A stretch of DNA of 64,000 nt from Sinomicrobium weinanense (GTDB taxonomy: Bacteria; Bacteroidota; Bacteroidia; Flavobacteriales; Flavobacteriaceae): contig NZ_JAHKRR010000001.1 in the NCBI RefSeq assembly GCF_018863395.1, positions 930,001 through 994,000 on the forward strand, given 5' to 3'. Below the pieces are notes generated by a model, which searched no databases, was not told the origin of the DNA, and saw only the letters and a program-made list of their open reading frames with translations. Positions within the stretch are counted from its first letter, which is position 1, and each line of letters starts with the position of its first letter. The translations under genes and the position numbers were made by a program. Below, in pieces: positions 1 through 64,000 of this stretch.

Positions 1-1
1 C

Positions 2-1669
2 GACCGGGAAGTATGGCCCAATAAAGAACGCTTCGAAAAAAAGGACTATGCCTTTACCGAAGAGATCATGCGGAAAGCCGGTGAACTCGGCCTGCTGAGC
101 GTAGCTGTTCCGGAAGAATACGGGGGTATGGGAATGGATTTTGTGTCCACCATGCTGGTCTGTGATTATATTTCCGGGGCAACGGGCTCCATAGCCACTG
201 CCTTCGGGGCGCATACCGGAATAGGCACCATGCCCATCCTCCTCTACGGAACCGAAGAACAAAAAAAGAAATACGTACCCAGACTGGCCACAGGAGAATG
301 GTTTGGCTGCTACTGCCTCACTGAACCCGGCGCGGGAAGTGATGCCAATAGCGGAAAGACCAAAGCAGTACTCAGTGAGGACGGAAAACACTACCTTATA
401 TCCGGCCAGAAAATGTGGATATCCAATGCCGGGTTTTGCGACCTCATGATCGTATTTGCCCGTATTGAGGACGATAAGTACATCACCGGGTTTATTGTGG
501 AATACGATCCGGAAAACGGCATTACCCTCGGAGAGGAAGAACACAAGCTCGGTATCCGGGCCTCCTCTACCCGGCAGGTATTTTTTAACGAGACCAAAGT
601 TCCCGTAGAAAACATGCTTTCCGAAAGAGGCAATGGTTTTAAGATCGCCATGAATGCCCTGAACATAGGCCGAATAAAACTGGCCGCCGCCTGCCTGGAT
701 GCCCAGAGGCGCGTGATCAGCAATTCGGTAAAATACGCCAACGAACGCGTACAGTTCAAAACACCTATCGCCCAATTCGGGGCCATAAAAGCTAAACTGG
801 CGGAAATGGCCGCTACGGCTTATGCCGGCGAATCGGCATGTTACCGGGCAGCGAAAAATATTGAAGACCGGATAGCCATCCGGAAATCGGAAGGTAACAG
901 CCACCAGGAAGCCGAACTCAAAGGCGTGGAAGAATATGCCATCGAATGTTCCATACTCAAGGTAGCCGCTTCAGAAGATGTGCAGAACTGTACTGACGAA
1001 GGCATACAGATCTTCGGCGGTATGGGCTTTTCTGAAGACACCCCGATGGAAGCCGCCTGGAGGGATGCCCGTATTTCCCGTATCTACGAAGGTACCAATG
1101 AGATCAACCGGATGCTCACCGTTGGGATGCTCGTAAAAAAAGCCATGAAGGGACATGTAGACCTCCTTACCCCTGCCCAGAATGTCGCAGACGAACTGAT
1201 GGGGATCCCTTCCTTCGATACGCCCGACTATTCCGATTTATTCTCCGAAGAAAAGGAAATGATCGGCAAACTGAAAAAGGTATTTCTTATGGTGGCCGGA
1301 TCTGCAGTTCAGAAGTACGGCCCGCAACTGGAAGAGCATCAACAGTTGCTCATGGCCGCTGCCGATATCCTTATTGAGATATATATGGCCGAGTCCGTAA
1401 TACTCAGAACGGAAAAACTCGCCAAAAAAGAAGGAGAAGACAAGGCAGCCGCACAGATAGCCATGGCCAGGTTGTACCTGTACAAAGCTGTGGATATCAT
1501 TAACCTGAAAGGAAAAGAAGGGATCGTTTCGTTTGCAGAAGGCGACGAGCAGCGCATGATGCTCATGGGCCTCAAACGCTTTACAAAATATACGAACATC
1601 CCCAACGTAGTTGCCCTGAGGAACACTATTGCGGACAAGTTGATCGCAGATAACGAATATAAATTCTAA
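2..1669 (+). CDS. acyl-CoA dehydrogenase, 5' partial
   Basis: The reading frame is open from base 2, so the gene begins before the window; the ATG at 68 is internal. FAD-dependent alpha,beta-dehydrogenation of acyl-CoA in fatty-acid or branched-chain acyl-CoA breakdown is the family role. Visible signatures are CLTEPGAGSDA (substrate/FAD loop), WISNAG, and RIYEGTNEINR near the end of the dehydrogenase core, whose first Glu (codon at 1088) aligns with the catalytic base of medium-chain enzymes. About 190 residues follow the core, the extended C-terminus common in Bacteroidota enzymes of about 600 residues. A strong hairpin terminator lies 36 bp after the stop. Chain-length specificity cannot be read from sequence. 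Confidence 0.93.
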   Translation, partial: DREVWPNKERFEKKDYAFTEEIMRKAGELGLLSVAVPEEYGGMGMDFVSTMLVCDYISGATGSIATAFGAHTGIGTMPILLYGTEEQKKKYVPRLATGEWFGCYCLTEPGAGSDANSGKTKAVLSEDGKHYLISGQKMWISNAGFCDLMIVFARIEDDKYITGFIVEYDPENGITLGEEEHKLGIRASSTRQVFFNETKVPVENMLSERGNGFKIAMNALNIGRIKLAAACLDAQRRVISNSVKYANERVQFKTPIAQFGAIKAKLAEMAATAYAGESACYRAAKNIEDRIAIRKSEGNSHQEAELKGVEEYAIECSILKVAASEDVQNCTDEGIQIFGGMGFSEDTPMEAAWRDARISRIYEGTNEINRMLTVGMLVKKAMKGHVDLLTPAQNVADELMGIPSFDTPDYSDLFSEEKEMIGKLKKVFLMVAGSAVQKYGPQLEEHQQLLMAAADILIEIYMAESVILRTEKLAKKEGEDKAAAQIAMARLYLYKAVDIINLKGKEGIVSFAEGDEQRMMLMGLKRFTKYTNIPNVVALRNTIADKLIADNEYKF

Positions 1670-1704
1670 TCCCGGTTTCATCGCCGGGAGGTTTTGGTTG
1701 GTTG

Positions 1705-1736
1705 AAAACGCCCTGTATTGTTCAGGGCGTTTTTTT
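1705..1736 (+). terminator. intrinsic terminator of the acyl-CoA dehydrogenase gene
   Basis: Arms AACGCCCTG and CAGGGCGTT around a 7-nt loop are followed directly by a T-run. Confidence 0.88.
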
Positions 1737-1986
1737 ATATTAGAAGGAGTGTAAAGCGCATGATGTAAAACAATACTTGATTTAATTTTCAGCCTGTTCA
1801 ACAAGTATTTTACCCGGTTTTTTTCTGCAGAAAGCAATAAAAATCAGCGCCTATCTGCGATATCTGCGGGCTGGCTTTTTAAATTTTACCATTAATTACA
1901 ATGCTCTGTGTCTCTTTGTGCCTGCTTTGTGAACCTTTGTGATAAAAACAAAACCCATAACATTGGAAATCATATCGTAATTTTTA
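1737..1986. repeat. gene-free stretch with phased CTTTGTG repeats
   Basis: There is no credible gene between the terminator and ytxJ. CTCTGTG at 1904 is followed by CTTTGTG at 1914, 1925 and 1935, spacings of 10, 11 and 10 bp. ATCTGCG occurs at 1853 and 1862. These look like decayed short-repeat arrays of the type seen elsewhere in this window. Confidence 0.5.
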
Positions 1987-2403
1987 TTACCTCTCCAAAG
2001 CCTGAAATACGTTCTGTGCAGTAATATTTCCATGTGAAGTATGGTAGACGACCTTTCCGTCCTTCAAAAGCAGCAACTGCGGGCTTTCGTGCGCAATCCC
2101 GAAGCGGGAGGCAACCGCATTGGAAACCTGGCGGTATGCAAGCAGGTCCAGGTAATACAGTTTTATCCCATCCACGGTCGTATCCCAGTCGCTTTCAAAG
2201 TTCCGATAGGCCATCCGGCTGATCCCGCATCTTGTACTGTGTTTAAAGATAATCACAGCGGTCGAGGCGCTCTCCTGCACAATTTCATCCAGCTGTCCTT
2301 CTGATGTCAACGGGATCCACTCCGGCCCTTTTTTTCTTTTATCCTGCTCCTCTCCTCCCCTTCCCGGGGTCTTTTTTCCAAAAATAGTATCGAAAAAACC
2401 CAT
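1987..2403 (-). CDS. ytxJ: bacillithiol-system thioredoxin-like protein YtxJ
   Basis: A 138-residue thioredoxin-fold protein of the YtxJ family, expected to act in the cytoplasm in thiol redox exchange with bacillithiolated proteins. The family marker is the single-cysteine motif HSTRCGISRMA, where a normal thioredoxin would have CxxC; a C-terminal strand LLLLKDGKVVYHTSHGNI completes the fold. The ATG at 2403 (MGFFDTIFGKK) is preferred to an in-frame ATG 45 bp upstream because the extra residues are hydrophobic and atypical, and because a -7 promoter motif overlaps the longer version. It is divergent from clpB, which suits a stress-response neighbourhood. Function is from family knowledge; no bacillithiol synthesis gene is in the window. 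Confidence 0.85.
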   Translation of the reverse strand: MGFFDTIFGKKTPGRGGEEQDKRKKGPEWIPLTSEGQLDEIVQESASTAVIIFKHSTRCGISRMAYRNFESDWDTTVDGIKLYYLDLLAYRQVSNAVASRFGIAHESPQLLLLKDGKVVYHTSHGNITAQNVFQALER

Positions 2404-2434
2404 AACTTTATATCGTAATATAATATTCAGTTTG

Positions 2435-2442
2435 CAAATGTA
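2435..2442 (-). promoter_or_regulatory. -7 promoter motif for ytxJ
   Basis: On the minus strand this reads TACATTTG, a perfect TAnnTTTG. The predicted start of transcription is about 25 nt before the ATG at 2403. No good -33 TTTG is seen at the usual spacing. Confidence 0.42.
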
Positions 2443-2614
2443 CGGCATCCTGATGACTTATACATCAGGGAGATCCATTCAGATACCTGCATACTAACAC
2501 GTCAAATTGTCGTTTATTTTTAAGAAATTACTGACATATTGTCTGCACATCTCTCTTGGAACAGGAATTGACTAAGCAAAGTCATAACGCAAAAAAACAA
2601 AAGAACACATACAG

Positions 2615-5227
2615 ATGAACCTTAACAATTTTACCATAAAATCACAGGAGGCCATCCAGCAGGCACAGCAGATCGCCCAGGGATACGGCCATCAACAGAT
2701 CGAGAACGAACACCTCTTCAAAGCCATTTTTGAAGTGGATGAGAACGTATTGCCTTTTCTCCTTAAAAAACTGCAGGTCAATGTACCGCTGCTCAAACAG
2801 ATACTGGATAAGACCCTTGAAAGTTTTTCTAAGGTAGAAGGCGGGCAGCTCATGCTTTCCAGGGAAGCGGGGTCCACCCTCAACGAGGCCGGTATTATAG
2901 CCAAGAAAATGAACGATGAATACGTTTCTGTCGATCATTTGATCCTGGCTATTTTTAAGTCCAAAAGCAAGATCGCCCAGATACTGAAAGACCAGGGAGT
3001 GACCGAAAAAAACCTCAGGGCTGCCATTGACGAACTCAGAAAAGGCGAAAGGGTTACGTCGACCGGGGCTGAGGAAACCTATAACGCCCTGAACAAATAT
3101 GCCAAGAATCTCAACCAGCTGGCCAATGACGGAAAGCTCGACCCCGTGATAGGCCGGGACGAGGAGATACGCCGTGTGTTGCAGATCCTCTCAAGGCGGA
3201 CCAAGAACAACCCCATGCTGGTCGGAGAACCGGGTGTGGGTAAGACTGCGATTGCCGAAGGACTGGCGCACCGGATCATACAGGGAGACGTTCCTGAAAA
3301 CCTCAAGGACAAGGAAATATACTCCCTGGATATGGGGGCACTGATCGCCGGTGCCAAATACAAGGGTGAATTCGAAGAGCGGCTGAAATCCGTGATCAAG
3401 GAAGTCACCTCTTCTGATGGAAATATCGTGATGTTTATCGATGAGATACACACCCTCGTAGGTGCCGGGGGGGGCGAAGGCGCCATGGATGCAGCCAATA
3501 TTCTCAAACCTGCCCTGGCCCGGGGTGAGCTCAGGGCCATCGGGGCCACCACGCTCGACGAATACCAGAAGTATTTCGAAAAGGACAAGGCCCTGGAACG
3601 CCGTTTCCAGAAAATCGTAGTGGATGAGCCCGACACCGAAAGCGCCATTTCCATACTCCGCGGTATCAAGGAAAAATACGAAACCCACCACAAGGTCAGG
3701 ATCAAGGATGAAGCCATTATTGCTGCTGTTGAACTGTCTCAGCGATACATCACCAACAGGTTCCTTCCGGATAAGGCAATCGACCTTATGGACGAGGCCG
3801 CATCGCGCTTGCGTATCGAGATCAATTCCAAACCCGAGGAACTCGATGTCCTGGACCGGAAGATCATGCAGCTCGAAATTGAGATCGAAGCTATAAAACG
3901 CGAAAACGACGAAGAGAAACTCAAAGCGCTGAACGCTGACCTTGCCAACCTGAAAGAAGACAGGAAGGAGATCTATGCCAACTGGCAGGGCGAAAAAGAG
4001 GTGGTAGATAATATCCAGAATGCCAAAGAGGCCATAGAGAATTACAAACTCGAAGCCGAACGCGCCGAACGCGAAGGCGACTACGGAAAAGTGGCGGAAT
4101 TGCGCTACGGAAAGATCAAGGAAACCCAGGAAAAACTGGACAAACTGCAGGAACAGCTCACAGAGCAACAGGAAGGTGGAAGCCCGCTTATCAAGGAAGA
4201 AGTGACCAATGAGGATATTGCCGAAGTCGTTGCGAAATGGACAGGCATCCCGGTAACCAAAATGCTGCAAAGCGACCGGGAAAAGCTGTTGAAACTGGAA
4301 GACGAACTGCACAAAAGGGTGATCGGCCAGGAAGAGGCCATACAGGCCGTTTCTGACGCCATTCGCCGAAGCCGTGCAGGATTGCAGGATGAAAAGCGCC
4401 CCATCGGTTCTTTCCTCTTTCTCGGAACTACGGGAGTAGGTAAAACCGAACTGGCAAAAGCGCTTGCAGAATACCTGTTTGACGACGAAAGTGCCATTAC
4501 GCGTATCGATATGAGCGAATACCAGGAGCGCCATGCCGTAAGCAGGCTTGTAGGGGCACCTCCCGGATATGTGGGTTATGACGAAGGCGGACAGCTTACC
4601 GAAGCCGTGAGGCGTAAACCCTACTCGGTAGTCCTGCTCGACGAGATCGAAAAGGCCCACCCCGATACTTTTAATATATTGCTCCAGGTCCTGGATGAAG
4701 GCCGTCTTACGGACAACAAGGGGCGCCTGGCAGATTTCAGGAACACCATTATCATCATGACCAGTAACCTCGGCAGCCATATCATACAGGAAAAGTTCGA
4801 AAATGTGAGCGACCTGCACAGCGCCACCGAAGCCGCCAGGGTGGAAGTGCTCGGGTTATTGAAACAGACCGTAAGGCCGGAATTCCTGAACCGTATAGAC
4901 GATATCATTATGTTTACACCTTTATCAAAGGCCGATATCAGTGAAATTGTCCGGTTACAGCTTAAGAATGTTACCAAAATGATCGCCAGGCAGCACATTG
5001 TCCTGGATGCGACCGAAGAAGCCATTTCATACCTGGCTAAGAAAGGATTCGACCCCCAGTTTGGTGCAAGACCGGTAAAACGGGTGATCCAGAAGGAAGT
5101 GCTCAATGAACTTTCCAGGGAGGTCCTGAGCGGCAAAGTATCTGCCGACAGCATTGTGCTGCTGGATGAATTTGACGATAAGCTGGTCTTCAGGAACCAG
5201 ACAGAGACAGATACGGTAGAGAAATAA
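2615..5227 (+). CDS. clpB: ATP-dependent chaperone ClpB
   Basis: Hexameric Hsp100 disaggregase that works with DnaK to re-solubilise aggregated proteins in the cytosol. The 870 residues fit the family. In order: N-terminal Clp repeats (about 1-150), first AAA+ domain with Walker A GEPGVGKT (G204-T211) and [12 protein letters not shown], the long coiled-coil middle domain (about 400-530) that separates ClpB from ClpA/ClpC, and the second AAA+ domain with GTTGVGKT (G604-T611) and the pore loop GYVGYDEGG. It ends in a shared bidirectional terminator. It is divergent from ytxJ with a 211-bp gap. No clear TAnnTTTG promoter could be placed upstream. Confidence 0.97.
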
Positions 5228-5245
5228 ATTTAATAACATATCAAC

Positions 5246-5282
5246 AAAAAAATAGCGGGAAAGAAGATCCCGCTATTTTTTT
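5246..5282. terminator. bidirectional terminator between clpB and the TPR gene
   Basis: AAAATAGCGGGA and TCCCGCTATTTT form a long stem flanked by an A-run and a T-run, so it can terminate the two convergent genes in both directions. Confidence 0.88.
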
Positions 5283-5308
5283 ATTTGAATTCAGCGTGTT
5301 GCCGTTCA

Positions 5309-6589
5309 CTATTGTTCCATAGAACCCAGCTTCGCTTTCATTTCTTCGTATTTGGCATTCTCGCCTATCGAACCGTAAATATTCATAAGTGTTTTTGTTG
5401 CTTCAACACTTTTAGGGTTCAGTTCCAGGATCTTTTCCAGGTAAGGGATCGCTTTCTTGTACAGGCCTTCCCTTTTATCTTTCAACACGTCATAACGCTT
5501 GTTGTCGGCCTGAGAAGTCCCGAGACTGTTCATTTCGTCTACAATAGCCACTTCTTCACCCAGGACCAGGGAAGCCATGTTCATATAACTGGCTTCGTTT
5601 TTAGGATCGAGCTCAATAGCTTTTTCGTAATACTTTTTGGCTTGCTCCTTATCACCTTGTTCGGCAGTGATAACACCCAGGTTGTAATAAAGCATGGGAT
5701 TGTTCGGGTCTTTCTGAATAGCCTGCTCCATAATCTCCTTGAACTTGTCTTTCTGGTCGAGTTTGATGTAAAGGTTGGCTTCGGTCATCAGAAGGTTAAG
5801 ATCTTCCGGATCAATTTTTCTGGCCTCTTTTACTGCATCTATGGCTTTCTGGCTATCTCCCTTCTGATTGTAGATATACGCGATGTTTTTTACAATCTCA
5901 GGCAACCTGGATTCTGTTTTCTCTTCTTCCGGGTCCTTGTAGGTACCGGCCTTTACCATAAGGTCGCGCTGGTCCTTGGGCAGTTCTTCTCTTTCACCAC
6001 TTTCTTTGTTGGTGGCAAAATACCTTGTGGTTTCTCCGGTGTATCCCAGGTCTTTCAACTCTTTGTAATATTCCAATGCAGTGTCGAAATCTTCGCCGTT
6101 CACGGCGCTGGATGCTGCAAAGTAGAGGTAGTCCTGATTGTTAGTGTCGAGCTGGTAAGCCATGTACAGTTTTTTGGCTGCTACGGCATAGTCTTTGTTC
6201 TTATTGTCTTCTACGGCAGCATTCACCAGGTCGGCAGAGATGGTCTGGATGAGTTGGGAGGCTTCTCCCGTATATTTTTCTCTTCCTGATTCTTTTTCGA
6301 CAGCGATAAGTTGTTTAAAGGCCTCTACTGCTTTTTGATAAGCGGCATCGGTATTTCCTCCTTTTTTTGCTTCCTCGTAGTTTACTTTACCTTCAAGGAA
6401 ATAATATTGTGCCTTGTACTTATCGTCAGCAGAAGAAATGGAGCCGTCAAGGCTTTGCAAAGCTGACTTGGCTTCCGTGATACTCCCGTTTTTTAATGCC
6501 TTTTCCGCATCTCTAAGTTCTTTCTTCTGCGCGATGGATAACGAAGAGATCAACAACGACGCGGAAAAAATAAAAATCTTTTTCTTCAT
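5309..6589 (-). CDS. exported tetratricopeptide-repeat protein
   Basis: A 426-residue protein with a Sec signal peptide (MKKKIFIFSASLL...SIAQ, cleavage near residue 20), so periplasmic or envelope-located. The mature part is helical, with the clearest TPR pair in the C-terminal half (PMLYYNLGVITAEQGDKEQAKKY and the following helix). TPRs are protein-interaction scaffolds; the partner is unknown. The central region is very rich in Lys, Glu and Asp. The gene lies downstream of gyrA on the same strand, 112 bp after its stop, and could be read through or use its own promoter. Conserved, uncharacterised genes like this are common in flavobacteria. Confidence 0.85.
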   Translation of the reverse strand: MKKKIFIFSASLLISSLSIAQKKELRDAEKALKNGSITEAKSALQSLDGSISSADDKYKAQYYFLEGKVNYEEAKKGGNTDAAYQKAVEAFKQLIAVEKESGREKYTGEASQLIQTISADLVNAAVEDNKNKDYAVAAKKLYMAYQLDTNNQDYLYFAASSAVNGEDFDTALEYYKELKDLGYTGETTRYFATNKESGEREELPKDQRDLMVKAGTYKDPEEEKTESRLPEIVKNIAYIYNQKGDSQKAIDAVKEARKIDPEDLNLLMTEANLYIKLDQKDKFKEIMEQAIQKDPNNPMLYYNLGVITAEQGDKEQAKKYYEKAIELDPKNEASYMNMASLVLGEEVAIVDEMNSLGTSQADNKRYDVLKDKREGLYKKAIPYLEKILELNPKSVEATKTLMNIYGSIGENAKYEEMKAKLGSMEQ

Positions 6590-6684
6590 GGGTCTTGAAT
6601 TAATAAGTTTTTAGTTCTTTAATTATATCCGTGTTAACAACGGCTTAAGATTAGGTTTATTTTTTGATTTTACCCAAAAAAGGG

Positions 6685-6692
6685 CAAAAGTA
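6685..6692 (-). promoter_or_regulatory. possible -7 motif for the TPR gene
   Basis: Minus strand TACTTTTG matches TAnnTTTG, but no -33 element is placed correctly and the leader would be about 85 nt. It lies just past the gyrA stop. Confidence 0.28.
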
Positions 6693-6701
6693 TTAACAAA
6701 A

Positions 6702-9221
6702 TTAATCATTTATATCCACATGGTCAGTCCCGGCGTCTATGATATCCTCATCTCCGTTCTCTTCACGCATCACCTTGGCTACCGCTGCAATGGAATCCTT
6801 GCCTTTGATATTGATAAGTCGTACGCCTTGTGTTGCACGGCCCATAACACGCAGGTCACTCACTTTTAATCGTATGGCAATTCCGGATTTATTGATGATC
6901 ATCAGGTCATCCGTATCCGATACGCTTTTTATAGCTACTAATTTACCGGTTTTTTCCGTAATAGAAATAGTTTTTACGCCTTTTCCGCCCCGGTTGGTGA
7001 TCCGGTATATCGGGCTGCCGTCTTCCGGATCGTCTATAAAGGTACGTTTCCCGTAGCCGTTTTCCGATACGACCAGCACGCTTTCTTCCTGCGGATTGTT
7101 AACGGTGATCATGCCTACAACTTCGTCCGATTCGTCGGCCAGCCTTATTCCTCTTACTCCGGAAGCGTTCCTTCCCATCGGCCTGGTCTTCTCTTCTTCA
7201 AAACGAACCGCCTTGCCCGACCTTACGGCCAGCATTACCTGGCTGTTGCCCGTAGTGAGCTTGGCTTCCAGCAATTCGTCGTCTTCCCGGATGGTAATGG
7301 CATTAATACCATTTTGCCGCGGACGGGAATACTGTTCCAGCGAGGTTTTTTTCACGATACCTTTTTTGGTGGCCATGATCACATAGTGATTGTTGATATA
7401 TTCCTCGTCCTTGAGGTCTTGCGTACAGATAAACGCTTTCACCTTGTCGTCCTGGGAGATATTGATAAGGTTTTGTATGGCTCTTCCTTTGGAGGTTCGC
7501 GTTCCTTCCGGAACTTCATAGACCCTCAGCCAGAAACATTTTCCTTTCTGGGTGAAGAACAGCATGTACTGGTGATTGGTCCCTACAAAAAGATCTTCCA
7601 GGAAGTCCTCGTTCCGTGTTGTAGATGCCTTCTGCCCTACACCTCCCCTGTTCTGGGTCTTGTATTCCGAAAGCGAGGTCCTTTTAATATATCCCGCATG
7701 AGAAATGGTGATCACCACCTGCTCGTCCGGAATCATATCTTCGATACTCAGGTCACCTCCGGCATATTCGATGTCAGACCTTCTCGGGTCACCGTATTTT
7801 TCTTTGACCTCGAGAAGTTCTTCCTTGATGATCTCCATCCTGCGCTCTTTACGGGCCAGGATGTCCTTCAGTTCTTCGATAAGGTTTTTGATCTCCTCAT
7901 ATTCTGCACGGAGCTTATCCTGCTCCAGTCCGGTGAGTTGTCTCAGGCGCATTTCTACTATGGCCCTGGCCTGGATTTCAGAAAGTGAGAACCGTTCTAT
8001 CAGTTTTTCCCGGGCCTCTTCCGTATTGCTAGATGCCCGTATCAGGGCGATCACTTCATCTATATTGTCCGAAGCAATTATAAGTCCTTCGAGGATATGT
8101 GCCCTTTCTTCGGCTTTTCTCAGCTCGAACTCGGTCCTTCGCACCACAACCTCGTGACGATGTTCCACAAAATGGTGGATCATCTCCTTCAGGTTCAGTA
8201 ATTGCGGCCTGCCATGCACCAGGGCAATGTTATTGACACTGAAGGAAGATTGCAGGGCCGTATATTTATATAAGGTATTGAGTACGATATTGGGTATGGC
8301 GTCCCTTTTCAGTATATATACGATACGCATTCCCTTCCGGTCCGATTCGTCCCGTATATTGGAAATGCCTTCCAGTTTCTTATCGTTTACCAGTTCGGCG
8401 GTTTTCTTGATCATTTCCGCCTTGTTCACCTGGTAGGGGATTTCCGTGACCACAATACACTCGCGTCCCTGTATCTCTTCGATAGTGGCCTTGGCACGGA
8501 TAACCACTCTTCCTTTTCCTGTTTTGAATGCTTCCCTTACGCCGTCATAGCCGTAAATGATCCCCCCGGTAGGAAAATCAGGGGCCTTGATATGCTGGAT
8601 GAGCTCATCTATTTCTATATCGTTATTATCGATATAGGCAATGGTACCGTCTACCACTTCCGACAGGTTGTGGGGAGGCATATTTGTAGCCATTCCTACG
8701 GCGATCCCCGAAGCACCGTTGATCAAAAGGTTAGGTACCCGGGTAGGCAGTACGGTGGGCTCTTTTAAAGAATCGTCAAAATTAAGGCTATGGTCTACTG
8801 TCTCTTTGTCTATATCTGCCAACATGTCTTCCGAGATCTTACGCATCCGCGCCTCGGTATATCGCATTGCAGCGGGCGGATCTCCATCGACAGAACCAAA
8901 ATTACCCTGTCCGTCAACCATCATATAACGCAGGCTCCACTCCTGGGCCATCCGTACCATGGTGTCATACACAGAGCTATCCCCGTGCGGGTGGTACTTA
9001 CCTAAAACCTCTCCTACTATCCTCGCCGACTTTTTGTACGATCTGTTGCTCATCACCCCAAGCTCATACATTCCAAACAAAACTCTCCGGTGTACCGGCT
9101 TTAATCCGTCTCTCACATCGGGAAGGGCACGTGACACAATGACCGACATCGAATAATCGATATAGGCGGATTTCATCTCGTCTTCGATATTAATAGGTAT
9201 CAGTTTTTCTCCTTCTGCCAT
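6702..9221 (-). CDS. gyrA: DNA gyrase subunit A
   Basis: The breakage-reunion subunit of gyrase; with GyrB it introduces negative supercoils. At 839 residues it has normal length. The N-terminus carries [20 protein letters not shown], the catalytic tyrosine is in [10 protein letters not shown], and the quinolone-resistance region reads [12 protein letters not shown], with Ser and Asp at the positions equivalent to E. coli 83 and 87 (the susceptible-type residues). The C-terminal beta-pinwheel follows. The gyrase box, QRRGGKG in E. coli, is QNRGGVG here (from Q523), and a second NRGGKG lies further on. The box supports gyrase rather than topoisomerase IV ParC. It has a long upstream gap filled with repeats. 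Confidence 0.96.
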
Positions 9222-9745
9222 ATTAAAAAAATTAATTATACAGGTTTAATTTCAAATCGAGCCAATATACGGATTTTATTGACTTTACTTTTCTAAAACG
9301 CGCTCCTTTTTTAAGTATTTTATCAACAGCGGGCGCGAACAGTAATATGTGGTATTATTTTTGCTGATTGCCAGTGTATTCGGTGGTCGGTGCCCGGTAT
9401 TCAGTAATCGGTATGCGGTGATCGGTAAGTAGTTTTAAATACAGGTTACGAATACAGACAACCTCTTATTAAGAGGTAAAAGACCCCGCAGGCAACCGTC
9501 AAATCAAAATGCGAACCACCTGCCACCGAATACCGAATACCGTATACAAATTACCCCCGCCTTCCGGTTAATAAATTGAACCCGAAAAATTTTTGTTTTT
9601 CATAGATTTTTCGTCTATTAGCAGTAAGTTCCATTTCAAAGGGTACAGTTTTTGTAATAGTGTTGTAGATTTTTATTATTTTTAAACCTGTCCCCATTAC
9701 ATGTACCGAATTAATGACCCGGGGATATCGAAAGGAGACAAAATT
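9222..9745. other. 524-bp intergenic region between gyrA and clpC
   Basis: No credible gene. It must hold divergent promoters for gyrA and clpC, but no consensus TAnnTTTG with a good -33 was found. The middle holds the heptamer inverted repeat at 9378-9545. An AAAGGAGA Shine-Dalgarno sequence at 9731-9738 serves clpC. Confidence 0.7.
9378..9545. repeat. heptamer array with inverted arms, ACCGNNN type
   Basis: From 9378 to 9426 there are seven adjacent 7-mers of the form NNNCGGT: ATTCGGT, GGTCGGT, GCCCGGT, ATTCAGT, AATCGGT, ATGCGGT, GATCGGT. After a spacer of about 98 bp the opposite orientation appears at 9525-9545 as ACCGAAT, ACCGAAT, ACCGTAT. The arms could fold into an imperfect cruciform or RNA hairpin. 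The same heptamer family recurs near 14.0 and 49.9 kb. Confidence 0.75.
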
Positions 9746-12298
9746 ATGGATGACAATTTTTCACCAAGAGTAAAAGATGTTATTGCCTATAGCAAGGAAG
9801 AGGCCCTGCGTCTCGGTCATGACTTTATAGGAACGGAACACCTTATGCTTGGACTATTACGTGATGGTAGTGGCAAAGCAATCAATATACTTAATGCAAT
9901 GGATGTGGACCTGGATGTGCTCCGGCGAAAAGTGGAGATCCTCAGCCCGGCAAACTCCAGTTCCTCCTTTGTGGCCCATGACAAAAAGAATTTACACCTC
10001 ACCCGGCAGGCAGAACGCGCATTGAAAACGACTTTCCTGGAAGCCAAGCTCTTTCAGAGTTCGTCTATCAATACAGCACATCTGCTGCTGTGTATCCTGA
10101 GAAACGAAAACGACCCCACCACCAAATTGCTCAATAAGCTGCGGGTGGATTATGACGGGGTTAAAGAACAATTTAAATATATGAGCACAAACGAAGACGA
10201 ATATATAGACCTCCCCTCGGCCGAATCCTATTCGGACGAACCGGGAGCGGCCGACGAGCCTTCCAGGGACAACCCCTTTAACAATCCCTCCGGAGGGAAA
10301 TCTGCCAAGAAATCCAAAACCCCGGTACTGGACAACTTTGGCCGGGACCTGACCCAGCTTGCCGAAGATGGCAAACTGGACCCCGTAGTAGGGAGGGAAA
10401 AAGAGATCGAAAGGGTATCCCAGATACTCAGCCGGAGGAAGAAGAACAACCCGCTGCTTGTCGGTGAGCCCGGAGTGGGTAAAAGCGCCATTGCAGAAGG
10501 GCTCGCCCTGCGGATCGTAAAGAAAAAGGTATCGCGCATACTCTACAACAAAAGAGTAGTGACGCTCGACCTGGCCTCTCTCGTCGCAGGGACCAAGTAT
10601 CGCGGGCAGTTTGAAGAAAGGATGAAGGCCGTAATGAACGAGCTTGAAAAGAATGACGATATCATTCTTTTCATCGACGAGATCCATACCATTGTAGGTG
10701 CCGGCGGAGCAACGGGCAGCCTCGATGCCTCCAATATGTTCAAGCCCGCACTGGCACGTGGGGAAATACAATGTGTGGGAGCAACCACACTGGACGAATA
10801 CAGGCAATATATCGAAAAGGACGGCGCCCTGGAGCGACGGTTCCAGAAAGTGATCGTAGAGCCTACCACTGTTGAAGAAACCATCGAGATACTCCACAAC
10901 ATCAAGGAAAAATATGAAGACCACCACAACGTGGATTATACAGACGAGGCTATCGAAGCCTGTGTAAAACTCACCAACAGGTATATGACCGACCGTTATC
11001 TTCCGGACAAGGCCATCGATGCCCTGGACGAATCGGGCTCAAGGGTACATATCACCAATATGGAAGTCCCGAAACAGATCCTCGAACTGGAAAAACAACT
11101 CGAAGACGTGAGGGTGCTTAAAAACTCGGTGGTCAAAAAACAGAAATACGAAGAAGCCGCCAAGCTGCGCGATGACGAAAAACGCCTGGAAAAAGAACTG
11201 GCCACTGCCCAGGAAAAATGGGAAGAAGAAAGCAAGCTCCACCGGGAGATTGTCAGCGAAGAAAATGTAGCCGACGTGGTTTCCATGATGAGCGGAGTTC
11301 CCGTAAACCGTATTGCACAGGCCGAAAGCAACAAGCTGGCCAAACTCCCCGAACTCATCAAGGGCAAGGTTGTAGGCCAGGACGAAGCGGTGAGCAAGGT
11401 GGTAAAAGCCATACAGCGAAACCGCGCTGGGCTCAAAGACCCGAACAAGCCTATTGGTTCTTTTATATTCCTCGGACAGACCGGAGTCGGAAAAACCCAG
11501 CTCGCCAAGGTACTGGCCAGGGAATTGTTCGATTCCGAAGACTCCCTGGTACGTATAGATATGAGCGAATACATGGAAAAATTTGCCATATCCAGGCTTA
11601 TAGGAGCGCCTCCCGGATACGTTGGATATGAAGAAGGCGGACAACTCACGGAAAAAGTAAGGAGAAAACCCTATGCCGTGATCCTGCTGGACGAAGTAGA
11701 AAAAGCACATCCCGATGTGTTTAATATGCTTCTCCAGGTACTCGATGACGGCTACCTGACCGATAGCCTCGGAAGAAAAGTGGATTTCAGGAACACCATC
11801 ATCATCATGACCTCCAATATCGGTGCGCGACAGATCAAGGATTTCGGACAAGGTGTAGGTTTCGGTACTTCAGCCAAAAAATCACAGGAAAGCGACTACC
11901 AGAAAAGCGTTATCGAAAATGCACTGAAAAAGGCTTTTGCTCCCGAATTCCTGAACCGTATAGACGATGTCGTGGTCTTCAACTCACTCGAAAGGGAACA
12001 TATCCACCAGATCATCGATATCGAACTGGAAAGGCTTTATACCCGGATCAAAGACCTCGGCTATGATCTTACACTGAGCGACAGTGCCAAAGACTATATC
12101 GCAGAAAAAGGCTTTGACAAACAATACGGTGCACGTCCGTTGAAAAGGGCCATCCAGAAATATATAGAAGATACACTTGCCGAAGAGATCATCTCATCCA
12201 AGATCGCTGAAGGCGACAGCATTTATATGGACCTGGACAAGGATAAAGATGAATTGACCGTGGCCATCAAAAAAGAAGAAGAGTCCACCAAAAGTTAA
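9746..12298 (+). CDS. clpC: ATP-dependent Clp protease ATP-binding subunit ClpC
   Basis: Hsp100 unfoldase, expected to feed substrates to ClpP. The start at 9746 gives [13 protein letters not shown], the normal ClpC N-terminus, and is preceded by AAAGGAGA, unusual in a phylum that mostly lacks Shine-Dalgarno use; an ATG at 9701 is in frame but adds unrelated residues. It has N-terminal Clp repeats, first AAA+ with GEPGVGKS (from G240), a short UVR-like coiled segment ([20 protein letters not shown]) in place of the long ClpB middle domain, and second AAA+ with GQTGVGKT (from G577). Length is 850 residues. The UVR-like segment separates it from ClpA and ClpB. clpP is not in the window. Confidence 0.95.
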
Positions 12299-12323
12299 CG
12301 GACCGGAATAAATCAGTACAACG

Positions 12324-12362
12324 CAAAGCCGTACTTTATTTTTCTTATAAAGTACGGCTTTG
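12324..12362 (+). terminator. intrinsic terminator of clpC
   Basis: AAAGCCGTACTTTA pairs with TAAAGTACGGCTTT around a short T-rich loop. The stem is long and perfect, although the T-run after it is short. Confidence 0.8.
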
Positions 12363-12535
12363 TAAGTTAATGTGAGTTTACGTAGGCCAAGAACAGCGCA
12401 CTACTCCTGCGTCGTAGCACTCGGCCTGACGATTCCGTAAAAAGCAGGAAACAAAGATTTAATTTTTTTTCTTTTATAATTTTAATAGTTTGCAGTTTAT
12501 TTGCCGCAGCAAACGGACAAGCATATACATCCAGC

Positions 12536-13915
12536 ATGATAGAAAACAAAACCATAGTTGGCAGTGAGGAGTGGGTTGCTCTTCCCCAGCTCCAGATACC
12601 GGCCATAAAAGTACGCGTAGACAGCGGGGCTAAGACCTCTGCCCTTCACGCCGTGAATATAACCCCGTTTCAGCGAAGCAACGAAACCTGGGTAACGTTT
12701 GATGTTTTTCCCATACAGAACAACGGTAAAAAACACATTCGCTGTGAAGCCCGGGTCGTCGACAAACGGATAGTAAAAAGTTCTACGGGCAATCGCGAAC
12801 ACAGGTATCTTATCAGGACTTCCCTGCATGTAAACGGATCGGCCTGGGACATTGAGCTTACACTTACCAACAGGGACAGTATGGGCTACCGGATGCTCCT
12901 GGGGCGGGAAGCCATGATAGGCCGGATGCTTGTTGACCCCGAAAGCAGTTTCCTGCTCGGGGAATTGTCTGATGAAGATGTGGAAAACACATATAAATTA
13001 AAGACAAACAGTGCTAACGGCCTCAAGATCGGGCTGCTTGCCAGCAATCCCGATCTTTACAGTAACCGGAGGATCATAGAGGCCGGAGAGCGGAGAGGCC
13101 ATGACGTACAGTTTTTAAACATCCGTCAGTGCTATATGAAGCTGGACGCCAAAACTCCCGAAATACATTACCGGGGCGGTAAAATACTTAATGACCTGGA
13201 TGCCGTGATACCCCGCATTCGCCCGGCCATAACATATTACGGCTGTTCGCTGGCATGGCAGTTCGGATCCCTCGGAATATTCTGCCTTAATAGCGCCAAG
13301 GCCATAAGCCAGTCCAGGGACAAATTGTTTTCCCTGCAACTGCTCCTCAATAATGGTATAGATATCCCCACTACCGGATTTGCCAACTCTCCCCTGGACA
13401 CTAACGACCTTATAAAAATGGTAGGTGGCTCTCCCCTGATCATTAAACTCCTCGAAGGGACCCAGGGCAAAGGAGTGGTCCTGGCCGAAACCAAAAAAGC
13501 CGCAGAAAGTGTTATCAATGCCTTTAAAAGCCTCAATGCCTATATCCTGGTACAGGAGTTTATCAAAGAGGCCAACGGAAAAGATATCCGGTGTTTTGTC
13601 ATAGACGGCAAAGTAGTTGCCGCAATGCAACGGGAAGCTCCTCCCGGAGAATTCAGGGCCAATATGCATATGGGCGGCACAGCCTCCCTGGTCAAAATTA
13701 CAGCGGCTGAAAAAAAGATGGCCATAAAAGCTACCAAAGCCATGGGGCTTCAGGTTGCGGGAGTTGATATTATCCGGTCTTCCAAAGGGCCATTGTTGCT
13801 CGAGGTCAATTCTTCTCCCGGACTGGAAGGAATTGAGGCTGCTACGGAAAAAGATATCGCCTCCTTAATGATACAGGCTGTGGAAAGACATCTGAAATAC
13901 CATTCGCAGGGGTGA
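12536..13915 (+). CDS. RimB-like aspartic protease fused to RimK-family ATP-grasp ligase
   Basis: The 459 residues contain two domains that are often separate genes. Residues 1-145 are a retropepsin-like domain of the RimB/'ATP-dependent zinc protease' family, with the active-site motif VDSGAKTSALHA (Asp29) and the distal GREAM. Residues about 160-455 are a RimK-type ATP-grasp ligase: LKIGLLASNP, PRIRPAITYYG, the nucleotide-binding segments PLIIKLLEGTQGKGV and YILVQEFIKEANGKDIR, and the metal-binding end LLLEVNSSPGLEGIE. RimK adds glutamate residues to protein C-termini (ribosomal protein S6 in E. coli); RimB can remove or process them. A fusion suggests a self-contained modification switch. 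The substrate here is not known. Confidence 0.85.
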   Translation: MIENKTIVGSEEWVALPQLQIPAIKVRVDSGAKTSALHAVNITPFQRSNETWVTFDVFPIQNNGKKHIRCEARVVDKRIVKSSTGNREHRYLIRTSLHVNGSAWDIELTLTNRDSMGYRMLLGREAMIGRMLVDPESSFLLGELSDEDVENTYKLKTNSANGLKIGLLASNPDLYSNRRIIEAGERRGHDVQFLNIRQCYMKLDAKTPEIHYRGGKILNDLDAVIPRIRPAITYYGCSLAWQFGSLGIFCLNSAKAISQSRDKLFSLQLLLNNGIDIPTTGFANSPLDTNDLIKMVGGSPLIIKLLEGTQGKGVVLAETKKAAESVINAFKSLNAYILVQEFIKEANGKDIRCFVIDGKVVAAMQREAPPGEFRANMHMGGTASLVKITAAEKKMAIKATKAMGLQVAGVDIIRSSKGPLLLEVNSSPGLEGIEAATEKDIASLMIQAVERHLKYHSQG

Positions 13916-13935
13916 TCTGTTTAGTGGTTTCCAGT

Positions 13936-14059
13936 ATTCGGTAATCGGTATTTTTGGTAATTAGAGCAAAACACAATGTCGGTGCGGATTCCATCCGGAT
14001 AGGTTGCAACCTGTAAACCACCACACCGAATACCGATCACCGAATACTGTTCACTGAAT
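13936..14059. repeat. heptamer array with inverted arms, second ACCGAAT locus
   Basis: Left arm ATTCGGT-AATCGGT at 13936-13949 with decayed units after it; right arm at 14025-14059 with five adjacent units ACCGAAT, ACCGATC, ACCGAAT, ACTGTTC, ACTGAAT. GTGGTTT at 13924 and AAACCACCAC at 14015 extend the inverted match. Same heptamer family and facing-arm layout as 9378-9545, between rimBK and the next gene. Confidence 0.72.
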
Positions 14060-14210
14060 ACCCTTAAAAGTTTTTTCTTCGATAAAATCTGCCTTTCATC
14101 CGTTTTTTTTCTATCTGCCTCAAAACCAGCTTACTTTTGTGGCGTTCTCTAAAGACAGTCTCTGTGCTACTTATATTTTTTTAACTGCGATGCCACCCCT
14201 TATTACTATT

Positions 14211-14624
14211 ATGCCTAAAAGAGTAAAACTGGATTTTGGAATTCTCGAGTTTCACGAAAACTTTGTCATTAGTGAATTGGACGAAGGAATCCACTTTGTC
14301 TCAGAACAGAACAAGGTCCTGATCTCTGCCTGCCTTAAACATTTTAAAGACAAGCCTTTCGGATATATTTCCAACCGGATATATTCCTATTCTGTGGACC
14401 CTTTTATTTACGTGGAAACAGAGCATATAGAAAATTTTGTTGCCATGGCCGTAGTGGTAAGTACTTCCGCACAAAAACTCAGTTCCAGGGTAGAGAAAAT
14501 GTTCTGTAAACGGCCTTTTAGATATTTCTACAACCTGGAAGAGGCCCGGGCATGGATCGAAAACACAATAAACACAGGGATAGCATCCGGGCAACACCCC
14601 TTTACTAGGCCCCCCGGAATTTAA
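14211..14624 (+). CDS. small conserved protein of unknown function, possible STAS/SpoIIAA-like fold
   Basis: I do not recognise this gene with certainty. From the ATG at 14211 (MPKRVKLDFG) it encodes 137 residues; a longer version from 14139 adds a hydrophobic, atypical N-terminus. The predicted pattern is alternating short strands and helices (FGILEFHENFVISEL, VLISACLKHFKDKPFGYISNR, VAMAVVVSTSA, RYFYNLEEARAWIENT), which resembles cytoplasmic STAS-like proteins of flavobacteria. There is no signal peptide and no membrane segment. It stands alone between two repeat-filled gaps. The STAS suggestion is an inference from layout only. Confidence 0.6.
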   Translation: MPKRVKLDFGILEFHENFVISELDEGIHFVSEQNKVLISACLKHFKDKPFGYISNRIYSYSVDPFIYVETEHIENFVAMAVVVSTSAQKLSSRVEKMFCKRPFRYFYNLEEARAWIENTINTGIASGQHPFTRPPGI

Positions 14625-14648
14625 GGAAGTTAGAGCCCAAAATCCATA

Positions 14649-14763
14649 AGATTGACGGAAGATTGAATCCCGATCGCTATCGGGAGATTGATCTTGAATA
14701 TTTTCAATCTCGTTCAATCTTCCCGCGTAGCGGGACCAATCTCCTATCAATCTCCTTCAATCT
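14649..14763. repeat. AGATTG/CAATCT inverted array with about 10.5-bp spacing
   Basis: AGATTG starts at 14649, 14660 and 14685; its complement CAATCT starts at 14705, 14715, 14737, 14748 and 14758. Most spacings are 10, 11 or 22 bp. Small hairpins CCCGAT-CGCT-ATCGGG and CCCGC-GTA-GCGGG lie inside each arm. It fills the gap after the unknown protein and just before the hutH stop codon, and may act as the hutH terminator. Confidence 0.65.
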
Positions 14764-14770
14764 TTTAACC

Positions 14771-16282
14771 TTAATCCACCAGCATATCTTCACTGATCTC
14801 AAAATTCTTCAGAAAATCTGTTGCCGCCATAATATCATTGTGCAGCACCCTGTCCTGACTGATAAACGGGACCTCCTTCCGGAAGGCCTCTAAAAATTCC
14901 CTGAGAAAAGGTGATGTTTGTGCCGGTTCGCGGAACACCAGCGCCTGGGAAGCATTAATTAGCTCAATAGCCAGTATACGTTCTACATTGTCCAGCAGCC
15001 TGAGGCATTTGGTCGCGGCATTGGCTCCCATGCTCACATGGTCTTCCTGCCCATTAGACGACACTATGCTGTCTATACTCGCCGGAGTGGCCAGTTGTTT
15101 GTTCTGGCTTACAATACTTGCTGCGGTATATTGCGGTATCATCAGCCCCGAATTAAGCCCGGGGTCGTTGACGAGAAATGCAGGTAATTCCCGTAACCCG
15201 GAAACAAGCTGGTAGGTACGCCGCTCTGAAATATTTCCCAGTTCGGCCATTGCAATACCCAGATAATCCAGGGCCAGGGCGAGGGTTTGCCCGTGAAAAT
15301 TCCCTCCTGAAATGATCTTGTCCTCTTCCAGGAAGATATTCGGGTTGTCCGTAACGGAATTGATCTCCGTTTTGAAAGTCTTGCGTACAAAATTCAACGT
15401 ATCTTTCGTAGCCCCGTGTACCTGGGGCATACAGCGGAATGAGTAAGGATCCTGTACGTGTTTCTTTTCGCGGACAATAAGCTCGCTTCCCTCGAGGAAA
15501 GCGGAAATGCGTTCGGCGGTCTTGACCTGTCCCCGGTGCGGCCTTATAAGGTGAATGGAAGCATCGAAAGGTTCTATTCTACCGTCATAGGCTTCCAGGG
15601 AAATGCTCCCGATCAGGTCTGCCAGGTAAGAGAGTTTATAAGCCCGGATAACCATGGATATCCCGTAAGCACTCATAAACTGGGTGCCGTTCAACAGGGC
15701 AAGCCCTTCCTTGGACTGTAATTGTATCGGCTGCCAGCCCATCTCCTGTAACACCTTTTCTGAAGGTAATATTTCTCCTTTGTAATACACCTCTCCTTTA
15801 CCGATAAGGGGCAGGGAAAGATGCGCCAGGGGAGCCAGGTCGCCCGAAGCCCCCAGGGAGCCCTGCGTATAGACCACAGGTATAATATCATTATTATAAA
15901 AATCAATAAGCCGCTGTGCGGTAGACAACTGTGCCCCGCTATGCCCGTATGAAAGCGATTGCACCTTGAGGAGCAACATCAGTTTTACAATATCGGCCGG
16001 GGCCTTCTCCCCTGTTCCGCAGGCATGTGAGGCTACCAGGTTTTCCTGGAGTTTGTTCAGGTGTTCCCCCGATATTTTTATGTTATAGAGAGAGCCAAAA
16101 CCAGTGTTGATCCCGTATACAGGCTCCTTTTGTTTTTTCAGTTTTTCATCCAGGTACGTCCTGCACTTTTTGATGTTTAGTTTGGCCTCTTCAGAAAGGG
16201 CTATTTCCTTGTTATTTTTAACAATATCCAGTACCTGTTCTAAATTCAGTACGTCCGTACTTATATAATATGTGTCTCGCAT
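14771..16282 (-). CDS. hutH: histidine ammonia-lyase
   Basis: Non-oxidative deamination of L-histidine to urocanate, first step of histidine breakdown, in the cytosol. The chosen start (MRDTYYISTDVL) gives 503 residues, the family size; an in-frame ATG 66 bp upstream adds an unlikely extension. The MIO cofactor triad Ala145-Ser146-Gly147 lies in GSLGASGDLAPLAHLS. YGINTGFGSL and SQDRVLHNDIMAA are family motifs. NLVASHACG carries the His that distinguishes histidine lyases from Phe/Tyr lyases. No other hut genes are adjacent, so histidine breakdown must be encoded elsewhere or the gene has a stand-alone role. Aminomutase activity is less likely but not excluded. Confidence 0.88.
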   Translation of the reverse strand: MRDTYYISTDVLNLEQVLDIVKNNKEIALSEEAKLNIKKCRTYLDEKLKKQKEPVYGINTGFGSLYNIKISGEHLNKLQENLVASHACGTGEKAPADIVKLMLLLKVQSLSYGHSGAQLSTAQRLIDFYNNDIIPVVYTQGSLGASGDLAPLAHLSLPLIGKGEVYYKGEILPSEKVLQEMGWQPIQLQSKEGLALLNGTQFMSAYGISMVIRAYKLSYLADLIGSISLEAYDGRIEPFDASIHLIRPHRGQVKTAERISAFLEGSELIVREKKHVQDPYSFRCMPQVHGATKDTLNFVRKTFKTEINSVTDNPNIFLEEDKIISGGNFHGQTLALALDYLGIAMAELGNISERRTYQLVSGLRELPAFLVNDPGLNSGLMIPQYTAASIVSQNKQLATPASIDSIVSSNGQEDHVSMGANAATKCLRLLDNVERILAIELINASQALVFREPAQTSPFLREFLEAFRKEVPFISQDRVLHNDIMAATDFLKNFEISEDMLVD

Positions 16283-16511
16283 GCTATCAGAAGTTGAAAA
16301 TCGGTCAAAATTCCATATTCGACCCAAAAAATCCAAGTTTATTGCCAATTATTTATCAGCATTTCGAAAAAATAAGAATCCCTCATTTTGAAAAACGGTA
16401 CGGCTGGTTATATTGCCCTTTGCGAACTTGTGTACAAGAGCTTTAAAATAATAGGGCCAATGGAATTTTCAACGGGAAAAACGGGAGGTGTTTCCTTCAT
16501 CGGCCATTGTT

Positions 16512-18074
16512 TTAACCTTTTTCCGGATCTTCTTCTTCCTTTTCCGGAGGAAGGTGTTCCTCCCTGGCAAAAAGGTCCATAAAAGCATTTCCTATATGGT
16601 CGATGATCCCGGTTGCGGTGAGTGCTTCATAGCCCATACCGGAAACGGCAATGTCTCCGGCTTTTCCGTGCAGGTAAACCCCGAACACGGCTGCGTATAA
16701 AGCAGTATACCCCTGGCTTATCAGCCCGGTGATCATACCTGTAAGGACATCGCCGCTGCCGCCGGTGGCCATTCCGGGATTCCCGGTGCTGTTTACGTAT
16801 ATCCGGTCTTTGTGTATGGTTGTGGTATGAGCACCTTTGATCACCAGGATCAAATTGTATTTCCCGGCAAATTGCCTGCTTTTTTCCAGTTTTTCAAAAT
16901 CGTCTTTCCAGCTCCCTATCAATCTTTCCAGTTCTTTGGGGTGAGGGGTCAGTACGGATTCCAGGGGCAGTAATTCCAGCAGGTCGTGGTTTTCAGAAAG
17001 TATGTTAAGTGCATCCGCATCGACGACCAATGGAGATGTGTTTTTCCGAAGGAAGGCCTTGAAAGCATCGACGGTGGCCCGGTGCCTGCCCAACCCTACT
17101 CCTATACCGATCACGGTAGGTTTCAGGTCGAACGCTATGGTAGAAATATGGTCTTCATTGACGTCAGTGAGTACCATGCCCTCCGGCAATGCGGTTTGCA
17201 ATACCGGATATCCGCATTTGGGAAGGTAGGTGGTCAACAGTCCCGCTCCAACCGACAGACAGGCTTTTCCGGCCAGGTAAACGGCCCCGACCTTTCCGTA
17301 GCTTCCGCCAATTACTAAAGCATGGCCGTACGTCCCTTTATGGGAAAATTTCTTCCTCGGGATATAAAGAGACAAGGCTTCCTGTTTACCTATAAGAACG
17401 GCTTCCGGTTCCACACTTTGCAGATAAGCCGCATCCAGGCCGATGTCTACAGCCTCCCAGGAATCGGTATACACGCCTGATCCCGGAAGAAAGAAAGCCA
17501 GTTTGGGCGACTGGAAGGTCAGGGTGTGATTGGCCTGTATAACCGGTGCATCCGTTTTGGGAGCAACATGCATGGAAAGTCCCGAAGGCATGTCTACGGA
17601 AAGTACAAAAGCGCCGGATGCGTTGATATGATCGATGAGCTTGCCCACCCAACCCGAAGCCGGGCGGTTGAGCCCTACCCCGAATATGGCATCGACTATG
17701 ATGTCCTCGGGTTTTAGTTGGGGTAGCTCCTCCCCTTTTTCTCCCCCGAAATGTTCGGGCCAGTGTTTCAGGCTTTTTATCCGGTCCAGGTTCAGCAGGA
17801 AATCTTTGGATCGCTTTTCGCTGAAATCTACAATATAGCTCTTCACCTTATAACCGCTTTCCAGTAAAAGCCTGGCAATAACAAGGCCGTCCCCTCCGTT
17901 ATTCCCGATACCGCAAAAAACATGGATCAGCACCGGGTTGCCCTGCAACCTTCCGTCGAGCCATTCAAAAACTCTTGTTCCGGCCCGCTCCATCAATGCA
18001 TCACTGGTGATATTCTGGTTTAAAATTGTCAATCTGTCAGCTTCGCGTATCTGTTCCAGGGAAAAAATATTCAT
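16512..18074 (-). CDS. nnr: bifunctional NAD(P)HX epimerase / ADP- or ATP-dependent dehydratase
   Basis: Repairs hydrated NAD(P)H: the N-terminal YjeF_N epimerase interconverts R- and S-NADHX, and the C-terminal ribokinase-like domain dehydrates the S form. The N-terminal half has the nucleotide-binding signature GIGNNGGDGLVIARLL, the C-terminal half has VVDADALNILSE, LTPHPKELERLIG, and the dehydratase motif GNPGMATGGSGDVLTGMI. The length of 520 residues suits the fused bacterial form. It is divergent from the thr operon with a 304-bp gap carrying the thr promoter and leader. Its own promoter is not clear. Confidence 0.94.
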   Translation of the reverse strand: MNIFSLEQIREADRLTILNQNITSDALMERAGTRVFEWLDGRLQGNPVLIHVFCGIGNNGGDGLVIARLLLESGYKVKSYIVDFSEKRSKDFLLNLDRIKSLKHWPEHFGGEKGEELPQLKPEDIIVDAIFGVGLNRPASGWVGKLIDHINASGAFVLSVDMPSGLSMHVAPKTDAPVIQANHTLTFQSPKLAFFLPGSGVYTDSWEAVDIGLDAAYLQSVEPEAVLIGKQEALSLYIPRKKFSHKGTYGHALVIGGSYGKVGAVYLAGKACLSVGAGLLTTYLPKCGYPVLQTALPEGMVLTDVNEDHISTIAFDLKPTVIGIGVGLGRHRATVDAFKAFLRKNTSPLVVDADALNILSENHDLLELLPLESVLTPHPKELERLIGSWKDDFEKLEKSRQFAGKYNLILVIKGAHTTTIHKDRIYVNSTGNPGMATGGSGDVLTGMITGLISQGYTALYAAVFGVYLHGKAGDIAVSGMGYEALTATGIIDHIGNAFMDLFAREEHLPPEKEEEDPEKG

Positions 18075-18126
18075 TGTGCATTAATTTTTGGCTAATGATT
18101 AATATTTCGCAAAAGTTAAAAAAATG

Positions 18127-18157
18127 TTTGCTTCTTTTGGTAAAAGTACTACTTTTG
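18127..18157 (+). promoter_or_regulatory. near-consensus primary-sigma promoter of the thr operon
   Basis: TTTG at 18127-18130, a 19-bp spacer, then TACTTTTG at 18150-18157. This matches the Bacteroidota consensus TTTG-N19-TAnnTTTG in every fixed base. Transcription would start near 18164, about 15 nt before the leader ORF. Confidence 0.78.
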
Positions 18158-18178
18158 GATTGTAAATAATTCAATTCA

Positions 18179-18295
18179 GTGTCAAAGAATATACACATAT
18201 CATCAATCACTCCCACAGCGTGCGCTTCTGCATCTGAGTGTATTTCTTCCGGCATTATTATTACAATTACCGGTATTACCCCATTCGGGGTATAA
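18179..18295 (+). CDS. thrL: putative thr operon leader peptide (attenuator ORF)
   Basis: A 38-codon ORF with GTG start, too short for normal gene finding, sits between the thr promoter and thrA. Nine of its residues are Ile and five are Thr, densely packed near the end as GIIITITGIT, then PFGV and TAA. Thr and Ile are the end products controlling threonine synthesis, and E. coli ThrL has the same kind of Thr/Ile run. No in-frame ATG exists; a stop at 18167 fixes the upstream limit. A 6-bp stem TACCCC-ATTC-GGGGTA overlaps its last codons, and GTTTGAA-CCAAA-TTCAAAC lies beyond. I see no classical terminator hairpin plus U-run before thrA, so the mechanism is open. The gene symbol is by analogy. 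Confidence 0.62.
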   Translation: MSKNIHISSITPTACASASECISSGIIITITGITPFGV

Positions 18296-18378
18296 TTTCA
18301 TTTCATATCATCCGTCCTTTTTTTGTTTGAACCAAATTCAAACCACTAAAACTATATATAAATTCAACTTTTTCACAC

Positions 18379-20826
18379 ATGAAAGTTTTAAAATTCGGAG
18401 GATCCTCCGTAGCCGATGCCAAACGTATAAAATTGGTAAAAAAAATTGTAGAAAACAATATCAAAGACGATAAACAGATCATTGTTGTCTCTGCTTTTGG
18501 CGGTGTTACGGACCTTTTGCTGGAAGCTGCCCACCAGGCTTCCCTGCGTGACGAAAACTATACCGGGGTCATGGAAAAAATAGAAAAACGCCACCTCGAA
18601 ACCATGCAGGAGCTGCTGCCCATTGCTTCCCAGAGCAAGGCGATCAGTGCCGTAAAAAGGGAACTGAACACCCTGGAAACCCTGCTCGAAGGGGCTTTTC
18701 TTATCGGTGAGACCACCCCGAAACTGCTGGACAGGATACTGGGCTATGGCGAACTCCTTTCGTCCTACATCGTCAGCGAATTTTTTACCTCCGAAGGCAT
18801 GGACTGTATCCACAAAGACAGCAGGGCACTTATCAAGACCGATGAAAACTACGGAAAAGCCGCAGTCGATTTTAAAATGACCAACCGTCTTTGCGAAACC
18901 TATTTTGGGACCGTTACCTATAAAACCATCGTAGTCCCCGGTTTTGCGGCTTCTTCTCCCGAAGGCAATTCCACCACCCTGGGAAGGGGCGGATCGGACT
19001 ATACCGCGGCGATCATGGCCGGGGCCGTAAACGCTTCCGTACTGGAAATATGGACCGATGTAAGCGGTATGTACACCGCCAATCCAAAACTGGTAAAACA
19101 GGCCTTTGCCATTCCTGATATATCCTATGAAGAGGCTATGGAGCTCTCTCATTTCGGAGCCAAAGTCCTTTATCCGCCCACCATTCAACCTGTGCTTTCC
19201 AAAGGAATACCGATACACATCAAAAACACCTTCCAGCCGGAAGAACAGGGAACCCGCATACGGAAAAACACCAACGGTTCTGCCCGTCCGGTAAGAGGCA
19301 TAAGCCATATAGACAATATGGCACTCCTTTCTCTCGAAGGAAGCGGCATGGTAGGGATCTCCGGTATATCCAAGCGGTTTTTCGAGGTGCTTTCACTCCA
19401 CAATATCAATGTAGCCCTTATTACCCAGGCCTCTTCCGAACACTCTATCTGTATAGGTATTGCCGAAAGCGATATGCAAAAAGCAGAAAAAGCCGTTAAT
19501 GAGGCCTTTGAATATGAAATAGCGACTAAAAAGATCAACCCGGTCGTTGTTGAAGACAATTTGGCCATCATAGCATTGGTCGGCGATAATATGAAAAGCC
19601 ACCAGGGGCTCAGCGGTAAGATGTTCAGCTCCCTGGGGCAAAACAACGTCAATATAAGAGCTATTGCCCAGGGAGCCTCGGAAAGGAACATCTCAGCGGT
19701 GATCGACAGGGCCGATGTTAAGAAAGCCCTGAACACCCTGCACGAACACTTTTTCGAAGAGCATGTAAAACAGCTCAATATCTTCGTTATGGGTGCCGGG
19801 AATGTAGGTGAAAAATTCCTGAACCAGATCCGCCAGCAAAAGAAATACCTGAAGGAAAAGCTACGGCTTAACGTCCGCGTAGTGGCCCTGTCCAACTCCC
19901 GGAAAATGTATTTTGACGATGGCGGTATAGACCTTAAGAACTGGAAGGACTTTCTCGATAAGGGGGAACCGGCCGACATCGATAAATTCTTTGAAAAAGT
20001 AAAGGCCCTGAACCTGCGGAACAGTATATTTGTGGATAATACGGCCAATGCCGTAGTAGCGGGCACCTATGCGGGTTACCTCAAAAACAGTATCGCCGTG
20101 GTCACCTGTAACAAAATAGCCTGTTCTTCCGAACTGGAACACTATTCGCAATTAAAGGATCTTTCGAGGCAATACAACGCGCCTTTCCTTTTCGAGACCA
20201 ATGTAGGTGCAGGACTGCCTGTTATCGACACCCTGAAAAACCTGATCGCCTCCGGGGACAGGGTCAACAAGATACAGGCCGTATTATCCGGAAGCCTCAA
20301 TTTTGTCTTTAACAATTTTGACGACAAAAGTTCTTTCGAAGGTGTGGTAAAACAGGCCCAGGCAGAAGGATATACAGAACCCGATCCGAAGATCGACCTC
20401 AGTGGTGTCGACGTGATGCGGAAAATACTTATCCTGGCCAGGGAAAGCGGCCATGAACTGGAGATCGACGATATAGAGAACGAGTCCTTCCTGCCGCAGG
20501 AAAGCCTGGACACCACCACGGTCGATGACTTTTACGCATCCCTTGTCAAACACAGCTCCCATTTTGAAAACATATATGCCGAAGCAGCCAAAAAAGGATG
20601 CAGGCTCAAATATGTGGCGCAGTTTGAGGACGGCAAGGCCAAAGTGGGTCTTCAGCATATCCCGAAGGACCACCCGTTCTACAACCTGGAAGGAAAAGAC
20701 AATATTGTACTTTTCTTTACAGAAAGGTATAACGAACAGCCACTGCTGGTAAAAGGTGCGGGTGCAGGTGCGGATGTCACCGCATCCGGTATTTTTGCAG
20801 ATATTATCCGGGCAGGCAATTTTTAA
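18379..20826 (+). CDS. thrA: bifunctional aspartate kinase / homoserine dehydrogenase
   Basis: Catalyses the first and third steps from aspartate to homoserine. Residues 1-300 are the aspartokinase domain (MKVLKFGGSSVADAKRI, GRGGSDYTAAIMAGA), about 310-465 two ACT-type regulatory segments, and 470-815 homoserine dehydrogenase with the NAD(P) motif VMGAGNVGEKFL and TNVGAGLPVIDTL. The 815 residues match ThrA/MetL fusions. The ACT segments are the expected site of feedback control by threonine. It is first in the operon thrA-thrB-ATPase-thrC, transcribed from the promoter at 18127 through a leader ORF. The ATG at 18379 is the only plausible start. Confidence 0.96.
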   Translation: MKVLKFGGSSVADAKRIKLVKKIVENNIKDDKQIIVVSAFGGVTDLLLEAAHQASLRDENYTGVMEKIEKRHLETMQELLPIASQSKAISAVKRELNTLETLLEGAFLIGETTPKLLDRILGYGELLSSYIVSEFFTSEGMDCIHKDSRALIKTDENYGKAAVDFKMTNRLCETYFGTVTYKTIVVPGFAASSPEGNSTTLGRGGSDYTAAIMAGAVNASVLEIWTDVSGMYTANPKLVKQAFAIPDISYEEAMELSHFGAKVLYPPTIQPVLSKGIPIHIKNTFQPEEQGTRIRKNTNGSARPVRGISHIDNMALLSLEGSGMVGISGISKRFFEVLSLHNINVALITQASSEHSICIGIAESDMQKAEKAVNEAFEYEIATKKINPVVVEDNLAIIALVGDNMKSHQGLSGKMFSSLGQNNVNIRAIAQGASERNISAVIDRADVKKALNTLHEHFFEEHVKQLNIFVMGAGNVGEKFLNQIRQQKKYLKEKLRLNVRVVALSNSRKMYFDDGGIDLKNWKDFLDKGEPADIDKFFEKVKALNLRNSIFVDNTANAVVAGTYAGYLKNSIAVVTCNKIACSSELEHYSQLKDLSRQYNAPFLFETNVGAGLPVIDTLKNLIASGDRVNKIQAVLSGSLNFVFNNFDDKSSFEGVVKQAQAEGYTEPDPKIDLSGVDVMRKILILARESGHELEIDDIENESFLPQESLDTTTVDDFYASLVKHSSHFENIYAEAAKKGCRLKYVAQFEDGKAKVGLQHIPKDHPFYNLEGKDNIVLFFTERYNEQPLLVKGAGAGADVTASGIFADIIRAGNF

Positions 20827-20844
20827 ATGATATGGCCCATCTCG

Positions 20845-20894
20845 TAAAGACGCACGGCCGTCTTGCACGATTGAGACGCACGGCCGTGCGTCTC
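20845..20894. repeat. GACGCACGGCCGT palindromic repeat in the thrA-thrB gap
   Basis: A perfect 22-bp palindrome at 20873-20894 (half-site GAGACGCACGG) is preceded at 20847 by a partial copy AGACGCACGGCCGT. The same palindrome recurs between leuC and leuD, with a variant between leuA and leuC. Confidence 0.75.
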
Positions 20895-20923
20895 TACATA
20901 GATAGGGTTTAAAAAATAATAAT

Positions 20924-21847
20924 ATGAACGAAATACGAATTTTCTGCCCCGCTACCATTGCCAATGTCTCCTGTGGATTTGACGTGCTCGGACTCTGCCT
21001 GGACAAGGTGGGAGACGAAATGGTGATCCGCAAAACGGGGAACAACCAGGTGACCATTTCCAAAATCGAGGGCCAGGACCTGCCTCTCGACACCGAAAAA
21101 AATGTGGCCGGGGTATCTGCTTTGGCACTGCTGGACCACCTGGGAAGCACCCAGGGGTTTGACATTGAGATCTACAAGAAGATCAAACCCGGCAGCGGTA
21201 TCGGCAGCAGTGCCGCAAGTGCGGCCGGAGCAGTATTTGGCATCAATAAGTTGCTTGGGGAACCTTTGTCTGCCAGGGAACTTATTCCTTTTGCCATGGA
21301 AGGCGAAAAACTGGCCAGCGGATCATGGCACGCCGACAATGTAGCCCCTGCCCTTCTCGGCGGGTTTTCCCTGGTGCGAAGCTATGAACCGCTCGATGTG
21401 ATAAAACTGCATACTCCCGGGGAGCTCTATGCTTCCATCATCCATCCGCAGATAGAGGTAAAAACGGCAGACGCCCGTTCCGTGCTTAAGCATTCCGTTC
21501 CCCTGAAAAAAGCGATACAGCAATGGGGAAATGTGGGAGGATTGATAAGCGGACTATATACCGAAGATTACGATCTCATTTCAAGGTCGCTTCACGACGG
21601 GATCATCGAACCCCTGAGAAGCCTGCTTATTCCCAGGTTCTCTCTGGTTAAGGGGGCAGCGCTCGAAGCAGGTGCCCTGGGCAGTGGAATTTCCGGCTCA
21701 GGTCCATCTATATTCGCATTGAGCCGGGGCGAAGATACAGCTCAGAAGGTGGCAGAGGCCATGGCCGGGGGTTATGCAGGTTCCGGGGTGGATTTTGATA
21801 TCCATATTTCCGGTATAAACCCGGATGGTATGCGGGTGCTGCAATAA
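20924..21847 (+). CDS. thrB: homoserine kinase
   Basis: Phosphorylates homoserine to O-phosphohomoserine, the substrate of ThrC. This is a GHMP-family kinase of 307 residues with the ATP-binding loop KPGSGIGSSAASAAGAVFG around residue 90 and the C-terminal GSGISGSGPSIFAL. Second gene of the thr operon, 97 bp after thrA with a palindromic repeat in the gap, and 18 bp before the following ATPase gene. Confidence 0.95.
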   Translation: MNEIRIFCPATIANVSCGFDVLGLCLDKVGDEMVIRKTGNNQVTISKIEGQDLPLDTEKNVAGVSALALLDHLGSTQGFDIEIYKKIKPGSGIGSSAASAAGAVFGINKLLGEPLSARELIPFAMEGEKLASGSWHADNVAPALLGGFSLVRSYEPLDVIKLHTPGELYASIIHPQIEVKTADARSVLKHSVPLKKAIQQWGNVGGLISGLYTEDYDLISRSLHDGIIEPLRSLLIPRFSLVKGAALEAGALGSGISGSGPSIFALSRGEDTAQKVAEAMAGGYAGSGVDFDIHISGINPDGMRVLQ

Positions 21848-21865
21848 ACTAAAAACACAATTATA

Positions 21866-22426
21866 ATGCCCATTAACCAGCAAAAACACAGGTTTTACGT
21901 TATGACAGGTGGCCCTGGTGTGGGTAAGACCACTACCCTGCTGGCACTGCAAAAGCACGGGTATGATCACGTGCCCGAAGTGGCCAGGCAGGTTATCCGG
22001 GAACAAATGGCACAGGATGGAGACGCCCTGCCGTGGAAAAACACGGAAAAATACAGGGACCTTATGCTAAGCCGATCGGTTGATTCCTATCTTTCAGCTC
22101 TGGAGAAGCAAGCAGAAAAGCCCTTGTTTTTCGATCGCGGCATCCCGGACACCCTGGCTTATTCCTATCTCGAAGATATTCCCGTTTCCGATGAACTGAA
22201 AGAAGGATTGCAGGATTATCGCTACCGCTCCGAAGTGTTCATATTTCCTCCGTGGGAAGAGATCTATAAAACTGACGGGGAAAGAAAACAAGACTTCGAA
22301 GAAGCCGTAAGAACCTATGAAGTAATGGCGGAAGCCTATACCCGGCAAGGATACGAACTCCTGGTAGTCCCGAAAACCGATGTGGAAGAACGCGTAAAAT
22401 TTATATTGAACCATCTCAACACTTAG
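21866..22426 (+). CDS. AAA_28-type P-loop NTPase inside the thr operon
   Basis: A 186-residue single-domain P-loop protein: Walker A GGPGVGKTT (Lys21), Walker B-like LFFDRGIPDTLAYS, and an arginine-containing lid region DYRYRSEVFIFPPWEEIY. It resembles small kinase-like predicted ATPases of the AAA_28 group (NadR-like P-loop fold), whose substrates are mostly unknown. It lies 18 bp after thrB and 100 bp before thrC on the same strand, so it is likely co-transcribed. A role as a small-molecule kinase linked to amino acid supply is possible, but nothing in the sequence names the substrate. No membrane segment or signal peptide. Confidence 0.82.
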   Translation: MPINQQKHRFYVMTGGPGVGKTTTLLALQKHGYDHVPEVARQVIREQMAQDGDALPWKNTEKYRDLMLSRSVDSYLSALEKQAEKPLFFDRGIPDTLAYSYLEDIPVSDELKEGLQDYRYRSEVFIFPPWEEIYKTDGERKQDFEEAVRTYEVMAEAYTRQGYELLVVPKTDVEERVKFILNHLNT

Positions 22427-22526
22427 AACAAAAATGAAACCCCCAAGATAAAATTTCATTTAACACAAACAAGCATGAATATGGGTGTTCCATGTGACCG
22501 TTGAAAAACAAATAAAAAATATACAC

Positions 22527-23831
22527 ATGAAATATTACAGCTTAAATCATAAAAGCGAACAGGCTTCTTTTAAAGAAGCAGTTATAAGGGGCCTCGCGCC
22601 GGACAAGGGATTGTATTTTCCGGAATCTGTCCCGCCCCTTGATCCCGCATTTATCGAGGACCTGGAAAACCAGTCAAATGAAGAGATCGCCTACCGGGCC
22701 ATTGCGCCATTTGCAGGAGATGAGATCCCGGAAAATGAACTCCGCAGGATTGTAGGTGAAACCCTGTCCTTCGATTTTCCATTACAGGAAATTGAAGAAA
22801 ATGTTCACTCCCTGGAACTCTTTCACGGCCCTACCATGGCTTTTAAGGATGTAGGTGCGCGCTTTATGGCCAGGTGCCTGGGCTATTTTAACCGGGACAA
22901 AAAACAGGATACCGGAAAAGTAACTGTCCTTGTAGCTACCTCCGGGGATACGGGAGGAGCCGTTGCCAGTGGTTTTCTCGGGGTAAAGGGTGTAGATGTG
23001 ATCATCCTCTATCCAAAGGGCAAAGTAAGCGACATCCAGGAAAGGCAGCTCACCACCCTGGGGCAGAACATCACTGCCCTGGAGGTAAACGGTACTTTCG
23101 ACGATTGCCAGGATATGGTAAAAAACGCCTTCCTGGACGATAGCCTTAGCGCAAAGAACCTCACTTCTGCCAATTCCATAAATGTAGCCCGCTGGCTTCC
23201 ACAGATGTTCTACTTTTTCTTTGCCTACAAGCAATTAAAGGACAAGAGCAAGGATGTGGTCTTCACCGTGCCCAGCGGTAATTTCGGTAATATCTGTGCA
23301 GGGATCATGGCGCGTAAGCTCGGCCTGCCCGTAGATCATTTTGTCGCTGCTACCAATATTAACGATACCGTTCCGCAATACCTCCAAAGCGGGGTCTATA
23401 CCCCGAAACCGTCCAGACAGACCATCTCAAACGCTATGGATGTGGGCAACCCCAGTAATTTTGTGCGTATCCAACACCTGTTCGACAATGACCTGGATGC
23501 ATTGAAGGCCGGCTTTTCCTCTTATAGTTTTACGGATAAAGCTACCCGCGATGCCATGTCGCAGATATATAAAAAGTCCGGGTATATTGCAGACCCTCAT
23601 GGAGCCGTAGGCTACCTGGGACTGAAGGAATACCTCAAAAACAACCCGGGAAAGGCCGGGATATTCCTCGAGACCGCCCACCCGGTAAAGTTCCTCGATA
23701 TTGTAGAAGATACCCTGGGTGTTCACATATCCATACCTGAGCAGATCAAAACCGTAATGGATAAGGACAAGGTAAAACACAACATCAGTAACTATGAAGA
23801 GCTGAAAGGGTTTCTTTTGGAAAGGGAATAG
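22527..23831 (+). CDS. thrC: threonine synthase
   Basis: PLP-dependent conversion of O-phosphohomoserine to threonine, the last step of the pathway. The ATG at 22527 (MKYYSLNHKSE) gives 434 residues and the standard N-terminus; an in-frame ATG at 22485 adds 14 unlikely residues. The PLP lysine is in GPTMAFKDVGARFMAR, with ATSGDTGGAVASGF and PSGNFGNICAG binding phosphate and PLP. It closes the operon; a terminator with an unusually large loop follows. Confidence 0.95.
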   Translation: MKYYSLNHKSEQASFKEAVIRGLAPDKGLYFPESVPPLDPAFIEDLENQSNEEIAYRAIAPFAGDEIPENELRRIVGETLSFDFPLQEIEENVHSLELFHGPTMAFKDVGARFMARCLGYFNRDKKQDTGKVTVLVATSGDTGGAVASGFLGVKGVDVIILYPKGKVSDIQERQLTTLGQNITALEVNGTFDDCQDMVKNAFLDDSLSAKNLTSANSINVARWLPQMFYFFFAYKQLKDKSKDVVFTVPSGNFGNICAGIMARKLGLPVDHFVAATNINDTVPQYLQSGVYTPKPSRQTISNAMDVGNPSNFVRIQHLFDNDLDALKAGFSSYSFTDKATRDAMSQIYKKSGYIADPHGAVGYLGLKEYLKNNPGKAGIFLETAHPVKFLDIVEDTLGVHISIPEQIKTVMDKDKVKHNISNYEELKGFLLERE

Positions 23832-23849
23832 ACTGTATTGCTTTAATGA

Positions 23850-24008
23850 GCGGTTTCCTGAAATGCAATTTCGTCATGCTAAACTTGTTTCAGCATCCCA
23901 TCCCCATTGTCGGACCAGTGTGATGAGACCCTGAAACAAAGCCTGTCCCGACACATCGGGGTTCAGGATGACGGGTCATGCATGATCTTTCAGGAGACCG
24001 CTTTTTTT
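23850..24008 (+). terminator. thrC terminator with a 124-nt loop holding a repeat element
   Basis: GCGGTTTCCTGAAA at 23850-23863 pairs with TTTCAGGAGACCGC at 23988-24001 (one G-U pair) and is followed by seven T. The arms are separated by 124 nt, most of which is the palindromic element at 23872-23973. It looks like an ordinary terminator whose loop was expanded by insertion. Confidence 0.6.
23872..23973. repeat. CGTCAT...ATGACG palindromic dispersed repeat, copy 1
   Basis: A 102-bp element with terminal CGTCAT/ATGACG and inner arms CTTGTTTCAG and CCTGAAACAA. A second copy in inverse orientation lies at 42623-42723; shared blocks include TTGTTTCAGCATC and CCTGAAACAAAGCCTGTCCC. Confidence 0.8.
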
Positions 24009-24086
24009 GTTGTATTTCATTTTTTTCTCCTTATCTTGTGTGGATAAAATATCCTGATAAACAACACTAAATCAAAAATATACGAT

Positions 24087-24779
24087 ATGCGACATTTATG
24101 GGTACTGGTGCTGTTGGTAACGCTCATAGCGTGCAAACAGGCACAAAAACAAAAGGACGAAGACCAGCAAAACGTTTCTGAACAGGAAACGACAGATACT
24201 ATTGAAAAACCCGCTGTTGATTATGCCAAATTCGGAATTGATACCGGCGATCTTCCGGAAGGGCTTCAGGAAGGAGACCCCGCTCCGGAGGTATCTTTTG
24301 TATCCGGGGACGGAGAAACCGTAGCCCTGGCAGACCTTTATAAAGAACAACCGGTAGTGGTGCTGTTTTACCGCGGGTATTGGTGCCCGGTATGCAACGC
24401 ATACCTTTCGGACTTTGCCACCCGGGCCAGGAAGATCGAGGAAAAAGGGGCAAAACTCATAGCCATTACCCCGGAATCCTATGACAATGTAGCAAAGACT
24501 GTTGAGAGTACCGGGGCTGACTTCACCATTTATTCAGATACGGACGGGCAGATCATCGAGGCCTTTGATGTGGATTTTGACGTTACGCAGGATTACCAGA
24601 ACCTGGTCGAGGAAAAACTGGGGGCTTCCATAGCTGATGTCAATGCTTCAGGGGATGCGGTATTGCCGGTACCTGCAACCTTTATCATCGATACGAATGG
24701 CAAGGTTGTTTTTAAACAGTTCAATCCGGACTATACCCAAAGGGCATCTGTGGATGAGATCGTAGAGAACCTGCCGTAA
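24087..24779 (+). CDS. peroxiredoxin-like (AhpC/TSA) lipoprotein
   Basis: A 230-residue thioredoxin-fold protein anchored as a lipoprotein: signal peptide MRHLWVLVLLVTLIAC with lipobox Cys16, then a charged linker, then the AhpC/TSA domain from about residue 60. The active-site motif is FYRGYWCPVCNAYL, with CxxC in place of the lone peroxidatic Cys of typical 2-Cys peroxiredoxins. PATFIIDTNGKVVFKQF is the conserved cis-Pro region. Likely a periplasmic or outer-membrane thiol reductase or peroxidase; which one cannot be told. A single gene, with the start at 24087 set by the signal peptide. Confidence 0.85.
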   Translation: MRHLWVLVLLVTLIACKQAQKQKDEDQQNVSEQETTDTIEKPAVDYAKFGIDTGDLPEGLQEGDPAPEVSFVSGDGETVALADLYKEQPVVVLFYRGYWCPVCNAYLSDFATRARKIEEKGAKLIAITPESYDNVAKTVESTGADFTIYSDTDGQIIEAFDVDFDVTQDYQNLVEEKLGASIADVNASGDAVLPVPATFIIDTNGKVVFKQFNPDYTQRASVDEIVENLP

Positions 24780-24846
24780 ATGAAATTCAAAGTAAAATAG
24801 GCCCGCCGGAGGTTCTTCGCTTTGCTCAGAATGCCGGAGGGGATTT

Positions 24847-27747
24847 TCAGACGATTAAGGCTTCTCTGAGAATGGTGACCGGATGTTTGGCCTTTTTGCC
24901 TGTCCCGTCCAGGATCTGGTGGCGGCAGCTTGTGCCGTTTGCCGCGATGATCGTATCTTTTCCGGCATTGCGTACTGAAGGGAACAATCGTAACTCCCCT
25001 ACTTTCATGCTGATGTCGTAATGCTCCTTTTCATAACCGAACGATCCGGCCATGCCGCAACAACCGCTGTTAATGATACTCACCTTGTAGTTTTCAGGGA
25101 GATTGAGCATGTCAAACGTCACTTTTTGATCAGACAGGGCTTTCTGGTGACAATGGTTATGTATTTTAACCTGCTTCGTTTCTTTGGTAAACTGCGAAGC
25201 GGAAATATTCCCCTTTGTTATTTCGGAGGCGATAAATTCTTCGATCAGCCATGTGTTACCGCTTATCTCTTCTGCAGCTTTACTGTCGGAAGCCAGTTTT
25301 AAGTATTCGTCCCGGAAAGACAAAATAGCCGATGGTTCAATCCCTATCAGGGGGCAATCTGCGGAGACCATATCCTTCAGGTCCCCGATATTTTTGTTGG
25401 CGGCCTTTTGTGCCTGTTTTAAAAAGCCTTTCGAAATAAAGGTCCGTCCACTTTCCCCCCGGTACACTTTTACCTTATATCCCAGCCTGCTCAGGAGTTC
25501 AACCGCATCATTGCCTACATTTCCATCTAAATAATTAGTAAACTCGTCAATAAACACAACAACTTCAAGTTTTACTTTAAGTGTTTCTGATCTGTGGTTT
25601 GTGATATTACGTGACTTTTTAAAAGGGATGAGCGGCGGAAAACTCCGCTCCCCGGAAATGCCGATCGCCTTTTTAAGGAAGGCGCCCGTGATCTGGTTTT
25701 TATACATTTCATTGGCCAGCCAGGGAAAAACAGAGGCCATACTATTGAGCCGGGTATTATATGCAAAGGCCTTGTCCCTGATGCTCGTTCCGTTTTCCTT
25801 TTGGTACTGATACAAAAACTCTGCTTTGAGCGTGGCCATATCCACATTGCTCGGGCATTCACTGCCGCAGGCCTTGCAGCTCAAACACAGGTCCAGGACT
25901 TCCTTGATCTCGCTGTGATCAAACCTGTTCTCCTTTTCGGAGCGGGTCAGGAATTCCCTCAGTGTATTGGCCCTCGCCCGGGTCGTATCTTTTTCATTCT
26001 TTGTAGCGTGATAACTGGGGCACATGGCTCCGGCCGACAGATGTGTTTTCCTGCAATCACCGCTGCCATTGCACTGTTCCGCAGCCCTTAATATGCCTTT
26101 TGTTCCCGAGAAGTCGAGAAAGGTCTTTATTTCCGGTTCGGTACGATCCTTTTCGTAACGCAGGGATGTATCCATCTGTGGGGAATGCACTATTTTTCCC
26201 GGGTTAAAGATGCCTTTGGGGTCAAAAACCGATTTTATCTCCGAAAGCAGCCGGTAATTCTCCTCTCCCAGCATCAGCTTTATAAATTCCGAACGCACGA
26301 TCCCGTCCCCGTGTTCCCCGCTCAGGGAACCCCTGTATTTTTTGACCAGGTGCGCCACATCTGTGGTGATCTGCCTGAAGAGGGCTACATCTTCGGAAAC
26401 TTTCAGGTTCAGTATGGGCCGAAGGTGAAGCTCTCCGGCACCCGCATGGGCATAATAGACCGCTTTTTGCCCGTATTTCTTCATCAATCCGGAAAATTCG
26501 GAGATATAGGGAGCCAGGTCCTCCACGGCCACCGCCGTATCTTCAATACAGGCCACCGCTTTTTTATCGCCTACGATATTTCCGAGCAGCCCCAACCCGG
26601 CCTTACGCAATTCCAGGGCTTTCCGGATATCGTCGGCATACAGCACCGGGAAAGCATAGCCGAGCCCGCTTTCTTTCATAGTGTCCAGGAGCCGTTTTTT
26701 CCTGTCTTCCAGCTCATTTTCGTCATCCGATCTCAGTTCGAGCATCAGGATGGCTTCGGGATCGCCTTCTATGAAAAACCGGTTGGGTAGCTGGCCCTTG
26801 TTGCTCTTAGTACGATCCAGGATCACTTTGTCCATCATTTCGCAGGTAAAAAGCTGGTGGTTCATGGCCGGGACCACGGCGTTCAGGCAGTTTTCGATAC
26901 TTTCGAAATGAGCGGCCACCATAACGCTGTATTTCGGCGGCAGGTCTTCCAGTTGCAGCCTGATCCTGGTTATAAAAGCCAGGGTGCCCTCGCTGCCACA
27001 GATCAGCTTACAGAGGTTGAAATCCCCGCCTTCCGGCGCAAAGGGTTTTAGCTTGATGATCTCATCTATGGCATAACCGGTATTCCGGCGGTGTATTTCC
27101 GGTTTCGGGTAGTTGTCTTTGATCCTTTCTCTCGTTTCTTTAGATATTAGCCTGTTATGTAACTCCCTGTAAATACTACCTTCCAGTGTTTTTAATTCAA
27201 GTTTTTCTTTAAACTTTTCTTCTGAAAGGGATTTAAAGACCACTTCAGATCCATCAGAGAGTATGGCTTCGATCTCCAACACTTTGTCGCGGGTAACGCC
27301 ATACTGTATGGAAGTGGTTCCGCTGGAATTATTGCCCACCATTCCACCGATCATACAGCGGTTGGATGTGGAGGTGTTCGGACCGAAAAACAGGTTATAC
27401 AATTCGAGGTACTGGTTCAGTTCGTCCCTGATAACCCCGGGTTCTACATCTACTGTTCTCTTTTCCTGGTCAACGTGAAATATCCTGGTGAAATGTCTTG
27501 ATACGTCCACCACGATCCCCTCTCCTACACATTGTCCCGCAAGAGAGGTGCCGGCAGTCCTGGGAATCAGGGAAAGACGATGCTGCGAGGCATAAGTGAT
27601 CAGTTTTTTGATATCTTCTTTGGTACGGGGGTAAGCCACGGCCATCGGAAGTTTCCGGTATACAGAAGCGTCCGTGGCGTATATATTCCTGTACAGATCG
27701 TCAACATGTAGTTCTCCCTCGAGTTGTATCTCTGTTTTTTTCAACAT
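24847..27747 (-). CDS. FAD-binding and [4Fe-4S] D-2-hydroxyacid dehydrogenase, YdiJ/Dld-like
   Basis: A 966-residue multidomain oxidoreductase. Order: PCMH-type FAD domain (YPRTKEDIKKLI, IPRTAGTSLAGQCVGEG), FAD-oxidase C-terminal domain with SLSGEHGDGIVRSEFIK, a ferredoxin-like segment with cysteines in CNGSGDCRKT and CLSCKACGSECPSNVDM, then a CCG domain (HNHCHQKAL, NSGCCGMAGSFG) as in GlpC/GlcF. This layout is that of E. coli YdiJ (D-2-hydroxyglutarate dehydrogenase) and of respiratory D-lactate dehydrogenases. Electrons probably pass to the quinone pool. Substrate is not decidable from sequence. Two ATGs (27747, 27753) are possible; the earlier one at 27786 is unlikely. Confidence 0.88.
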   Translation of the reverse strand: MLKKTEIQLEGELHVDDLYRNIYATDASVYRKLPMAVAYPRTKEDIKKLITYASQHRLSLIPRTAGTSLAGQCVGEGIVVDVSRHFTRIFHVDQEKRTVDVEPGVIRDELNQYLELYNLFFGPNTSTSNRCMIGGMVGNNSSGTTSIQYGVTRDKVLEIEAILSDGSEVVFKSLSEEKFKEKLELKTLEGSIYRELHNRLISKETRERIKDNYPKPEIHRRNTGYAIDEIIKLKPFAPEGGDFNLCKLICGSEGTLAFITRIRLQLEDLPPKYSVMVAAHFESIENCLNAVVPAMNHQLFTCEMMDKVILDRTKSNKGQLPNRFFIEGDPEAILMLELRSDDENELEDRKKRLLDTMKESGLGYAFPVLYADDIRKALELRKAGLGLLGNIVGDKKAVACIEDTAVAVEDLAPYISEFSGLMKKYGQKAVYYAHAGAGELHLRPILNLKVSEDVALFRQITTDVAHLVKKYRGSLSGEHGDGIVRSEFIKLMLGEENYRLLSEIKSVFDPKGIFNPGKIVHSPQMDTSLRYEKDRTEPEIKTFLDFSGTKGILRAAEQCNGSGDCRKTHLSAGAMCPSYHATKNEKDTTRARANTLREFLTRSEKENRFDHSEIKEVLDLCLSCKACGSECPSNVDMATLKAEFLYQYQKENGTSIRDKAFAYNTRLNSMASVFPWLANEMYKNQITGAFLKKAIGISGERSFPPLIPFKKSRNITNHRSETLKVKLEVVVFIDEFTNYLDGNVGNDAVELLSRLGYKVKVYRGESGRTFISKGFLKQAQKAANKNIGDLKDMVSADCPLIGIEPSAILSFRDEYLKLASDSKAAEEISGNTWLIEEFIASEITKGNISASQFTKETKQVKIHNHCHQKALSDQKVTFDMLNLPENYKVSIINSGCCGMAGSFGYEKEHYDISMKVGELRLFPSVRNAGKDTIIAANGTSCRHQILDGTGKKAKHPVTILREALIV

Positions 27748-27790
27748 CCGCATAAGATTTGTGTAAAAATAGCGTTGTAATGGCACTAAA

Positions 27791-27798
27791 CAAAGTTA
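27791..27798 (-). promoter_or_regulatory. -7 motif for the FAD/Fe-S dehydrogenase
   Basis: Minus strand TAACTTTG fits TAnnTTTG and would start transcription about 35 nt before the ATG. No consensus -33 element. Confidence 0.35.
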
Positions 27799-27809
27799 AA
27801 ACATATTAT

Positions 27810-28286
27810 ATGAAAAAATTATTTGTATTCCTTATCATTGTCCTGGGGGGTATTACAGTATCACAGGCACAACTGATATCACCAAATGCCCTGGGACTCC
27901 GTATAGGGGATAGCGATGGCTTTGGTGCAGAGATATCTTACCAGAGAGCCCTGAAAAGCGACACCCGACTGGAACTGGACCTGGGATGGAGGGATTCCGA
28001 CCATGTAGACGCCTATAAACTCACTGCCCTGCATCAATGGGTATGGAACATTGACGGTGGTTTCAACTGGTTTGCAGGTGCCGGTGGAGGAATCGGGAGC
28101 TATGATTACGACTATATCGACGAAAGCGGAACCTTTCTTTTCGCTGCCGGGGATATTGGTATTGAGTACAATTTTGATATCCCGCTGGTACTTTCCCTGG
28201 ACATGAGGCCGGAACTCGGCTTTACGGACGAGTACCGGGACGACCTGGACCTGGACATTGCTCTCGGGATCAGGTTCCAGTTTTAA
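27810..28286 (+). CDS. small outer-membrane beta-barrel protein, paralogue 1
   Basis: 158 residues with a Sec signal peptide ending SQAQ. The mature part has alternating amphipathic strands (RLELDLGWRD, FNWFAGAGGGIG, LVLSLDMRPELGF, IALGIRFQF) and ends in a terminal Phe, the sorting signature of outer-membrane barrels. About eight strands are likely. The start at 27810 (MKKLFVFLII) is set by the signal peptide; an upstream ATG at 27759 is not used. The next gene is a close paralogue in tandem. Function unknown; the strongly acidic loops (DDLDLDIAL) are shared by both. Confidence 0.8.
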   Translation: MKKLFVFLIIVLGGITVSQAQLISPNALGLRIGDSDGFGAEISYQRALKSDTRLELDLGWRDSDHVDAYKLTALHQWVWNIDGGFNWFAGAGGGIGSYDYDYIDESGTFLFAAGDIGIEYNFDIPLVLSLDMRPELGFTDEYRDDLDLDIALGIRFQF

Positions 28287-28414
28287 ATTTTCCCCGGCTG
28301 ACTTACAGGGTTTTGTAGTTAAATCTGCAAATTTGATGTCGGTTTTTGGGAGGATCAATTGAGAAAAAATCCATATATTGCATATATTGGACCATTAATT
28401 TAATAGTATCTGTT

Positions 28415-28891
28415 ATGAAGAAATTGATTTTTTTAGCTGTTTTATCATTGGGATTTATGGCGACTTCCCAGGCACAGGAGATCTCTCCGAATGCCATAGG
28501 GCTTCGTTTAGGGGATAGTGATGGCTTTGGTGCAGAAATCTCTTATCAAAGAGCATTGGGAGCCAACAACCGTCTGGAACTCGATCTCGGATGGAGAGAT
28601 TCGAAACATACAGACGCTTTTAAACTCACAGGTTTATACCAGTGGGTTTGGAACCTCGAAGGTAATTTTAACTGGTATGCCGGTGCCGGTGGCGGCCTGG
28701 GAGGCTACGACAATAATAAAATCGACGATAGCGGCGCTTTCTTTTTCGTAGCAGGTGATGTAGGTATTGAATACGATTTCGATATTCCGCTTATGTTGTC
28801 CCTGGATTTTCGTCCTGAACTCGGTTTTACCGATGAATACCGGGATGGATTGGACCTGGACATCGCACTGGGTATCAGATACCAGTTCTAA
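28415..28891 (+). CDS. small outer-membrane beta-barrel protein, paralogue 2
   Basis: Also 158 residues, with a signal peptide ending SQAQ, and colinear with the gene 128 bp upstream: both contain GDSDGFGAEISYQRAL, LELDLGWRDS, GFTDEYRD and LDLDIALGIR. Differences cluster in the predicted loops (YDYDYIDESGTF in copy 1 versus YDNNKIDDSGAF here). This is a tandem duplication, probably recent as nearly all strands are preserved. It ends in Phe. The ATG at 28415 is chosen on the signal peptide. Terminator follows. Confidence 0.8.
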   Translation: MKKLIFLAVLSLGFMATSQAQEISPNAIGLRLGDSDGFGAEISYQRALGANNRLELDLGWRDSKHTDAFKLTGLYQWVWNLEGNFNWYAGAGGGLGGYDNNKIDDSGAFFFVAGDVGIEYDFDIPLMLSLDFRPELGFTDEYRDGLDLDIALGIRYQF

Positions 28892-28910
28892 AAATAAACG
28901 TTTATAATTT

Positions 28911-28948
28911 ATGCTCCCGGGAAACACTGCTTTTCCGGGAGCATTTTT
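28911..28948 (+). terminator. terminator after the beta-barrel pair
   Basis: ATGCTCCCGGGA pairs with TCCGGGAGCAT, then TTTTTAT. Confidence 0.82.
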
Positions 28949-29046
28949 ATTGGTACCCTTTATATCTTTGAGGAACTGTCCATTTTATTGCACAGGGATA
29001 GGATTTTAGTGGTTTATTATTACCTTTAGGTCCAAAATCAACCAGA

Positions 29047-30198
29047 ATGCGCAGAAAAAGTTTTTATCTTATTACAGGCTCTTTTTTTCTTATCACAGCA
29101 ATTTCCTGCCACTCGTCCCGAAAGGATAAGGCAGGAGACAATTCACAAAAACAAGTTCCGGATAGCATCACTTCCTGCGAAACAGGGCTGCCGGACCGGT
29201 TCTCTGCAGGCAGGGAGAACTCCACAAACATTCCGAAGGGAGAAGCTTCCCTTGAAGGGATGGTATGGATCCCCGGTGGCGAATTTACTATGGGGGCAAG
29301 TGATGATGAAGGCCGTCCGGATGAATATCCCGCGCATCAAGTAAAGGTCAACGGTTTCTGGATGGATGAAACCGAGGTGACCAATGCACAGTTCAGGGAA
29401 TTTACAGAGGCCACGGGCTACGTGACCACGGCAGAGCAGGCCCCGAAATGGGAAGACATCAAAGAACAACTGCCTCCGGGCACTCCTAAACCTCATGATA
29501 GTTTACTCGTAGCTTCATCCCTTGTATTTACACCGCCCGATCATCCTGTTCCCCTGAACAATGCGGCTCAGTGGTGGAGCTGGGTAAAAGGTGCCGACTG
29601 GAAGCATCCCAACGGCCCGGAAAGCAGTATTGAAGGAAAAGGCAACTATCCCGTAGTGCATATTTCATGGGATGATGCCAAAGCCTATGCCCGATGGGCC
29701 GGAAAAAGGCTCCCGACCGAAGCCGAATGGGAGTTTGCCTCCCGCGGAGGACTGGACGACAACAAATACCCCTGGGGCAATGAGGATATCGAATCGGGAA
29801 AACCCAAAGCCAATACCTGGCAGGGTACGTTTCCCAATAAAAATACCGATTGGGACCAATACGACCTGGCGGCTCCCGTAAGGTCTTTTTCACCTAACGG
29901 TTACGGCCTGTATGACATGGCCGGGAATGTCTGGGAGTGGTGTGCAGACTGGTATCGTGACGATTATTACAAAAAACTGAATAACACCACCGCCGAAAAC
30001 CCCACAGGACCGGATAACAGTTATGACCCGATGGAGCCCACAGTGCCCAAAAAAGTCATTCGCGGCGGTTCTTTTTTGTGCAATGCATCCTATTGCAAGG
30101 GCTACCGGGTGACCTCCCGTATGAAGTCCTCTCCGGACACCGGAATGCAGCATACGGGGTTCAGGTGTGTCAGTGATAAACCAAAAACAGGAAAGTAG
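29047..30198 (+). CDS. formylglycine-generating-enzyme-like lipoprotein
   Basis: 383 residues: lipoprotein signal with Cys21 (ITAISC), then a complete SUMF1/FGE-sulfatase domain starting at GMVWIPGGEFTMGAS. Conserved FGE blocks are GFWMDETEVTNAQFREF, YPVVHISWDDAKAYARWAGKRLPTEAEWEFA and GYGLYDMAGNVWEWCADWY. The region GGSFLCNASYCKGYR carries Cys345 and Cys350, with the same spacing as the two active-site cysteines of human FGE (336 and 341). It therefore may oxidise the sulfatase cysteine to formylglycine, in the periplasm. No sulfatase is in the window, so its partners must be elsewhere; many FGE-fold proteins are not enzymes, but the cysteine pair argues for activity. Confidence 0.85.
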   Translation: MRRKSFYLITGSFFLITAISCHSSRKDKAGDNSQKQVPDSITSCETGLPDRFSAGRENSTNIPKGEASLEGMVWIPGGEFTMGASDDEGRPDEYPAHQVKVNGFWMDETEVTNAQFREFTEATGYVTTAEQAPKWEDIKEQLPPGTPKPHDSLLVASSLVFTPPDHPVPLNNAAQWWSWVKGADWKHPNGPESSIEGKGNYPVVHISWDDAKAYARWAGKRLPTEAEWEFASRGGLDDNKYPWGNEDIESGKPKANTWQGTFPNKNTDWDQYDLAAPVRSFSPNGYGLYDMAGNVWEWCADWYRDDYYKKLNNTTAENPTGPDNSYDPMEPTVPKKVIRGGSFLCNASYCKGYRVTSRMKSSPDTGMQHTGFRCVSDKPKTGK

Positions 30199-30205
30199 GG
30201 TTATG

Positions 30206-30284
30206 AAGGACTTAGGACTGCAAGACATAAGACTTAGGACCTTATGTAATCGTCATACGCCATAAGTCGTGTAGTCTTATGTCA
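30206..30284. repeat. GGACTTA-type heptamer array with inverted arm
   Basis: GAC recurs at 30209, 30216, 30224, 30231 and 30238 (spacings 7, 8, 7, 7) in a run rich in TAGGACT and ATAAGAC. A facing arm with GTC at 7-8 bp spacing lies at 30265-30284. GACATAAGAC and GTCTTATGTC pair perfectly. Confidence 0.55.
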
Positions 30285-30310
30285 GCCCATCAATATACAA
30301 ATCATTCTGA

Positions 30311-31162
30311 ATGAAGACCATAAGAATAACCGGAGTGCCGGAGCATTTTAACCTTCCCTGGCACCTTGCCATGGAAGAAGGAGCGTTTGAAAAAAGAGGT
30401 ATTGACCTTCAATGGGCAGATACGCCCGAAGGTACCGGAAAGATGTGTCAGATGTTACGCGAAGGAACTACAGATATGGCCATCATTCTCACCGAAGGGA
30501 TCGTAAAGGATATTACGGCCGGAAACCCTTCAAAGATCGTTCAAACCTATATAGAAACCCCATTGATCTGGGGTATCCATGTTGCAGCAGGATCTCCGTA
30601 TCAAAAGACTGAGGCCCTGGAAAACACAAAAGTGGCGATCAGCCGTTTCGGGTCCGGTTCTCACCTGATGTCTTTTGTCAATGCGAGGAATATGGGCTGG
30701 GATATCAATACACTGAAATTCGAGGTCATCAATACCATCGAAGGGGCCGTAGATGCCCTTACGGCAGGTAATGCCGACTATTTTATGTGGGAACGTTTTA
30801 TGACCAAACCCCTGGTAGACCAGGAGATATTCCGCCGTATCGGGGACTGCCCTACCCCCTGGCCCTGTTTTGTCATCGCGGTACGGAACGGGATACTCGA
30901 AAAAGACCGGAATATCGTAAAACACATCCTGGAAGTGATCAACACCTATACCGCCGATTTTAAGCAGATCCCCAGCATAGACCGGACCCTGGCCAACCGG
31001 TTCGACCAGAAGACGGAAGATATACGGGAATGGTTGACCTTAACGGAATGGAGCCAGGATACAATGTCCCCGGAAACCCTGAAAACCGTGCAGGACCAAT
31101 TATCGGAACTGGACCTTATCCCGGAAAAACTGTCTTACGAAAAAGTAGTGTCCCCGGTGTAA
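30311..31162 (+). CDS. substrate-binding-protein-like domain without signal peptide
   Basis: 283 residues with the periplasmic-binding-protein fold of the NMT1/ThiY/SsuA type: MKTIRITGVPEHFNLPWHLAMEEGAFEKRGID, GTTDMAIILTEG, and VAISRFGSGSHLMSFVNARN are family blocks. Members normally are exported and feed ABC importers, but there is no signal peptide or lipobox, and no permease or ATPase gene is adjacent. It is likely cytosolic, perhaps a metabolic or sensory protein built on this fold. No known ligand. It stands alone, with a repeat-filled gap upstream and the toxin-antitoxin pair 51 bp downstream. Confidence 0.78.
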   Translation: MKTIRITGVPEHFNLPWHLAMEEGAFEKRGIDLQWADTPEGTGKMCQMLREGTTDMAIILTEGIVKDITAGNPSKIVQTYIETPLIWGIHVAAGSPYQKTEALENTKVAISRFGSGSHLMSFVNARNMGWDINTLKFEVINTIEGAVDALTAGNADYFMWERFMTKPLVDQEIFRRIGDCPTPWPCFVIAVRNGILEKDRNIVKHILEVINTYTADFKQIPSIDRTLANRFDQKTEDIREWLTLTEWSQDTMSPETLKTVQDQLSELDLIPEKLSYEKVVSPV

Positions 31163-31191
31163 ATGATTTACATTACTTTTAATAGGTATCG

Positions 31192-31199
31192 TATTTTTG
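31192..31199 (+). promoter_or_regulatory. -7 motif for the toxin-antitoxin pair
   Basis: TATTTTTG fits TAnnTTTG and places the transcript start within about 10 nt of the antitoxin ATG. A second match, TAAATTTG at 31202-31209, would give a leaderless message. No good -33 element is seen. Confidence 0.35.
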
Positions 31200-31213
31200 A
31201 TTAAATTTGATAT

Positions 31214-31441
31214 ATGAAACACCTCACACTTAACATACCTGATAAATTAAATCTTGATGAACGAGAAATAAAGAGGTTTCTAGCGGCAAAAATGTATGAG
31301 TTTGGAAAACTTTCACTGGGACAAGCTGCGGAACTGGCCGGGCTGTCCAAAATTGCTTTTACAGAAATATTAGCGGACTACGATGTTTCATTAATTAATC
31401 ATCCTTCTTCAGATATATTAAGAGATGCCGCTCAATTCTGA
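31214..31441 (+). CDS. UPF0175-family antitoxin
   Basis: 75 residues; the family pattern is a short N-terminal strand followed by helix-turn-helix-like segments (EIKRFLAAKMYEFGKLSLGQAAELAGLSKIAFTEIL), here complete, ending in a tail that usually wraps the toxin. It overlaps the next gene by 17 bp, typical for a translationally coupled antitoxin-toxin pair. Base composition is lower in G+C than surrounding genes, in line with horizontal transfer. It should bind both the operator upstream and the DUF3368 toxin. Confidence 0.8.
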   Translation: MKHLTLNIPDKLNLDEREIKRFLAAKMYEFGKLSLGQAAELAGLSKIAFTEILADYDVSLINHPSSDILRDAAQF

Positions 31442-31889
31442 AATTATTATTTCTGATACAAGTTGCCTGATTCTTTTGAGTAAAATTGATGAGTTAGAGT
31501 TATTGAAAAAAATGGGGGAAACCATTTATATAACCTCTACAATTCATAAAGAATTTGGGAAGAAATTACCCAATTGGATCAAGGTCAAAAAACTAAAAGA
31601 CAATCATTACCAAAAAATTCTTGAAATGGATCTGGATCCTGGTGAAGCAAGTGCCATTGCTTTATCACTTGATCTTGAGAATGCCGTACTTATATTAGAC
31701 GACCTTAAAGGAAGAAAGGTTGCAGAACGATTACAACTGAAATACTCGGGAACATTTGGTTTGATTCTAAGAGCAAAACAAGAAGGTATTGTAAATCACG
31801 TACGACCTATACTGGAAAAAATAAGGATGACAAATTTTCGGTTTGATGAAAATTTATTCAAAATCATAATAGAAGAATCCGGAGAGTAA
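31425..31889 (+). CDS. DUF3368 PIN-like toxin
   Basis: 154 residues of the DUF3368 family, a PIN-like nuclease fold paired with UPF0175 antitoxins. Acidic positions expected for metal binding are visible: IISDTSCLILLSK near the N-terminus, DPGEASAIALSLDLENAVLILDDLKGRKVA in the middle. KYSGTFGLILRAKQEGIV is the conserved C-terminal block. The start ATGCCGCTC lies inside the antitoxin gene. Low G+C, like its partner. Likely an RNase; target unknown. Confidence 0.82.
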   Translation: MPLNSEIIISDTSCLILLSKIDELELLKKMGETIYITSTIHKEFGKKLPNWIKVKKLKDNHYQKILEMDLDPGEASAIALSLDLENAVLILDDLKGRKVAERLQLKYSGTFGLILRAKQEGIVNHVRPILEKIRMTNFRFDENLFKIIIEESGE

Positions 31890-31933
31890 AAATTTATCGT
31901 TTATCCTTGTCCTCTCCGACTACTTCTTATAAA

Positions 31934-32599
31934 TCACCACTGTATAGCAGCTTTACCCACACTCTCCAGGTATCCATTGGCCTTGCTAAAGTGTTTGTTA
32001 CCGAACCAGAACCCCCGGTTGGCACTTAACGGTGACGGGTGGCCGGTTTCCAGCACCAGGTGTTTGCTTCTGTCTATCTTGCTCCCCTTTTTTTTGGCAT
32101 AACCGCCCCAAAGCATAAACACCATGTTTTCCTTTTCTTCAGATACTTTTTGTATCACGGCATCCGTAAATGTTTCCCATCCCCTGTTCTGGTGGCTACC
32201 AGCCTGGTGGGCCCGTACGGTAAGGGTGGCATTGAGCAGAAGTACGCCCTGGTCGGCCCAGCGTTCGAGGTTACCGCTCTTGGGATAAGGAGTCCCGAGA
32301 TCTGCTTCTATTTCCCGGAAAATATTGATCAGCGAAGGTGGATGGGCTATACCATCATTCACTGAAAAACAAAGCCCGTTGGCCTGTCCCGGGCCATGAT
32401 ACGGGTCCTGTCCGATGATCACCACTTTTATATCGTCAAAACGGCAATGATCAAAAGCGGCAAATATTTCACTGCCCCTGGGATAACATTTGTGTTGGGT
32501 ATATTCATTCCTTACAAAGCCTGCAAGGGATTCGAAATAGGGCTTTTCAAATTCCGGTTGTAGCCGGGCTTTCCAGCCAGGGTCTATGTTTACGTTCAT
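31934..32599 (-). CDS. ung: uracil-DNA glycosylase, family 1
   Basis: Removes uracil from DNA in base-excision repair. From the ATG at 32599 (MNVNIDPGWKARL) it has 221 residues, normal for Ung; an in-frame ATG at 32671 would sit upstream of the promoter motif. Catalytic Asp65 lies in GQDPYHGPGQANGLCFS, and the intercalation loop HPSPLSANRGFWF is intact. A single gene, convergent with the toxin gene. Confidence 0.95.
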   Translation of the reverse strand: MNVNIDPGWKARLQPEFEKPYFESLAGFVRNEYTQHKCYPRGSEIFAAFDHCRFDDIKVVIIGQDPYHGPGQANGLCFSVNDGIAHPPSLINIFREIEADLGTPYPKSGNLERWADQGVLLLNATLTVRAHQAGSHQNRGWETFTDAVIQKVSEEKENMVFMLWGGYAKKKGSKIDRSKHLVLETGHPSPLSANRGFWFGNKHFSKANGYLESVGKAAIQW

Positions 32600-32619
32600 A
32601 TTTTTGGGTTTGTCGCTTT

Positions 32620-32651
32620 CAAAAATACTTATTCTACAGGATTTGGGCAAA
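32620..32651 (-). promoter_or_regulatory. promoter of ung
   Basis: Minus strand: TTTG, 20-bp spacer, TATTTTTG. This is one base from the consensus spacing and predicts a leader of about 14 nt before the ATG at 32599. Confidence 0.58.
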
Positions 32652-32849
32652 GAATTAAAAGCGCACGACAAGTTACCTTACCGCTAAAATCCCATAAAAC
32701 ATGGATATTTACAGGTAAAATCGGCGAATGTCCGTTACATCCGTGTCCCATCCCCCACCTCGGGAAGGCTTTTATCGCAACAAATCCCCGGTTCGTATCC
32801 GAAAACATCTCTTTGGTAGCTACTTTAATTCTATAATCCCTAAAAAGGT

Positions 32850-32857
32850 TAACTTTG
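32850..32857 (+). promoter_or_regulatory. -7 motif for the LytS/LytTR operon
   Basis: TAACTTTG fits TAnnTTTG and starts transcription about 15 nt before the ATG at 32879. No clear -33 element. Confidence 0.45.
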
Positions 32858-32878
32858 AGAGGATACAGAAAACAATAC

Positions 32879-33889
32879 ATGGCCTTTCCCCTTAAATCCA
32901 AATACACCACACCTCTTCTCCACGGAATAATCTGGTGTGGTATTATGGTCCTCCCTTTTATAATAAGGAGTCCCGATGGCAATGTTTTTCCCCCGGCTTT
33001 TACCCTTATAGCCAATATCATACACCTGGGGCTGTTCTATTTCAATGCCCTGTATCTCTTTCCGAAGCTGATGAACCGCAAATGGTGGTGGCTTTATATC
33101 ATCAGTGCTTTTGTGCTCATAGCCAGCATATTCCAGATCAAATCTTTGCTCTTAAGGCTCCTGGCTCCGCCTGAAGTTGTTGTGTTGGAATATACGAACG
33201 CTTTGATAGGTTCGCCCATCATTCTGTTTTTTATAGTCAGTATCATATACAGGATCGTGGCAGACCGGATCAATTATGAAAAGCGGTTAAAAGAGCGCGA
33301 AGCCGAGCAGCTTTCTACCGAATTAAAGTTTCTCCGCTCCCAGATCAGTCCGCATTTTTTGTTTAATGTACTGAACAATATGGTATCCATGGCACGGCAT
33401 AAATCCGACAGGCTGGAACCGTCCCTCATCCGTCTTGCCGGGCTGATGCGGTATATGTTATACGAATCCGAAGCCAGGAAGGTCCCTTTGGCCCACGAGA
33501 TCGATTACCTGAAAAGTTATATCGAACTCCAGAAAATGAGGTTTGAAGACCATGTAAAGGTTACTACGGATATTGATTACGAAGACCATTCGGAAACCAT
33601 AGAACCCATGCTGCTGATCCCTTTTGTCGAAAACGCCTTTAAACACGGGGTAACATGGGTAGATCAGCCCTTTATTCACATAGAGCTCCATGTAAAGAAA
33701 GCTGCCCTTCACTTTTCGGTAAAGAACAAATTCAGTATGGATGAAGAACTGTCCAAAGATAAGGATTCGGGCATTGGCCTGGCCAATATACAAACACGTC
33801 TGCAATTACTGTATCCCGGTAAATACAAGCTGACGATAAATAATAGCGACGGAATATTTTATACACATCTAATTCTCCCTTTAACATGA
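32879..33889 (+). CDS. LytS-type sensor histidine kinase
   Basis: 336 residues. The N-terminal 140 contain four hydrophobic membrane segments (HGIIWCGIMVLPFII, FTLIANIIHLGLFYFNALYLF, WWWLYIISAFVLIASIF, NALIGSPIILFFIVSIIY). Then comes a His_kinase domain with the phospho-acceptor His159 in RSQISPHFLFNVLNNMVSMA, and a HATPase with IPFVENAFKHG and GIGLANIQTRL. There is no large extracellular domain, so the signal is probably sensed within the membrane. The ATG at 32879 is used; the frame upstream contains only a TTG at 32855, inside the -7 box. It overlaps its response regulator by 4 bp. Confidence 0.92.
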   Translation: MAFPLKSKYTTPLLHGIIWCGIMVLPFIIRSPDGNVFPPAFTLIANIIHLGLFYFNALYLFPKLMNRKWWWLYIISAFVLIASIFQIKSLLLRLLAPPEVVVLEYTNALIGSPIILFFIVSIIYRIVADRINYEKRLKEREAEQLSTELKFLRSQISPHFLFNVLNNMVSMARHKSDRLEPSLIRLAGLMRYMLYESEARKVPLAHEIDYLKSYIELQKMRFEDHVKVTTDIDYEDHSETIEPMLLIPFVENAFKHGVTWVDQPFIHIELHVKKAALHFSVKNKFSMDEELSKDKDSGIGLANIQTRLQLLYPGKYKLTINNSDGIFYTHLILPLT

Positions 33890-34602
33890 TACGTTGTATA
33901 GCAGTTGATGATGAAAAACCGGCACTCGACCTTCTGGAAGACAACATCCGGCAGGTGGCTTACCTGGAACTGGTAAAGCGCTGTAAAAATGCCATGGAGG
34001 CCATTGAAGTGCTCCAGTCAGAAAAAATAGACCTTATATTTCTCGATGTACAGATGCCCGGGCTGAGCGGCCTGCAATTTGTACAAACACTGATGGCTCC
34101 TCCCATGATCGTCCTGGTTACTGCATATGAAAAATACGCCCTTGAAGGATTTAACCTGGATGTTGTGGATTACCTGGTAAAACCTGTTGCCCTGGAACGT
34201 TTTATCAGGGCCTGTAACAAGGCCAAGGCCCTTTTTGACCTGAGGCAATCCAAAACCCCACAGGCAGACAGCAGTATCCGCGACCACTTTTTTGTCCATG
34301 TGGAATACGGGCTTGTAAAGATCGTTGTGGATGACATTCTTTACGTGGAGGGCTTAAAAGACTACATTAAGATCCATTTATCGTCTGCTTCCCGGCCGGT
34401 TGTTACCAGGATGAGCCTTAAAGCCATGATGGAACAACTTCCTGACGACCGGTTTATACGCACACATAAGTCTTATATTGTGTCTATTCCCCGGGTGACT
34501 TCCATTAAGCGCGATCTGCTCTATATCGGCGACATAGAGATCCCCGTAAGTGAATCTTATAAAGAGAGCATGGCAAGGATACTGGGCCGCTCCAAAAACT
34601 GA
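33886..34602 (+). CDS. LytTR-family response regulator
   Basis: 238 residues: receiver domain with phospho-acceptor Asp54 in LIFLDVQMPGLSG and switch residues in VLVTAYEKYALEGF, then a LytTR DNA-binding domain from about residue 140 (FFVHVEYGLVKIVVDDILYVEGLKDYIKI, FIRTHKSYIVSIPRVTSI). It starts within the kinase stop codon (ATGA), so the two are co-translated. Targets unknown; the small envelope genes just downstream are candidates by position only. Confidence 0.93.
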   Translation: MIRCIAVDDEKPALDLLEDNIRQVAYLELVKRCKNAMEAIEVLQSEKIDLIFLDVQMPGLSGLQFVQTLMAPPMIVLVTAYEKYALEGFNLDVVDYLVKPVALERFIRACNKAKALFDLRQSKTPQADSSIRDHFFVHVEYGLVKIVVDDILYVEGLKDYIKIHLSSASRPVVTRMSLKAMMEQLPDDRFIRTHKSYIVSIPRVTSIKRDLLYIGDIEIPVSESYKESMARILGRSKN

Positions 34603-34752
34603 AGTCGCTACATTTCACCCTTTCGTCTCTTTGTTTTCCCCGTTGGTATACTTCAAAAAAAACCGATGGACATAGTCATTACTTTTATTTCAGCAATCGT
34701 AAAAATCCGGTAGCTACGATTCAGAAAATGAAATGTTTAACTTTTAAAATTT

Positions 34753-35055
34753 ATGACTATGATATTCGGATTCATCATTTTTACCCGACTGTTATTTATT
34801 GCTTGTATGGTATTTGTCATCGGGCATGAATTCGGTTCTTTTTCAAAAAACCGGGTATTGCGAAGGATTACCAGAGTAGCAGCTATTCTGGCTGTTGTTC
34901 TGTTCTTTTTCTCTACGGGATTTGCCATGCGCGGTACTCCCTGGAGGGGACATTGTTTTGATCCGCAGGGTCGTCATTACAAAGACAGTACTATGACCCA
35001 CCAGGGATACTACAATAAACCATACCATCTGCAATCAAATAACGCTGAACAGTAG
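34753..35055 (+). CDS. small membrane protein, unknown
   Basis: 100 residues with two hydrophobic segments (MIFGFIIFTRLLFIACMVFVIG and the stretch VAAILAVVLFFFSTGFAM) and a hydrophilic C-terminal tail rich in His, Tyr and Gln. I recognise no family. An inverted repeat AATCGTA...TACGATT lies upstream at 34696. The gene follows the LytTR regulator by 150 bp and has its own terminator. Confidence 0.6.
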   Translation: MTMIFGFIIFTRLLFIACMVFVIGHEFGSFSKNRVLRRITRVAAILAVVLFFFSTGFAMRGTPWRGHCFDPQGRHYKDSTMTHQGYYNKPYHLQSNNAEQ

Positions 35056-35080
35056 ATGTATATACTATATGTATACATCG

Positions 35081-35113
35081 AAACCGGTACCTGGCTACCC
35101 GGTACCGGTTTTT
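35081..35113 (+). terminator. terminator after the small membrane protein
   Basis: AACCGGTACC pairs with GGTACCGGTT, then TTTTTA. A second hairpin, GATGTATA with TATACATC, precedes it at 35055-35079. Confidence 0.8.
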
Positions 35114-35217
35114 ATCTTTTGACACTTCAACCTGTTTAAAGAAAGTCATTTTTTATCCTGTACAATCTCTGATGTAGCCGGGCCTTTCCGGTTCGGTATA
35201 CCCACTCCCCTTTTGTT

Positions 35218-35736
35218 ATGAAAACGTTCATATTTATTTTTATCGCAAGTATGTTTTCCGTAAACGCCGTGCTTTCCCAACCTGTCGTTCTTATCAAAGG
35301 GAGCAAGGCTCCAGGCATGGTCATGGAAATGGTAGAACAATTTATGGAACACCTGGATATCGTGGAAAACATACACCTCACGATAAGTTTCACCAGCCAT
35401 GTGCCGAAAAACATGAAAGGAATAACCTTTTGCCTGGATTCTCCCAAACCAGATGGCTATCATCATATTGCCGTATGGCTGGATATAGATTTGAGCTTAA
35501 TGCAAAACCTTGTCGTTCTGGCGCATGAAATGGTTCATGTAAAACAGTATGCCAAAGAAGAGCTCATCATGATAAACCGGGAATGGGTTGCCTGGAAAGG
35601 AAAGCGCTACAAGGCAAAAGTATATAGCCGGAAAATGCCCTGGGAAGTCGAGGCTTTCCGTTCTGATAATAAACTGGCCAAAAAGTACCGCACGGAAACA
35701 TCCGGTTCTCTCCCGGAACTGGCCTTGAATCCATAA
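35218..35736 (+). CDS. exported putative zinc metallopeptidase
   Basis: 172 residues with a signal peptide (MKTFIFIFIASMFSVNAVLS). The mature part holds LVVLAHEMVHVKQYAKEEL, an HExxH zinc motif with His103, Glu104 and His107, and a downstream Glu in MPWEVEAFRSD that could be the third ligand. Its length and pattern match small uncharacterised flavobacterial proteins with an HExxH motif. Activity is inferred from the motif alone. Confidence 0.65.
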   Translation: MKTFIFIFIASMFSVNAVLSQPVVLIKGSKAPGMVMEMVEQFMEHLDIVENIHLTISFTSHVPKNMKGITFCLDSPKPDGYHHIAVWLDIDLSLMQNLVVLAHEMVHVKQYAKEELIMINREWVAWKGKRYKAKVYSRKMPWEVEAFRSDNKLAKKYRTETSGSLPELALNP

Positions 35737-35764
35737 AATTTAAAAACACTGAAAAATCAATATT

Positions 35765-35986
35765 ATGAAAGCATATAAAGAACGAAAAATAATCCGCTGG
35801 ATACATATTATTTTAAGCATCCCGGTAATAGGGCTTATCTACGGGCCTGTTTACGAAATTCCCCGTGCTGTCACAGCTATTCGCTGGGTATTCTTTCCGG
35901 TTATCCTTATCTCGGGTTTCTGGATGTGGTACGGGCAATTTTTAAAACGATGGATTAAGAAAAAGTACCTGAAGAAAAGATCTTGA
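35765..35986 (+). CDS. small two-segment membrane protein, unknown
   Basis: 73 residues: positive N-terminus, a hydrophobic segment IHIILSIPVIGLIYGPVYEI, a second WVFFPVILISGFWMWYG, then a strongly basic tail RWIKKKYLKKRS. It is 28 bp after the metallopeptidase and probably co-transcribed. No family recognised. Confidence 0.6.
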   Translation: MKAYKERKIIRWIHIILSIPVIGLIYGPVYEIPRAVTAIRWVFFPVILISGFWMWYGQFLKRWIKKKYLKKRS

Positions 35987-35996
35987 AACAGCTATC

Positions 35997-37097
35997 TTAC
36001 AACTTCACTTCTTTGCCGCTCGCCGCCGATTTATAGATGGCTTCCACGACACGGATATCCCGTAGCCCTTCCTCCCCGGGAACGAGCATGGGTTTTCCTC
36101 CCATAATGGCAAGGGCATCATCGTCCATTTGCTTCGCCTGCTGCCAGGGAACCTGGTACGGGTGATCGATCTCCCCGAGCGGGCTACTGCCTTTAACCCC
36201 TGCATAAGCTGAAAAAGGAGCTATTTTGATATCTCCTTTTTCACATTCGATATCCAGGAAGTTGAAATTTTGCCCGAAACTGGTCTTGATATCAGCAAAA
36301 ACGCCACCGGGAAATTCCAGTTTGGCTACCGCAGTTTCATCCAGTCCGTTCTTATAGATCTCCGGTCTGGTCGTAGATGTTTTTGCAGAGACCACGGCAA
36401 CAGGTTCCATATTCGATCCCAGCCGGGCTCCCTGAATGGGATATACGCCCATATCATAAAGCGCCCCTCCCCCCATTTCTTTTTTCTGTTTCCAATGGTC
36501 GGTACGGTCGTCCCGGTAGCCGGCCCCACAGTTTATATATTTAACCGGCCCCAGCAACTGTTCACGGACAATCCGCCTGTATTCCTGTGTGTTTGGTTCG
36601 TGTTGCAGGCGATACCCTATGGCCAGCGACTTTTTGTTTTTGGCACAGGCATCTATCATATCCCGGCATTCCTGCGCTGTCAGGGCCATCGGTTTTTCGC
36701 ACCACACATGTTTCCCGGCATCGGCTGCCCTGATGGTATATTCGCGGTGCATGGACGGGGGCAGCACCACGTATACCACATCGATATCGGGATTGTTGGC
36801 TATATCGTCAAAGTTTTCGTAGTTGTATATATTCTTATCGGGAATATTGTATTTTTTGCTCCATGCCTCTGCCTTGGAAGGTGTTCCGGTGACAATGCCT
36901 GCCAGGTAGCAATGTTTCGTCTGCTGAAGGGCCGGTGCCAGGAGGTCCGTGCTGTAATATCCCAATCCTACGAGGGCCACTCCCAGGCGGTCCTTTTGGA
37001 GATCTCTTGCTGACAGTAATAATCCGGGGGCCAGGGCTATGGCTCCACTGCTCAGGGCCATGGTCTTTAAAACAGTTCTTCGGGATGAGGAGTTCAC
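35997..37097 (-). CDS. Tat-exported Gfo/Idh/MocA oxidoreductase
   Basis: 366 residues. It has a twin-arginine signal (SRRTVLKTMALSSGAIALAPGLLL), so it folds with cofactor in the cytosol and is exported. The Rossmann part reads LGVALVGLGYYSTDLLAPAL, followed by the family motif EKPMALTAQECRDMID, where Lys is catalytic. Glucose-fructose oxidoreductases share this export plus tight NADP layout. It lies 79 bp downstream of the end of the glycan operon, separated by a terminator, and may process the released sugars. The exact substrate is open. Confidence 0.85.
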   Translation of the reverse strand: MNSSSRRTVLKTMALSSGAIALAPGLLLSARDLQKDRLGVALVGLGYYSTDLLAPALQQTKHCYLAGIVTGTPSKAEAWSKKYNIPDKNIYNYENFDDIANNPDIDVVYVVLPPSMHREYTIRAADAGKHVWCEKPMALTAQECRDMIDACAKNKKSLAIGYRLQHEPNTQEYRRIVREQLLGPVKYINCGAGYRDDRTDHWKQKKEMGGGALYDMGVYPIQGARLGSNMEPVAVVSAKTSTTRPEIYKNGLDETAVAKLEFPGGVFADIKTSFGQNFNFLDIECEKGDIKIAPFSAYAGVKGSSPLGEIDHPYQVPWQQAKQMDDDALAIMGGKPMLVPGEEGLRDIRVVEAIYKSAASGKEVKL

Positions 37098-37175
37098 GGT
37101 TGTATTTGTTTTTATGATGAGCTGTTTAAATTAAATCATTTTTTACAGTTTGTCAAATTTTCGTGTAGGATTAAC

Positions 37176-37206
37176 AAATAAAACGGCCGGCAAAACGGCC
37201 GGCCGC
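37176..37206 (-). terminator. terminator of the glycan utilisation operon
   Basis: Minus strand GGCCGGC-CGTTTT-GCCGGCC then GTTTTATTT. It lies just after the GH97 stop and ends the operon. Confidence 0.8.
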
Positions 37207-37239
37207 TTCTTTTTCCGTATTTCCTTTATGGAATAAACG

Positions 37240-39246
37240 TTACTTTTTTACAAATCGAATGGCGGTCCCCCCGCCTTTTCCGAGATGCAGTTTCAGGCCG
37301 TCTTTTGCGGTTAGGTCCCGGCTGCTGATCGTTATGGCCGAAGGATTGGTTTCATAACCGGTACCTTCTGCGTCGGCATAGATACGGGCTTCATAGGTAG
37401 CCCCTTCGTCGAGAAAATCGAGTGCGATGTCCAGGTCCCTTGCTTTTTCGTCAGTGATGCTGCCCAGGTACCAGTCGTCGCTGTTTTTGTCTTTACGTAC
37501 GGTGGTGATATACTTGCCGATTTCGGCATTGAGGACTTTGGTATCGAACCAGTCTACCGGGACGTCCTGTAAAAATTTAAATGCCGGGTTGCCCTCGTAA
37601 TTTTCGGGGAGGTCGGCCAGCATTTGAATGGGGGAATACAGCACCACATACAGGGCCAGTTGTTTGGCGGCTGTGGTGTGGACATCCCGTCCTTCGTGTC
37701 CTTGTTTGATCTCCACATCCAGGACCCCGGGGGTAAAATCCATAGGGCCGGACAGCATTCTTGTAAACGGAAGGATGGCCGTATGTGAAGGTGGGTTTCC
37801 TTCGCTCCAGGCATTGTATTCCTGTCCCCTCGCTCCTTCGCGGGCCATCATGTTGGGATAGGTCCTGCGTTCGCCGGTGTCTTTAATGGGTTCGTGGAAG
37901 TTCACGGCAAGCTGGTATTCGGCGGCCTTGTCCAGTACAAACCTGTAATAGTTTACCCCGAATTGCCCGTGATGCCATTCTTTCATATTCAGTCTCGAAC
38001 CTACCTGGCCGATCTTAATATCGTGCATGCCGTATTTATGGTAAAGCCCTATTCCGGCATCGATCTGTTCCAGGTAGTTGATGATGTTCGACCCGGTCTC
38101 GTGATATCCTATGATGCTGACATCCTTTGACCGGGCATAATCGGTCACCTCTTTAAGGTCAAACCCGTCCGCTTCTTTAGTGAAGCTGAACATATGCATG
38201 GCATTCTCATACCACTGCGGGGTCCAGCCCTTGTTCCATCCCTCGATGAGAAGGTGGTCTATACCGAGTTTCCGGCAGTAATCGATATACATTCTGGCAT
38301 TTTTGGTGGTGGCACCCTGTATCGGGCTTTCCCAGAACGAATACTTGCCGATATGCATGCCCCACCAGATACCGAGATATTTGTGGGGTTCTATCCAGCT
38401 GGTATCTTCCAGCTTGTTGGGATCATTCAGGTTTAATATCATATAAGAGGTGATCAGTTCACCCGGTTTTTCGGCAATCTGAAGGGTTCGCCACGGGGTG
38501 GTGAACGAACCGCCGGTTTTTACCCGGTCGCCATCAGCCCAGGGGACCAGGTCGCACTTAAGGGTGGTATTGTTCTCCCGGGCCAGCGCCATGCTCGCAT
38601 AGTTGACCAGTTTGGCTTCGTGAAAGCTCAGGAACAGTCCGTTGTTGCTTTTAATGGTAAGCGGGGTATGGACAGTATCTAAAGTGCTGACCGCCGACCT
38701 GGTGAACAGGTATTCGTAACGGTTGTCCTGATACGCAGGGATCCACCAGGCATTGCCATCGCGGTTCAGATTAAAGCGGGTCAGTTCATCCATGATCACC
38801 AGGCTGTCTTTGGTGCCATTGCCGGGGTATCGGTACCTGAATGCCACCCCGTCGTCAAAGGCTCTGAATTGTATTTTAAGCTGTCTTTGCTGCCCCGACT
38901 CTTCCTGAAGGACGACTTCCAGTTGCTGGTAATGGTCCTGTATAAACTGTTTTTCGCCCCAGACCTGTTCCCAGGTTTCATCGTGTGTGGTGGTATTGCT
39001 GCTTAACACCTTGAGGTTGTTATACAACGAATCCCCGTTCTTAAACACAAAGCCCATATCCGATGCGTTGATCACACCGGTTTCCCCGTGTTTTACCGAA
39101 TAGGTCGGTTTTCCCTCTCTTAGCTCAAAAGTGATGGTGTTCTTTCCGCCGGGGGAATTAACGGTGAACTTCGAGGCCTTCTTTTCAGGTGCCCCGCAAC
39201 TGAAGAAAAGCGGGGTGAATGCTATAAATATCAGTTTTTTGATCAT
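37240..39246 (-). CDS. glycoside hydrolase family 97 lipoprotein
   Basis: About 668 residues. The lipoprotein signal MIKKLIFIAFTPLFFSC is used to place the start; an ATG at 39270 overlapping the GH2 stop is equally in frame and would add 8 residues. The N-terminal beta-sandwich (FTVNSPGGKNTITFELREGKP) is followed by the TIM barrel. Glutamates in IIGYHETGSNIINY, VNFHEPIKDTGERRTYPN and EGARGQEYNAW correspond to the Glu-rich set of inverting SusB-type alpha-glucosidases, rather than the Asp nucleophile of retaining GH97 alpha-galactosidases. Family GH97 is firm; alpha-glucosidase is inferred. Last gene of the operon. Confidence 0.9.
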   Translation of the reverse strand: MIKKLIFIAFTPLFFSCGAPEKKASKFTVNSPGGKNTITFELREGKPTYSVKHGETGVINASDMGFVFKNGDSLYNNLKVLSSNTTTHDETWEQVWGEKQFIQDHYQQLEVVLQEESGQQRQLKIQFRAFDDGVAFRYRYPGNGTKDSLVIMDELTRFNLNRDGNAWWIPAYQDNRYEYLFTRSAVSTLDTVHTPLTIKSNNGLFLSFHEAKLVNYASMALARENNTTLKCDLVPWADGDRVKTGGSFTTPWRTLQIAEKPGELITSYMILNLNDPNKLEDTSWIEPHKYLGIWWGMHIGKYSFWESPIQGATTKNARMYIDYCRKLGIDHLLIEGWNKGWTPQWYENAMHMFSFTKEADGFDLKEVTDYARSKDVSIIGYHETGSNIINYLEQIDAGIGLYHKYGMHDIKIGQVGSRLNMKEWHHGQFGVNYYRFVLDKAAEYQLAVNFHEPIKDTGERRTYPNMMAREGARGQEYNAWSEGNPPSHTAILPFTRMLSGPMDFTPGVLDVEIKQGHEGRDVHTTAAKQLALYVVLYSPIQMLADLPENYEGNPAFKFLQDVPVDWFDTKVLNAEIGKYITTVRKDKNSDDWYLGSITDEKARDLDIALDFLDEGATYEARIYADAEGTGYETNPSAITISSRDLTAKDGLKLHLGKGGGTAIRFVKK

Positions 39247-39256
39247 TTTATCTGAT

Positions 39257-41731
39257 TTAATCTTTTTCATTACGATTTCTGGTGGTGTTTATCACCAGTT
39301 TTTGAGGTTTTAAACCTTTGCTTTTGGCCGTGAGTTGTATTTCTCCTGCTGTTCCTGCCGACTGTACGATAACCAGGCATTTTCCATAAAAGGCTTTTCT
39401 GTTCTTTGCTTTAAAAGATTCGTGACTGGTAGGGTCTCCGTTGTCTACCCCGACAATTTTACCGGGGCCGGATATTTCAAATTCGATCCTGTTGGTTGCC
39501 GTAGGGACAAAATTTCCGGTAGTATCAGCGATGGAAACAGTTACAAAAGAAAGGTCCTTGCTATCTGCCGATATGGTGTTTCTGTCTGCTTCCAGTTGTA
39601 TTTGGGCAGCCGTTCCGGCAGTTTTGATCTCTTTCACCAAAACGTCCCTGCCGTCTTTTCTGGAAACGGCCTTAAGTGTTCCGGGGTTAAAAGGAACGCG
39701 CCACATGACATGAAGGTCGTCGCCCTTTTTGGAGCGTTTTCCGAGCGATCTTCCGTTGAGGTACAATTCCACTTCATCGGCATTGTTGTAATAGGCCCAG
39801 ATATCGACTTCCCTCCCGGGTTCCCAGTTCCAGTGCGGGAAAATGTGGAGAACCGTTTCGTCGGTCCATTCGCTTTTGTACATATAGTACGCATCTTTCG
39901 GGAAACCGGCCAGGTCTATCACCCCGAAATATGAACTTCTGGAAGGCCAGACATAGGGTGTGGGCTCGCCGAGGTAGTCAAAACCTGTCCAGATAAACAT
40001 GCCCGACAGAAAATCGTGTTTTTTGATGATTTTCCAGGTCTCTTCATGGGTTGATCCCCAGGGAGCGCTCACCTGGTCGTAGGCCGAAACGGTATTGTCC
40101 GGGTTTCCGTCGAGGAAAAGCTGATCCCAGCGGTAAGGCCATCTTTTGACCGTATCGGATCTTTGATCGTAATAGCCCCTTGTGGCCAGGGCCGATGTCG
40201 TTTCGGTGGCTATGAACGGCGTTTCCGGAAAATTTATCTGGTGCTGTAAATAGGTCCGATGGGCATAATTGTAACCGATAAGGTCCAGAGCCCCCGATCC
40301 TGCCAGGGCATTGGGCGTGGCAGGCTCATCGAATTGCAGGGTGACGTCCTTGTTATTGGTGTGAATGGGCGGGTTCATACCGGCAGTTACCGGACGGGTA
40401 TCGTCCAGTCTCCTGACGATCTTTGACAGTTCCCTGCCTGTTTCAGCGCCGCGTTCTTCCCACTGTTCGGGGATCTCATTACCTATGCTCCAGATAAAGA
40501 CACTGGGGTGGTTGCGGTCGCGCTTAATAAAATCGATCAGGTCCTGCCTGTGCCATTCGTCCCAATACAGGCTGTAATCGTACCTGGACTTGCCTTTTTC
40601 CCACATATCGAAAACCTCGTCCATCACCAAGAAACCCATTTTATCACAGAGTTCCAGCAGTTCCGGCGCGGGCGGATTGTGTGCGGTACGGATAGCGTTT
40701 ACACCCATACCCCGAAGTATCTCCAGCTGCCTTTCGAGTGCCCGCGTATTGACAGCAGTCCCCAGGGCACCCAGGTCGTGGTGATTACACACTCCCCTGA
40801 TCTTAAGCTGCCTGCCGTTGAGGATAAAACCCTTGTCCGTATCAAAATCAAAACTGCGGATGCCAAAAGGGGTCCGGTGACGGTCCACAAGCCTGTCGTC
40901 GACATAGATCTCGGTTTCCAGCGTGTAGAGAGCCGGCGTTTCTACCGACCATAGTTGCGGGTTTTTAACAGTGTGATCGTCCGTGACCAAATGGGTGTTG
41001 CCGGCTTTCAGCGTTACGGTTTGTTCTTTTTCTGATACCTTTTCGCCCTTGAAAAGCACGATGGTCCTGACCACTCCTTTCCTGTCTTCGGCACGGTTGT
41101 TTATCACTTCTACCTCCGCATGTACATCCGATTGATCTTTGCTTACTTTCGGAGTGGTTACGTAGGTGCCCCAATGCTTCACGTGTACTTTACCGGTTAC
41201 GGTAAGCCATACATTGCGATAGATCCCGGAACCGGAATACCAGCGGGAATTGGGTTGCTGCGAATTATCCACTTTTACTGTCAGGGTATTGCCTGCCCCG
41301 ACATTGAGATAGGGCGTCAGGTTATATTCAAAACCGATATAACCATTGGGGCGCCTTCCCAGCAGTTTTCCGTTGAGGTATACTTCGCTGTTCATATAAA
41401 CACCGTCAAACTCTATGTACACCTGTTTTCCGGCATAACCGGAAGGGACATTAAACTCCTTTTTATAATAACCGATACCTCCCGGCAGCGCACCTCCGCT
41501 GAACGTGGCCGGATGATCTTTATTGAATTCTCCTTCTATGCTCCAGTCGTGCGGAAGGTTTAGCTTGTGCCAGGAAACGCCGGCCGTATCCCCGGAGCAG
41601 AACTGCCAGTCCCGGTTAAAGGGTTGTTTTCTCACCGGTATACTTTTACTTTTCCCGGTATTCATACAGGACATGAACACCAGGGCCAGCAGACCGGCGC
41701 ATACCGGCCATATTGATCTGTTTGCCTTCAA
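39257..41731 (-). CDS. glycoside hydrolase family 2 (beta-galactosidase-like) lipoprotein
   Basis: 824 residues with lipobox Cys22 (LALVFMSC). Order: sugar-binding sandwich (NRDWQFCSGD, VYLNGKLLGRRPNGYIGFEY), immunoglobulin-like domain, TIM barrel with acid/base Glu419 in WSIGNEIPEQW and nucleophile Glu510 in PFIATETTSALATRG, then further C-terminal Ig-like domains (about 600-820). The layout resembles Bacteroidota beta-galactosidases. Specificity could also be beta-mannosidase or glucuronidase; the C-terminal add-on favours galactosidase. It is 11 bp downstream of the surface lipoprotein gene. Confidence 0.92.
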   Translation of the reverse strand: MKANRSIWPVCAGLLALVFMSCMNTGKSKSIPVRKQPFNRDWQFCSGDTAGVSWHKLNLPHDWSIEGEFNKDHPATFSGGALPGGIGYYKKEFNVPSGYAGKQVYIEFDGVYMNSEVYLNGKLLGRRPNGYIGFEYNLTPYLNVGAGNTLTVKVDNSQQPNSRWYSGSGIYRNVWLTVTGKVHVKHWGTYVTTPKVSKDQSDVHAEVEVINNRAEDRKGVVRTIVLFKGEKVSEKEQTVTLKAGNTHLVTDDHTVKNPQLWSVETPALYTLETEIYVDDRLVDRHRTPFGIRSFDFDTDKGFILNGRQLKIRGVCNHHDLGALGTAVNTRALERQLEILRGMGVNAIRTAHNPPAPELLELCDKMGFLVMDEVFDMWEKGKSRYDYSLYWDEWHRQDLIDFIKRDRNHPSVFIWSIGNEIPEQWEERGAETGRELSKIVRRLDDTRPVTAGMNPPIHTNNKDVTLQFDEPATPNALAGSGALDLIGYNYAHRTYLQHQINFPETPFIATETTSALATRGYYDQRSDTVKRWPYRWDQLFLDGNPDNTVSAYDQVSAPWGSTHEETWKIIKKHDFLSGMFIWTGFDYLGEPTPYVWPSRSSYFGVIDLAGFPKDAYYMYKSEWTDETVLHIFPHWNWEPGREVDIWAYYNNADEVELYLNGRSLGKRSKKGDDLHVMWRVPFNPGTLKAVSRKDGRDVLVKEIKTAGTAAQIQLEADRNTISADSKDLSFVTVSIADTTGNFVPTATNRIEFEISGPGKIVGVDNGDPTSHESFKAKNRKAFYGKCLVIVQSAGTAGEIQLTAKSKGLKPQKLVINTTRNRNEKD

Positions 41732-41742
41732 TGAGATATTTT

Positions 41743-42573
41743 TTATTTCCTGACTTTATAATGAAAAACAATCCTGGCATCTCCTTCCCCGTTTCTGTCC
41801 TGATCCCTGAGAACACCCAGGCGCATGGAATTTTCAGAGACTTCTATAACCTTTATATTCTGCCAGTTGCTTACATCGGGGTAATAATCACCGCCGTATA
41901 ACAACTCCACATCCCCGAGAAACCTAAGACTACGGTTGTCCGGATCAAAACTGAACCATGCGCTTTCCGTGGTTTGCGTACTTCCTTCCAGTTCCGTTTG
42001 AGTTACAGTTATGTTGGGAGCCCCGTTCAGGTCAAATGTCATTTCTCCCCAGTTTTTGTTTTCCATGACCCATTCATTCCCGGCATAATCGGGGAACCAG
42101 GCCCAGTTGTCCCCATCGGGATCGGGATAGTCCAGGCCTGCCCAGCCCATAGGGCTTTCCATATCCAGAACCCAGGTTTTTCCTTCGACACCCCCGGTAA
42201 TCATTTCCCACTGCGGATCGGCAAATGCCTCCGGGTCTTCATACGGAACTGTTATGGGAACGGGTTCGGCGCTGACCGATCCGCCCCCGGCAAATGCGGT
42301 GAATGTTACCTGGTGCTCGCCGGCAAACCGAAGGTTGATCGTATCTTTGTTCTTATTGGAAGTCCCGAGCCTGTAATCCCAGTATGCCAGGGTTTCGGGG
42401 GTGTTGTTCTCCACTATGACCTTATATGCTTCACCTTCGATCTGGGTGACCGAAAAATCCAGCGCTGAAGCGTCCGGTCTATCTCCGAGGCCGGTCCTGT
42501 CCTCTTCAGGGGTACAGGAAATGACCAGTAGCGAGGCTAATATTCCTTTTGTGATGTTGGTTATTGTTTTCAT
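41743..42573 (-). CDS. surface glycan-binding lipoprotein, SusE-position
   Basis: 276 residues, lipobox Cys20 (LLVISC). The region 35-110 is a PKD/Ig-like sandwich (AYKVIVENNTPETLAYWDYRLGTSNK, HQVTFTAFAGGG). The rest begins GKTWVLDMESPMGWAG and continues with aromatic-rich segments (NWAWFPDYAGNEWVM), typical of carbohydrate-binding modules. It holds the position of SusE/SusF genes between susD and the hydrolases, so it is expected to be a surface glycan-binding protein. No enzyme motif. Ligand unknown. Confidence 0.75.
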   Translation of the reverse strand: MKTITNITKGILASLLVISCTPEEDRTGLGDRPDASALDFSVTQIEGEAYKVIVENNTPETLAYWDYRLGTSNKNKDTINLRFAGEHQVTFTAFAGGGSVSAEPVPITVPYEDPEAFADPQWEMITGGVEGKTWVLDMESPMGWAGLDYPDPDGDNWAWFPDYAGNEWVMENKNWGEMTFDLNGAPNITVTQTELEGSTQTTESAWFSFDPDNRSLRFLGDVELLYGGDYYPDVSNWQNIKVIEVSENSMRLGVLRDQDRNGEGDARIVFHYKVRK

Positions 42574-42622
42574 GAGATTGTTTCTTTTGAGCCGGAAGAA
42601 GTTGTCTAAAAAATAGCCTTTA

Positions 42623-42723
42623 CGTCACCCTGAGCCCCGATGTATCGGGACAGGCTTTGTTTCAGGGTCCCACAACGATTGTCCTATCAGTATCATGAGA
42701 TGCTGAAACAAGTCAGCATGACG
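42623..42723. repeat. CGTCAT...ATGACG palindromic dispersed repeat, copy 2
   Basis: Inverse-orientation copy of the element at 23872-23973. Its complement shares TTGTTTCAGCATC and CCTGAAACAAAGCCTGTCCCGA with that copy. It is flanked by an outer inverted pair TGTCTAAAA (42603) and TTTTAGACA (42733), so again nested inside another stem. It lies within the operon, between susD and the surface lipoprotein. Confidence 0.8.
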
Positions 42724-42854
42724 AGTATGGACTTTTAGACAGTCTCTTAATTCCGACTGTTTTATTCTTAATTATGGTTTACTCCCGGCCGGAAGAACAA
42801 AATCCTGTGTTACCTTTTAACTTCGGACCCCGGTCTTCCGGCTTCGGTCCCAGA

Positions 42855-44432
42855 TTACCATCCTTCGTTTTGTTTCAGGGTTCCGCCGGACAACTGGATC
42901 TGATTGTAGGGGATGGCCAGAAAGCCCCCGGTTTCGGGACGGAAGGTGGTGCTGTATTCTTCTCCTCCTTCGGTATAATCGATGGCAGCTTTGGTTTTTG
43001 CCATACTGTTCCTGATCAGGTCCCAGTAACGGTGTCCTTCCAGGGCAAGTTCCAGTCTCCTTTCTTCCATAATGGCTTCTTTGGTCACGTTTTTGTTATG
43101 GCCCGGATCTCCACCAAAAGCACGCTCCCGGACACGGTTGAAGTATTGCTGTGCTTTTCCGGAATTAACCTCCAGGTTGAGTTCAGCCGCCATAAGCAAC
43201 ACATCGGCGAAGCGGAGTACGATATAGTCTTCGGGATTGTCCCGCTGGAAATCCCCCCCGTCGGCTTCCGTATCGGTCTCCTCTTCACTGCTGGCGGTAG
43301 GAATGTATTTTTTCCAGGCATAGCCGGTATATTGCCGTTGGTCGGAATCATCAAAGGGGACTCCTTCTTCATCAAAACCTATGATGGTGGCATCTCTCCG
43401 GCTGTCTCCGTTTTCATAGGCCCGGTAAAGCTCAGCCCTAACCGGGGCGGCGCCCCAGCCTTTGGAGTATGGCGGGTGTATCTGGTTGCGAAGCCCGATC
43501 ATTACATTCCAGGTGTTGCCTTCGAGGAAGTCCCAACTGTCATTCCCCTTGTTCACATACCGTACGGACCAGATAAATTCCTTGTTATCTTCCCCGGCAT
43601 AGTCTTCTCCGGAAGCGGCAGGCCAAAGCGTGGAAAAATCTTCAACAAGATGATGCCCGCTGTTATTGATCAGGTCTTCCAGATAGCCTATGACCTCTTC
43701 TTTAGATACCACACCCGCGAGATCGGGTTTTTCGTAATAGTCGGTATAAAACAGGTAGGCCTTGGCCAGGTAGGCTTCTGCCGCCCATTTGGAAGCCCGC
43801 CCGAAATCTTCATTGGCCACTTCCCCGAGGTTCTCGGCTGCAAATTTGAAATCCGATGCGATCAATGCATAAATCTCTTCGGGTGAGGACTGCGGGGTCT
43901 TATATTCTTCCTTCTCCCGTATCACATGATCGACCGCTACGATATTGCCGAATACCCGGGCCAGTTCAAAATGAAAATGAGCGCGGAGAAACCGTGCTTC
44001 GGCTTCGTAGCGCAATTTCAGTTTCTGCTGGTCGCCCCATTCTACCTGGTCTAGTTTTTCCAGGAGCACATTGGCCCGGTAGATTCCCTGATAATTAAAC
44101 TTCCAGAGGCTACCGTTCAAATTGGGATTGGAGGTCTGCATAAAGTTGTTCCATTCCAGCGCCTCGGTATTATCGGTCTTGCCGAACCCGCCGAAACAAT
44201 TATCGGAAATGAGCTCGGACGTTAAGATAAAATGCCCGTAACCCACACGCTGCAAATTGTCATATACGGCTATCAGTCCTTCAAAAGCATCTTCTGGCGT
44301 CTTGTAAAAGGTCTCTTCGTTCTTCTCGGTATAAGTGTCGGTTTCCAGGAAACTTTCGGAACATGCAGAGAGCAAAACTCCGCCTGCAAGAGCCATTCCC
44401 AGGAGTCTGGAATATAATTTGAATGTTTTCAT
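42855..44432 (-). CDS. SusD/RagB-family nutrient-binding lipoprotein
   Basis: 525 residues, lipobox Cys24 (GGVLLSAC). N-terminal TPR-like helices (YKTPEDAFEGLIAVYDNLQRVGYGHF) and C-terminal RagB blocks (YIVLRFADVLLMAAELNLEV, EERRLELALEGHRYWDLIRNS) are typical SusD features. It caps the SusC pore on the cell surface and binds the glycan. It is 12 bp downstream of susC. Confidence 0.95.
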   Translation of the reverse strand: MKTFKLYSRLLGMALAGGVLLSACSESFLETDTYTEKNEETFYKTPEDAFEGLIAVYDNLQRVGYGHFILTSELISDNCFGGFGKTDNTEALEWNNFMQTSNPNLNGSLWKFNYQGIYRANVLLEKLDQVEWGDQQKLKLRYEAEARFLRAHFHFELARVFGNIVAVDHVIREKEEYKTPQSSPEEIYALIASDFKFAAENLGEVANEDFGRASKWAAEAYLAKAYLFYTDYYEKPDLAGVVSKEEVIGYLEDLINNSGHHLVEDFSTLWPAASGEDYAGEDNKEFIWSVRYVNKGNDSWDFLEGNTWNVMIGLRNQIHPPYSKGWGAAPVRAELYRAYENGDSRRDATIIGFDEEGVPFDDSDQRQYTGYAWKKYIPTASSEEETDTEADGGDFQRDNPEDYIVLRFADVLLMAAELNLEVNSGKAQQYFNRVRERAFGGDPGHNKNVTKEAIMEERRLELALEGHRYWDLIRNSMAKTKAAIDYTEGGEEYSTTFRPETGGFLAIPYNQIQLSGGTLKQNEGW

Positions 44433-44444
44433 CGTTCTCTGTTT

Positions 44445-47400
44445 TTAAAAGGTTAGATTCAGCCCTATGGTATAGGTCCGCGGTTGGGGATAGAAACCTA
44501 CGTCTACCCCGGAAGCCCATGGATCGCCGGTATTTCCGCTAAATCCTATTTCCGGGTCCATGCCTTTGTAACTGGTGAACGTAAAAAGGTTGTTTGCGGA
44601 CACATACAACCGCAGTTGGGAAAAAGGTAGTTTGTCGGTCAGTTTTGTAAGGTCACATCCCAGGTTTACGGTTTTTATCCGGAAAAAGGAAGCGTTCTGA
44701 ATATAGAGATCGGAAAAACGGGTATAGTTCCCGTTGGCATCCCCGCCCGAAGTGACTCTCGGAATGCGGTTGGATGTCCCCTCCCCGTGCCAGCGGTTGA
44801 GGATGTCGGTGGTGTAGTTGTTGTAAAACCTTTCGTAGGTGCGCACACCGAAAGCGTTCTGGTTTCCGGCCACACCGTAGGTATATACCGAAAGATCAAA
44901 GGCCCTGTAATTAAGGTTGAGATTAAAGCCATAGGTGAGGTCCGGGTTAGGGTCCCCGATCTTGGTTTTGTCTTCGGCATTGATCACCCCGTCCCCGTTC
45001 AGGTCCACAAACCTTACATCTCCGGGCCGTGCATTGGGTTGAGCTTCTTGTGCAGCCACTTCTGCCTCGTTCTGGAATATCCCGTCGGTCTTTAATCCGT
45101 AGAAATAACCTACGGGCATGCCTTCCTCCACACGATACATTTCATCCAGTCCCTGGAAAAGCACATCAGTGGAACCTTGTATCAGCCCCTCGTCGTTCTC
45201 GATACGGAGTACCTTGTTCCCGTTACGGGCCAGGTTCCCGGAGGCGGAGATGGTGAAATCCCCGAAATGCTGTGTATATCCGAGCTCCAGTTCAAACCCT
45301 TCGTTGCGGATGTTCCCGCCGTTTATAAAAGTACCGTCGGCACCTACAATATCCGGTGTCGGGATATAGACCAGCCAGTCCTTGGTATCTTTCCGGTAAT
45401 AGTCGAAAGTAAGGGTAAAGTATTTCAGGAGCCGGGCATCGAAGCCGATGTCTACCTGCTCTGAGGTTTCCCATTTGATATCCGGGTTGGCAATGGCATC
45501 GGCTACGGAACCGATGTATCGTTCCAGGGAATTTCCGATGCCGAAATAGTAATTCTTGTCTGTGGAACTGATCAGGGAGCGGTATACATTGTCCCCGATA
45601 CGGTCGTTTCCGTTCTGCCCCCATCCGCCACGGAGTTTCAGGGAGGCTATAAAAGACTCTTTAGGGAAAAATGCTTCGTCACTGATGTTCCAGCCCAGGG
45701 AGAAGGACGGGAAATAACCGTACCTGTTGTCTGAACCGATCCGGGAAGAACCATCTCTTCGCAATGTAGCCGTAAAGAGATAACGGTTGTTGTAGTCATA
45801 AAGCACCCGTCCGAAATAGGACTGAATGGCATAATCGGTATTTCGCCCGCCGGATACGATATTTTCCACATTGGTGGCATTGCTCAGGTAGGCATGGTCA
45901 AAATCGTTGAACGTAAGGTTAAAACCTGTAGAACTGCTCCATTCATAAGTGGTTTTCTGGGCGGAAGTTCCCACGAGTGCATCCAGATTGTGTTTGCCGA
46001 ACTCGCGGTGATAGCGCAATACGTTCTCCCAGTTCCAACGACGGCTCCTGCCACTGCCCTGGGTGACCTGCGATGAAGAATTATTGTTCCCGGACGACAG
46101 GTAGTATTCCGGCACAAAAGACCTCGTCTGTTCATTGCGTACATCCAGTCCGATATCGGTTCGGAAAGACAGGCCATCCAGCAGAGTGATCTCTGCGAAG
46201 ATATTCCCTACAATGCGGTCGATCTTGGTTTCGTTGAAATTGTTATAATACAGATTCCCGAGAGGATTGGACTCATCGGCCCAGGGCGACATTCCGAATT
46301 CTCCGGCTTCGTCATACGGGGAAAAGATCGGGCTTGCATTGAGAAAACTGCGAATGGAATTGTTATAGATATCCTCATCGCTTACCCCGTTCTTTTCGGT
46401 ATTCGTATAGGTGAAGTTCTCCCCTACTTTCAGCCTGTCCCTGACGATCTGGTGCTCGCTGTTGGCAGAAAAACTGATCCTTTCGAAATTGGACTGGTTG
46501 AACTGGCTGCCTATGATCCCCTCGTGCCCGAGATAGGAAAGTGAGGTAGCATAGCTCGAATATTCGCTCCCTCCGCTCACCGACAATGAATGGTTTTGCC
46601 GGATGGCACCGGAATTTACGGCTTCGTCCTGCCAGTCGGTACCTTTTCCGAAGGCCCTGATATCTTCGGGGGAATAGAATGGTGCATCGCCCGAATTTAC
46701 GGTGGCCTCATTCATGATCACAGCGTATCCCTGCGCGTCCAGCAAGTCGAGTTTTTTATAGATATCCTGGAAGGAAATATAGCTGTTGAGTGCTATTACG
46801 GGTTTTCCTTCTTTCCCTTTTTTGGTGGTGACCAGCACCACCCCGTTTGCGGCCCTTGCCCCGTAAATAGCTGCGGCAGAAGCGTCCTTGAGCACATCGA
46901 TCCGCTCTATGAATGAAGGGTCCAGATATCCGATGCCATCGGTTACCGGAACACCGTCCACCACGTAAAGCGGAGAAGAATCCCCTATGGTCCCGGCCCC
47001 CCGGACGAGGACTTTCATCTCTGAGTCGGGCTGGCCGGAAGTGGATGTGATGTTAACCCCGGCCGATTGTCCCTGAAGGGCCTGGGTAACATCCGAACTT
47101 ACGGTATTTACAATGTCCTCGCTCTTTACCATTGAGGTAGAGGCCGTGGAGACTTTCTTTTGTTGGGTACCGTAGCCTATAACCACAACCTCGCTCAACT
47201 GGTCAGTTTCTGGTTCCAGGGAAATATCTATCTTTTCCCGGTTGTCCACGGGGACGGTTTGGGCCGTATAGCCGATATAACTGAACTTGAGCTCTGCCCT
47301 ATCCGGTACTGATATTTCATAGTTCCCGTCAAAATCCGTAGTAGTGCCCAGGGTAGTCCCGACCACTACGATGCTCACCCCCGGAAGGGGAAAACCGTCA

Positions 47401-47531
47401 TCTGCGGCAGTTACCTGACCGCGGACCGTGCGGTCCTGTGCCTGTGTGGGAACAATTACAAAACTGCTGCATAGAAGTAGCAGACAAAATTGAATTATCC
47501 CCGAAGGCTTAAAGCAATAATTCTTTGTCAT
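44445..47531 (-). CDS. SusC/RagA-family TonB-dependent transporter
   Basis: 1028 residues. Signal peptide ending PTQAQ, carboxypeptidase-like D2 domain (GQVTAADDGFPLPGVSIVVVGTTLGTTTDFDGNYEI), the SusC marker ELKFSYIGYTAQTV, TonB box-like LSEVVVIGYGTQ, plug domain with QALQGQSAGVNITS and DASAAAIYGARAANGVV, then the 22-strand barrel ending in Phe. It imports oligosaccharides across the outer membrane in complex with the SusD protein downstream. First gene of the operon; its promoter is in the gap to the divergent regulator. Confidence 0.96.
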   Translation of the reverse strand: MTKNYCFKPSGIIQFCLLLLCSSFVIVPTQAQDRTVRGQVTAADDGFPLPGVSIVVVGTTLGTTTDFDGNYEISVPDRAELKFSYIGYTAQTVPVDNREKIDISLEPETDQLSEVVVIGYGTQQKKVSTASTSMVKSEDIVNTVSSDVTQALQGQSAGVNITSTSGQPDSEMKVLVRGAGTIGDSSPLYVVDGVPVTDGIGYLDPSFIERIDVLKDASAAAIYGARAANGVVLVTTKKGKEGKPVIALNSYISFQDIYKKLDLLDAQGYAVIMNEATVNSGDAPFYSPEDIRAFGKGTDWQDEAVNSGAIRQNHSLSVSGGSEYSSYATSLSYLGHEGIIGSQFNQSNFERISFSANSEHQIVRDRLKVGENFTYTNTEKNGVSDEDIYNNSIRSFLNASPIFSPYDEAGEFGMSPWADESNPLGNLYYNNFNETKIDRIVGNIFAEITLLDGLSFRTDIGLDVRNEQTRSFVPEYYLSSGNNNSSSQVTQGSGRSRRWNWENVLRYHREFGKHNLDALVGTSAQKTTYEWSSSTGFNLTFNDFDHAYLSNATNVENIVSGGRNTDYAIQSYFGRVLYDYNNRYLFTATLRRDGSSRIGSDNRYGYFPSFSLGWNISDEAFFPKESFIASLKLRGGWGQNGNDRIGDNVYRSLISSTDKNYYFGIGNSLERYIGSVADAIANPDIKWETSEQVDIGFDARLLKYFTLTFDYYRKDTKDWLVYIPTPDIVGADGTFINGGNIRNEGFELELGYTQHFGDFTISASGNLARNGNKVLRIENDEGLIQGSTDVLFQGLDEMYRVEEGMPVGYFYGLKTDGIFQNEAEVAAQEAQPNARPGDVRFVDLNGDGVINAEDKTKIGDPNPDLTYGFNLNLNYRAFDLSVYTYGVAGNQNAFGVRTYERFYNNYTTDILNRWHGEGTSNRIPRVTSGGDANGNYTRFSDLYIQNASFFRIKTVNLGCDLTKLTDKLPFSQLRLYVSANNLFTFTSYKGMDPEIGFSGNTGDPWASGVDVGFYPQPRTYTIGLNLTF

Positions 47532-47594
47532 AATGATTGATTTAGTGTTTCAATTAATAGTCTTATGTACTATTTCTTATAGTTTGTTTGACTA

Positions 47595-47625
47595 CAAGTG
47601 TAATCAATAATTTTAAAAACCACAA
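47595..47625 (-). promoter_or_regulatory. candidate susC promoter
   Basis: Minus strand: TTG, 20-bp spacer, TACACTTG, one mismatch from TAnnTTTG. It lies about 65 nt before the susC ATG. The gap 47532-47779 is AT-rich and is also where a regulator operator is expected; no unambiguous palindrome could be singled out. Confidence 0.38.
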
Positions 47626-47779
47626 TAATTTTTGAGATCATTTTTGTAATTAGTAAAAAAATGAGATATTTATAACCCTATTGACAATAGTCCTTCTCCC
47701 CTTTTTCGTTTACCGGAAAAACAGGAACTTTGCAAACGGTATTCATCGGGAATAGAACTTAACTTAAACACAGTAACAG

Positions 47780-48499
47780 ATGAACAAAAAGGCCATTGAT
47801 TCCGTATCGATCAAAGAGATGGACAGTGATGTTGTAGATGCCGTAACCATAGATTGCACCATATTCGGGTTTCATGAGGGAACACTTGAAGTATTGCTGG
47901 TTCAACATGCAGAAGGGATAAGCAAAGGCAAATGGGGGCTGCCTGGTGGCTGGATAAAAAAGAATGAAAGTATTGACAACGCGGCATACAGGCTCTTACG
48001 CGACCTCACTGGTATAGATAACATCTACCTGGAACAGCTAAGGGCTTTCGGCAGCCCGGAGCGGTTTCCGCTGAGCCGGGTCATAACCATAGGGTATTAC
48101 GCCCTGATCAAAAAGGAGGATTATCGTCTAACCCCCGGTTTCACGGCTTCTGCAGTAAAATGGTATAAAGTGAAGGAAGTGCCGGAACTCATCTATGACC
48201 ATGCCGAGATCCTGGAGACCAGCATCAAGCGATTGAAAAGACGGGTGAGGCAGGCTCCTGTGGGCTTTAACCTCTTACCGGAAAAATTTACCCTGTTGCA
48301 ACTGATGCACCTGTATGAAGAGATCCTCGAGGTGGAAATGGACAAACCCAATTTCCGCCGTAAATTCCTCCGGATGAAACTTCTCGTCCCCCTCAATGAA
48401 AAACAGACCGACGTATCGCACCGGGCCGCACAACTCTATAAATTTGACCCGAAAATCTATAAAAGCCTTACCGAAAGAGGGTTTAACTTTGAGTTTTGA
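47780..48499 (+). CDS. NUDIX-domain transcriptional regulator, NrtR/AraR-like
   Basis: 239 residues. Residues 20-150 are a NUDIX fold: the segment GGWIKKNESIDNAAYRLLRDLTGID occupies the NUDIX box, but REUxEEUG is degraded to RLLRDLTG, so hydrolysis is unlikely and ligand sensing likely. Residues about 160-239 are a winged helix (FTLLQLMHLYEEILEVEMDKPNFRRKFLRM). NrtR-family proteins of this type control sugar genes in Bacteroidota, AraR of Bacteroides for arabinose being the known case. It is divergent from susC, and so probably regulates the operon in response to a sugar or sugar phosphate. The effector here is unknown. Confidence 0.85.
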   Translation: MNKKAIDSVSIKEMDSDVVDAVTIDCTIFGFHEGTLEVLLVQHAEGISKGKWGLPGGWIKKNESIDNAAYRLLRDLTGIDNIYLEQLRAFGSPERFPLSRVITIGYYALIKKEDYRLTPGFTASAVKWYKVKEVPELIYDHAEILETSIKRLKRRVRQAPVGFNLLPEKFTLLQLMHLYEEILEVEMDKPNFRRKFLRMKLLVPLNEKQTDVSHRAAQLYKFDPKIYKSLTERGFNFEF

Positions 48500-48501
48500 T
48501 A

Positions 48502-48570
48502 CGGGTATACGAGTATCCGGGTGTTCGGGCATATTGGTGTTGTTTTAAAAATACTCATGTATCCGGATAC
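48502..48570. repeat. 8-bp period array with facing arm
   Basis: CGGGTATA, CGAGTATC, CGGGTGTT, CGGGCATA run from 48502 to 48533. A facing arm ACTCATGTATCCGGATACC follows at about 48552-48570. It fills the start of the 243-bp gap before gcvT. Confidence 0.5.
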
Positions 48571-48742
48571 CCTGCAACCGACAATTTCCACACTTTCCTT
48601 TTACTACTCCTTATTTTTTGAATACTTTAGCAGCGCTTAAAAAAACAGTTGTCCGTTCCCGGTTTTTCCGTTACGGTTTTTTACTGTACCGAGTTGCTTG
48701 AATCTTAAAATTTTATACAGACACTAACACAATTATACCAGT

Positions 48743-49822
48743 ATGAAAAACACAGCACTTACCGATGTTCATATCGCCCTGGGCGCAAAAATGGTTCCTT
48801 TCGCAGGGTATAACATGCCTGTACAATATGAAGGGGTTAATGCCGAACACGAAACCGTGAGGAACGGTGTGGGCGTTTTTGACGTAAGCCATATGGGAGA
48901 ATTTCTCATCAGCGGTGAGAAGGCCCTGGACCTCATACAAAAGGTCTCTTCCAACGATGCTTCCAAACTTACCATAGGCAAGGCACAATATAGCTGTATG
49001 CCCAACAACGAAGGCGGTATTGTAGACGACCTTATTATATATCGCACAAAAGACGATGAATACCTATTGGTGGTCAACGCTTCCAATATAGAAAAGGACT
49101 GGAAATGGATTGAATCTCATAACACTTTCGGTGCCGAAATGAAAAACATCTCTGACGATTATTCCCTCCTGGCCATCCAGGGTCCCAAAGCCGTGGAAGC
49201 CATGCAATCGTTAACTTCAGTAAACTTATCGGAGATCCCTTTTTACCATTTTGAAGTAGCCGATTTTGCCGGAGTACCCGATGTTATCATTTCTGCCACC
49301 GGCTATACTGGCAGCGGCGGATTTGAGATCTATTGTAAAAATAACGTAGCAAAACAGGTCTGGGACAAGGTATTCGAAGCCGGGGCCGATCACGGAATAA
49401 AACCCATAGGCCTGGCAGCACGCGATACATTAAGGCTCGAAATGGGCTACTGCCTGTACGGTAACGATATAGACGACACCACATCGCCCATAGAGGCCAA
49501 ATTGGGATGGATCACCAAATTCACCAAGGACTTCGTCCATGCAGAAGAGCTCAAAAAGCAAAAAGAAAACGGGGTGGAAAGAAAACTGACCGCCTTTGAA
49601 TTGACGGAAAAAGGCATCCCGAGACAAGGCTATGAGATTGTGGACAGTGAAGGTCATAAAATAGGCCATGTAACCAGTGGCACCATGTCCCCCTCCCTCG
49701 GAAAAGGCATTGGCCTGGGCTATGTACCCACTGAACTTGCCGGGGTGGGAAACACCGTTTATATACAAATAAGAAAAAAGGCTGTTCCCGCTACCGTGGT
49801 CAAACTGCCTTTCTATAAATAG
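48743..49822 (+). CDS. gcvT: glycine cleavage system T protein (aminomethyltransferase)
   Basis: Transfers the methylene group from aminomethylated H protein to tetrahydrofolate and releases ammonia. 359 residues, full length. Motifs: [63 protein letters not shown]-type block ([18 protein letters not shown]) and [20 protein letters not shown]. gcvH and gcvP are not adjacent, as is common in flavobacteria. No glycine riboswitch is recognisable upstream. Confidence 0.95.
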
Positions 49823-49856
49823 TAGTGTAGATGACCGGTGATAGTTATTACCATCT

Positions 49857-49935
49857 GTCACCCGTCATCGGTCACCCGTCATCGGTCACCCGTCATCGGT
49901 CACCCGTCATCGGTCACCCGTCATCGGTCACCCAT
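49857..49935. repeat. tandem array of alternating heptamers CACCCGT / CATCGGT
   Basis: Ten adjacent 7-mers at 49859-49928 alternate CACCCGT and CATCGGT, a perfect 14-bp repeat in five copies, ending in a partial CACCCAT. A facing element GATGACCGGTGAT lies at 49830. The complement reads ACCGATG/ACGGGTG, the same ACCGNNN family as at 9.4 and 14.0 kb. It ends 14 bp before the glsA ATG, so it would be in the message leader. Confidence 0.85.
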
Positions 49936-49949
49936 CCAAAAAACAATCC

Positions 49950-50861
49950 ATGGAATATCAGCATATCCTGGAAGAAATTCACACCACGCTTCAAAACAGC
50001 CCGCAAAAAGGGACCGTGGCTTCCTATATCCCGGAACTCGGGAAGGTCAATGCTGACCACCTGGGCATCTATCTCTTTACTCTGGATGGGAAAGAATACG
50101 GCACAGGCCATTTTGATATTCCTTTTTCCGTACAAAGTATCTCCAAGGTACTTTCGCTGGCCAAAGCCCTGGACTTTGTGGGAACAGACCTTTGGAAGCG
50201 CGTAGATGTGGAGCCTTCGGGAAACCCGTTCAATTTCCTGACCCTGCTGGAGCTGGAAAAGGGGATTCCCAGAAACCCGTTTATCAATGCGGGGGCGTTG
50301 GTGATCAGTGATATTCTCCTGTCCCATTTAAAAAATCCGAAGGAAGATTTCCTAAATTATGTCAGGGAACTTGCAGAAGACAGCTCTATTTCTTATAATG
50401 AGGATGTGGCCGCTTCAGAGAAAGCTACGGGCTATCGCAACACCGCAGCAGCTAATCTGTTGAAATCCTTCGGGAATATGGAGCACAATGTAGAAGACGT
50501 CCTGGATTTTTATTTTTATCAGTGTTCCCTGTCCATGAATTGCAGGCAACTGGCCAGAACGTTCTATGTGTTTGCCAATTCGGGAAAGAATGTAAGTGGC
50601 AAGACCTTTCTGCCACCGGGACTGGTTAAAAGAATCAATGCCATTATGCTCACCTGTGGCTTTTACGATGAAGCCGGGGAATTTGCCTTCGAGGTAGGGC
50701 TTCCCGGAAAAAGTGGCGTAGGTGGTGGTATCGTGGCAGTACTGCCCGGAAATTACTGTATCTCCACCTGGGCACCTGGCCTTAACGAAAAAGGAAATTC
50801 GTTGCTGGGCATGCAGGCCCTGGAAATGTTTACCACAAAAACGAAACTTTCTATATTTTAA
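49950..50861 (+). CDS. glsA: glutaminase A
   Basis: Hydrolyses glutamine to glutamate and ammonia. 303 residues of the serine-dependent beta-lactamase-like family. The catalytic Ser63-x-x-Lys66 lies in DIPFSVQSISKVLSL; PFINAGALVISD and GKSGVGGGIVAVLPG are family motifs. The ATG at 49950 (MEYQHILEEI) fits. The leader region is a tandem repeat array, which could affect expression if copy number changes. Confidence 0.94.
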   Translation: MEYQHILEEIHTTLQNSPQKGTVASYIPELGKVNADHLGIYLFTLDGKEYGTGHFDIPFSVQSISKVLSLAKALDFVGTDLWKRVDVEPSGNPFNFLTLLELEKGIPRNPFINAGALVISDILLSHLKNPKEDFLNYVRELAEDSSISYNEDVAASEKATGYRNTAAANLLKSFGNMEHNVEDVLDFYFYQCSLSMNCRQLARTFYVFANSGKNVSGKTFLPPGLVKRINAIMLTCGFYDEAGEFAFEVGLPGKSGVGGGIVAVLPGNYCISTWAPGLNEKGNSLLGMQALEMFTTKTKLSIF

Positions 50862-50927
50862 ATTGATGGGTTTTGGAGTTTCTTGGTCCTGGAGTTCGGT
50901 AGTACAGACAACTAAAAAACAGCAACA

Positions 50928-51740
50928 TTGAAAAGAGTATTGATTTTAGGAGCAAGTGGATTTTTAGGAGGAGCCCTCTACCGGGAGCTCTGCCCCTATT
51001 ACGATACTTATGGCACCTATTTTACCAATACTTCTTACACAGACAACCAGCATTTTTTATATTTTAACCTGGAGACCGACCCGGTTGAATCCCTTATCGA
51101 ATCCGTAAAGCCCACCTGTATCATATCGGCCCTACGCGGTAATTTCGAAGCACAGGTTAACCTGCACAAGGAGATAACCACGATCATAGCCAGGCGCAAC
51201 ATTCGGATCCTCTTTCTCTCCTCGGCCAATGTCTTTGATGCCTTCAGTAACTTTCCGTCATACGAATACGACAAGACCTTATCTGAAAGCGTATACGGCC
51301 GGTTTAAAATAAAAATAGAGAACATGCTCCTCCGCCTGCCCGTATGGCAATACGTCATTGCCAGGCTGCCTATGGTCTTCGGGCCAAAATCGCCCAGGCT
51401 TAATGAATTGAAAGATTTCCTCGAAAACCATCAGGCCTATGAAGTTTTTCCCGACCTGGTCATGAACGTTACCTGTGCCGACAAGTTTTCACAGCAGGTG
51501 CATTACCTGATCAACAGGCATATGTCCGGAATATATCATCTGGGGAGCAGGGATCTTGTTCACCACGACGAATTTATCCGGGATATCAGTGAAGAACTCG
51601 GGCATAAAAAACCGCTTTTCAAGAATGTATATACCCGGAACACCGACAGGTTCCTCGCCGTACTGCCCAAAGACAACAAGCTCCCCGAGCAATTACAGAT
51701 CGAGGTCACGGATGTTATAAAAAGTACAATACTCCGGTAG
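50928..51740 (+). CDS. NAD-dependent epimerase / dTDP-4-dehydrorhamnose reductase-like protein
   Basis: 270 residues of the extended short-chain dehydrogenase family: Rossmann motif RVLILGASGFLGGALYREL, LFLSSANVFDA for the Ser of the catalytic set, and a Tyr-x3-Lys-like region displaced to YGRFKIKIENML. It most resembles RmlD-like sugar-nucleotide reductases. It starts at a TTG codon (MKRVLIL); no ATG fits the Rossmann start. It follows glsA by 66 bp containing TTGGAGTTTC-type repeats. Substrate unknown. Confidence 0.8.
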   Translation: MKRVLILGASGFLGGALYRELCPYYDTYGTYFTNTSYTDNQHFLYFNLETDPVESLIESVKPTCIISALRGNFEAQVNLHKEITTIIARRNIRILFLSSANVFDAFSNFPSYEYDKTLSESVYGRFKIKIENMLLRLPVWQYVIARLPMVFGPKSPRLNELKDFLENHQAYEVFPDLVMNVTCADKFSQQVHYLINRHMSGIYHLGSRDLVHHDEFIRDISEELGHKKPLFKNVYTRNTDRFLAVLPKDNKLPEQLQIEVTDVIKSTILR

Positions 51741-51820
51741 TTCCCGGACCTATGAGAGCTTCTGCCCCGAGAGAGGCTTTGACAGGGAGCAAAGAATAAA
51801 CTAAAGCGGGAGGCAGGAAG

Positions 51821-51851
51821 TTGGACAATACGATCGAACTTTATATTTTTG
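51821..51851 (+). promoter_or_regulatory. promoter of the yebC-family gene
   Basis: TTG, 20-bp spacer, TATTTTTG (51844-51851), a perfect -7 match. Transcription would start about 38 nt before the ATG. Confidence 0.55.
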
Positions 51852-51895
51852 TACGGATACAACAAACAATACATAATTTATAACGCATAATATTT

Positions 51896-52606
51896 ATGGG
51901 AAGAGCTTTTGAATTCAGAAAAGCACGGAAACTGAAAAGGTGGGGGGCCATGGCCAAAACCTTTACCCGTATCGGTAAGGATATTGTCATCGCAATAAAG
52001 GAAGGCGGGCCCAACCCCGAAACCAACGCACGTCTCCGGGCCGTGATACAGAATGCCAAGGCAGCCAATATGCCCAAGGACAATATAGAACGTGCCATTA
52101 AAAGAGCTTCCGACAAGAATACTGAAAACTATAAAGAAGTGCTTTTTGAAGGCTATGGCCCCCACGGGATCGCAGTCCTCGTAGAAGCCGCTACCGACAA
52201 TAACAACCGTACCGTGGCCAATATACGCAGCTACTTTAACAAGTGTAACGGAAACCTGGGCACCAGCGGTTCGGTGGAGTTCATGTTCGACCATACCTGT
52301 AATTTCCGTATCAATGCGGAAGGGATAGACATAGAGGAACTGGAACTGGAAATGATCGATTTCGGTGTCGAGGAAGTGTTTCTGGACGATGATGGCATCC
52401 TGATCTATGCTCCTTTCGAGAGTTTCGGCGCCATACAAAAAGAACTGGAAAGCCGTGATATAGAGATCCTGTCTTCGGGCTTTGAAAGAATACCCCAGGT
52501 GACCAAAAAACTCGATCCCGAACAGGTGGCCGATATCGAAAAGCTACTGGAAAAAATAGAGGACGACGACGACGTGCAGAATGTCTACCATACTATGGAA
52601 GAATAG
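51896..52606 (+). CDS. YebC/PmpR-family protein
   Basis: 236 residues, full length. The N-terminus MGRAFEFRKARKLKRWGAMAKTFTRIGKDI is the flavobacterial version of the family start (E. coli has MAGHSKWANIKHRK). Conserved blocks are NARLRAVIQNAKAANMPKDNIERAIKRA, YGPHGIAVLVEAATDNNNRTVANIRSYFNKCNGNLG and the acidic end IEDDDDVQNVYHTMEE. Family members are DNA-binding regulators, and some promote translation of poly-proline stretches (TACO1-like). Its role here is not decided by sequence. Confidence 0.92.
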   Translation: MGRAFEFRKARKLKRWGAMAKTFTRIGKDIVIAIKEGGPNPETNARLRAVIQNAKAANMPKDNIERAIKRASDKNTENYKEVLFEGYGPHGIAVLVEAATDNNNRTVANIRSYFNKCNGNLGTSGSVEFMFDHTCNFRINAEGIDIEELELEMIDFGVEEVFLDDDGILIYAPFESFGAIQKELESRDIEILSSGFERIPQVTKKLDPEQVADIEKLLEKIEDDDDVQNVYHTMEE

Positions 52607-52674
52607 CGTGCAGGTTCAATTGATCTTTAAAAGAGGTCTCGACTGCGCTCGACCTGACAGATACTGTATGTGTA

Positions 52675-52717
52675 ATACCAAATGCTTTACAAAAATGCGC
52701 CATTGGTAATGTTTTTC
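52675..52717. terminator. weak hairpin between convergent yebC-like and GNAT genes
   Basis: TACCAAATG and CATTGGTA form an imperfect stem followed by a short T-run. CTCGACTGCGCTCGACCTGACA just upstream at 52638 is a short repeat remnant. Confidence 0.35.
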
Positions 52718-52747
52718 GGAGCCTGCGGTCTTCTGTTTTCTTAGTTT

Positions 52748-53263
52748 TTATATCTCAGAACCCCCTTCAAAGCTCCAGTCCATCACAAAATCGTCCATGA
52801 CATAGCCGTTGCCGATAGAGATGACCTCTTCGGCGGTCTTTTTAAATCCTATTCTTTCATAAAAACCAATGGCCGGGTTGTATTTGTTTACGTTGAGGGA
52901 AAGAATAACATCGCCCTTCTCCCTCGCCACTTCCGCACTTTTCCGGATCAGTTTCTTTCCTACTCCCCTGCCCTGTGTTTCGGGCAGGATATATATTTTG
53001 TGAATTTTGGTCTTTGCCGAATTGTTATAGCCCGTTTCACAAGATACAAAACCCAGGCAACGACCTTCTTCCTGCGCCAGAAAAAACAGGTGCCCTTTTT
53101 GTTCCATCTGTTCGGCAAGCGATGCTGTGCTGTACATCATGTTAAGCATATAAGCAATTTGTTCCTCTGTCAAAATATCCTTAAATGTATCCGGCCATGT
53201 TTGCCGGGCTACCTGCTGAATCGCCGGGATGTCCCCGGTAGTGGCTTTGTGAATTTCTATCAT
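52748..53263 (-). CDS. GNAT-family N-acetyltransferase
   Basis: 171 residues with the full GNAT fold; the acetyl-CoA loop is ILPETQGRGVGKKLIRKSAEVAREKG, followed by ILSLNVNKYNPAIGFYERIGFKKTAEE. It looks like general small-molecule or protein acetyltransferases, with unknown acceptor. Its upstream gap contains a REP-like fragment. Convergent with yebC. Confidence 0.85.
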   Translation of the reverse strand: MIEIHKATTGDIPAIQQVARQTWPDTFKDILTEEQIAYMLNMMYSTASLAEQMEQKGHLFFLAQEEGRCLGFVSCETGYNNSAKTKIHKIYILPETQGRGVGKKLIRKSAEVAREKGDVILSLNVNKYNPAIGFYERIGFKKTAEEVISIGNGYVMDDFVMDWSFEGGSEI

Positions 53264-53328
53264 TGATTTTATTATTGTGTATTCTGGACGGAAATACCCT
53301 TCCTTTCTGGTGTAAAAAATACAAAAAC

Positions 53329-53400
53329 TCTCCCCTTAGGGGAGATACCGCGGTTGCTGAGCGTAGCCGAAGTAAAGGCAGAGGGGACCTCTACTCCATT
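53329..53400. repeat. CTCCCC palindrome and CTGAGCGTAGCCGAAG repeat
   Basis: TCTCCCC-TT-AGGGGAGA at 53329-53345, CTGAGCGTAGCCGAAG at 53357-53372, and AGAGGGGACCTCT after it form a compound repeat. Variants of CTGAGC-x2-AGCCGA also occur at 56466 and 59931. Confidence 0.6.
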
Positions 53401-53406
53401 ATCAAA

Positions 53407-54951
53407 TTATCTCATCAATGTTTTTGCTTTTTCCTGAATGATCTGCCCCACGGTCTTGTTCTCGATCTTGCTTTCCAGCCAGGAGATGATATCGAGGTAG
53501 AGAAAAGCCCTTCTTTCGTAGGGGTCATTTTCGAGTTCCTTAAAGCGGGCGTGAAGTTTCCTGAATTCCCCTTTCAGTTCGTGGGGGTAGATATAGCCCA
53601 GGTTCCTGAGGAATTTTATCATTTCTTTCTGCACTTCATGCAGGTCGTTCATTTTCAGCAAAAACTTATAGGTGCTTTTTAGCTGTACCTCCAGGTGATA
53701 GTCCATCCCGGCCTCGTAATGGGCCACCAGGCTCAGTACCCGTGCAAAGCACATAAGGTCTTCGCGCATAATAAGGTTTTTGTTTTCTATGATCTTTTTC
53801 AGGTAAGTAATACACATCCTGTTGTCCCCGGCCCCGAAATACATACAGGCTATCTTATAGTAAAAGACCATCACGTGGTGTTCGTCTATCCGGTCCCGGT
53901 GCTCTTTCAGTTCTTTCAGAATATCTTCAACCAGCGAAAGCCCTTCTTTAAAAGAACCTTCTATAAAGTGCATGTTCAGCCTGTTGGCATATATGTACAG
54001 GAAGGAAAGCGATTGTACATTGTCGTTCTTCGGGAATGGCTTGGAGGCAATGACTTCTTCAAGCCTGTCCAGGACCGCCTTGGACTGGGTTTTGTACTTC
54101 AGCATAAACAGGGATTCCAACAGATAATTGTTGGCTTTGAGGTAGAACACGGGATTGAGGTAGATCATCTGTTCATTCTCGTAGAACAGGTCTACCAACT
54201 TACTGGCATATTTAAAGCACGAGAGAAAATCCTGTGTCAGGAAACTGTACCACAAATGTGCCTTATAGAGCCAGAGCTTTTCGCGGAATCCCAGGTCCTC
54301 CATTTTGCATTTCGGCAGCCGGGAATAAAAATACTCCGTAATGCGCTGGTTTTCCTCATCGCTCTTCACATAGCCCGATTTGAGCAATATACCATAAAGT
54401 TGCAGGGAAAGGTTGGAGAGCCTGCTGGTAATGACATTTTGCATGCTCAGTTCCTTGGCCTGAACGGCAAGTTCATCTGCCCTGCCCCCGATACTTCGGG
54501 TGATGTATTGCGTTTCAATGATCTTTTCGAACTCCACGATCTCATAGGCAATGTTCTTTTCCTGGTTCTCTATGGCCAGGAACTTGGCCTTGTCCAGTAT
54601 CTTCAGGCTTTGCCTATACAATCCTTTGTGATAGAGTATCGTAGCAAAATCTAGCTGTTCGCGAACCTGTATCCGTATGTTCTGATTTACGGGATTTAAC
54701 CGCAAACTCACCAAAACCTGTTTGTACAAATGCGCTTTGAGGTTAGATAATTGCTGTTTCTTTACGATACCGCTTTTCAGTATTTCCCTTTCACTGTAAT
54801 CCGGCATTTTATCCAGAAGATTAAAAAGGGCAAGAAATTTGGCGTCGGCATTTACCCCTAACCGGTTCACATACAGTTTGAATTGTCTCTTTTCGGACTT
54901 GGAAAGGGATTTGACCAAAACAAACAACGAATCTTTTTGTCCATTTGTCAT
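53407..54951 (-). CDS. large helical protein of unknown function, TPR-like
   Basis: 514 residues with no signal peptide and no membrane segment; nearly all predicted helix, with TPR-like pairs (LDFATILYHKGLYRQSLKILDKAK, MVFYYKIACMYFGAGDNRMCITYLKKII). The N-terminus MTNGQKDSLFVLVKSLSKSEKRQFKLYV is distinctive of a Bacteroidota-restricted family I have no name for. Cytosolic, strongly basic in parts and rich in Leu and Lys. It is divergent from leuA with 155 bp between. A scaffold or RNA-associated role is possible but not shown. Confidence 0.75.
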   Translation of the reverse strand: MTNGQKDSLFVLVKSLSKSEKRQFKLYVNRLGVNADAKFLALFNLLDKMPDYSEREILKSGIVKKQQLSNLKAHLYKQVLVSLRLNPVNQNIRIQVREQLDFATILYHKGLYRQSLKILDKAKFLAIENQEKNIAYEIVEFEKIIETQYITRSIGGRADELAVQAKELSMQNVITSRLSNLSLQLYGILLKSGYVKSDEENQRITEYFYSRLPKCKMEDLGFREKLWLYKAHLWYSFLTQDFLSCFKYASKLVDLFYENEQMIYLNPVFYLKANNYLLESLFMLKYKTQSKAVLDRLEEVIASKPFPKNDNVQSLSFLYIYANRLNMHFIEGSFKEGLSLVEDILKELKEHRDRIDEHHVMVFYYKIACMYFGAGDNRMCITYLKKIIENKNLIMREDLMCFARVLSLVAHYEAGMDYHLEVQLKSTYKFLLKMNDLHEVQKEMIKFLRNLGYIYPHELKGEFRKLHARFKELENDPYERRAFLYLDIISWLESKIENKTVGQIIQEKAKTLMR

Positions 54952-55106
54952 TGTAATAAAATCGATATTAAAAACCTAATTATCAAATTGTTAAGTTTTA
55001 TATTTTTTTGTTAAGCATTGTAAAGCACCACAACAAAACTTCTTTGTTTGAATTTGCAAAATATAAATTCGTATTAGAAAAATAAAATTAAGCCTAATAA
55101 TTTGAC

Positions 55107-56279
55107 ATGAGTAAAGAAAAAGTACAAATCTTTGACACGACCCTCCGAGATGGCGAACAAGTTCCCGGATGCAAGCTGAATACCAAGCAGAAACTGGTAA
55201 TTGCAGAGCGCCTGGACGAGCTTGGAGTGGATGTCATTGAGGCCGGATTCCCCATTTCCAGCCCTGGAGATTTTACATCGGTCGTCGAGATAGCAAAAAT
55301 AGTGAAAAATGCAACGGTTTGCGGACTCACCAGGGCGGTAAAAAAAGATATTGAAGTTGCTGCCGAAGCCCTGAAATTTGCTAAAAAACCCCGAATACAT
55401 ACGGGGATAGGGACTTCGGACTCCCATATCAAATACAAATTCAAGGCTACCCGCGAAGAGATCATAGAAAGAGCGGTCACTGCAGTGGCCTATGCCAGAA
55501 CCTTTGTAGATGATGTAGAATTCTATGCCGAAGACGCCGGGCGTACGGACAATGAATTCCTGGCGCGGGTCTGTGAGGCTGTGATCGAAGCGGGTGCAAC
55601 TGTACTCAATATCCCGGATACTACGGGATACTGTCTTCCCGAAGAATATGGTGCCAAGATCAAATACCTTAAGGAAAATATAAAAGGCATTGAAAAAGCG
55701 ATCCTCTCCTGCCATTGTCACAACGACCTCGGCCTGGCTACCGCAAATTCCGTGGCCGGAGTGATCAACGGTGCCAGACAGATTGAATGTACTATAAACG
55801 GTATAGGCGAACGCGCCGGAAATACCTCACTCGAAGAAGTGGTGATGATCCTTCGCCAACATCCCACGCTCAACCTCGATACCAATATCAATTCCAGGTT
55901 ACTCTATAATACCAGCCAGATGGTGTCTGAAAGCATGGGAATGCCCGTTCAGCCCAATAAGGCTATTGTTGGGGCCAATGCCTTTGCTCATAGTTCTGGT
56001 ATTCACCAGGACGGGGTGATCAAAAACAGGGAGACTTATGAGATCATAGATCCGGCAGAGGTGGGTGTTACCGAATCGGCTATCGTACTCACCGCAAGGA
56101 GCGGCCGCGCTGCACTGGCATACCGGGCCAAAAAGGTGGGCTATGAGCTCACCAAGCTGCAACTGGACAATGTATACCAGGAATTCCTGAAATTCGCCGA
56201 CAGGAAAAAAGAGATCGTAGACGAAGACATTCATCAGATCATGAATGTTTGCAAAATAGGTGAAGTGAGAGCCGTTTAA
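55107..56279 (+). CDS. leuA: 2-isopropylmalate synthase, short form
   Basis: Condenses acetyl-CoA and 2-oxoisovalerate, the first committed step to leucine. 390 residues: TIM barrel with metal-binding [14 protein letters not shown] and [13 protein letters not shown], plus [14 protein letters not shown] and [13 protein letters not shown]. It lacks the C-terminal leucine-binding regulatory domain of the 500-residue form, as do related homocitrate/citramalate synthases; its place before leuCDB identifies it as the leucine enzyme. No leucine-rich leader ORF is apparent in the 155-bp upstream gap. Confidence 0.92.
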
Positions 56280-56282
56280 ATA

Positions 56283-56324
56283 AAGTACAAAGTATCAAGT
56301 ACAAAGTATCAAGTACAAAGTATA
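56283..56324. repeat. tandem heptamers AAGTACA / AAGTATC inside the leu operon
   Basis: Six adjacent 7-mers: AAGTACA, AAGTATC, AAGTACA, AAGTATC, AAGTACA, AAGTATA. The alternation gives a 14-bp unit, like the array upstream of glsA but with unrelated sequence. It lies just after the leuA stop codon. Confidence 0.85.
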
Positions 56325-56344
56325 AAATGCGGAATAGGATGTAG

Positions 56345-56364
56345 AGACGCAAGGCATTGCGTCT
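56345..56364. repeat. AGACGCAA-GGCA-TTGCGTCT palindrome
   Basis: Variant of the GACGCACGG palindrome found in the thrA-thrB and leuC-leuD gaps, with the same AGACGCA ends. Confidence 0.7.
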
Positions 56365-56501
56365 TCGGTATGAAATAAGAATTGTAAAAAAGGCATATAG
56401 CGTTATAAACAATCGGTACCCGAATGCAACCGGGAACACGATTTAAAGTCCCCGAGCAGTGGTCCCTGAGCGGAGCCGAGGGGAAAAAATAAAGAAAACA
56501 A

Positions 56502-57899
56502 ATGAAAAAGACATTATTTGATAAAGTTTGGGATAGTCATGTGGTCGATTCTGTGGAGAATGGGCCACAGATCTTGTATATAGACAAACATCTTATACAC
56601 GAGGTAACAAGCCCACAGGCCTTTGCCGAACTGGAGCAGCGGAATATCCCTGTTTTCCGGCCCGACCAGATCGTGGCCACGGCAGACCACAATGTGCCTA
56701 CCCTCAACCAACACCTGCCTATCAAGGATGCCTTGTCCAGAAATCAACTGGAACAGCTCACTAAAAACTGTGAAAAACACGGTGTCACCCTGTATGGCCT
56801 CGGTCATAAATACCAGGGAATTGTTCATGTTATGGCTCCCGAACTGGGAGTAACACAACCGGGAATGACCATGGTATGCGGTGACAGCCACACCTCTACC
56901 CACGGTGCTTTTGGCACCATCGCTTTCGGTATAGGTACCAGCCAGGTGGCCCAGGTATTCGCCAGCCAGTGCCTGCTCATGGCCAAGCCGAAAAAGATGC
57001 GGATAAATGTCAATGGCAAACTCAAGAAAGGTGTGCTTCCCAAAGATGTCATTCTTTATATCATTGCCAAGCTCGGCACAAATTCGGGTACGGGATATTT
57101 TGCGGAATATGCCGGAGATGTTTTTGAAAACATGAGTATGGAAGGCCGTATGACGGTGTGTAATATGAGTATAGAAATGGGTGCCCGCGGAGGTATGATC
57201 GCACCGGACGAAACCACTTTTGCCTATGTTAAAGGAAGAGAATTTGCTCCCCGGGGTGAAGCGTTCGATAAAAAAGTGGCTTACTGGAAAACGCTGAAAA
57301 CCGATGAAGGCGCTGTTTTTGACAAAGAATACACATTCGATGCAGAAGACATTGCACCCATGGTGACCTACGGAACCAATCCCGGAATGGGAATAAAAAT
57401 AAACGGACATATCCCTGAGCTGGACGATATTTCTTTCGAAAAATCCCTGGAGTACATGGGGTTCCAAAAAGGAGAAGCCCTTTTGGGCAAACCTATAAAT
57501 TACGTATTCATCGGAAGCTGTACCAACTCCCGTATAGAAGATTTCCGCATTGCGGCAAACTATATCAAAGGAAAACAAAAAGCGGCAAATGTAAATGCCC
57601 TTATCGTTCCCGGTTCGCAACAGGTGGCCAAACAGATCGAAGATGAAGGTTTAAAGCGGGTATTCGAAGAAGCCGGTTTTGTATTGCGCCAGCCCGGTTG
57701 TTCTGCCTGCCTGGCGATGAACGACGACAAGATCCCAGCAGGAGAATATTGCGTATCCACCTCCAACAGGAATTTCGAAGGCCGGCAGGGACAGGGAGCC
57801 CGTACTATACTGGCAAGCCCTCTCATAGCGGCGGCAACGGCGGTAAAGGGAGTCATAGCAGCTCCTTATGAAGAAGAAATGACTGCCTTGGCAGAATAA
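56502..57899 (+). CDS. leuC: 3-isopropylmalate dehydratase large subunit
   Basis: With LeuD isomerises 2- to 3-isopropylmalate using a [4Fe-4S] cluster. 465 residues, full length. Cluster cysteines are in [13 protein letters not shown] and [30 protein letters not shown] is the aconitase-family substrate motif. Lies 222 bp after leuA, a gap filled with two repeats and the motif CTGAGCGGAGCCGAG, yet likely in the same operon. Confidence 0.96.
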
Positions 57900-57923
57900 A
57901 ATTAATAGTAGTAAAATATGTAA

Positions 57924-57943
57924 AGACGCACGGCCGTGCGTCT
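57924..57943. repeat. AGACGCACGG palindrome in the leuC-leuD gap
   Basis: A perfect 20-bp palindrome identical in its core to that between thrA and thrB (20873-20894). Confidence 0.75.
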
Positions 57944-57987
57944 CAAACGAGAAAGACAATTATAATCTTTCAACGAAGAAAGAAAAA

Positions 57988-58572
57988 ATGGAAAAATTCA
58001 TCACTCATACATCAAAGGCAATACCACTGCCCATAGAAAATATAGACACCGACCAGATTATCCCGGCCCGTTTCCTGAAGGCCACCAACAAGGCCGGATT
58101 CGGAAAAAACCTTTTCCGGGACTGGCGGTATAAAAAAGACGATTCCGTAAATGAGTCTTTTGCCCTGAACGATCCCAGGTTCAGCGGCACCATCCTCATT
58201 GCAGGTAATAATTTTGGCTGCGGTTCCAGCCGGGAACACGCTGCATGGGCATTGGCCGACTACGGACTGAAAGTTATCGTGTCCAGCTATTTTGCCGATA
58301 TATTCAAAGGGAATGCCCTCAACAACGGCTTATTGCCTGTACAGGTTTCTCCCGAATATCTCAAAGAGCTGCTGTCTGCGGTACAAAGCGACCCTGATAC
58401 GGAAATAGTCGTAAACCTTGAGGAACAGTATATCGCTGTAAAAGGTTCGGACAAGAAGGAATCTTTTGAGATCGACCCTTACAAAAAACTGTGCCTGATC
58501 AACGGCTATGACGATATCGATTTTCTGATCAGCAAAAAAGATAAAATAGAAGAATTTGAGCTTCGGTCTTAG
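57988..58572 (+). CDS. leuD: 3-isopropylmalate dehydratase small subunit
   Basis: Swivel domain partner of LeuC. 194 residues with [14 protein letters not shown] at the N-terminus and the substrate loop [21 protein letters not shown]. Third gene of the operon; the leuC-leuD gap of 88 bp holds a palindromic repeat. Confidence 0.96.
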
Positions 58573-58641
58573 TTTATCCTGAGCCCCTTATCAACTGCCG
58601 AAAGACTCAGTTATCGAATTATAATAAAACAAGAAACAGAC

Positions 58642-59760
58642 ATGAAATTGAACATCGCACTTTTACCCGGAGACGGCATAGGACCGGATGTAGTGGTACA
58701 AGCCGTAAAATCCTTGCAGGCCGTGGCCGAAGCCTTCGGACATAGCTTTCAATTTGAAGAGGCCGTCGTAGGGGCCGCAGCTATTGATAAAACAGGAGAC
58801 CCGCTTCCGGATGAGACCCTGGAAGTATGTAAGAAATCGGATGCCGTGCTTTTCGGTGCGATCGGGGACCCCAAATATGACAACGATCCCAAAGCCAAGG
58901 TACGCCCGGAACAGGGATTGCTGAAATTGAGAAAATCCCTGGGGCTGTTTACCAATATACGTCCCATAAAGGCCTTTCCTACCCTTATCGATAAATCTCC
59001 TTTGAAAAAAGATATTATTTCAGGAACCGATTTCACCATTTACAGGGAACTCACCGGAGGCATTTATTTCGGAGAGAAAAAACTCAGCGAGGATGGTACT
59101 GTGGCTTCCGACCTGTCGGAATATTCCGAAGCCGAGATCGAACGTATTGCTCACCTGGCCTTCAAAGCCGCAAGGAGCAGAAGAAAAAAACTGACACTGG
59201 TAGATAAAGCCAACGTACTGGAAACTTCAAGGCTATGGCGCAGGGTAGTGACCTCTATCGGAAAAAGCTATCCGGACGTGGAACTGGATTTTCTTTTTGT
59301 GGATAATGCCGCCATGCAGATCATCCTCAACCCGAGCCAGTTTGACGTGATCCTTACCGAAAATATGTTCGGCGACATCATTTCTGACGAAGGAAGCGTT
59401 ATCGGCGGCTCTATCGGCTTACTCGCTTCTGCTTCGGTAGGCACGGACAATGCCATGTTCGAACCCATCCATGGGTCTTATCCGCAGGCCAAAGGCAAAG
59501 ACATTGCCAATCCTGTGGCATCCATCCTTTCTGCCGCAATGCTCCTGGAGCACTTTAACCTGAAAGAAGAAGCCGAAGCCGTAAAATTTGCCGTGGAAAG
59601 GTCTCTGGAACGCGGTGTAGTAACCCCGGACCTCGATAAGGACAGCAAATACGGCACCAACAAAGTGGGAGATTATATCGCCGACTTTATCCTGCACGCA
59701 GAAGATACCTTGCAGGTCAACAAAGAAAACATCGAATTTGGGCAGTCTACTATAATATAA
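58642..59760 (+). CDS. leuB: 3-isopropylmalate dehydrogenase
   Basis: NAD-dependent oxidative decarboxylation to 2-oxoisocaproate. 372 residues with LLPGDGIGPDVVVQAVK, the substrate arginines in RPEQGLLKLRKSLGLF, YRELTGGIYFGEK, and the cofactor segment GSYPQAKGKDIANPVA. Closes the leu operon and is followed by a strong terminator. Confidence 0.96.
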   Translation: MKLNIALLPGDGIGPDVVVQAVKSLQAVAEAFGHSFQFEEAVVGAAAIDKTGDPLPDETLEVCKKSDAVLFGAIGDPKYDNDPKAKVRPEQGLLKLRKSLGLFTNIRPIKAFPTLIDKSPLKKDIISGTDFTIYRELTGGIYFGEKKLSEDGTVASDLSEYSEAEIERIAHLAFKAARSRRKKLTLVDKANVLETSRLWRRVVTSIGKSYPDVELDFLFVDNAAMQIILNPSQFDVILTENMFGDIISDEGSVIGGSIGLLASASVGTDNAMFEPIHGSYPQAKGKDIANPVASILSAAMLLEHFNLKEEAEAVKFAVERSLERGVVTPDLDKDSKYGTNKVGDYIADFILHAEDTLQVNKENIEFGQSTII

Positions 59761-59791
59761 ATTTGATTTAGCTAACTAAACTTTCCCAAAG

Positions 59792-59826
59792 AAAAAACCC
59801 GGAGCTTTTAAAGTCCGGGTTTTTGT
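59792..59826 (+). terminator. leu operon terminator
   Basis: AAAACCCGGA pairs with TCCGGGTTTT around a 10-nt loop, then a T-run. Confidence 0.88.
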
Positions 59827-60068
59827 TGTTTTATAATGAATAATCAGCATCACTGCGAGAACTAACATTTAATCAACCGCATAAATTGTACTGACATTTA
59901 AAACCGTCACTGCCAGCGAAGCAGCCTGCCCTGAGCCGAGCCGAAAGGTCGGCAGTCTCCCGGCCATGCCTTTGAGGGTCTGCTGCCAGCCTCCATGAGA
60001 TTGCCACCCTCCGATAAACTCAGGGCAGGCTCAAGCTGCTTATGCAAGGTTCGCAATGACGTTTTAAA
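59827..60068. other. gap between leu operon terminator and gapN
   Basis: No gene. Apart from a short AT-rich stretch it is filled by the palindromic element at 59905-60061, which ends 8 bp before the gapN stop and could act as its terminator. Confidence 0.7.
59905..60061. repeat. CGTCA...TGACG large imperfect palindrome
   Basis: 157 bp with CGTCACTGCCAGCGAAGCAG at one end and CTGCTTATGCAAGG...TGACG at the other; inner arms GCCTGCCCTGAG and CTCAGGGCAGGC are perfect. Outer TTTAAAAC and GTTTTAAA extend the pairing. It shares CGTCA/TGACG ends with the repeat at 23.9 and 42.6 kb but is otherwise different. Confidence 0.75.
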
Positions 60069-61658
60069 TTAAAGAATATAATCCGTACTCACAAAGTTAG
60101 ACGCCTTGCTGTCCAGCAGTTCGTTCAGAATGGCATTGTTGTATTCATTGTCCTTGGAGGCCACGAAAGTACGTACGGAAAAGGACCTCAGGGCATCGTG
60201 TACGCTGAGCGTGCTCACAGCGGAGTCTTTCCTTCCGGTAAAGGGGTATACGTCCGGGCCTCGCTGGCATGAGCTGTTCAGGTTTACCCGGCATACCAGG
60301 TTTACGAGGGTGTCGATAAGCGGTGCCAGGGTCTTTATGTTCTGCCCGAAGAGGCTCACCTGCTGTCCGTAGTTCGATTCGGCCATATCGTTCAGGGGTT
60401 CTTCTATATCCTTAAAGGACAATACAGGGATCACCGGACCGAACTGCTCTTCCTCATACACCCTGGCATCCTTGCTTACGGGATATAGCACTGCGGGAAA
60501 AATATAGTTTTCCGTCTGCTCCCCTCCTTTTTTATTCATGATCTTTGCGCCTTTCCTTACGGCATCATCAATAAGTTCACGGATATAACCGGGTTTGCCT
60601 GGCTCCGGAAGTGGAGTGAGCATAACTCCGGGTTCCCAGGGATTTCCGAATTTGAGTTCGTCCACCCTTTGGGCAAACCTCTTGTTGAATTCCTCAACGA
60701 TATCTTCGTGTACATAAAGCACTTTAAGGGCCGTACAACGCTGACCGTTAAAAGAGAGGGTCCCGGAAATACATTCGTTCACAGCCAGATCAAGGTCGGC
60801 ATCGGGCAGCACTATGGCCGGGTTCTTGGCCTCAAGCCCGAGCACAAGGCGAAGCCTGTTCTTATTGGGGTGCTGATCCTGCAATGCTATGGCCGACTTG
60901 CTGTTGCCTATCAGCGCCAGTACGTCTATTTTCCCAGTTTTCATGATGGGAGCGGCCACTACCCTTCCCCTTCCGTAAACGATGTTTACCACGCCTTCCG
61001 GAAAACTGTTCCTGAAGGCTTCCAGCAATGGGGAAAGAAGTAACACTCCGTGCTTTGCGGGCTTAAAGACCACTGTATTCCCCATGATAAGGGCCGGAAT
61101 AAGCAGGGCAAAAGTTTCATTCAGGGGGTAGTTATACGGCCCCATACAAAGTACAACACCTAATGGTCCGCGACGGATATGTGCATTAACCCCGCCGTGT
61201 TTTTCAAAACGGGCGCTGTCGCGGTCCAGTTGTTTGTAGTCTTCTATGGTGTCGTAAATGTACTCTACGGTCCTGTCGAATTCCTTCTGGGAGTCGGGCA
61301 GGTTCTTCCCTATTTCCCACATCAAAAGCCGGACGACTTCTTCGCGCTGGCTTTTCATCTGGGCAACGAATTTCTCCATGCAGGCTATACGGTCTACCAC
61401 TTTCATGGTAGGCCAGAGCCCCTGTCCCCTGTCATAGGCCTTACAGGCGGCATCCAGGGTTTCCAGGGCAGAGGTTTCGTCCATATTGGGAACAGTACCC
61501 AGTAGCGTAGGGCCGTATTCGCCCCGATCATTCCTGGTACGGATAGACGAATACACTTCGGCATGGTCTCCTCCCCATTTTTTTAACTCGCCATCGGCCA
61601 GATAGGTTTCCTGCCGTATGGTATTCTTTATCTTAAATTCTTCTTGTACGGTTTGCAT
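60069..61658 (-). CDS. gapN: NADP-dependent glyceraldehyde-3-phosphate dehydrogenase-like aldehyde dehydrogenase
   Basis: 529 residues from the ATG at 61658 ([12 protein letters not shown]); an in-frame ATG at 61742 would overlap the end of ilvA by 35 bp and is less likely. Aldehyde dehydrogenase core with catalytic Cys308 in [13 protein letters not shown], general base region [14 protein letters not shown] (where most ALDHs have LELGGKNP), and cofactor segment [11 protein letters not shown]. It is most like non-phosphorylating GAPDH, giving 3-phosphoglycerate and NADPH, and would bypass the ATP-yielding step of glycolysis. Substrate is inferred from family resemblance. It follows ilvA by 49 bp, so likely co-transcribed. 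Confidence 0.78.
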
Positions 61659-61707
61659 TAATGTGTGTTGTGTTTTGAGGTTAATCAGTTCGTTTTTCGT
61701 GTTTGTG

Positions 61708-62970
61708 CTATACCAGATACTGGAACAGGTCCGGTTTGTCATTGAGGTAGTCCCCGTAAAAGTGATGGGCTTTCATACGCTCTATCAAAGGTAATAAATC
61801 CTTTTCACTTTTGAGTTCGATACCCACCACTGCGGGGGCATCTTCCCGGCTGTGTTTTTTGGTATACTGAAAATGCGTAATATCGTCATTAGGCCCCAGT
61901 ATTTCCGCAACAAACTCCTTAAGTGCTCCTGCCCTCTGGGGGAAGCGCACTATAAAATAATGCTTCAGGTTGGCGTACAACAGCGCTCTTTCCTTGATCT
62001 CGGCCGTCCGGGTAATGTCGTTATTACTGCCACTCACTACACAGACCACATTTTTTCCCCTGATCTCGTCCTTATACTGATCGAGTGCTGAAATGGTGAG
62101 TGCCCCTGCGGGTTCTACCACAATGGCGTCTTTGTTGTACAAATCTAAGATGGTCTGGCAAACCTTTCCTTCGGGAACTGTTATCATATGATGAAGAAAT
62201 TGTTTGCATATTTCAAAGGTTTTGTCCCCTACTTTCTGGACAGCCGCACCGTCCACAAATTTTTCAATTTTGGTGAGTTCTGTGTTGGCGTTGTTTTTGA
62301 TGGACATGCTCATGGAAGGTGCTCCTTCCGGTTCTACACCTATGATCTTTGTCCTGGACGACAAGAGATTGAAAACGCTTGAAACCCCGGAAGCCAATCC
62401 GCCCCCGCCTACAGGAACAAAAAGGTAATCGATGGGCATATTGGCCTGTTCCAGGATCTCCAGTCCCACGGTGGCCTGGCCTTCTATCACTTTTTCGTCA
62501 TTAAAGGGATGCACGAAGGTTTTGCCGAGTTTGTTACACTCAGCGATGGCCGCCTTGTTCGAATCATCAAAAGTATCTCCTTCGAGGACAATATCGATCT
62601 GGTCTTCCCCGAACATCTTTACCTGGTTGATCTTTTGTTTGGGCGTAGGTGCCGGCATGTAAATAGTGCCTTTTATGCCGAGTTTATTACAGGACATGGC
62701 TACTCCCTGAGCGTGATTTCCGGCACTGGCGCACACAATTCCCCTGGCTTTTTCTTCTTCAGACAGCGAACGCATCTTGTTATACGCCCCCCTGATCTTA
62801 TATGACCTTACCACCTGTAAGTCTTCCCTTTTTAAAAAGACATTGGTGTCAAAGGCCCTGGAATAGGTAAGACTGTGTGTCAGGGGAGTATTGACCGCAA
62901 CCCCTTTCAGGGTCTCTGCCGCCTCTCTGACCTGCTCTATTTTCGGTATGTACTTCGTTGTGACGTCCAT
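61708..62970 (-). CDS. ilvA: threonine ammonia-lyase (biosynthetic threonine deaminase)
   Basis: PLP-dependent deamination of threonine to 2-oxobutyrate, the entry to isoleucine. 420 residues: PLP lysine in [20 protein letters not shown], glycine-rich [12 protein letters not shown], and [13 protein letters not shown]. One short C-terminal ACT-like regulatory segment follows ([25 protein letters not shown]), shorter than the double domain of E. coli IlvA; this is the usual form in Bacteroidota. Its Thr substrate links it to the thr operon 40 kb away. Confidence 0.94.
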
Positions 62971-62987
62971 AATTTATTGTTCAAAAT

Positions 62988-63095
62988 CCAAGGTTCAAAG
63001 GTTATGGCTGCAGGTTTCAAGTTGCAGGTTGGGCATTCCTATCAAAAACCTGTAACCTGTAACGTGAAACCTGCAACCTGCAACTTCAAACTCTT
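62988..63095. repeat. heptamer array GCAGGTT / AACCTGC with facing arms
   Basis: Right arm: seven adjacent units from 63047, AACCTGT, AACCTGT, AACGTGA, AACCTGC, AACCTGC, AACTTCA, AACTCTT. Left arm: GCAGGTT, TCAAGTT, GCAGGTT at 63010-63030, with GGTT-containing units at about 7-bp spacing back to 62988. The arms are complementary. It fills the gap between ilvA and the methyltransferase stop. Confidence 0.82.
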
Positions 63096-63096
63096 T

Positions 63097-63819
63097 CTAT
63101 TTAATCGCACCAAATGCCGCGAAACAGCTGTTTTTATGTAATATTTCCACAGTGCTGAACCCTACTTTTTTCATCAGCTGAAGCTGGTAGTTCACAGAAC
63201 GGGGTGTGTCTTCCTTTTCGATATAGGCAAAGACTTTTTCCTGATAGTCCTTTCCTCCGATTTCCCGGAGATATTCGCCGTACCTGTTCCAAAGCAGGGT
63301 GTTTACGGCTTCTGAATCGTGTATCACAAGGTCGGATATCCAAAAGCTTCCTCCCGGTTTTAACATCCTGTAAATGTTTTTGAAAACCGATTCCCAGTCT
63401 TCGTCTTCCCTTAAATGGTGCAAAACTGCTCCTGCAAGTACAATATCGAAGTGCTTATCCGCAAAATCCGCTTCCCTTATATCCCCGTGAAAAGCATCGA
63501 TCTTTCCGCTGGTCTCAATTCCCACTCTTTCTTCTGCCCTGTCCAGCATGGGCTGTGACAGGTCTACCAGCGTGCAGTTAAGACCTGGGCATTTAGACAG
63601 CATCTTCAAGGTATAATTTCCTGCTCCGCAACCGATGTCCAGAAGATCTTCTGCGCCGGGATTTACACTCCTGGCGGCTTCGATGATCAGTTCGAGGGCC
63701 AGGGGAGCATCTATGGTAGATTGCTGCCCGGTATCGAGATCGGAAAACCGCTCGACATCCTTATCAAACCGTTGCCTTATTTCTTCGTTGGTCGATTTTT
63801 GTATAGTGGTTGCTTTCAT
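63097..63819 (-). CDS. class I SAM-dependent methyltransferase
   Basis: 240 residues. SAM-binding motif I is DLLDIGCGAGNYTLKML, motif II/III DIVLAGAVLHHLREDEDW, then MLKPGGSFWISDLV. The N-terminal leader (STNEEIRQRFDKDVERFSDL) is like small-molecule methyltransferases of the UbiE/COQ5 group. Acceptor unknown. It stands alone downstream of a repeat-filled stretch. Confidence 0.85.
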   Translation of the reverse strand: MKATTIQKSTNEEIRQRFDKDVERFSDLDTGQQSTIDAPLALELIIEAARSVNPGAEDLLDIGCGAGNYTLKMLSKCPGLNCTLVDLSQPMLDRAEERVGIETSGKIDAFHGDIREADFADKHFDIVLAGAVLHHLREDEDWESVFKNIYRMLKPGGSFWISDLVIHDSEAVNTLLWNRYGEYLREIGGKDYQEKVFAYIEKEDTPRSVNYQLQLMKKVGFSTVEILHKNSCFAAFGAIK

Positions 63820-63869
63820 ATATGTTGGGAATTAAAAGACGATAGTCATAATTTTTTCTGTGCCTCTAA

Positions 63870-63960
63870 CACCCCCCCCTTGCCCCCCTCAAGGGGGGAA
63901 CTATAAGTCTTTTTAAAAAGAATAGGGCTCCCCCCTTGAGGGGGGCCGGGGGGGCGCCCC
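63870..63960. repeat. C-run/G-run inverted repeat
   Basis: CCCCCCTTG-CCCCCCTCAAGGGGGG at 63872-63898 faces CCCCCCTTGAGGGGGG-CCGGGGGGGCG at 63930-63956, around TTTTTAAAAA. It lies upstream of the methyltransferase and could include part of its promoter region. Confidence 0.75.
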
Positions 63961-64000
63961 TTTAAGACAATTCAATCTACCGGCTCCCACACACTTCTAA

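Follow-up and report, generated by a model that had tools for sequence, protein, structure and literature searches.

Candidate attenuation of the thr operon by a threonine/isoleucine leader ORF that ends on a conserved hairpin in Sinomicrobium and related Flavobacteriaceae

A short open reading frame (ORF) rich in isoleucine and threonine codons lies just upstream of thrA in Sinomicrobium weinanense, which raises the question of whether, and by what device, the thr operon senses these amino acids. The window, that is, the whole stretch of DNA that was analysed, comprises 64,000 nucleotides of contig NZ_JAHKRR010000001.1. Downstream of thrA lie thrB (20924-21847), a gene encoding an AAA_28 ATPase (21866-22426) and thrC (to 23831). 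The P-loop ATPase gene (Pfam E 4.9e-46) is sandwiched by thrB and thrC. The closest named thrA is that of S. pectinilyticum, which is 88% identical to the thrA of the window. Elsewhere in the same genome, loci L092 and L093 hold another paralogue of the aspartate kinase/homoserine dehydrogenase, with 35% identity and an open frame of 1140 aa, and a match to aspartate kinase at 36%. The genus was sampled with six genomes, the source genome among them.

A preliminary description of this DNA had proposed a promoter with TTTG-N19-TACTTTTG spacing, a GTG-initiated ORF of 38 codons with nine Ile and five Thr, and two stems, one in the last codons and one further downstream. Each of these features was recovered (Table 1). 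TTTG occupies 18127-18130 and, 19 nt on, TACTTTTG occupies 18150-18157, which is the sole plus-strand match to TAnnTTTG within 14139-20025; none other lies between the promoter and thrA. The promoter block could be aligned across the genus and was largely invariant. TAnnTTTG also occurred 60-190 nt 5' of the ORF-end hairpin, designated hp2, in 139 of 152 leaders. The accessible text of a study of a flavobacterium gives TAnnTTTG as the promoter consensus (PMC9723704).

Table 1 Features of the thrA leader of S. weinanense, in window coordinates.
Feature	Position	Strand	Remarks
Promoter, TTTG (-33) N19 TACTTTTG (-7)	18127..18157	+	Bacteroidota sigma-A type; start site predicted
Leader ORF, GTG start, 38 codons, MSKNIHISSITPTACASASECISSGIIITITGITPFGV	18179..18295	+	stop TAA 18293-18295
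P1, helix of the start-codon region with the segment just before the run	18179..18255	+	
Putative regulatory codon run, ATT ATT ATT ACA ATT ACC GGT ATT ACC (IIITITGIT)	18254..18280	+	
hp2, TACCCC-ATTC-GGGGTA, ORF-end hairpin	18277..18292	+	
G-poor stretch, leader stop to thrA	18296..18378	+	possible Rho-loading region
Unpaired motif, CATATCATCC	18304..18313	+	13 nt after the G-run
hp3, GTTTGAA-CCAAA-TTCAAAC	18325..18343	+	
thrA, bifunctional aspartate kinase/homoserine dehydrogenase I	18379..20826	+	

The upstream regions of thrA were gathered from 79 usable named loci, from the source genome and one more genome of the genus, from 30 order-level genomes and from 76 family-level genomes. This gave 187 regions, of which 181 were distinct after six duplicates were taken out; the named, family and order sets overlap slightly. 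The family-level sample covered 76 of 168 matching genomes (about every second row, roughly one per genus), and the order-level sample covered 30 of the 39 matches outside the source genome, the nine omitted being one genus of 0.6-Mb genomes. Outside the family, 18 of 19 matching genomes of the class were sampled and one partial match was omitted. One locus without a 5' end (L069) was left out, and two whose sequence stops elsewhere than at a start codon (L193 and L208) were retained.

We searched the last 260 nt of each region for a hairpin pattern, ACCC-N(3-6)-GGG(G)T, with codons disregarded. The pattern was present in 150 of the 181 distinct regions and absent from 31. By set, duplicates included, it was found in 72/79 named, 63/76 family-level and 18/30 order-level regions, as against 0.47% of dinucleotide shuffles and 1/180 regions upstream of other long ORFs at the same loci (regions overlapping the leader excluded). 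In the 11 codons before the ACC of the hairpin, the mean number of Thr and Ile codons over the 150 leaders was 5.89 in frame, compared to 0.51 and 0.33 in the other two frames. At least four such codons stood in the frame of the hairpin in 139/150 leaders, and in the other frames in 0/150. The conserved Ile/Thr short ORF for which a search of relatives had been advised is therefore borne out by the three sets, with Thr and Ile confined to one frame.

Several observations bear on whether the leader ORF is translated. When the six Sinomicrobium sequences were aligned, the start codon was GTG in four and ATG in two, and gaps were 3 or 6 nt long within the ORF and 1 or 2 nt long outside it. Among 139 leaders with a predicted start site, the in-frame start was ATG in 126, GTG in 8 and TTG in 2, with none in 3. 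The Ile and Thr content of the S. weinanense ORF itself gave a binomial p of 1.8e-4 against an assumed 13% Ile+Thr, and its peptide had no Pfam match at E 0.01. Judging from the aligned start, the in-ORF gap lengths and the frame-specific codons, the leader ORF looks translated.

The anatomy of the leader was examined in a set of 152 of the 181 regions, selected by a score that counts Thr/Ile codons and hairpin flanks and is hence biased by its choice; the scored sequences are related rather than independent, so that the p-values given here are optimistic. At codon positions 2-7 before the hairpin, Thr/Ile frequency was 0.89, 0.76, 0.55, 0.65, 0.67 and 0.66, and at positions 8-10 it was 0.44, 0.36 and 0.37, still above background. 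Thr/Ile content exceeded that of mononucleotide shuffles at p < 0.05 in 131/152 leaders. Codon usage within the run was mixed (ATT 285, ACA 221, ACT 211, ACC 83, ACG 42, ATC 41, ATA 15), and since codon choice varies, the amino acids are what is kept.

The run leads directly into hp2, which closes on the last Thr codon, so that in S. weinanense the final ACC of the run sits within the hairpin. The stop codon began in the 5' part or loop of hp2 in 34/152 leaders and 0-5 nt after the G-run in 111/152, together 145/152. The outer A and T of the stem were present in 149/152 C-run/G-run hairpins chosen without regard to flanks; a flank-favouring score (A before, G or T after the stem) gave A:T in 151/152, partly by selection. 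Because the sequence of hp2 hardly varies, compensatory change is scarce there. When the stem was extended outward in the 152 leaders, position -2 paired slightly above shuffles (81/152, p = 0.0065), and positions -3 and -4 did not pair above shuffles. For hp2, pairing as such is best indicated by two class members of one other family (L225 and L228), in which an ACGGG/CCCGT stem of inverted polarity carries the stop codon in its loop. The end of the peptide differs among leaders (TPFGV, TPLG, TLWG, TL, TP) while the hairpin stays constant, which suggests that selection acts on the RNA and not on the end of the peptide.

Is hp2 specific to thrA? In the source genome the pattern search found one copy and a reversed control pattern five, so the pattern alone is not rare; hp2 together with the CATAT motif described below occurred once, at thrA. 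A covariance model (R1), built from 48 leaders, some of them from the searched genomes, was run on 40 genomes. All 11 matches with E up to 0.0105 lay just before thrA, and weaker matches mixed thrA sites with others. One weaker match away from thrA was examined (L255, E 0.02) and lay at an unrelated gene, which we take to resemble hemW.

The preliminary description had stated that no standard terminator precedes thrA. This held in that a terminator scan of the window called, before thrA, only the ORF-end hairpin terminator-like, yet the TACCCC/GGGGTA stem that had been passed over turned out to be the conserved core. In the wider set, a lenient terminator test with loops up to 16 was passed by 9/152 thr leaders, seven of them via the ORF-end hairpin only; the other two had a hairpin inside the ORF (L025) and another terminator-like site (L178). 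With loops up to 8, 8/152 thr leaders passed; this version found the terminator of L216 and missed the hairpin of L229, which has a weak T-tract. The same test recovered the control leaders of the genus, ilv in 6/6 (loops up to 16) and his in 5/5 (loops up to 8). On these sequences, a classic U-tract intrinsic terminator apart from hp2 is missing in nearly all leaders examined.

Native duplex energies were compared with species-swapped ones, and no convincing pairing for an antiterminator switch was found. Pairing did not exceed swapped controls for hp2 with the downstream region (p = 0.98), the run with the downstream region (p = 0.75) or the leadB segment with the downstream region (p = 0.85), and three cuts of leadB against hp2 gave p = 0.96, 0.07 and 0.20. 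For the CATAT-type motif, no pairing partner was found within the leader, with pairing no better than swapped against the leader (p = 0.27), the right arm of hp2 (p = 0.96) and the right side of hp3 (p = 0.99); its pairing with the left arm of hp2 gave p = 0.03 against shuffles and 0.52 against swaps. The start region gave two weak, uncorrected signals, one for pairing to hp2 (p = 0.022) and one for pairing to the downstream region (p = 0.035), and these lend a switch a small residual probability. By eye, AAAGG or CCAATGG ahead of the run seemed complementary to CCCTTT; the pairing test gave this candidate no support. The earlier suggestion that the mechanism may differ from the classic stem switch is thus supported on two counts, namely that a terminator-like site other than hp2 occurs in 2/152 thr leaders while the his, ilv and trp leaders of the genus keep their U-tracts, and that hp2 and the motif are without convincing alternative pairing.

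Three other elements of the leader stood out. Within the ORF, the P1 helix had native pairing that beat species-swapped pairing in two tests (p = 1.4e-6 and 4.2e-5), and its region folded better than shuffles (p = 9e-18); the start region also paired with the Thr/Ile run above swapped controls (p = 2.9e-4). Behind hp2, 117/150 leaders carried [CT]ATAT at a distance of 6-13 nt from the G-run (range searched, 6-17 nt), with a shuffled expectation of 28.7. Further on, hp3 was compensated in a genus member (GTCTGAA/TTCAGAC); its native pairing was better than swapped (p = 6e-5) and its region folded better than shuffles (p = 6e-21). As a separate observation, CATATCATC occurs twice, 108 nt apart, at 18196-18204 in the early leader ORF and at 18304-18312 in the motif after hp2, and in several relatives ACATATC-like words were seen by eye close to where the leader starts.

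The stretch immediately after hp2 was less structured than its own shuffles. Between the leader stop and thrA, base content was C 17.5% and G 6.9% in 140 leaders, compared to C 17.1% and G 14.7% in 76 control upstream regions. The C-G difference between leaders and controls was significant (p = 1e-17); C itself was not enriched. A G-poor downstream region and an unstructured spacer would suit Rho, whose gene is present in the genome, G-poverty of a 5' UTR being weak evidence.

From these features we infer a regulatory role for the leader, and we are confident that the thr operon is under Thr/Ile leader attenuation that uses hp2. Under a shortage of Thr or Ile, a ribosome stalled among the final codons would keep hp2 open with its leading edge, and RNA polymerase would continue into thrA. 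With both amino acids in good supply, the ribosome would reach the stop codon, which lies within hp2 or next to it, and depart; hp2 would close during a hold of the polymerase close to the CATAT motif. Transcription would then stop with no U-tract terminator involved, the most likely agent being Rho, which would act on the G-poor RNA ahead of thrA. The distance from the ribosomal A-site to the front edge of the ribosome is about 12 nt, so that a ribosome halted within the final four or five codons would keep hp2 from folding and one halted further up would not. The highest density of Thr/Ile codons falls where a ribosome, once stalled, would extend as far as hp2, which was counted in favor of masking. 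To the complete scheme, a Thr/Ile-responsive attenuator without a separate terminator in which a stalled ribosome masks hp2 and Rho ends transcription, we give about an even chance; this is below our confidence in its core because the sign given to hp2 and the part given to Rho both lower it.

The sign could be the opposite, with hp2 as an ON element, although we consider this unlikely. In plenty, a ribosome close behind the polymerase would keep hp2 open; a lagging ribosome would let hp2 fold at the RNA exit channel just when the polymerase arrives at CATAT, and the folded hairpin would make the polymerase pass a downstream block, be it Rho or a pause. This would account for Thr/Ile codons remaining above background beyond codon 7, where a stalled ribosome would leave hp2 free. 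A stall at the first hungry codon, at least six codons before hp2, would likewise leave the hairpin free and speaks for this sign. It also fits a narrow hp2-to-motif spacing (6-13 nt) when the stop codon shifts between the loop and +5, and a stem whose near invariance (A/T ends in 149/152) is more than a simple stem requires. However, under this sign a leader that is not translated would be ON, a terminator further downstream was not seen, and an RNA antiterminator would be required, of which we know of none in this phylum.

The alternative that hp2 is a weak intrinsic terminator, blocked directly by the stalled ribosome with no need of other factors, is in our view improbable, though it may apply in some clades. 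The scan calls hp2 terminator-like, at least five T occur in the next 8 nt in 61/152 leaders, and Polaribacter-type leaders such as L036 have GGGGTTTTTC; moreover, the codon runs of actinobacterial ilv leaders overlap terminator hairpins, according to the available text of PMC1262725. Nevertheless, in the first 10 nt past hp2 T runs reach no more than 1-2 nt in 105/152 leaders, hp2 passes the lenient terminator test in only 7/152, and a U-tract alone would leave the conservation of CATAT unexplained. It is very improbable that the ACCCC-GGGGT palindrome, with its nearly invariant arms downstream of the promoter, is instead the DNA operator of a repressor acting independently of translation, since neither a fixed phase with the Thr/Ile frame nor a stop codon on the palindrome or within 5 nt of it in 145/152 leaders would be expected. 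There is scarcely any prospect that the leader ORF only boosts thrA translation by reinitiation without amino-acid sensing: reinitiation has been proposed for leader genes close to a gene (PMC4833913, text available in part), but hp2 lies 67-169 nt from thrA (5th-95th percentile), far above the roughly 10-16 bp discussed there, and the codon bias is specific to the products of the pathway.

To return to attenuation through hp2, the thrA leaders of some relatives carry a different device. Among 22 leaders displayed, four (L140, L141, L142 and L216) had a Thr/Ile run followed by a U-tract terminator, in agreement with the detector. The 18 class members outside the family were classified by eye: four had the CCC/GGG form (L223, L224, L235 and L236), two the inverted stem, two a Thr/Ile run followed by a U-tract terminator (L226 and L231, the detector agreeing) and one (L229) a GC-rich hairpin after its Thr/Ile run, the T-tract being weak, and nine had no visible leader. 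That the thr operon carries either device in relatives supports a shared task. L140, L141, L142, L216, L226, L231 and L229 appear to represent lineages in which the two thrA devices have been exchanged.

To judge from the regions sampled, the hairpin with its CATAT motif is conserved through the family and part of the order, and it was seen in some other members of the class. We tentatively suggest that it defines a distinct attenuator class, marked by a sequence-fixed hairpin on the last sense codons and stop and by CATAT at a narrow spacing. In such a class the hairpin would act on RNA polymerase (by pause and Rho) under the control of the ribosome, with no U-tract terminator or competing helix. 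Equally tentative is the suggestion that this class would be widespread in the thr operons of Flavobacteriaceae and present elsewhere in the class Bacteroidia. The thr leaders seem to do without a textbook terminator/antiterminator switch, whereas the his, ilv and trp leaders of the genus keep a terminator, and this contrast offers a natural way into the coupling of ribosome, RNA polymerase and Rho in Bacteroidota. The element had no Rfam 15 match in the sequences searched, and it may lend itself to annotation and to use as a Thr/Ile sensor.

The leader resembles ThrL of the E. coli thr operon attenuator in that the same operon is preceded by a short ORF with Thr and Ile codons and both amino acids would be sensed. 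It is unlike ThrL in that nearly all leaders are without a separate U-tract terminator hairpin and without convincing antiterminator pairing, and in that the run here abuts the hairpin on which the ORF ends. The Rho-dependent upstream ORF regulators TnaC and SpeFL share a stall near the ORF end without an intrinsic terminator; they sense a free ligand, and a part for Rho is here only presumed.

No gathering match to Rfam 15, Bacteroid-trp included, was found in the window or in the loci of seven relatives, and permissive matches over 18050-18450 had E values of at least 0.58 and scores far below gathering. Bacteroid-trp RNA (RF01692) is listed in PMC2864571, as its available part indicates. 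This RNA and the his and ilv leaders resemble the thr leaders in placing codon runs for the end product before biosynthetic operons in the same genomes; the leaders of the genus differ from the thr leaders in having a GC-rich hairpin followed by a U-tract. His leaders with His runs (HHHH) and a U-tract terminator were found at 5/5 genus loci with upstream sequence (L103 in the source genome), and ilv leaders combining Ile/Val runs with a long stem and its U-tract at 6/6 genus loci (L107 in the source genome). Trp leaders with WWW and the same kind of terminator were seen in the three genus loci displayed (L237, L238 and L242); the trp leader of the source genome scored 45.3 bits against a 49-bit cut-off.

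Closer in arrangement are actinobacterial leaders. In the accessible portion of PMC1262725, the codon run of the ilvB leader overlaps the terminator hairpin, and mycobacterial cys leaders have their codons near the stop, without a terminator, for which Rho was suggested. Both groups thus have their codon run where the ORF ends, either overlapping a hairpin or with no obvious terminator, and in both a role for Rho has been proposed, but the actinobacterial leaders belong to another phylum and to other operons, and the near-invariant hairpin with a spaced CATAT is found here. In the literature searched, parts of which were available only in excerpt, no report of a thrA leader of this group was found, and subscription papers may describe one. 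For F. psychrophilum, the available text of PMC9723704, which deals with structured 5' regions, describes 'strong clues' that leader peptides attenuate amino-acid operons, the elements named being those of pheA and hisG; thrA is absent from its main text and may be in Table S7. Leader-peptide attenuation in flavobacteria is therefore in print in general terms, and the thr leaders add a variant to it.
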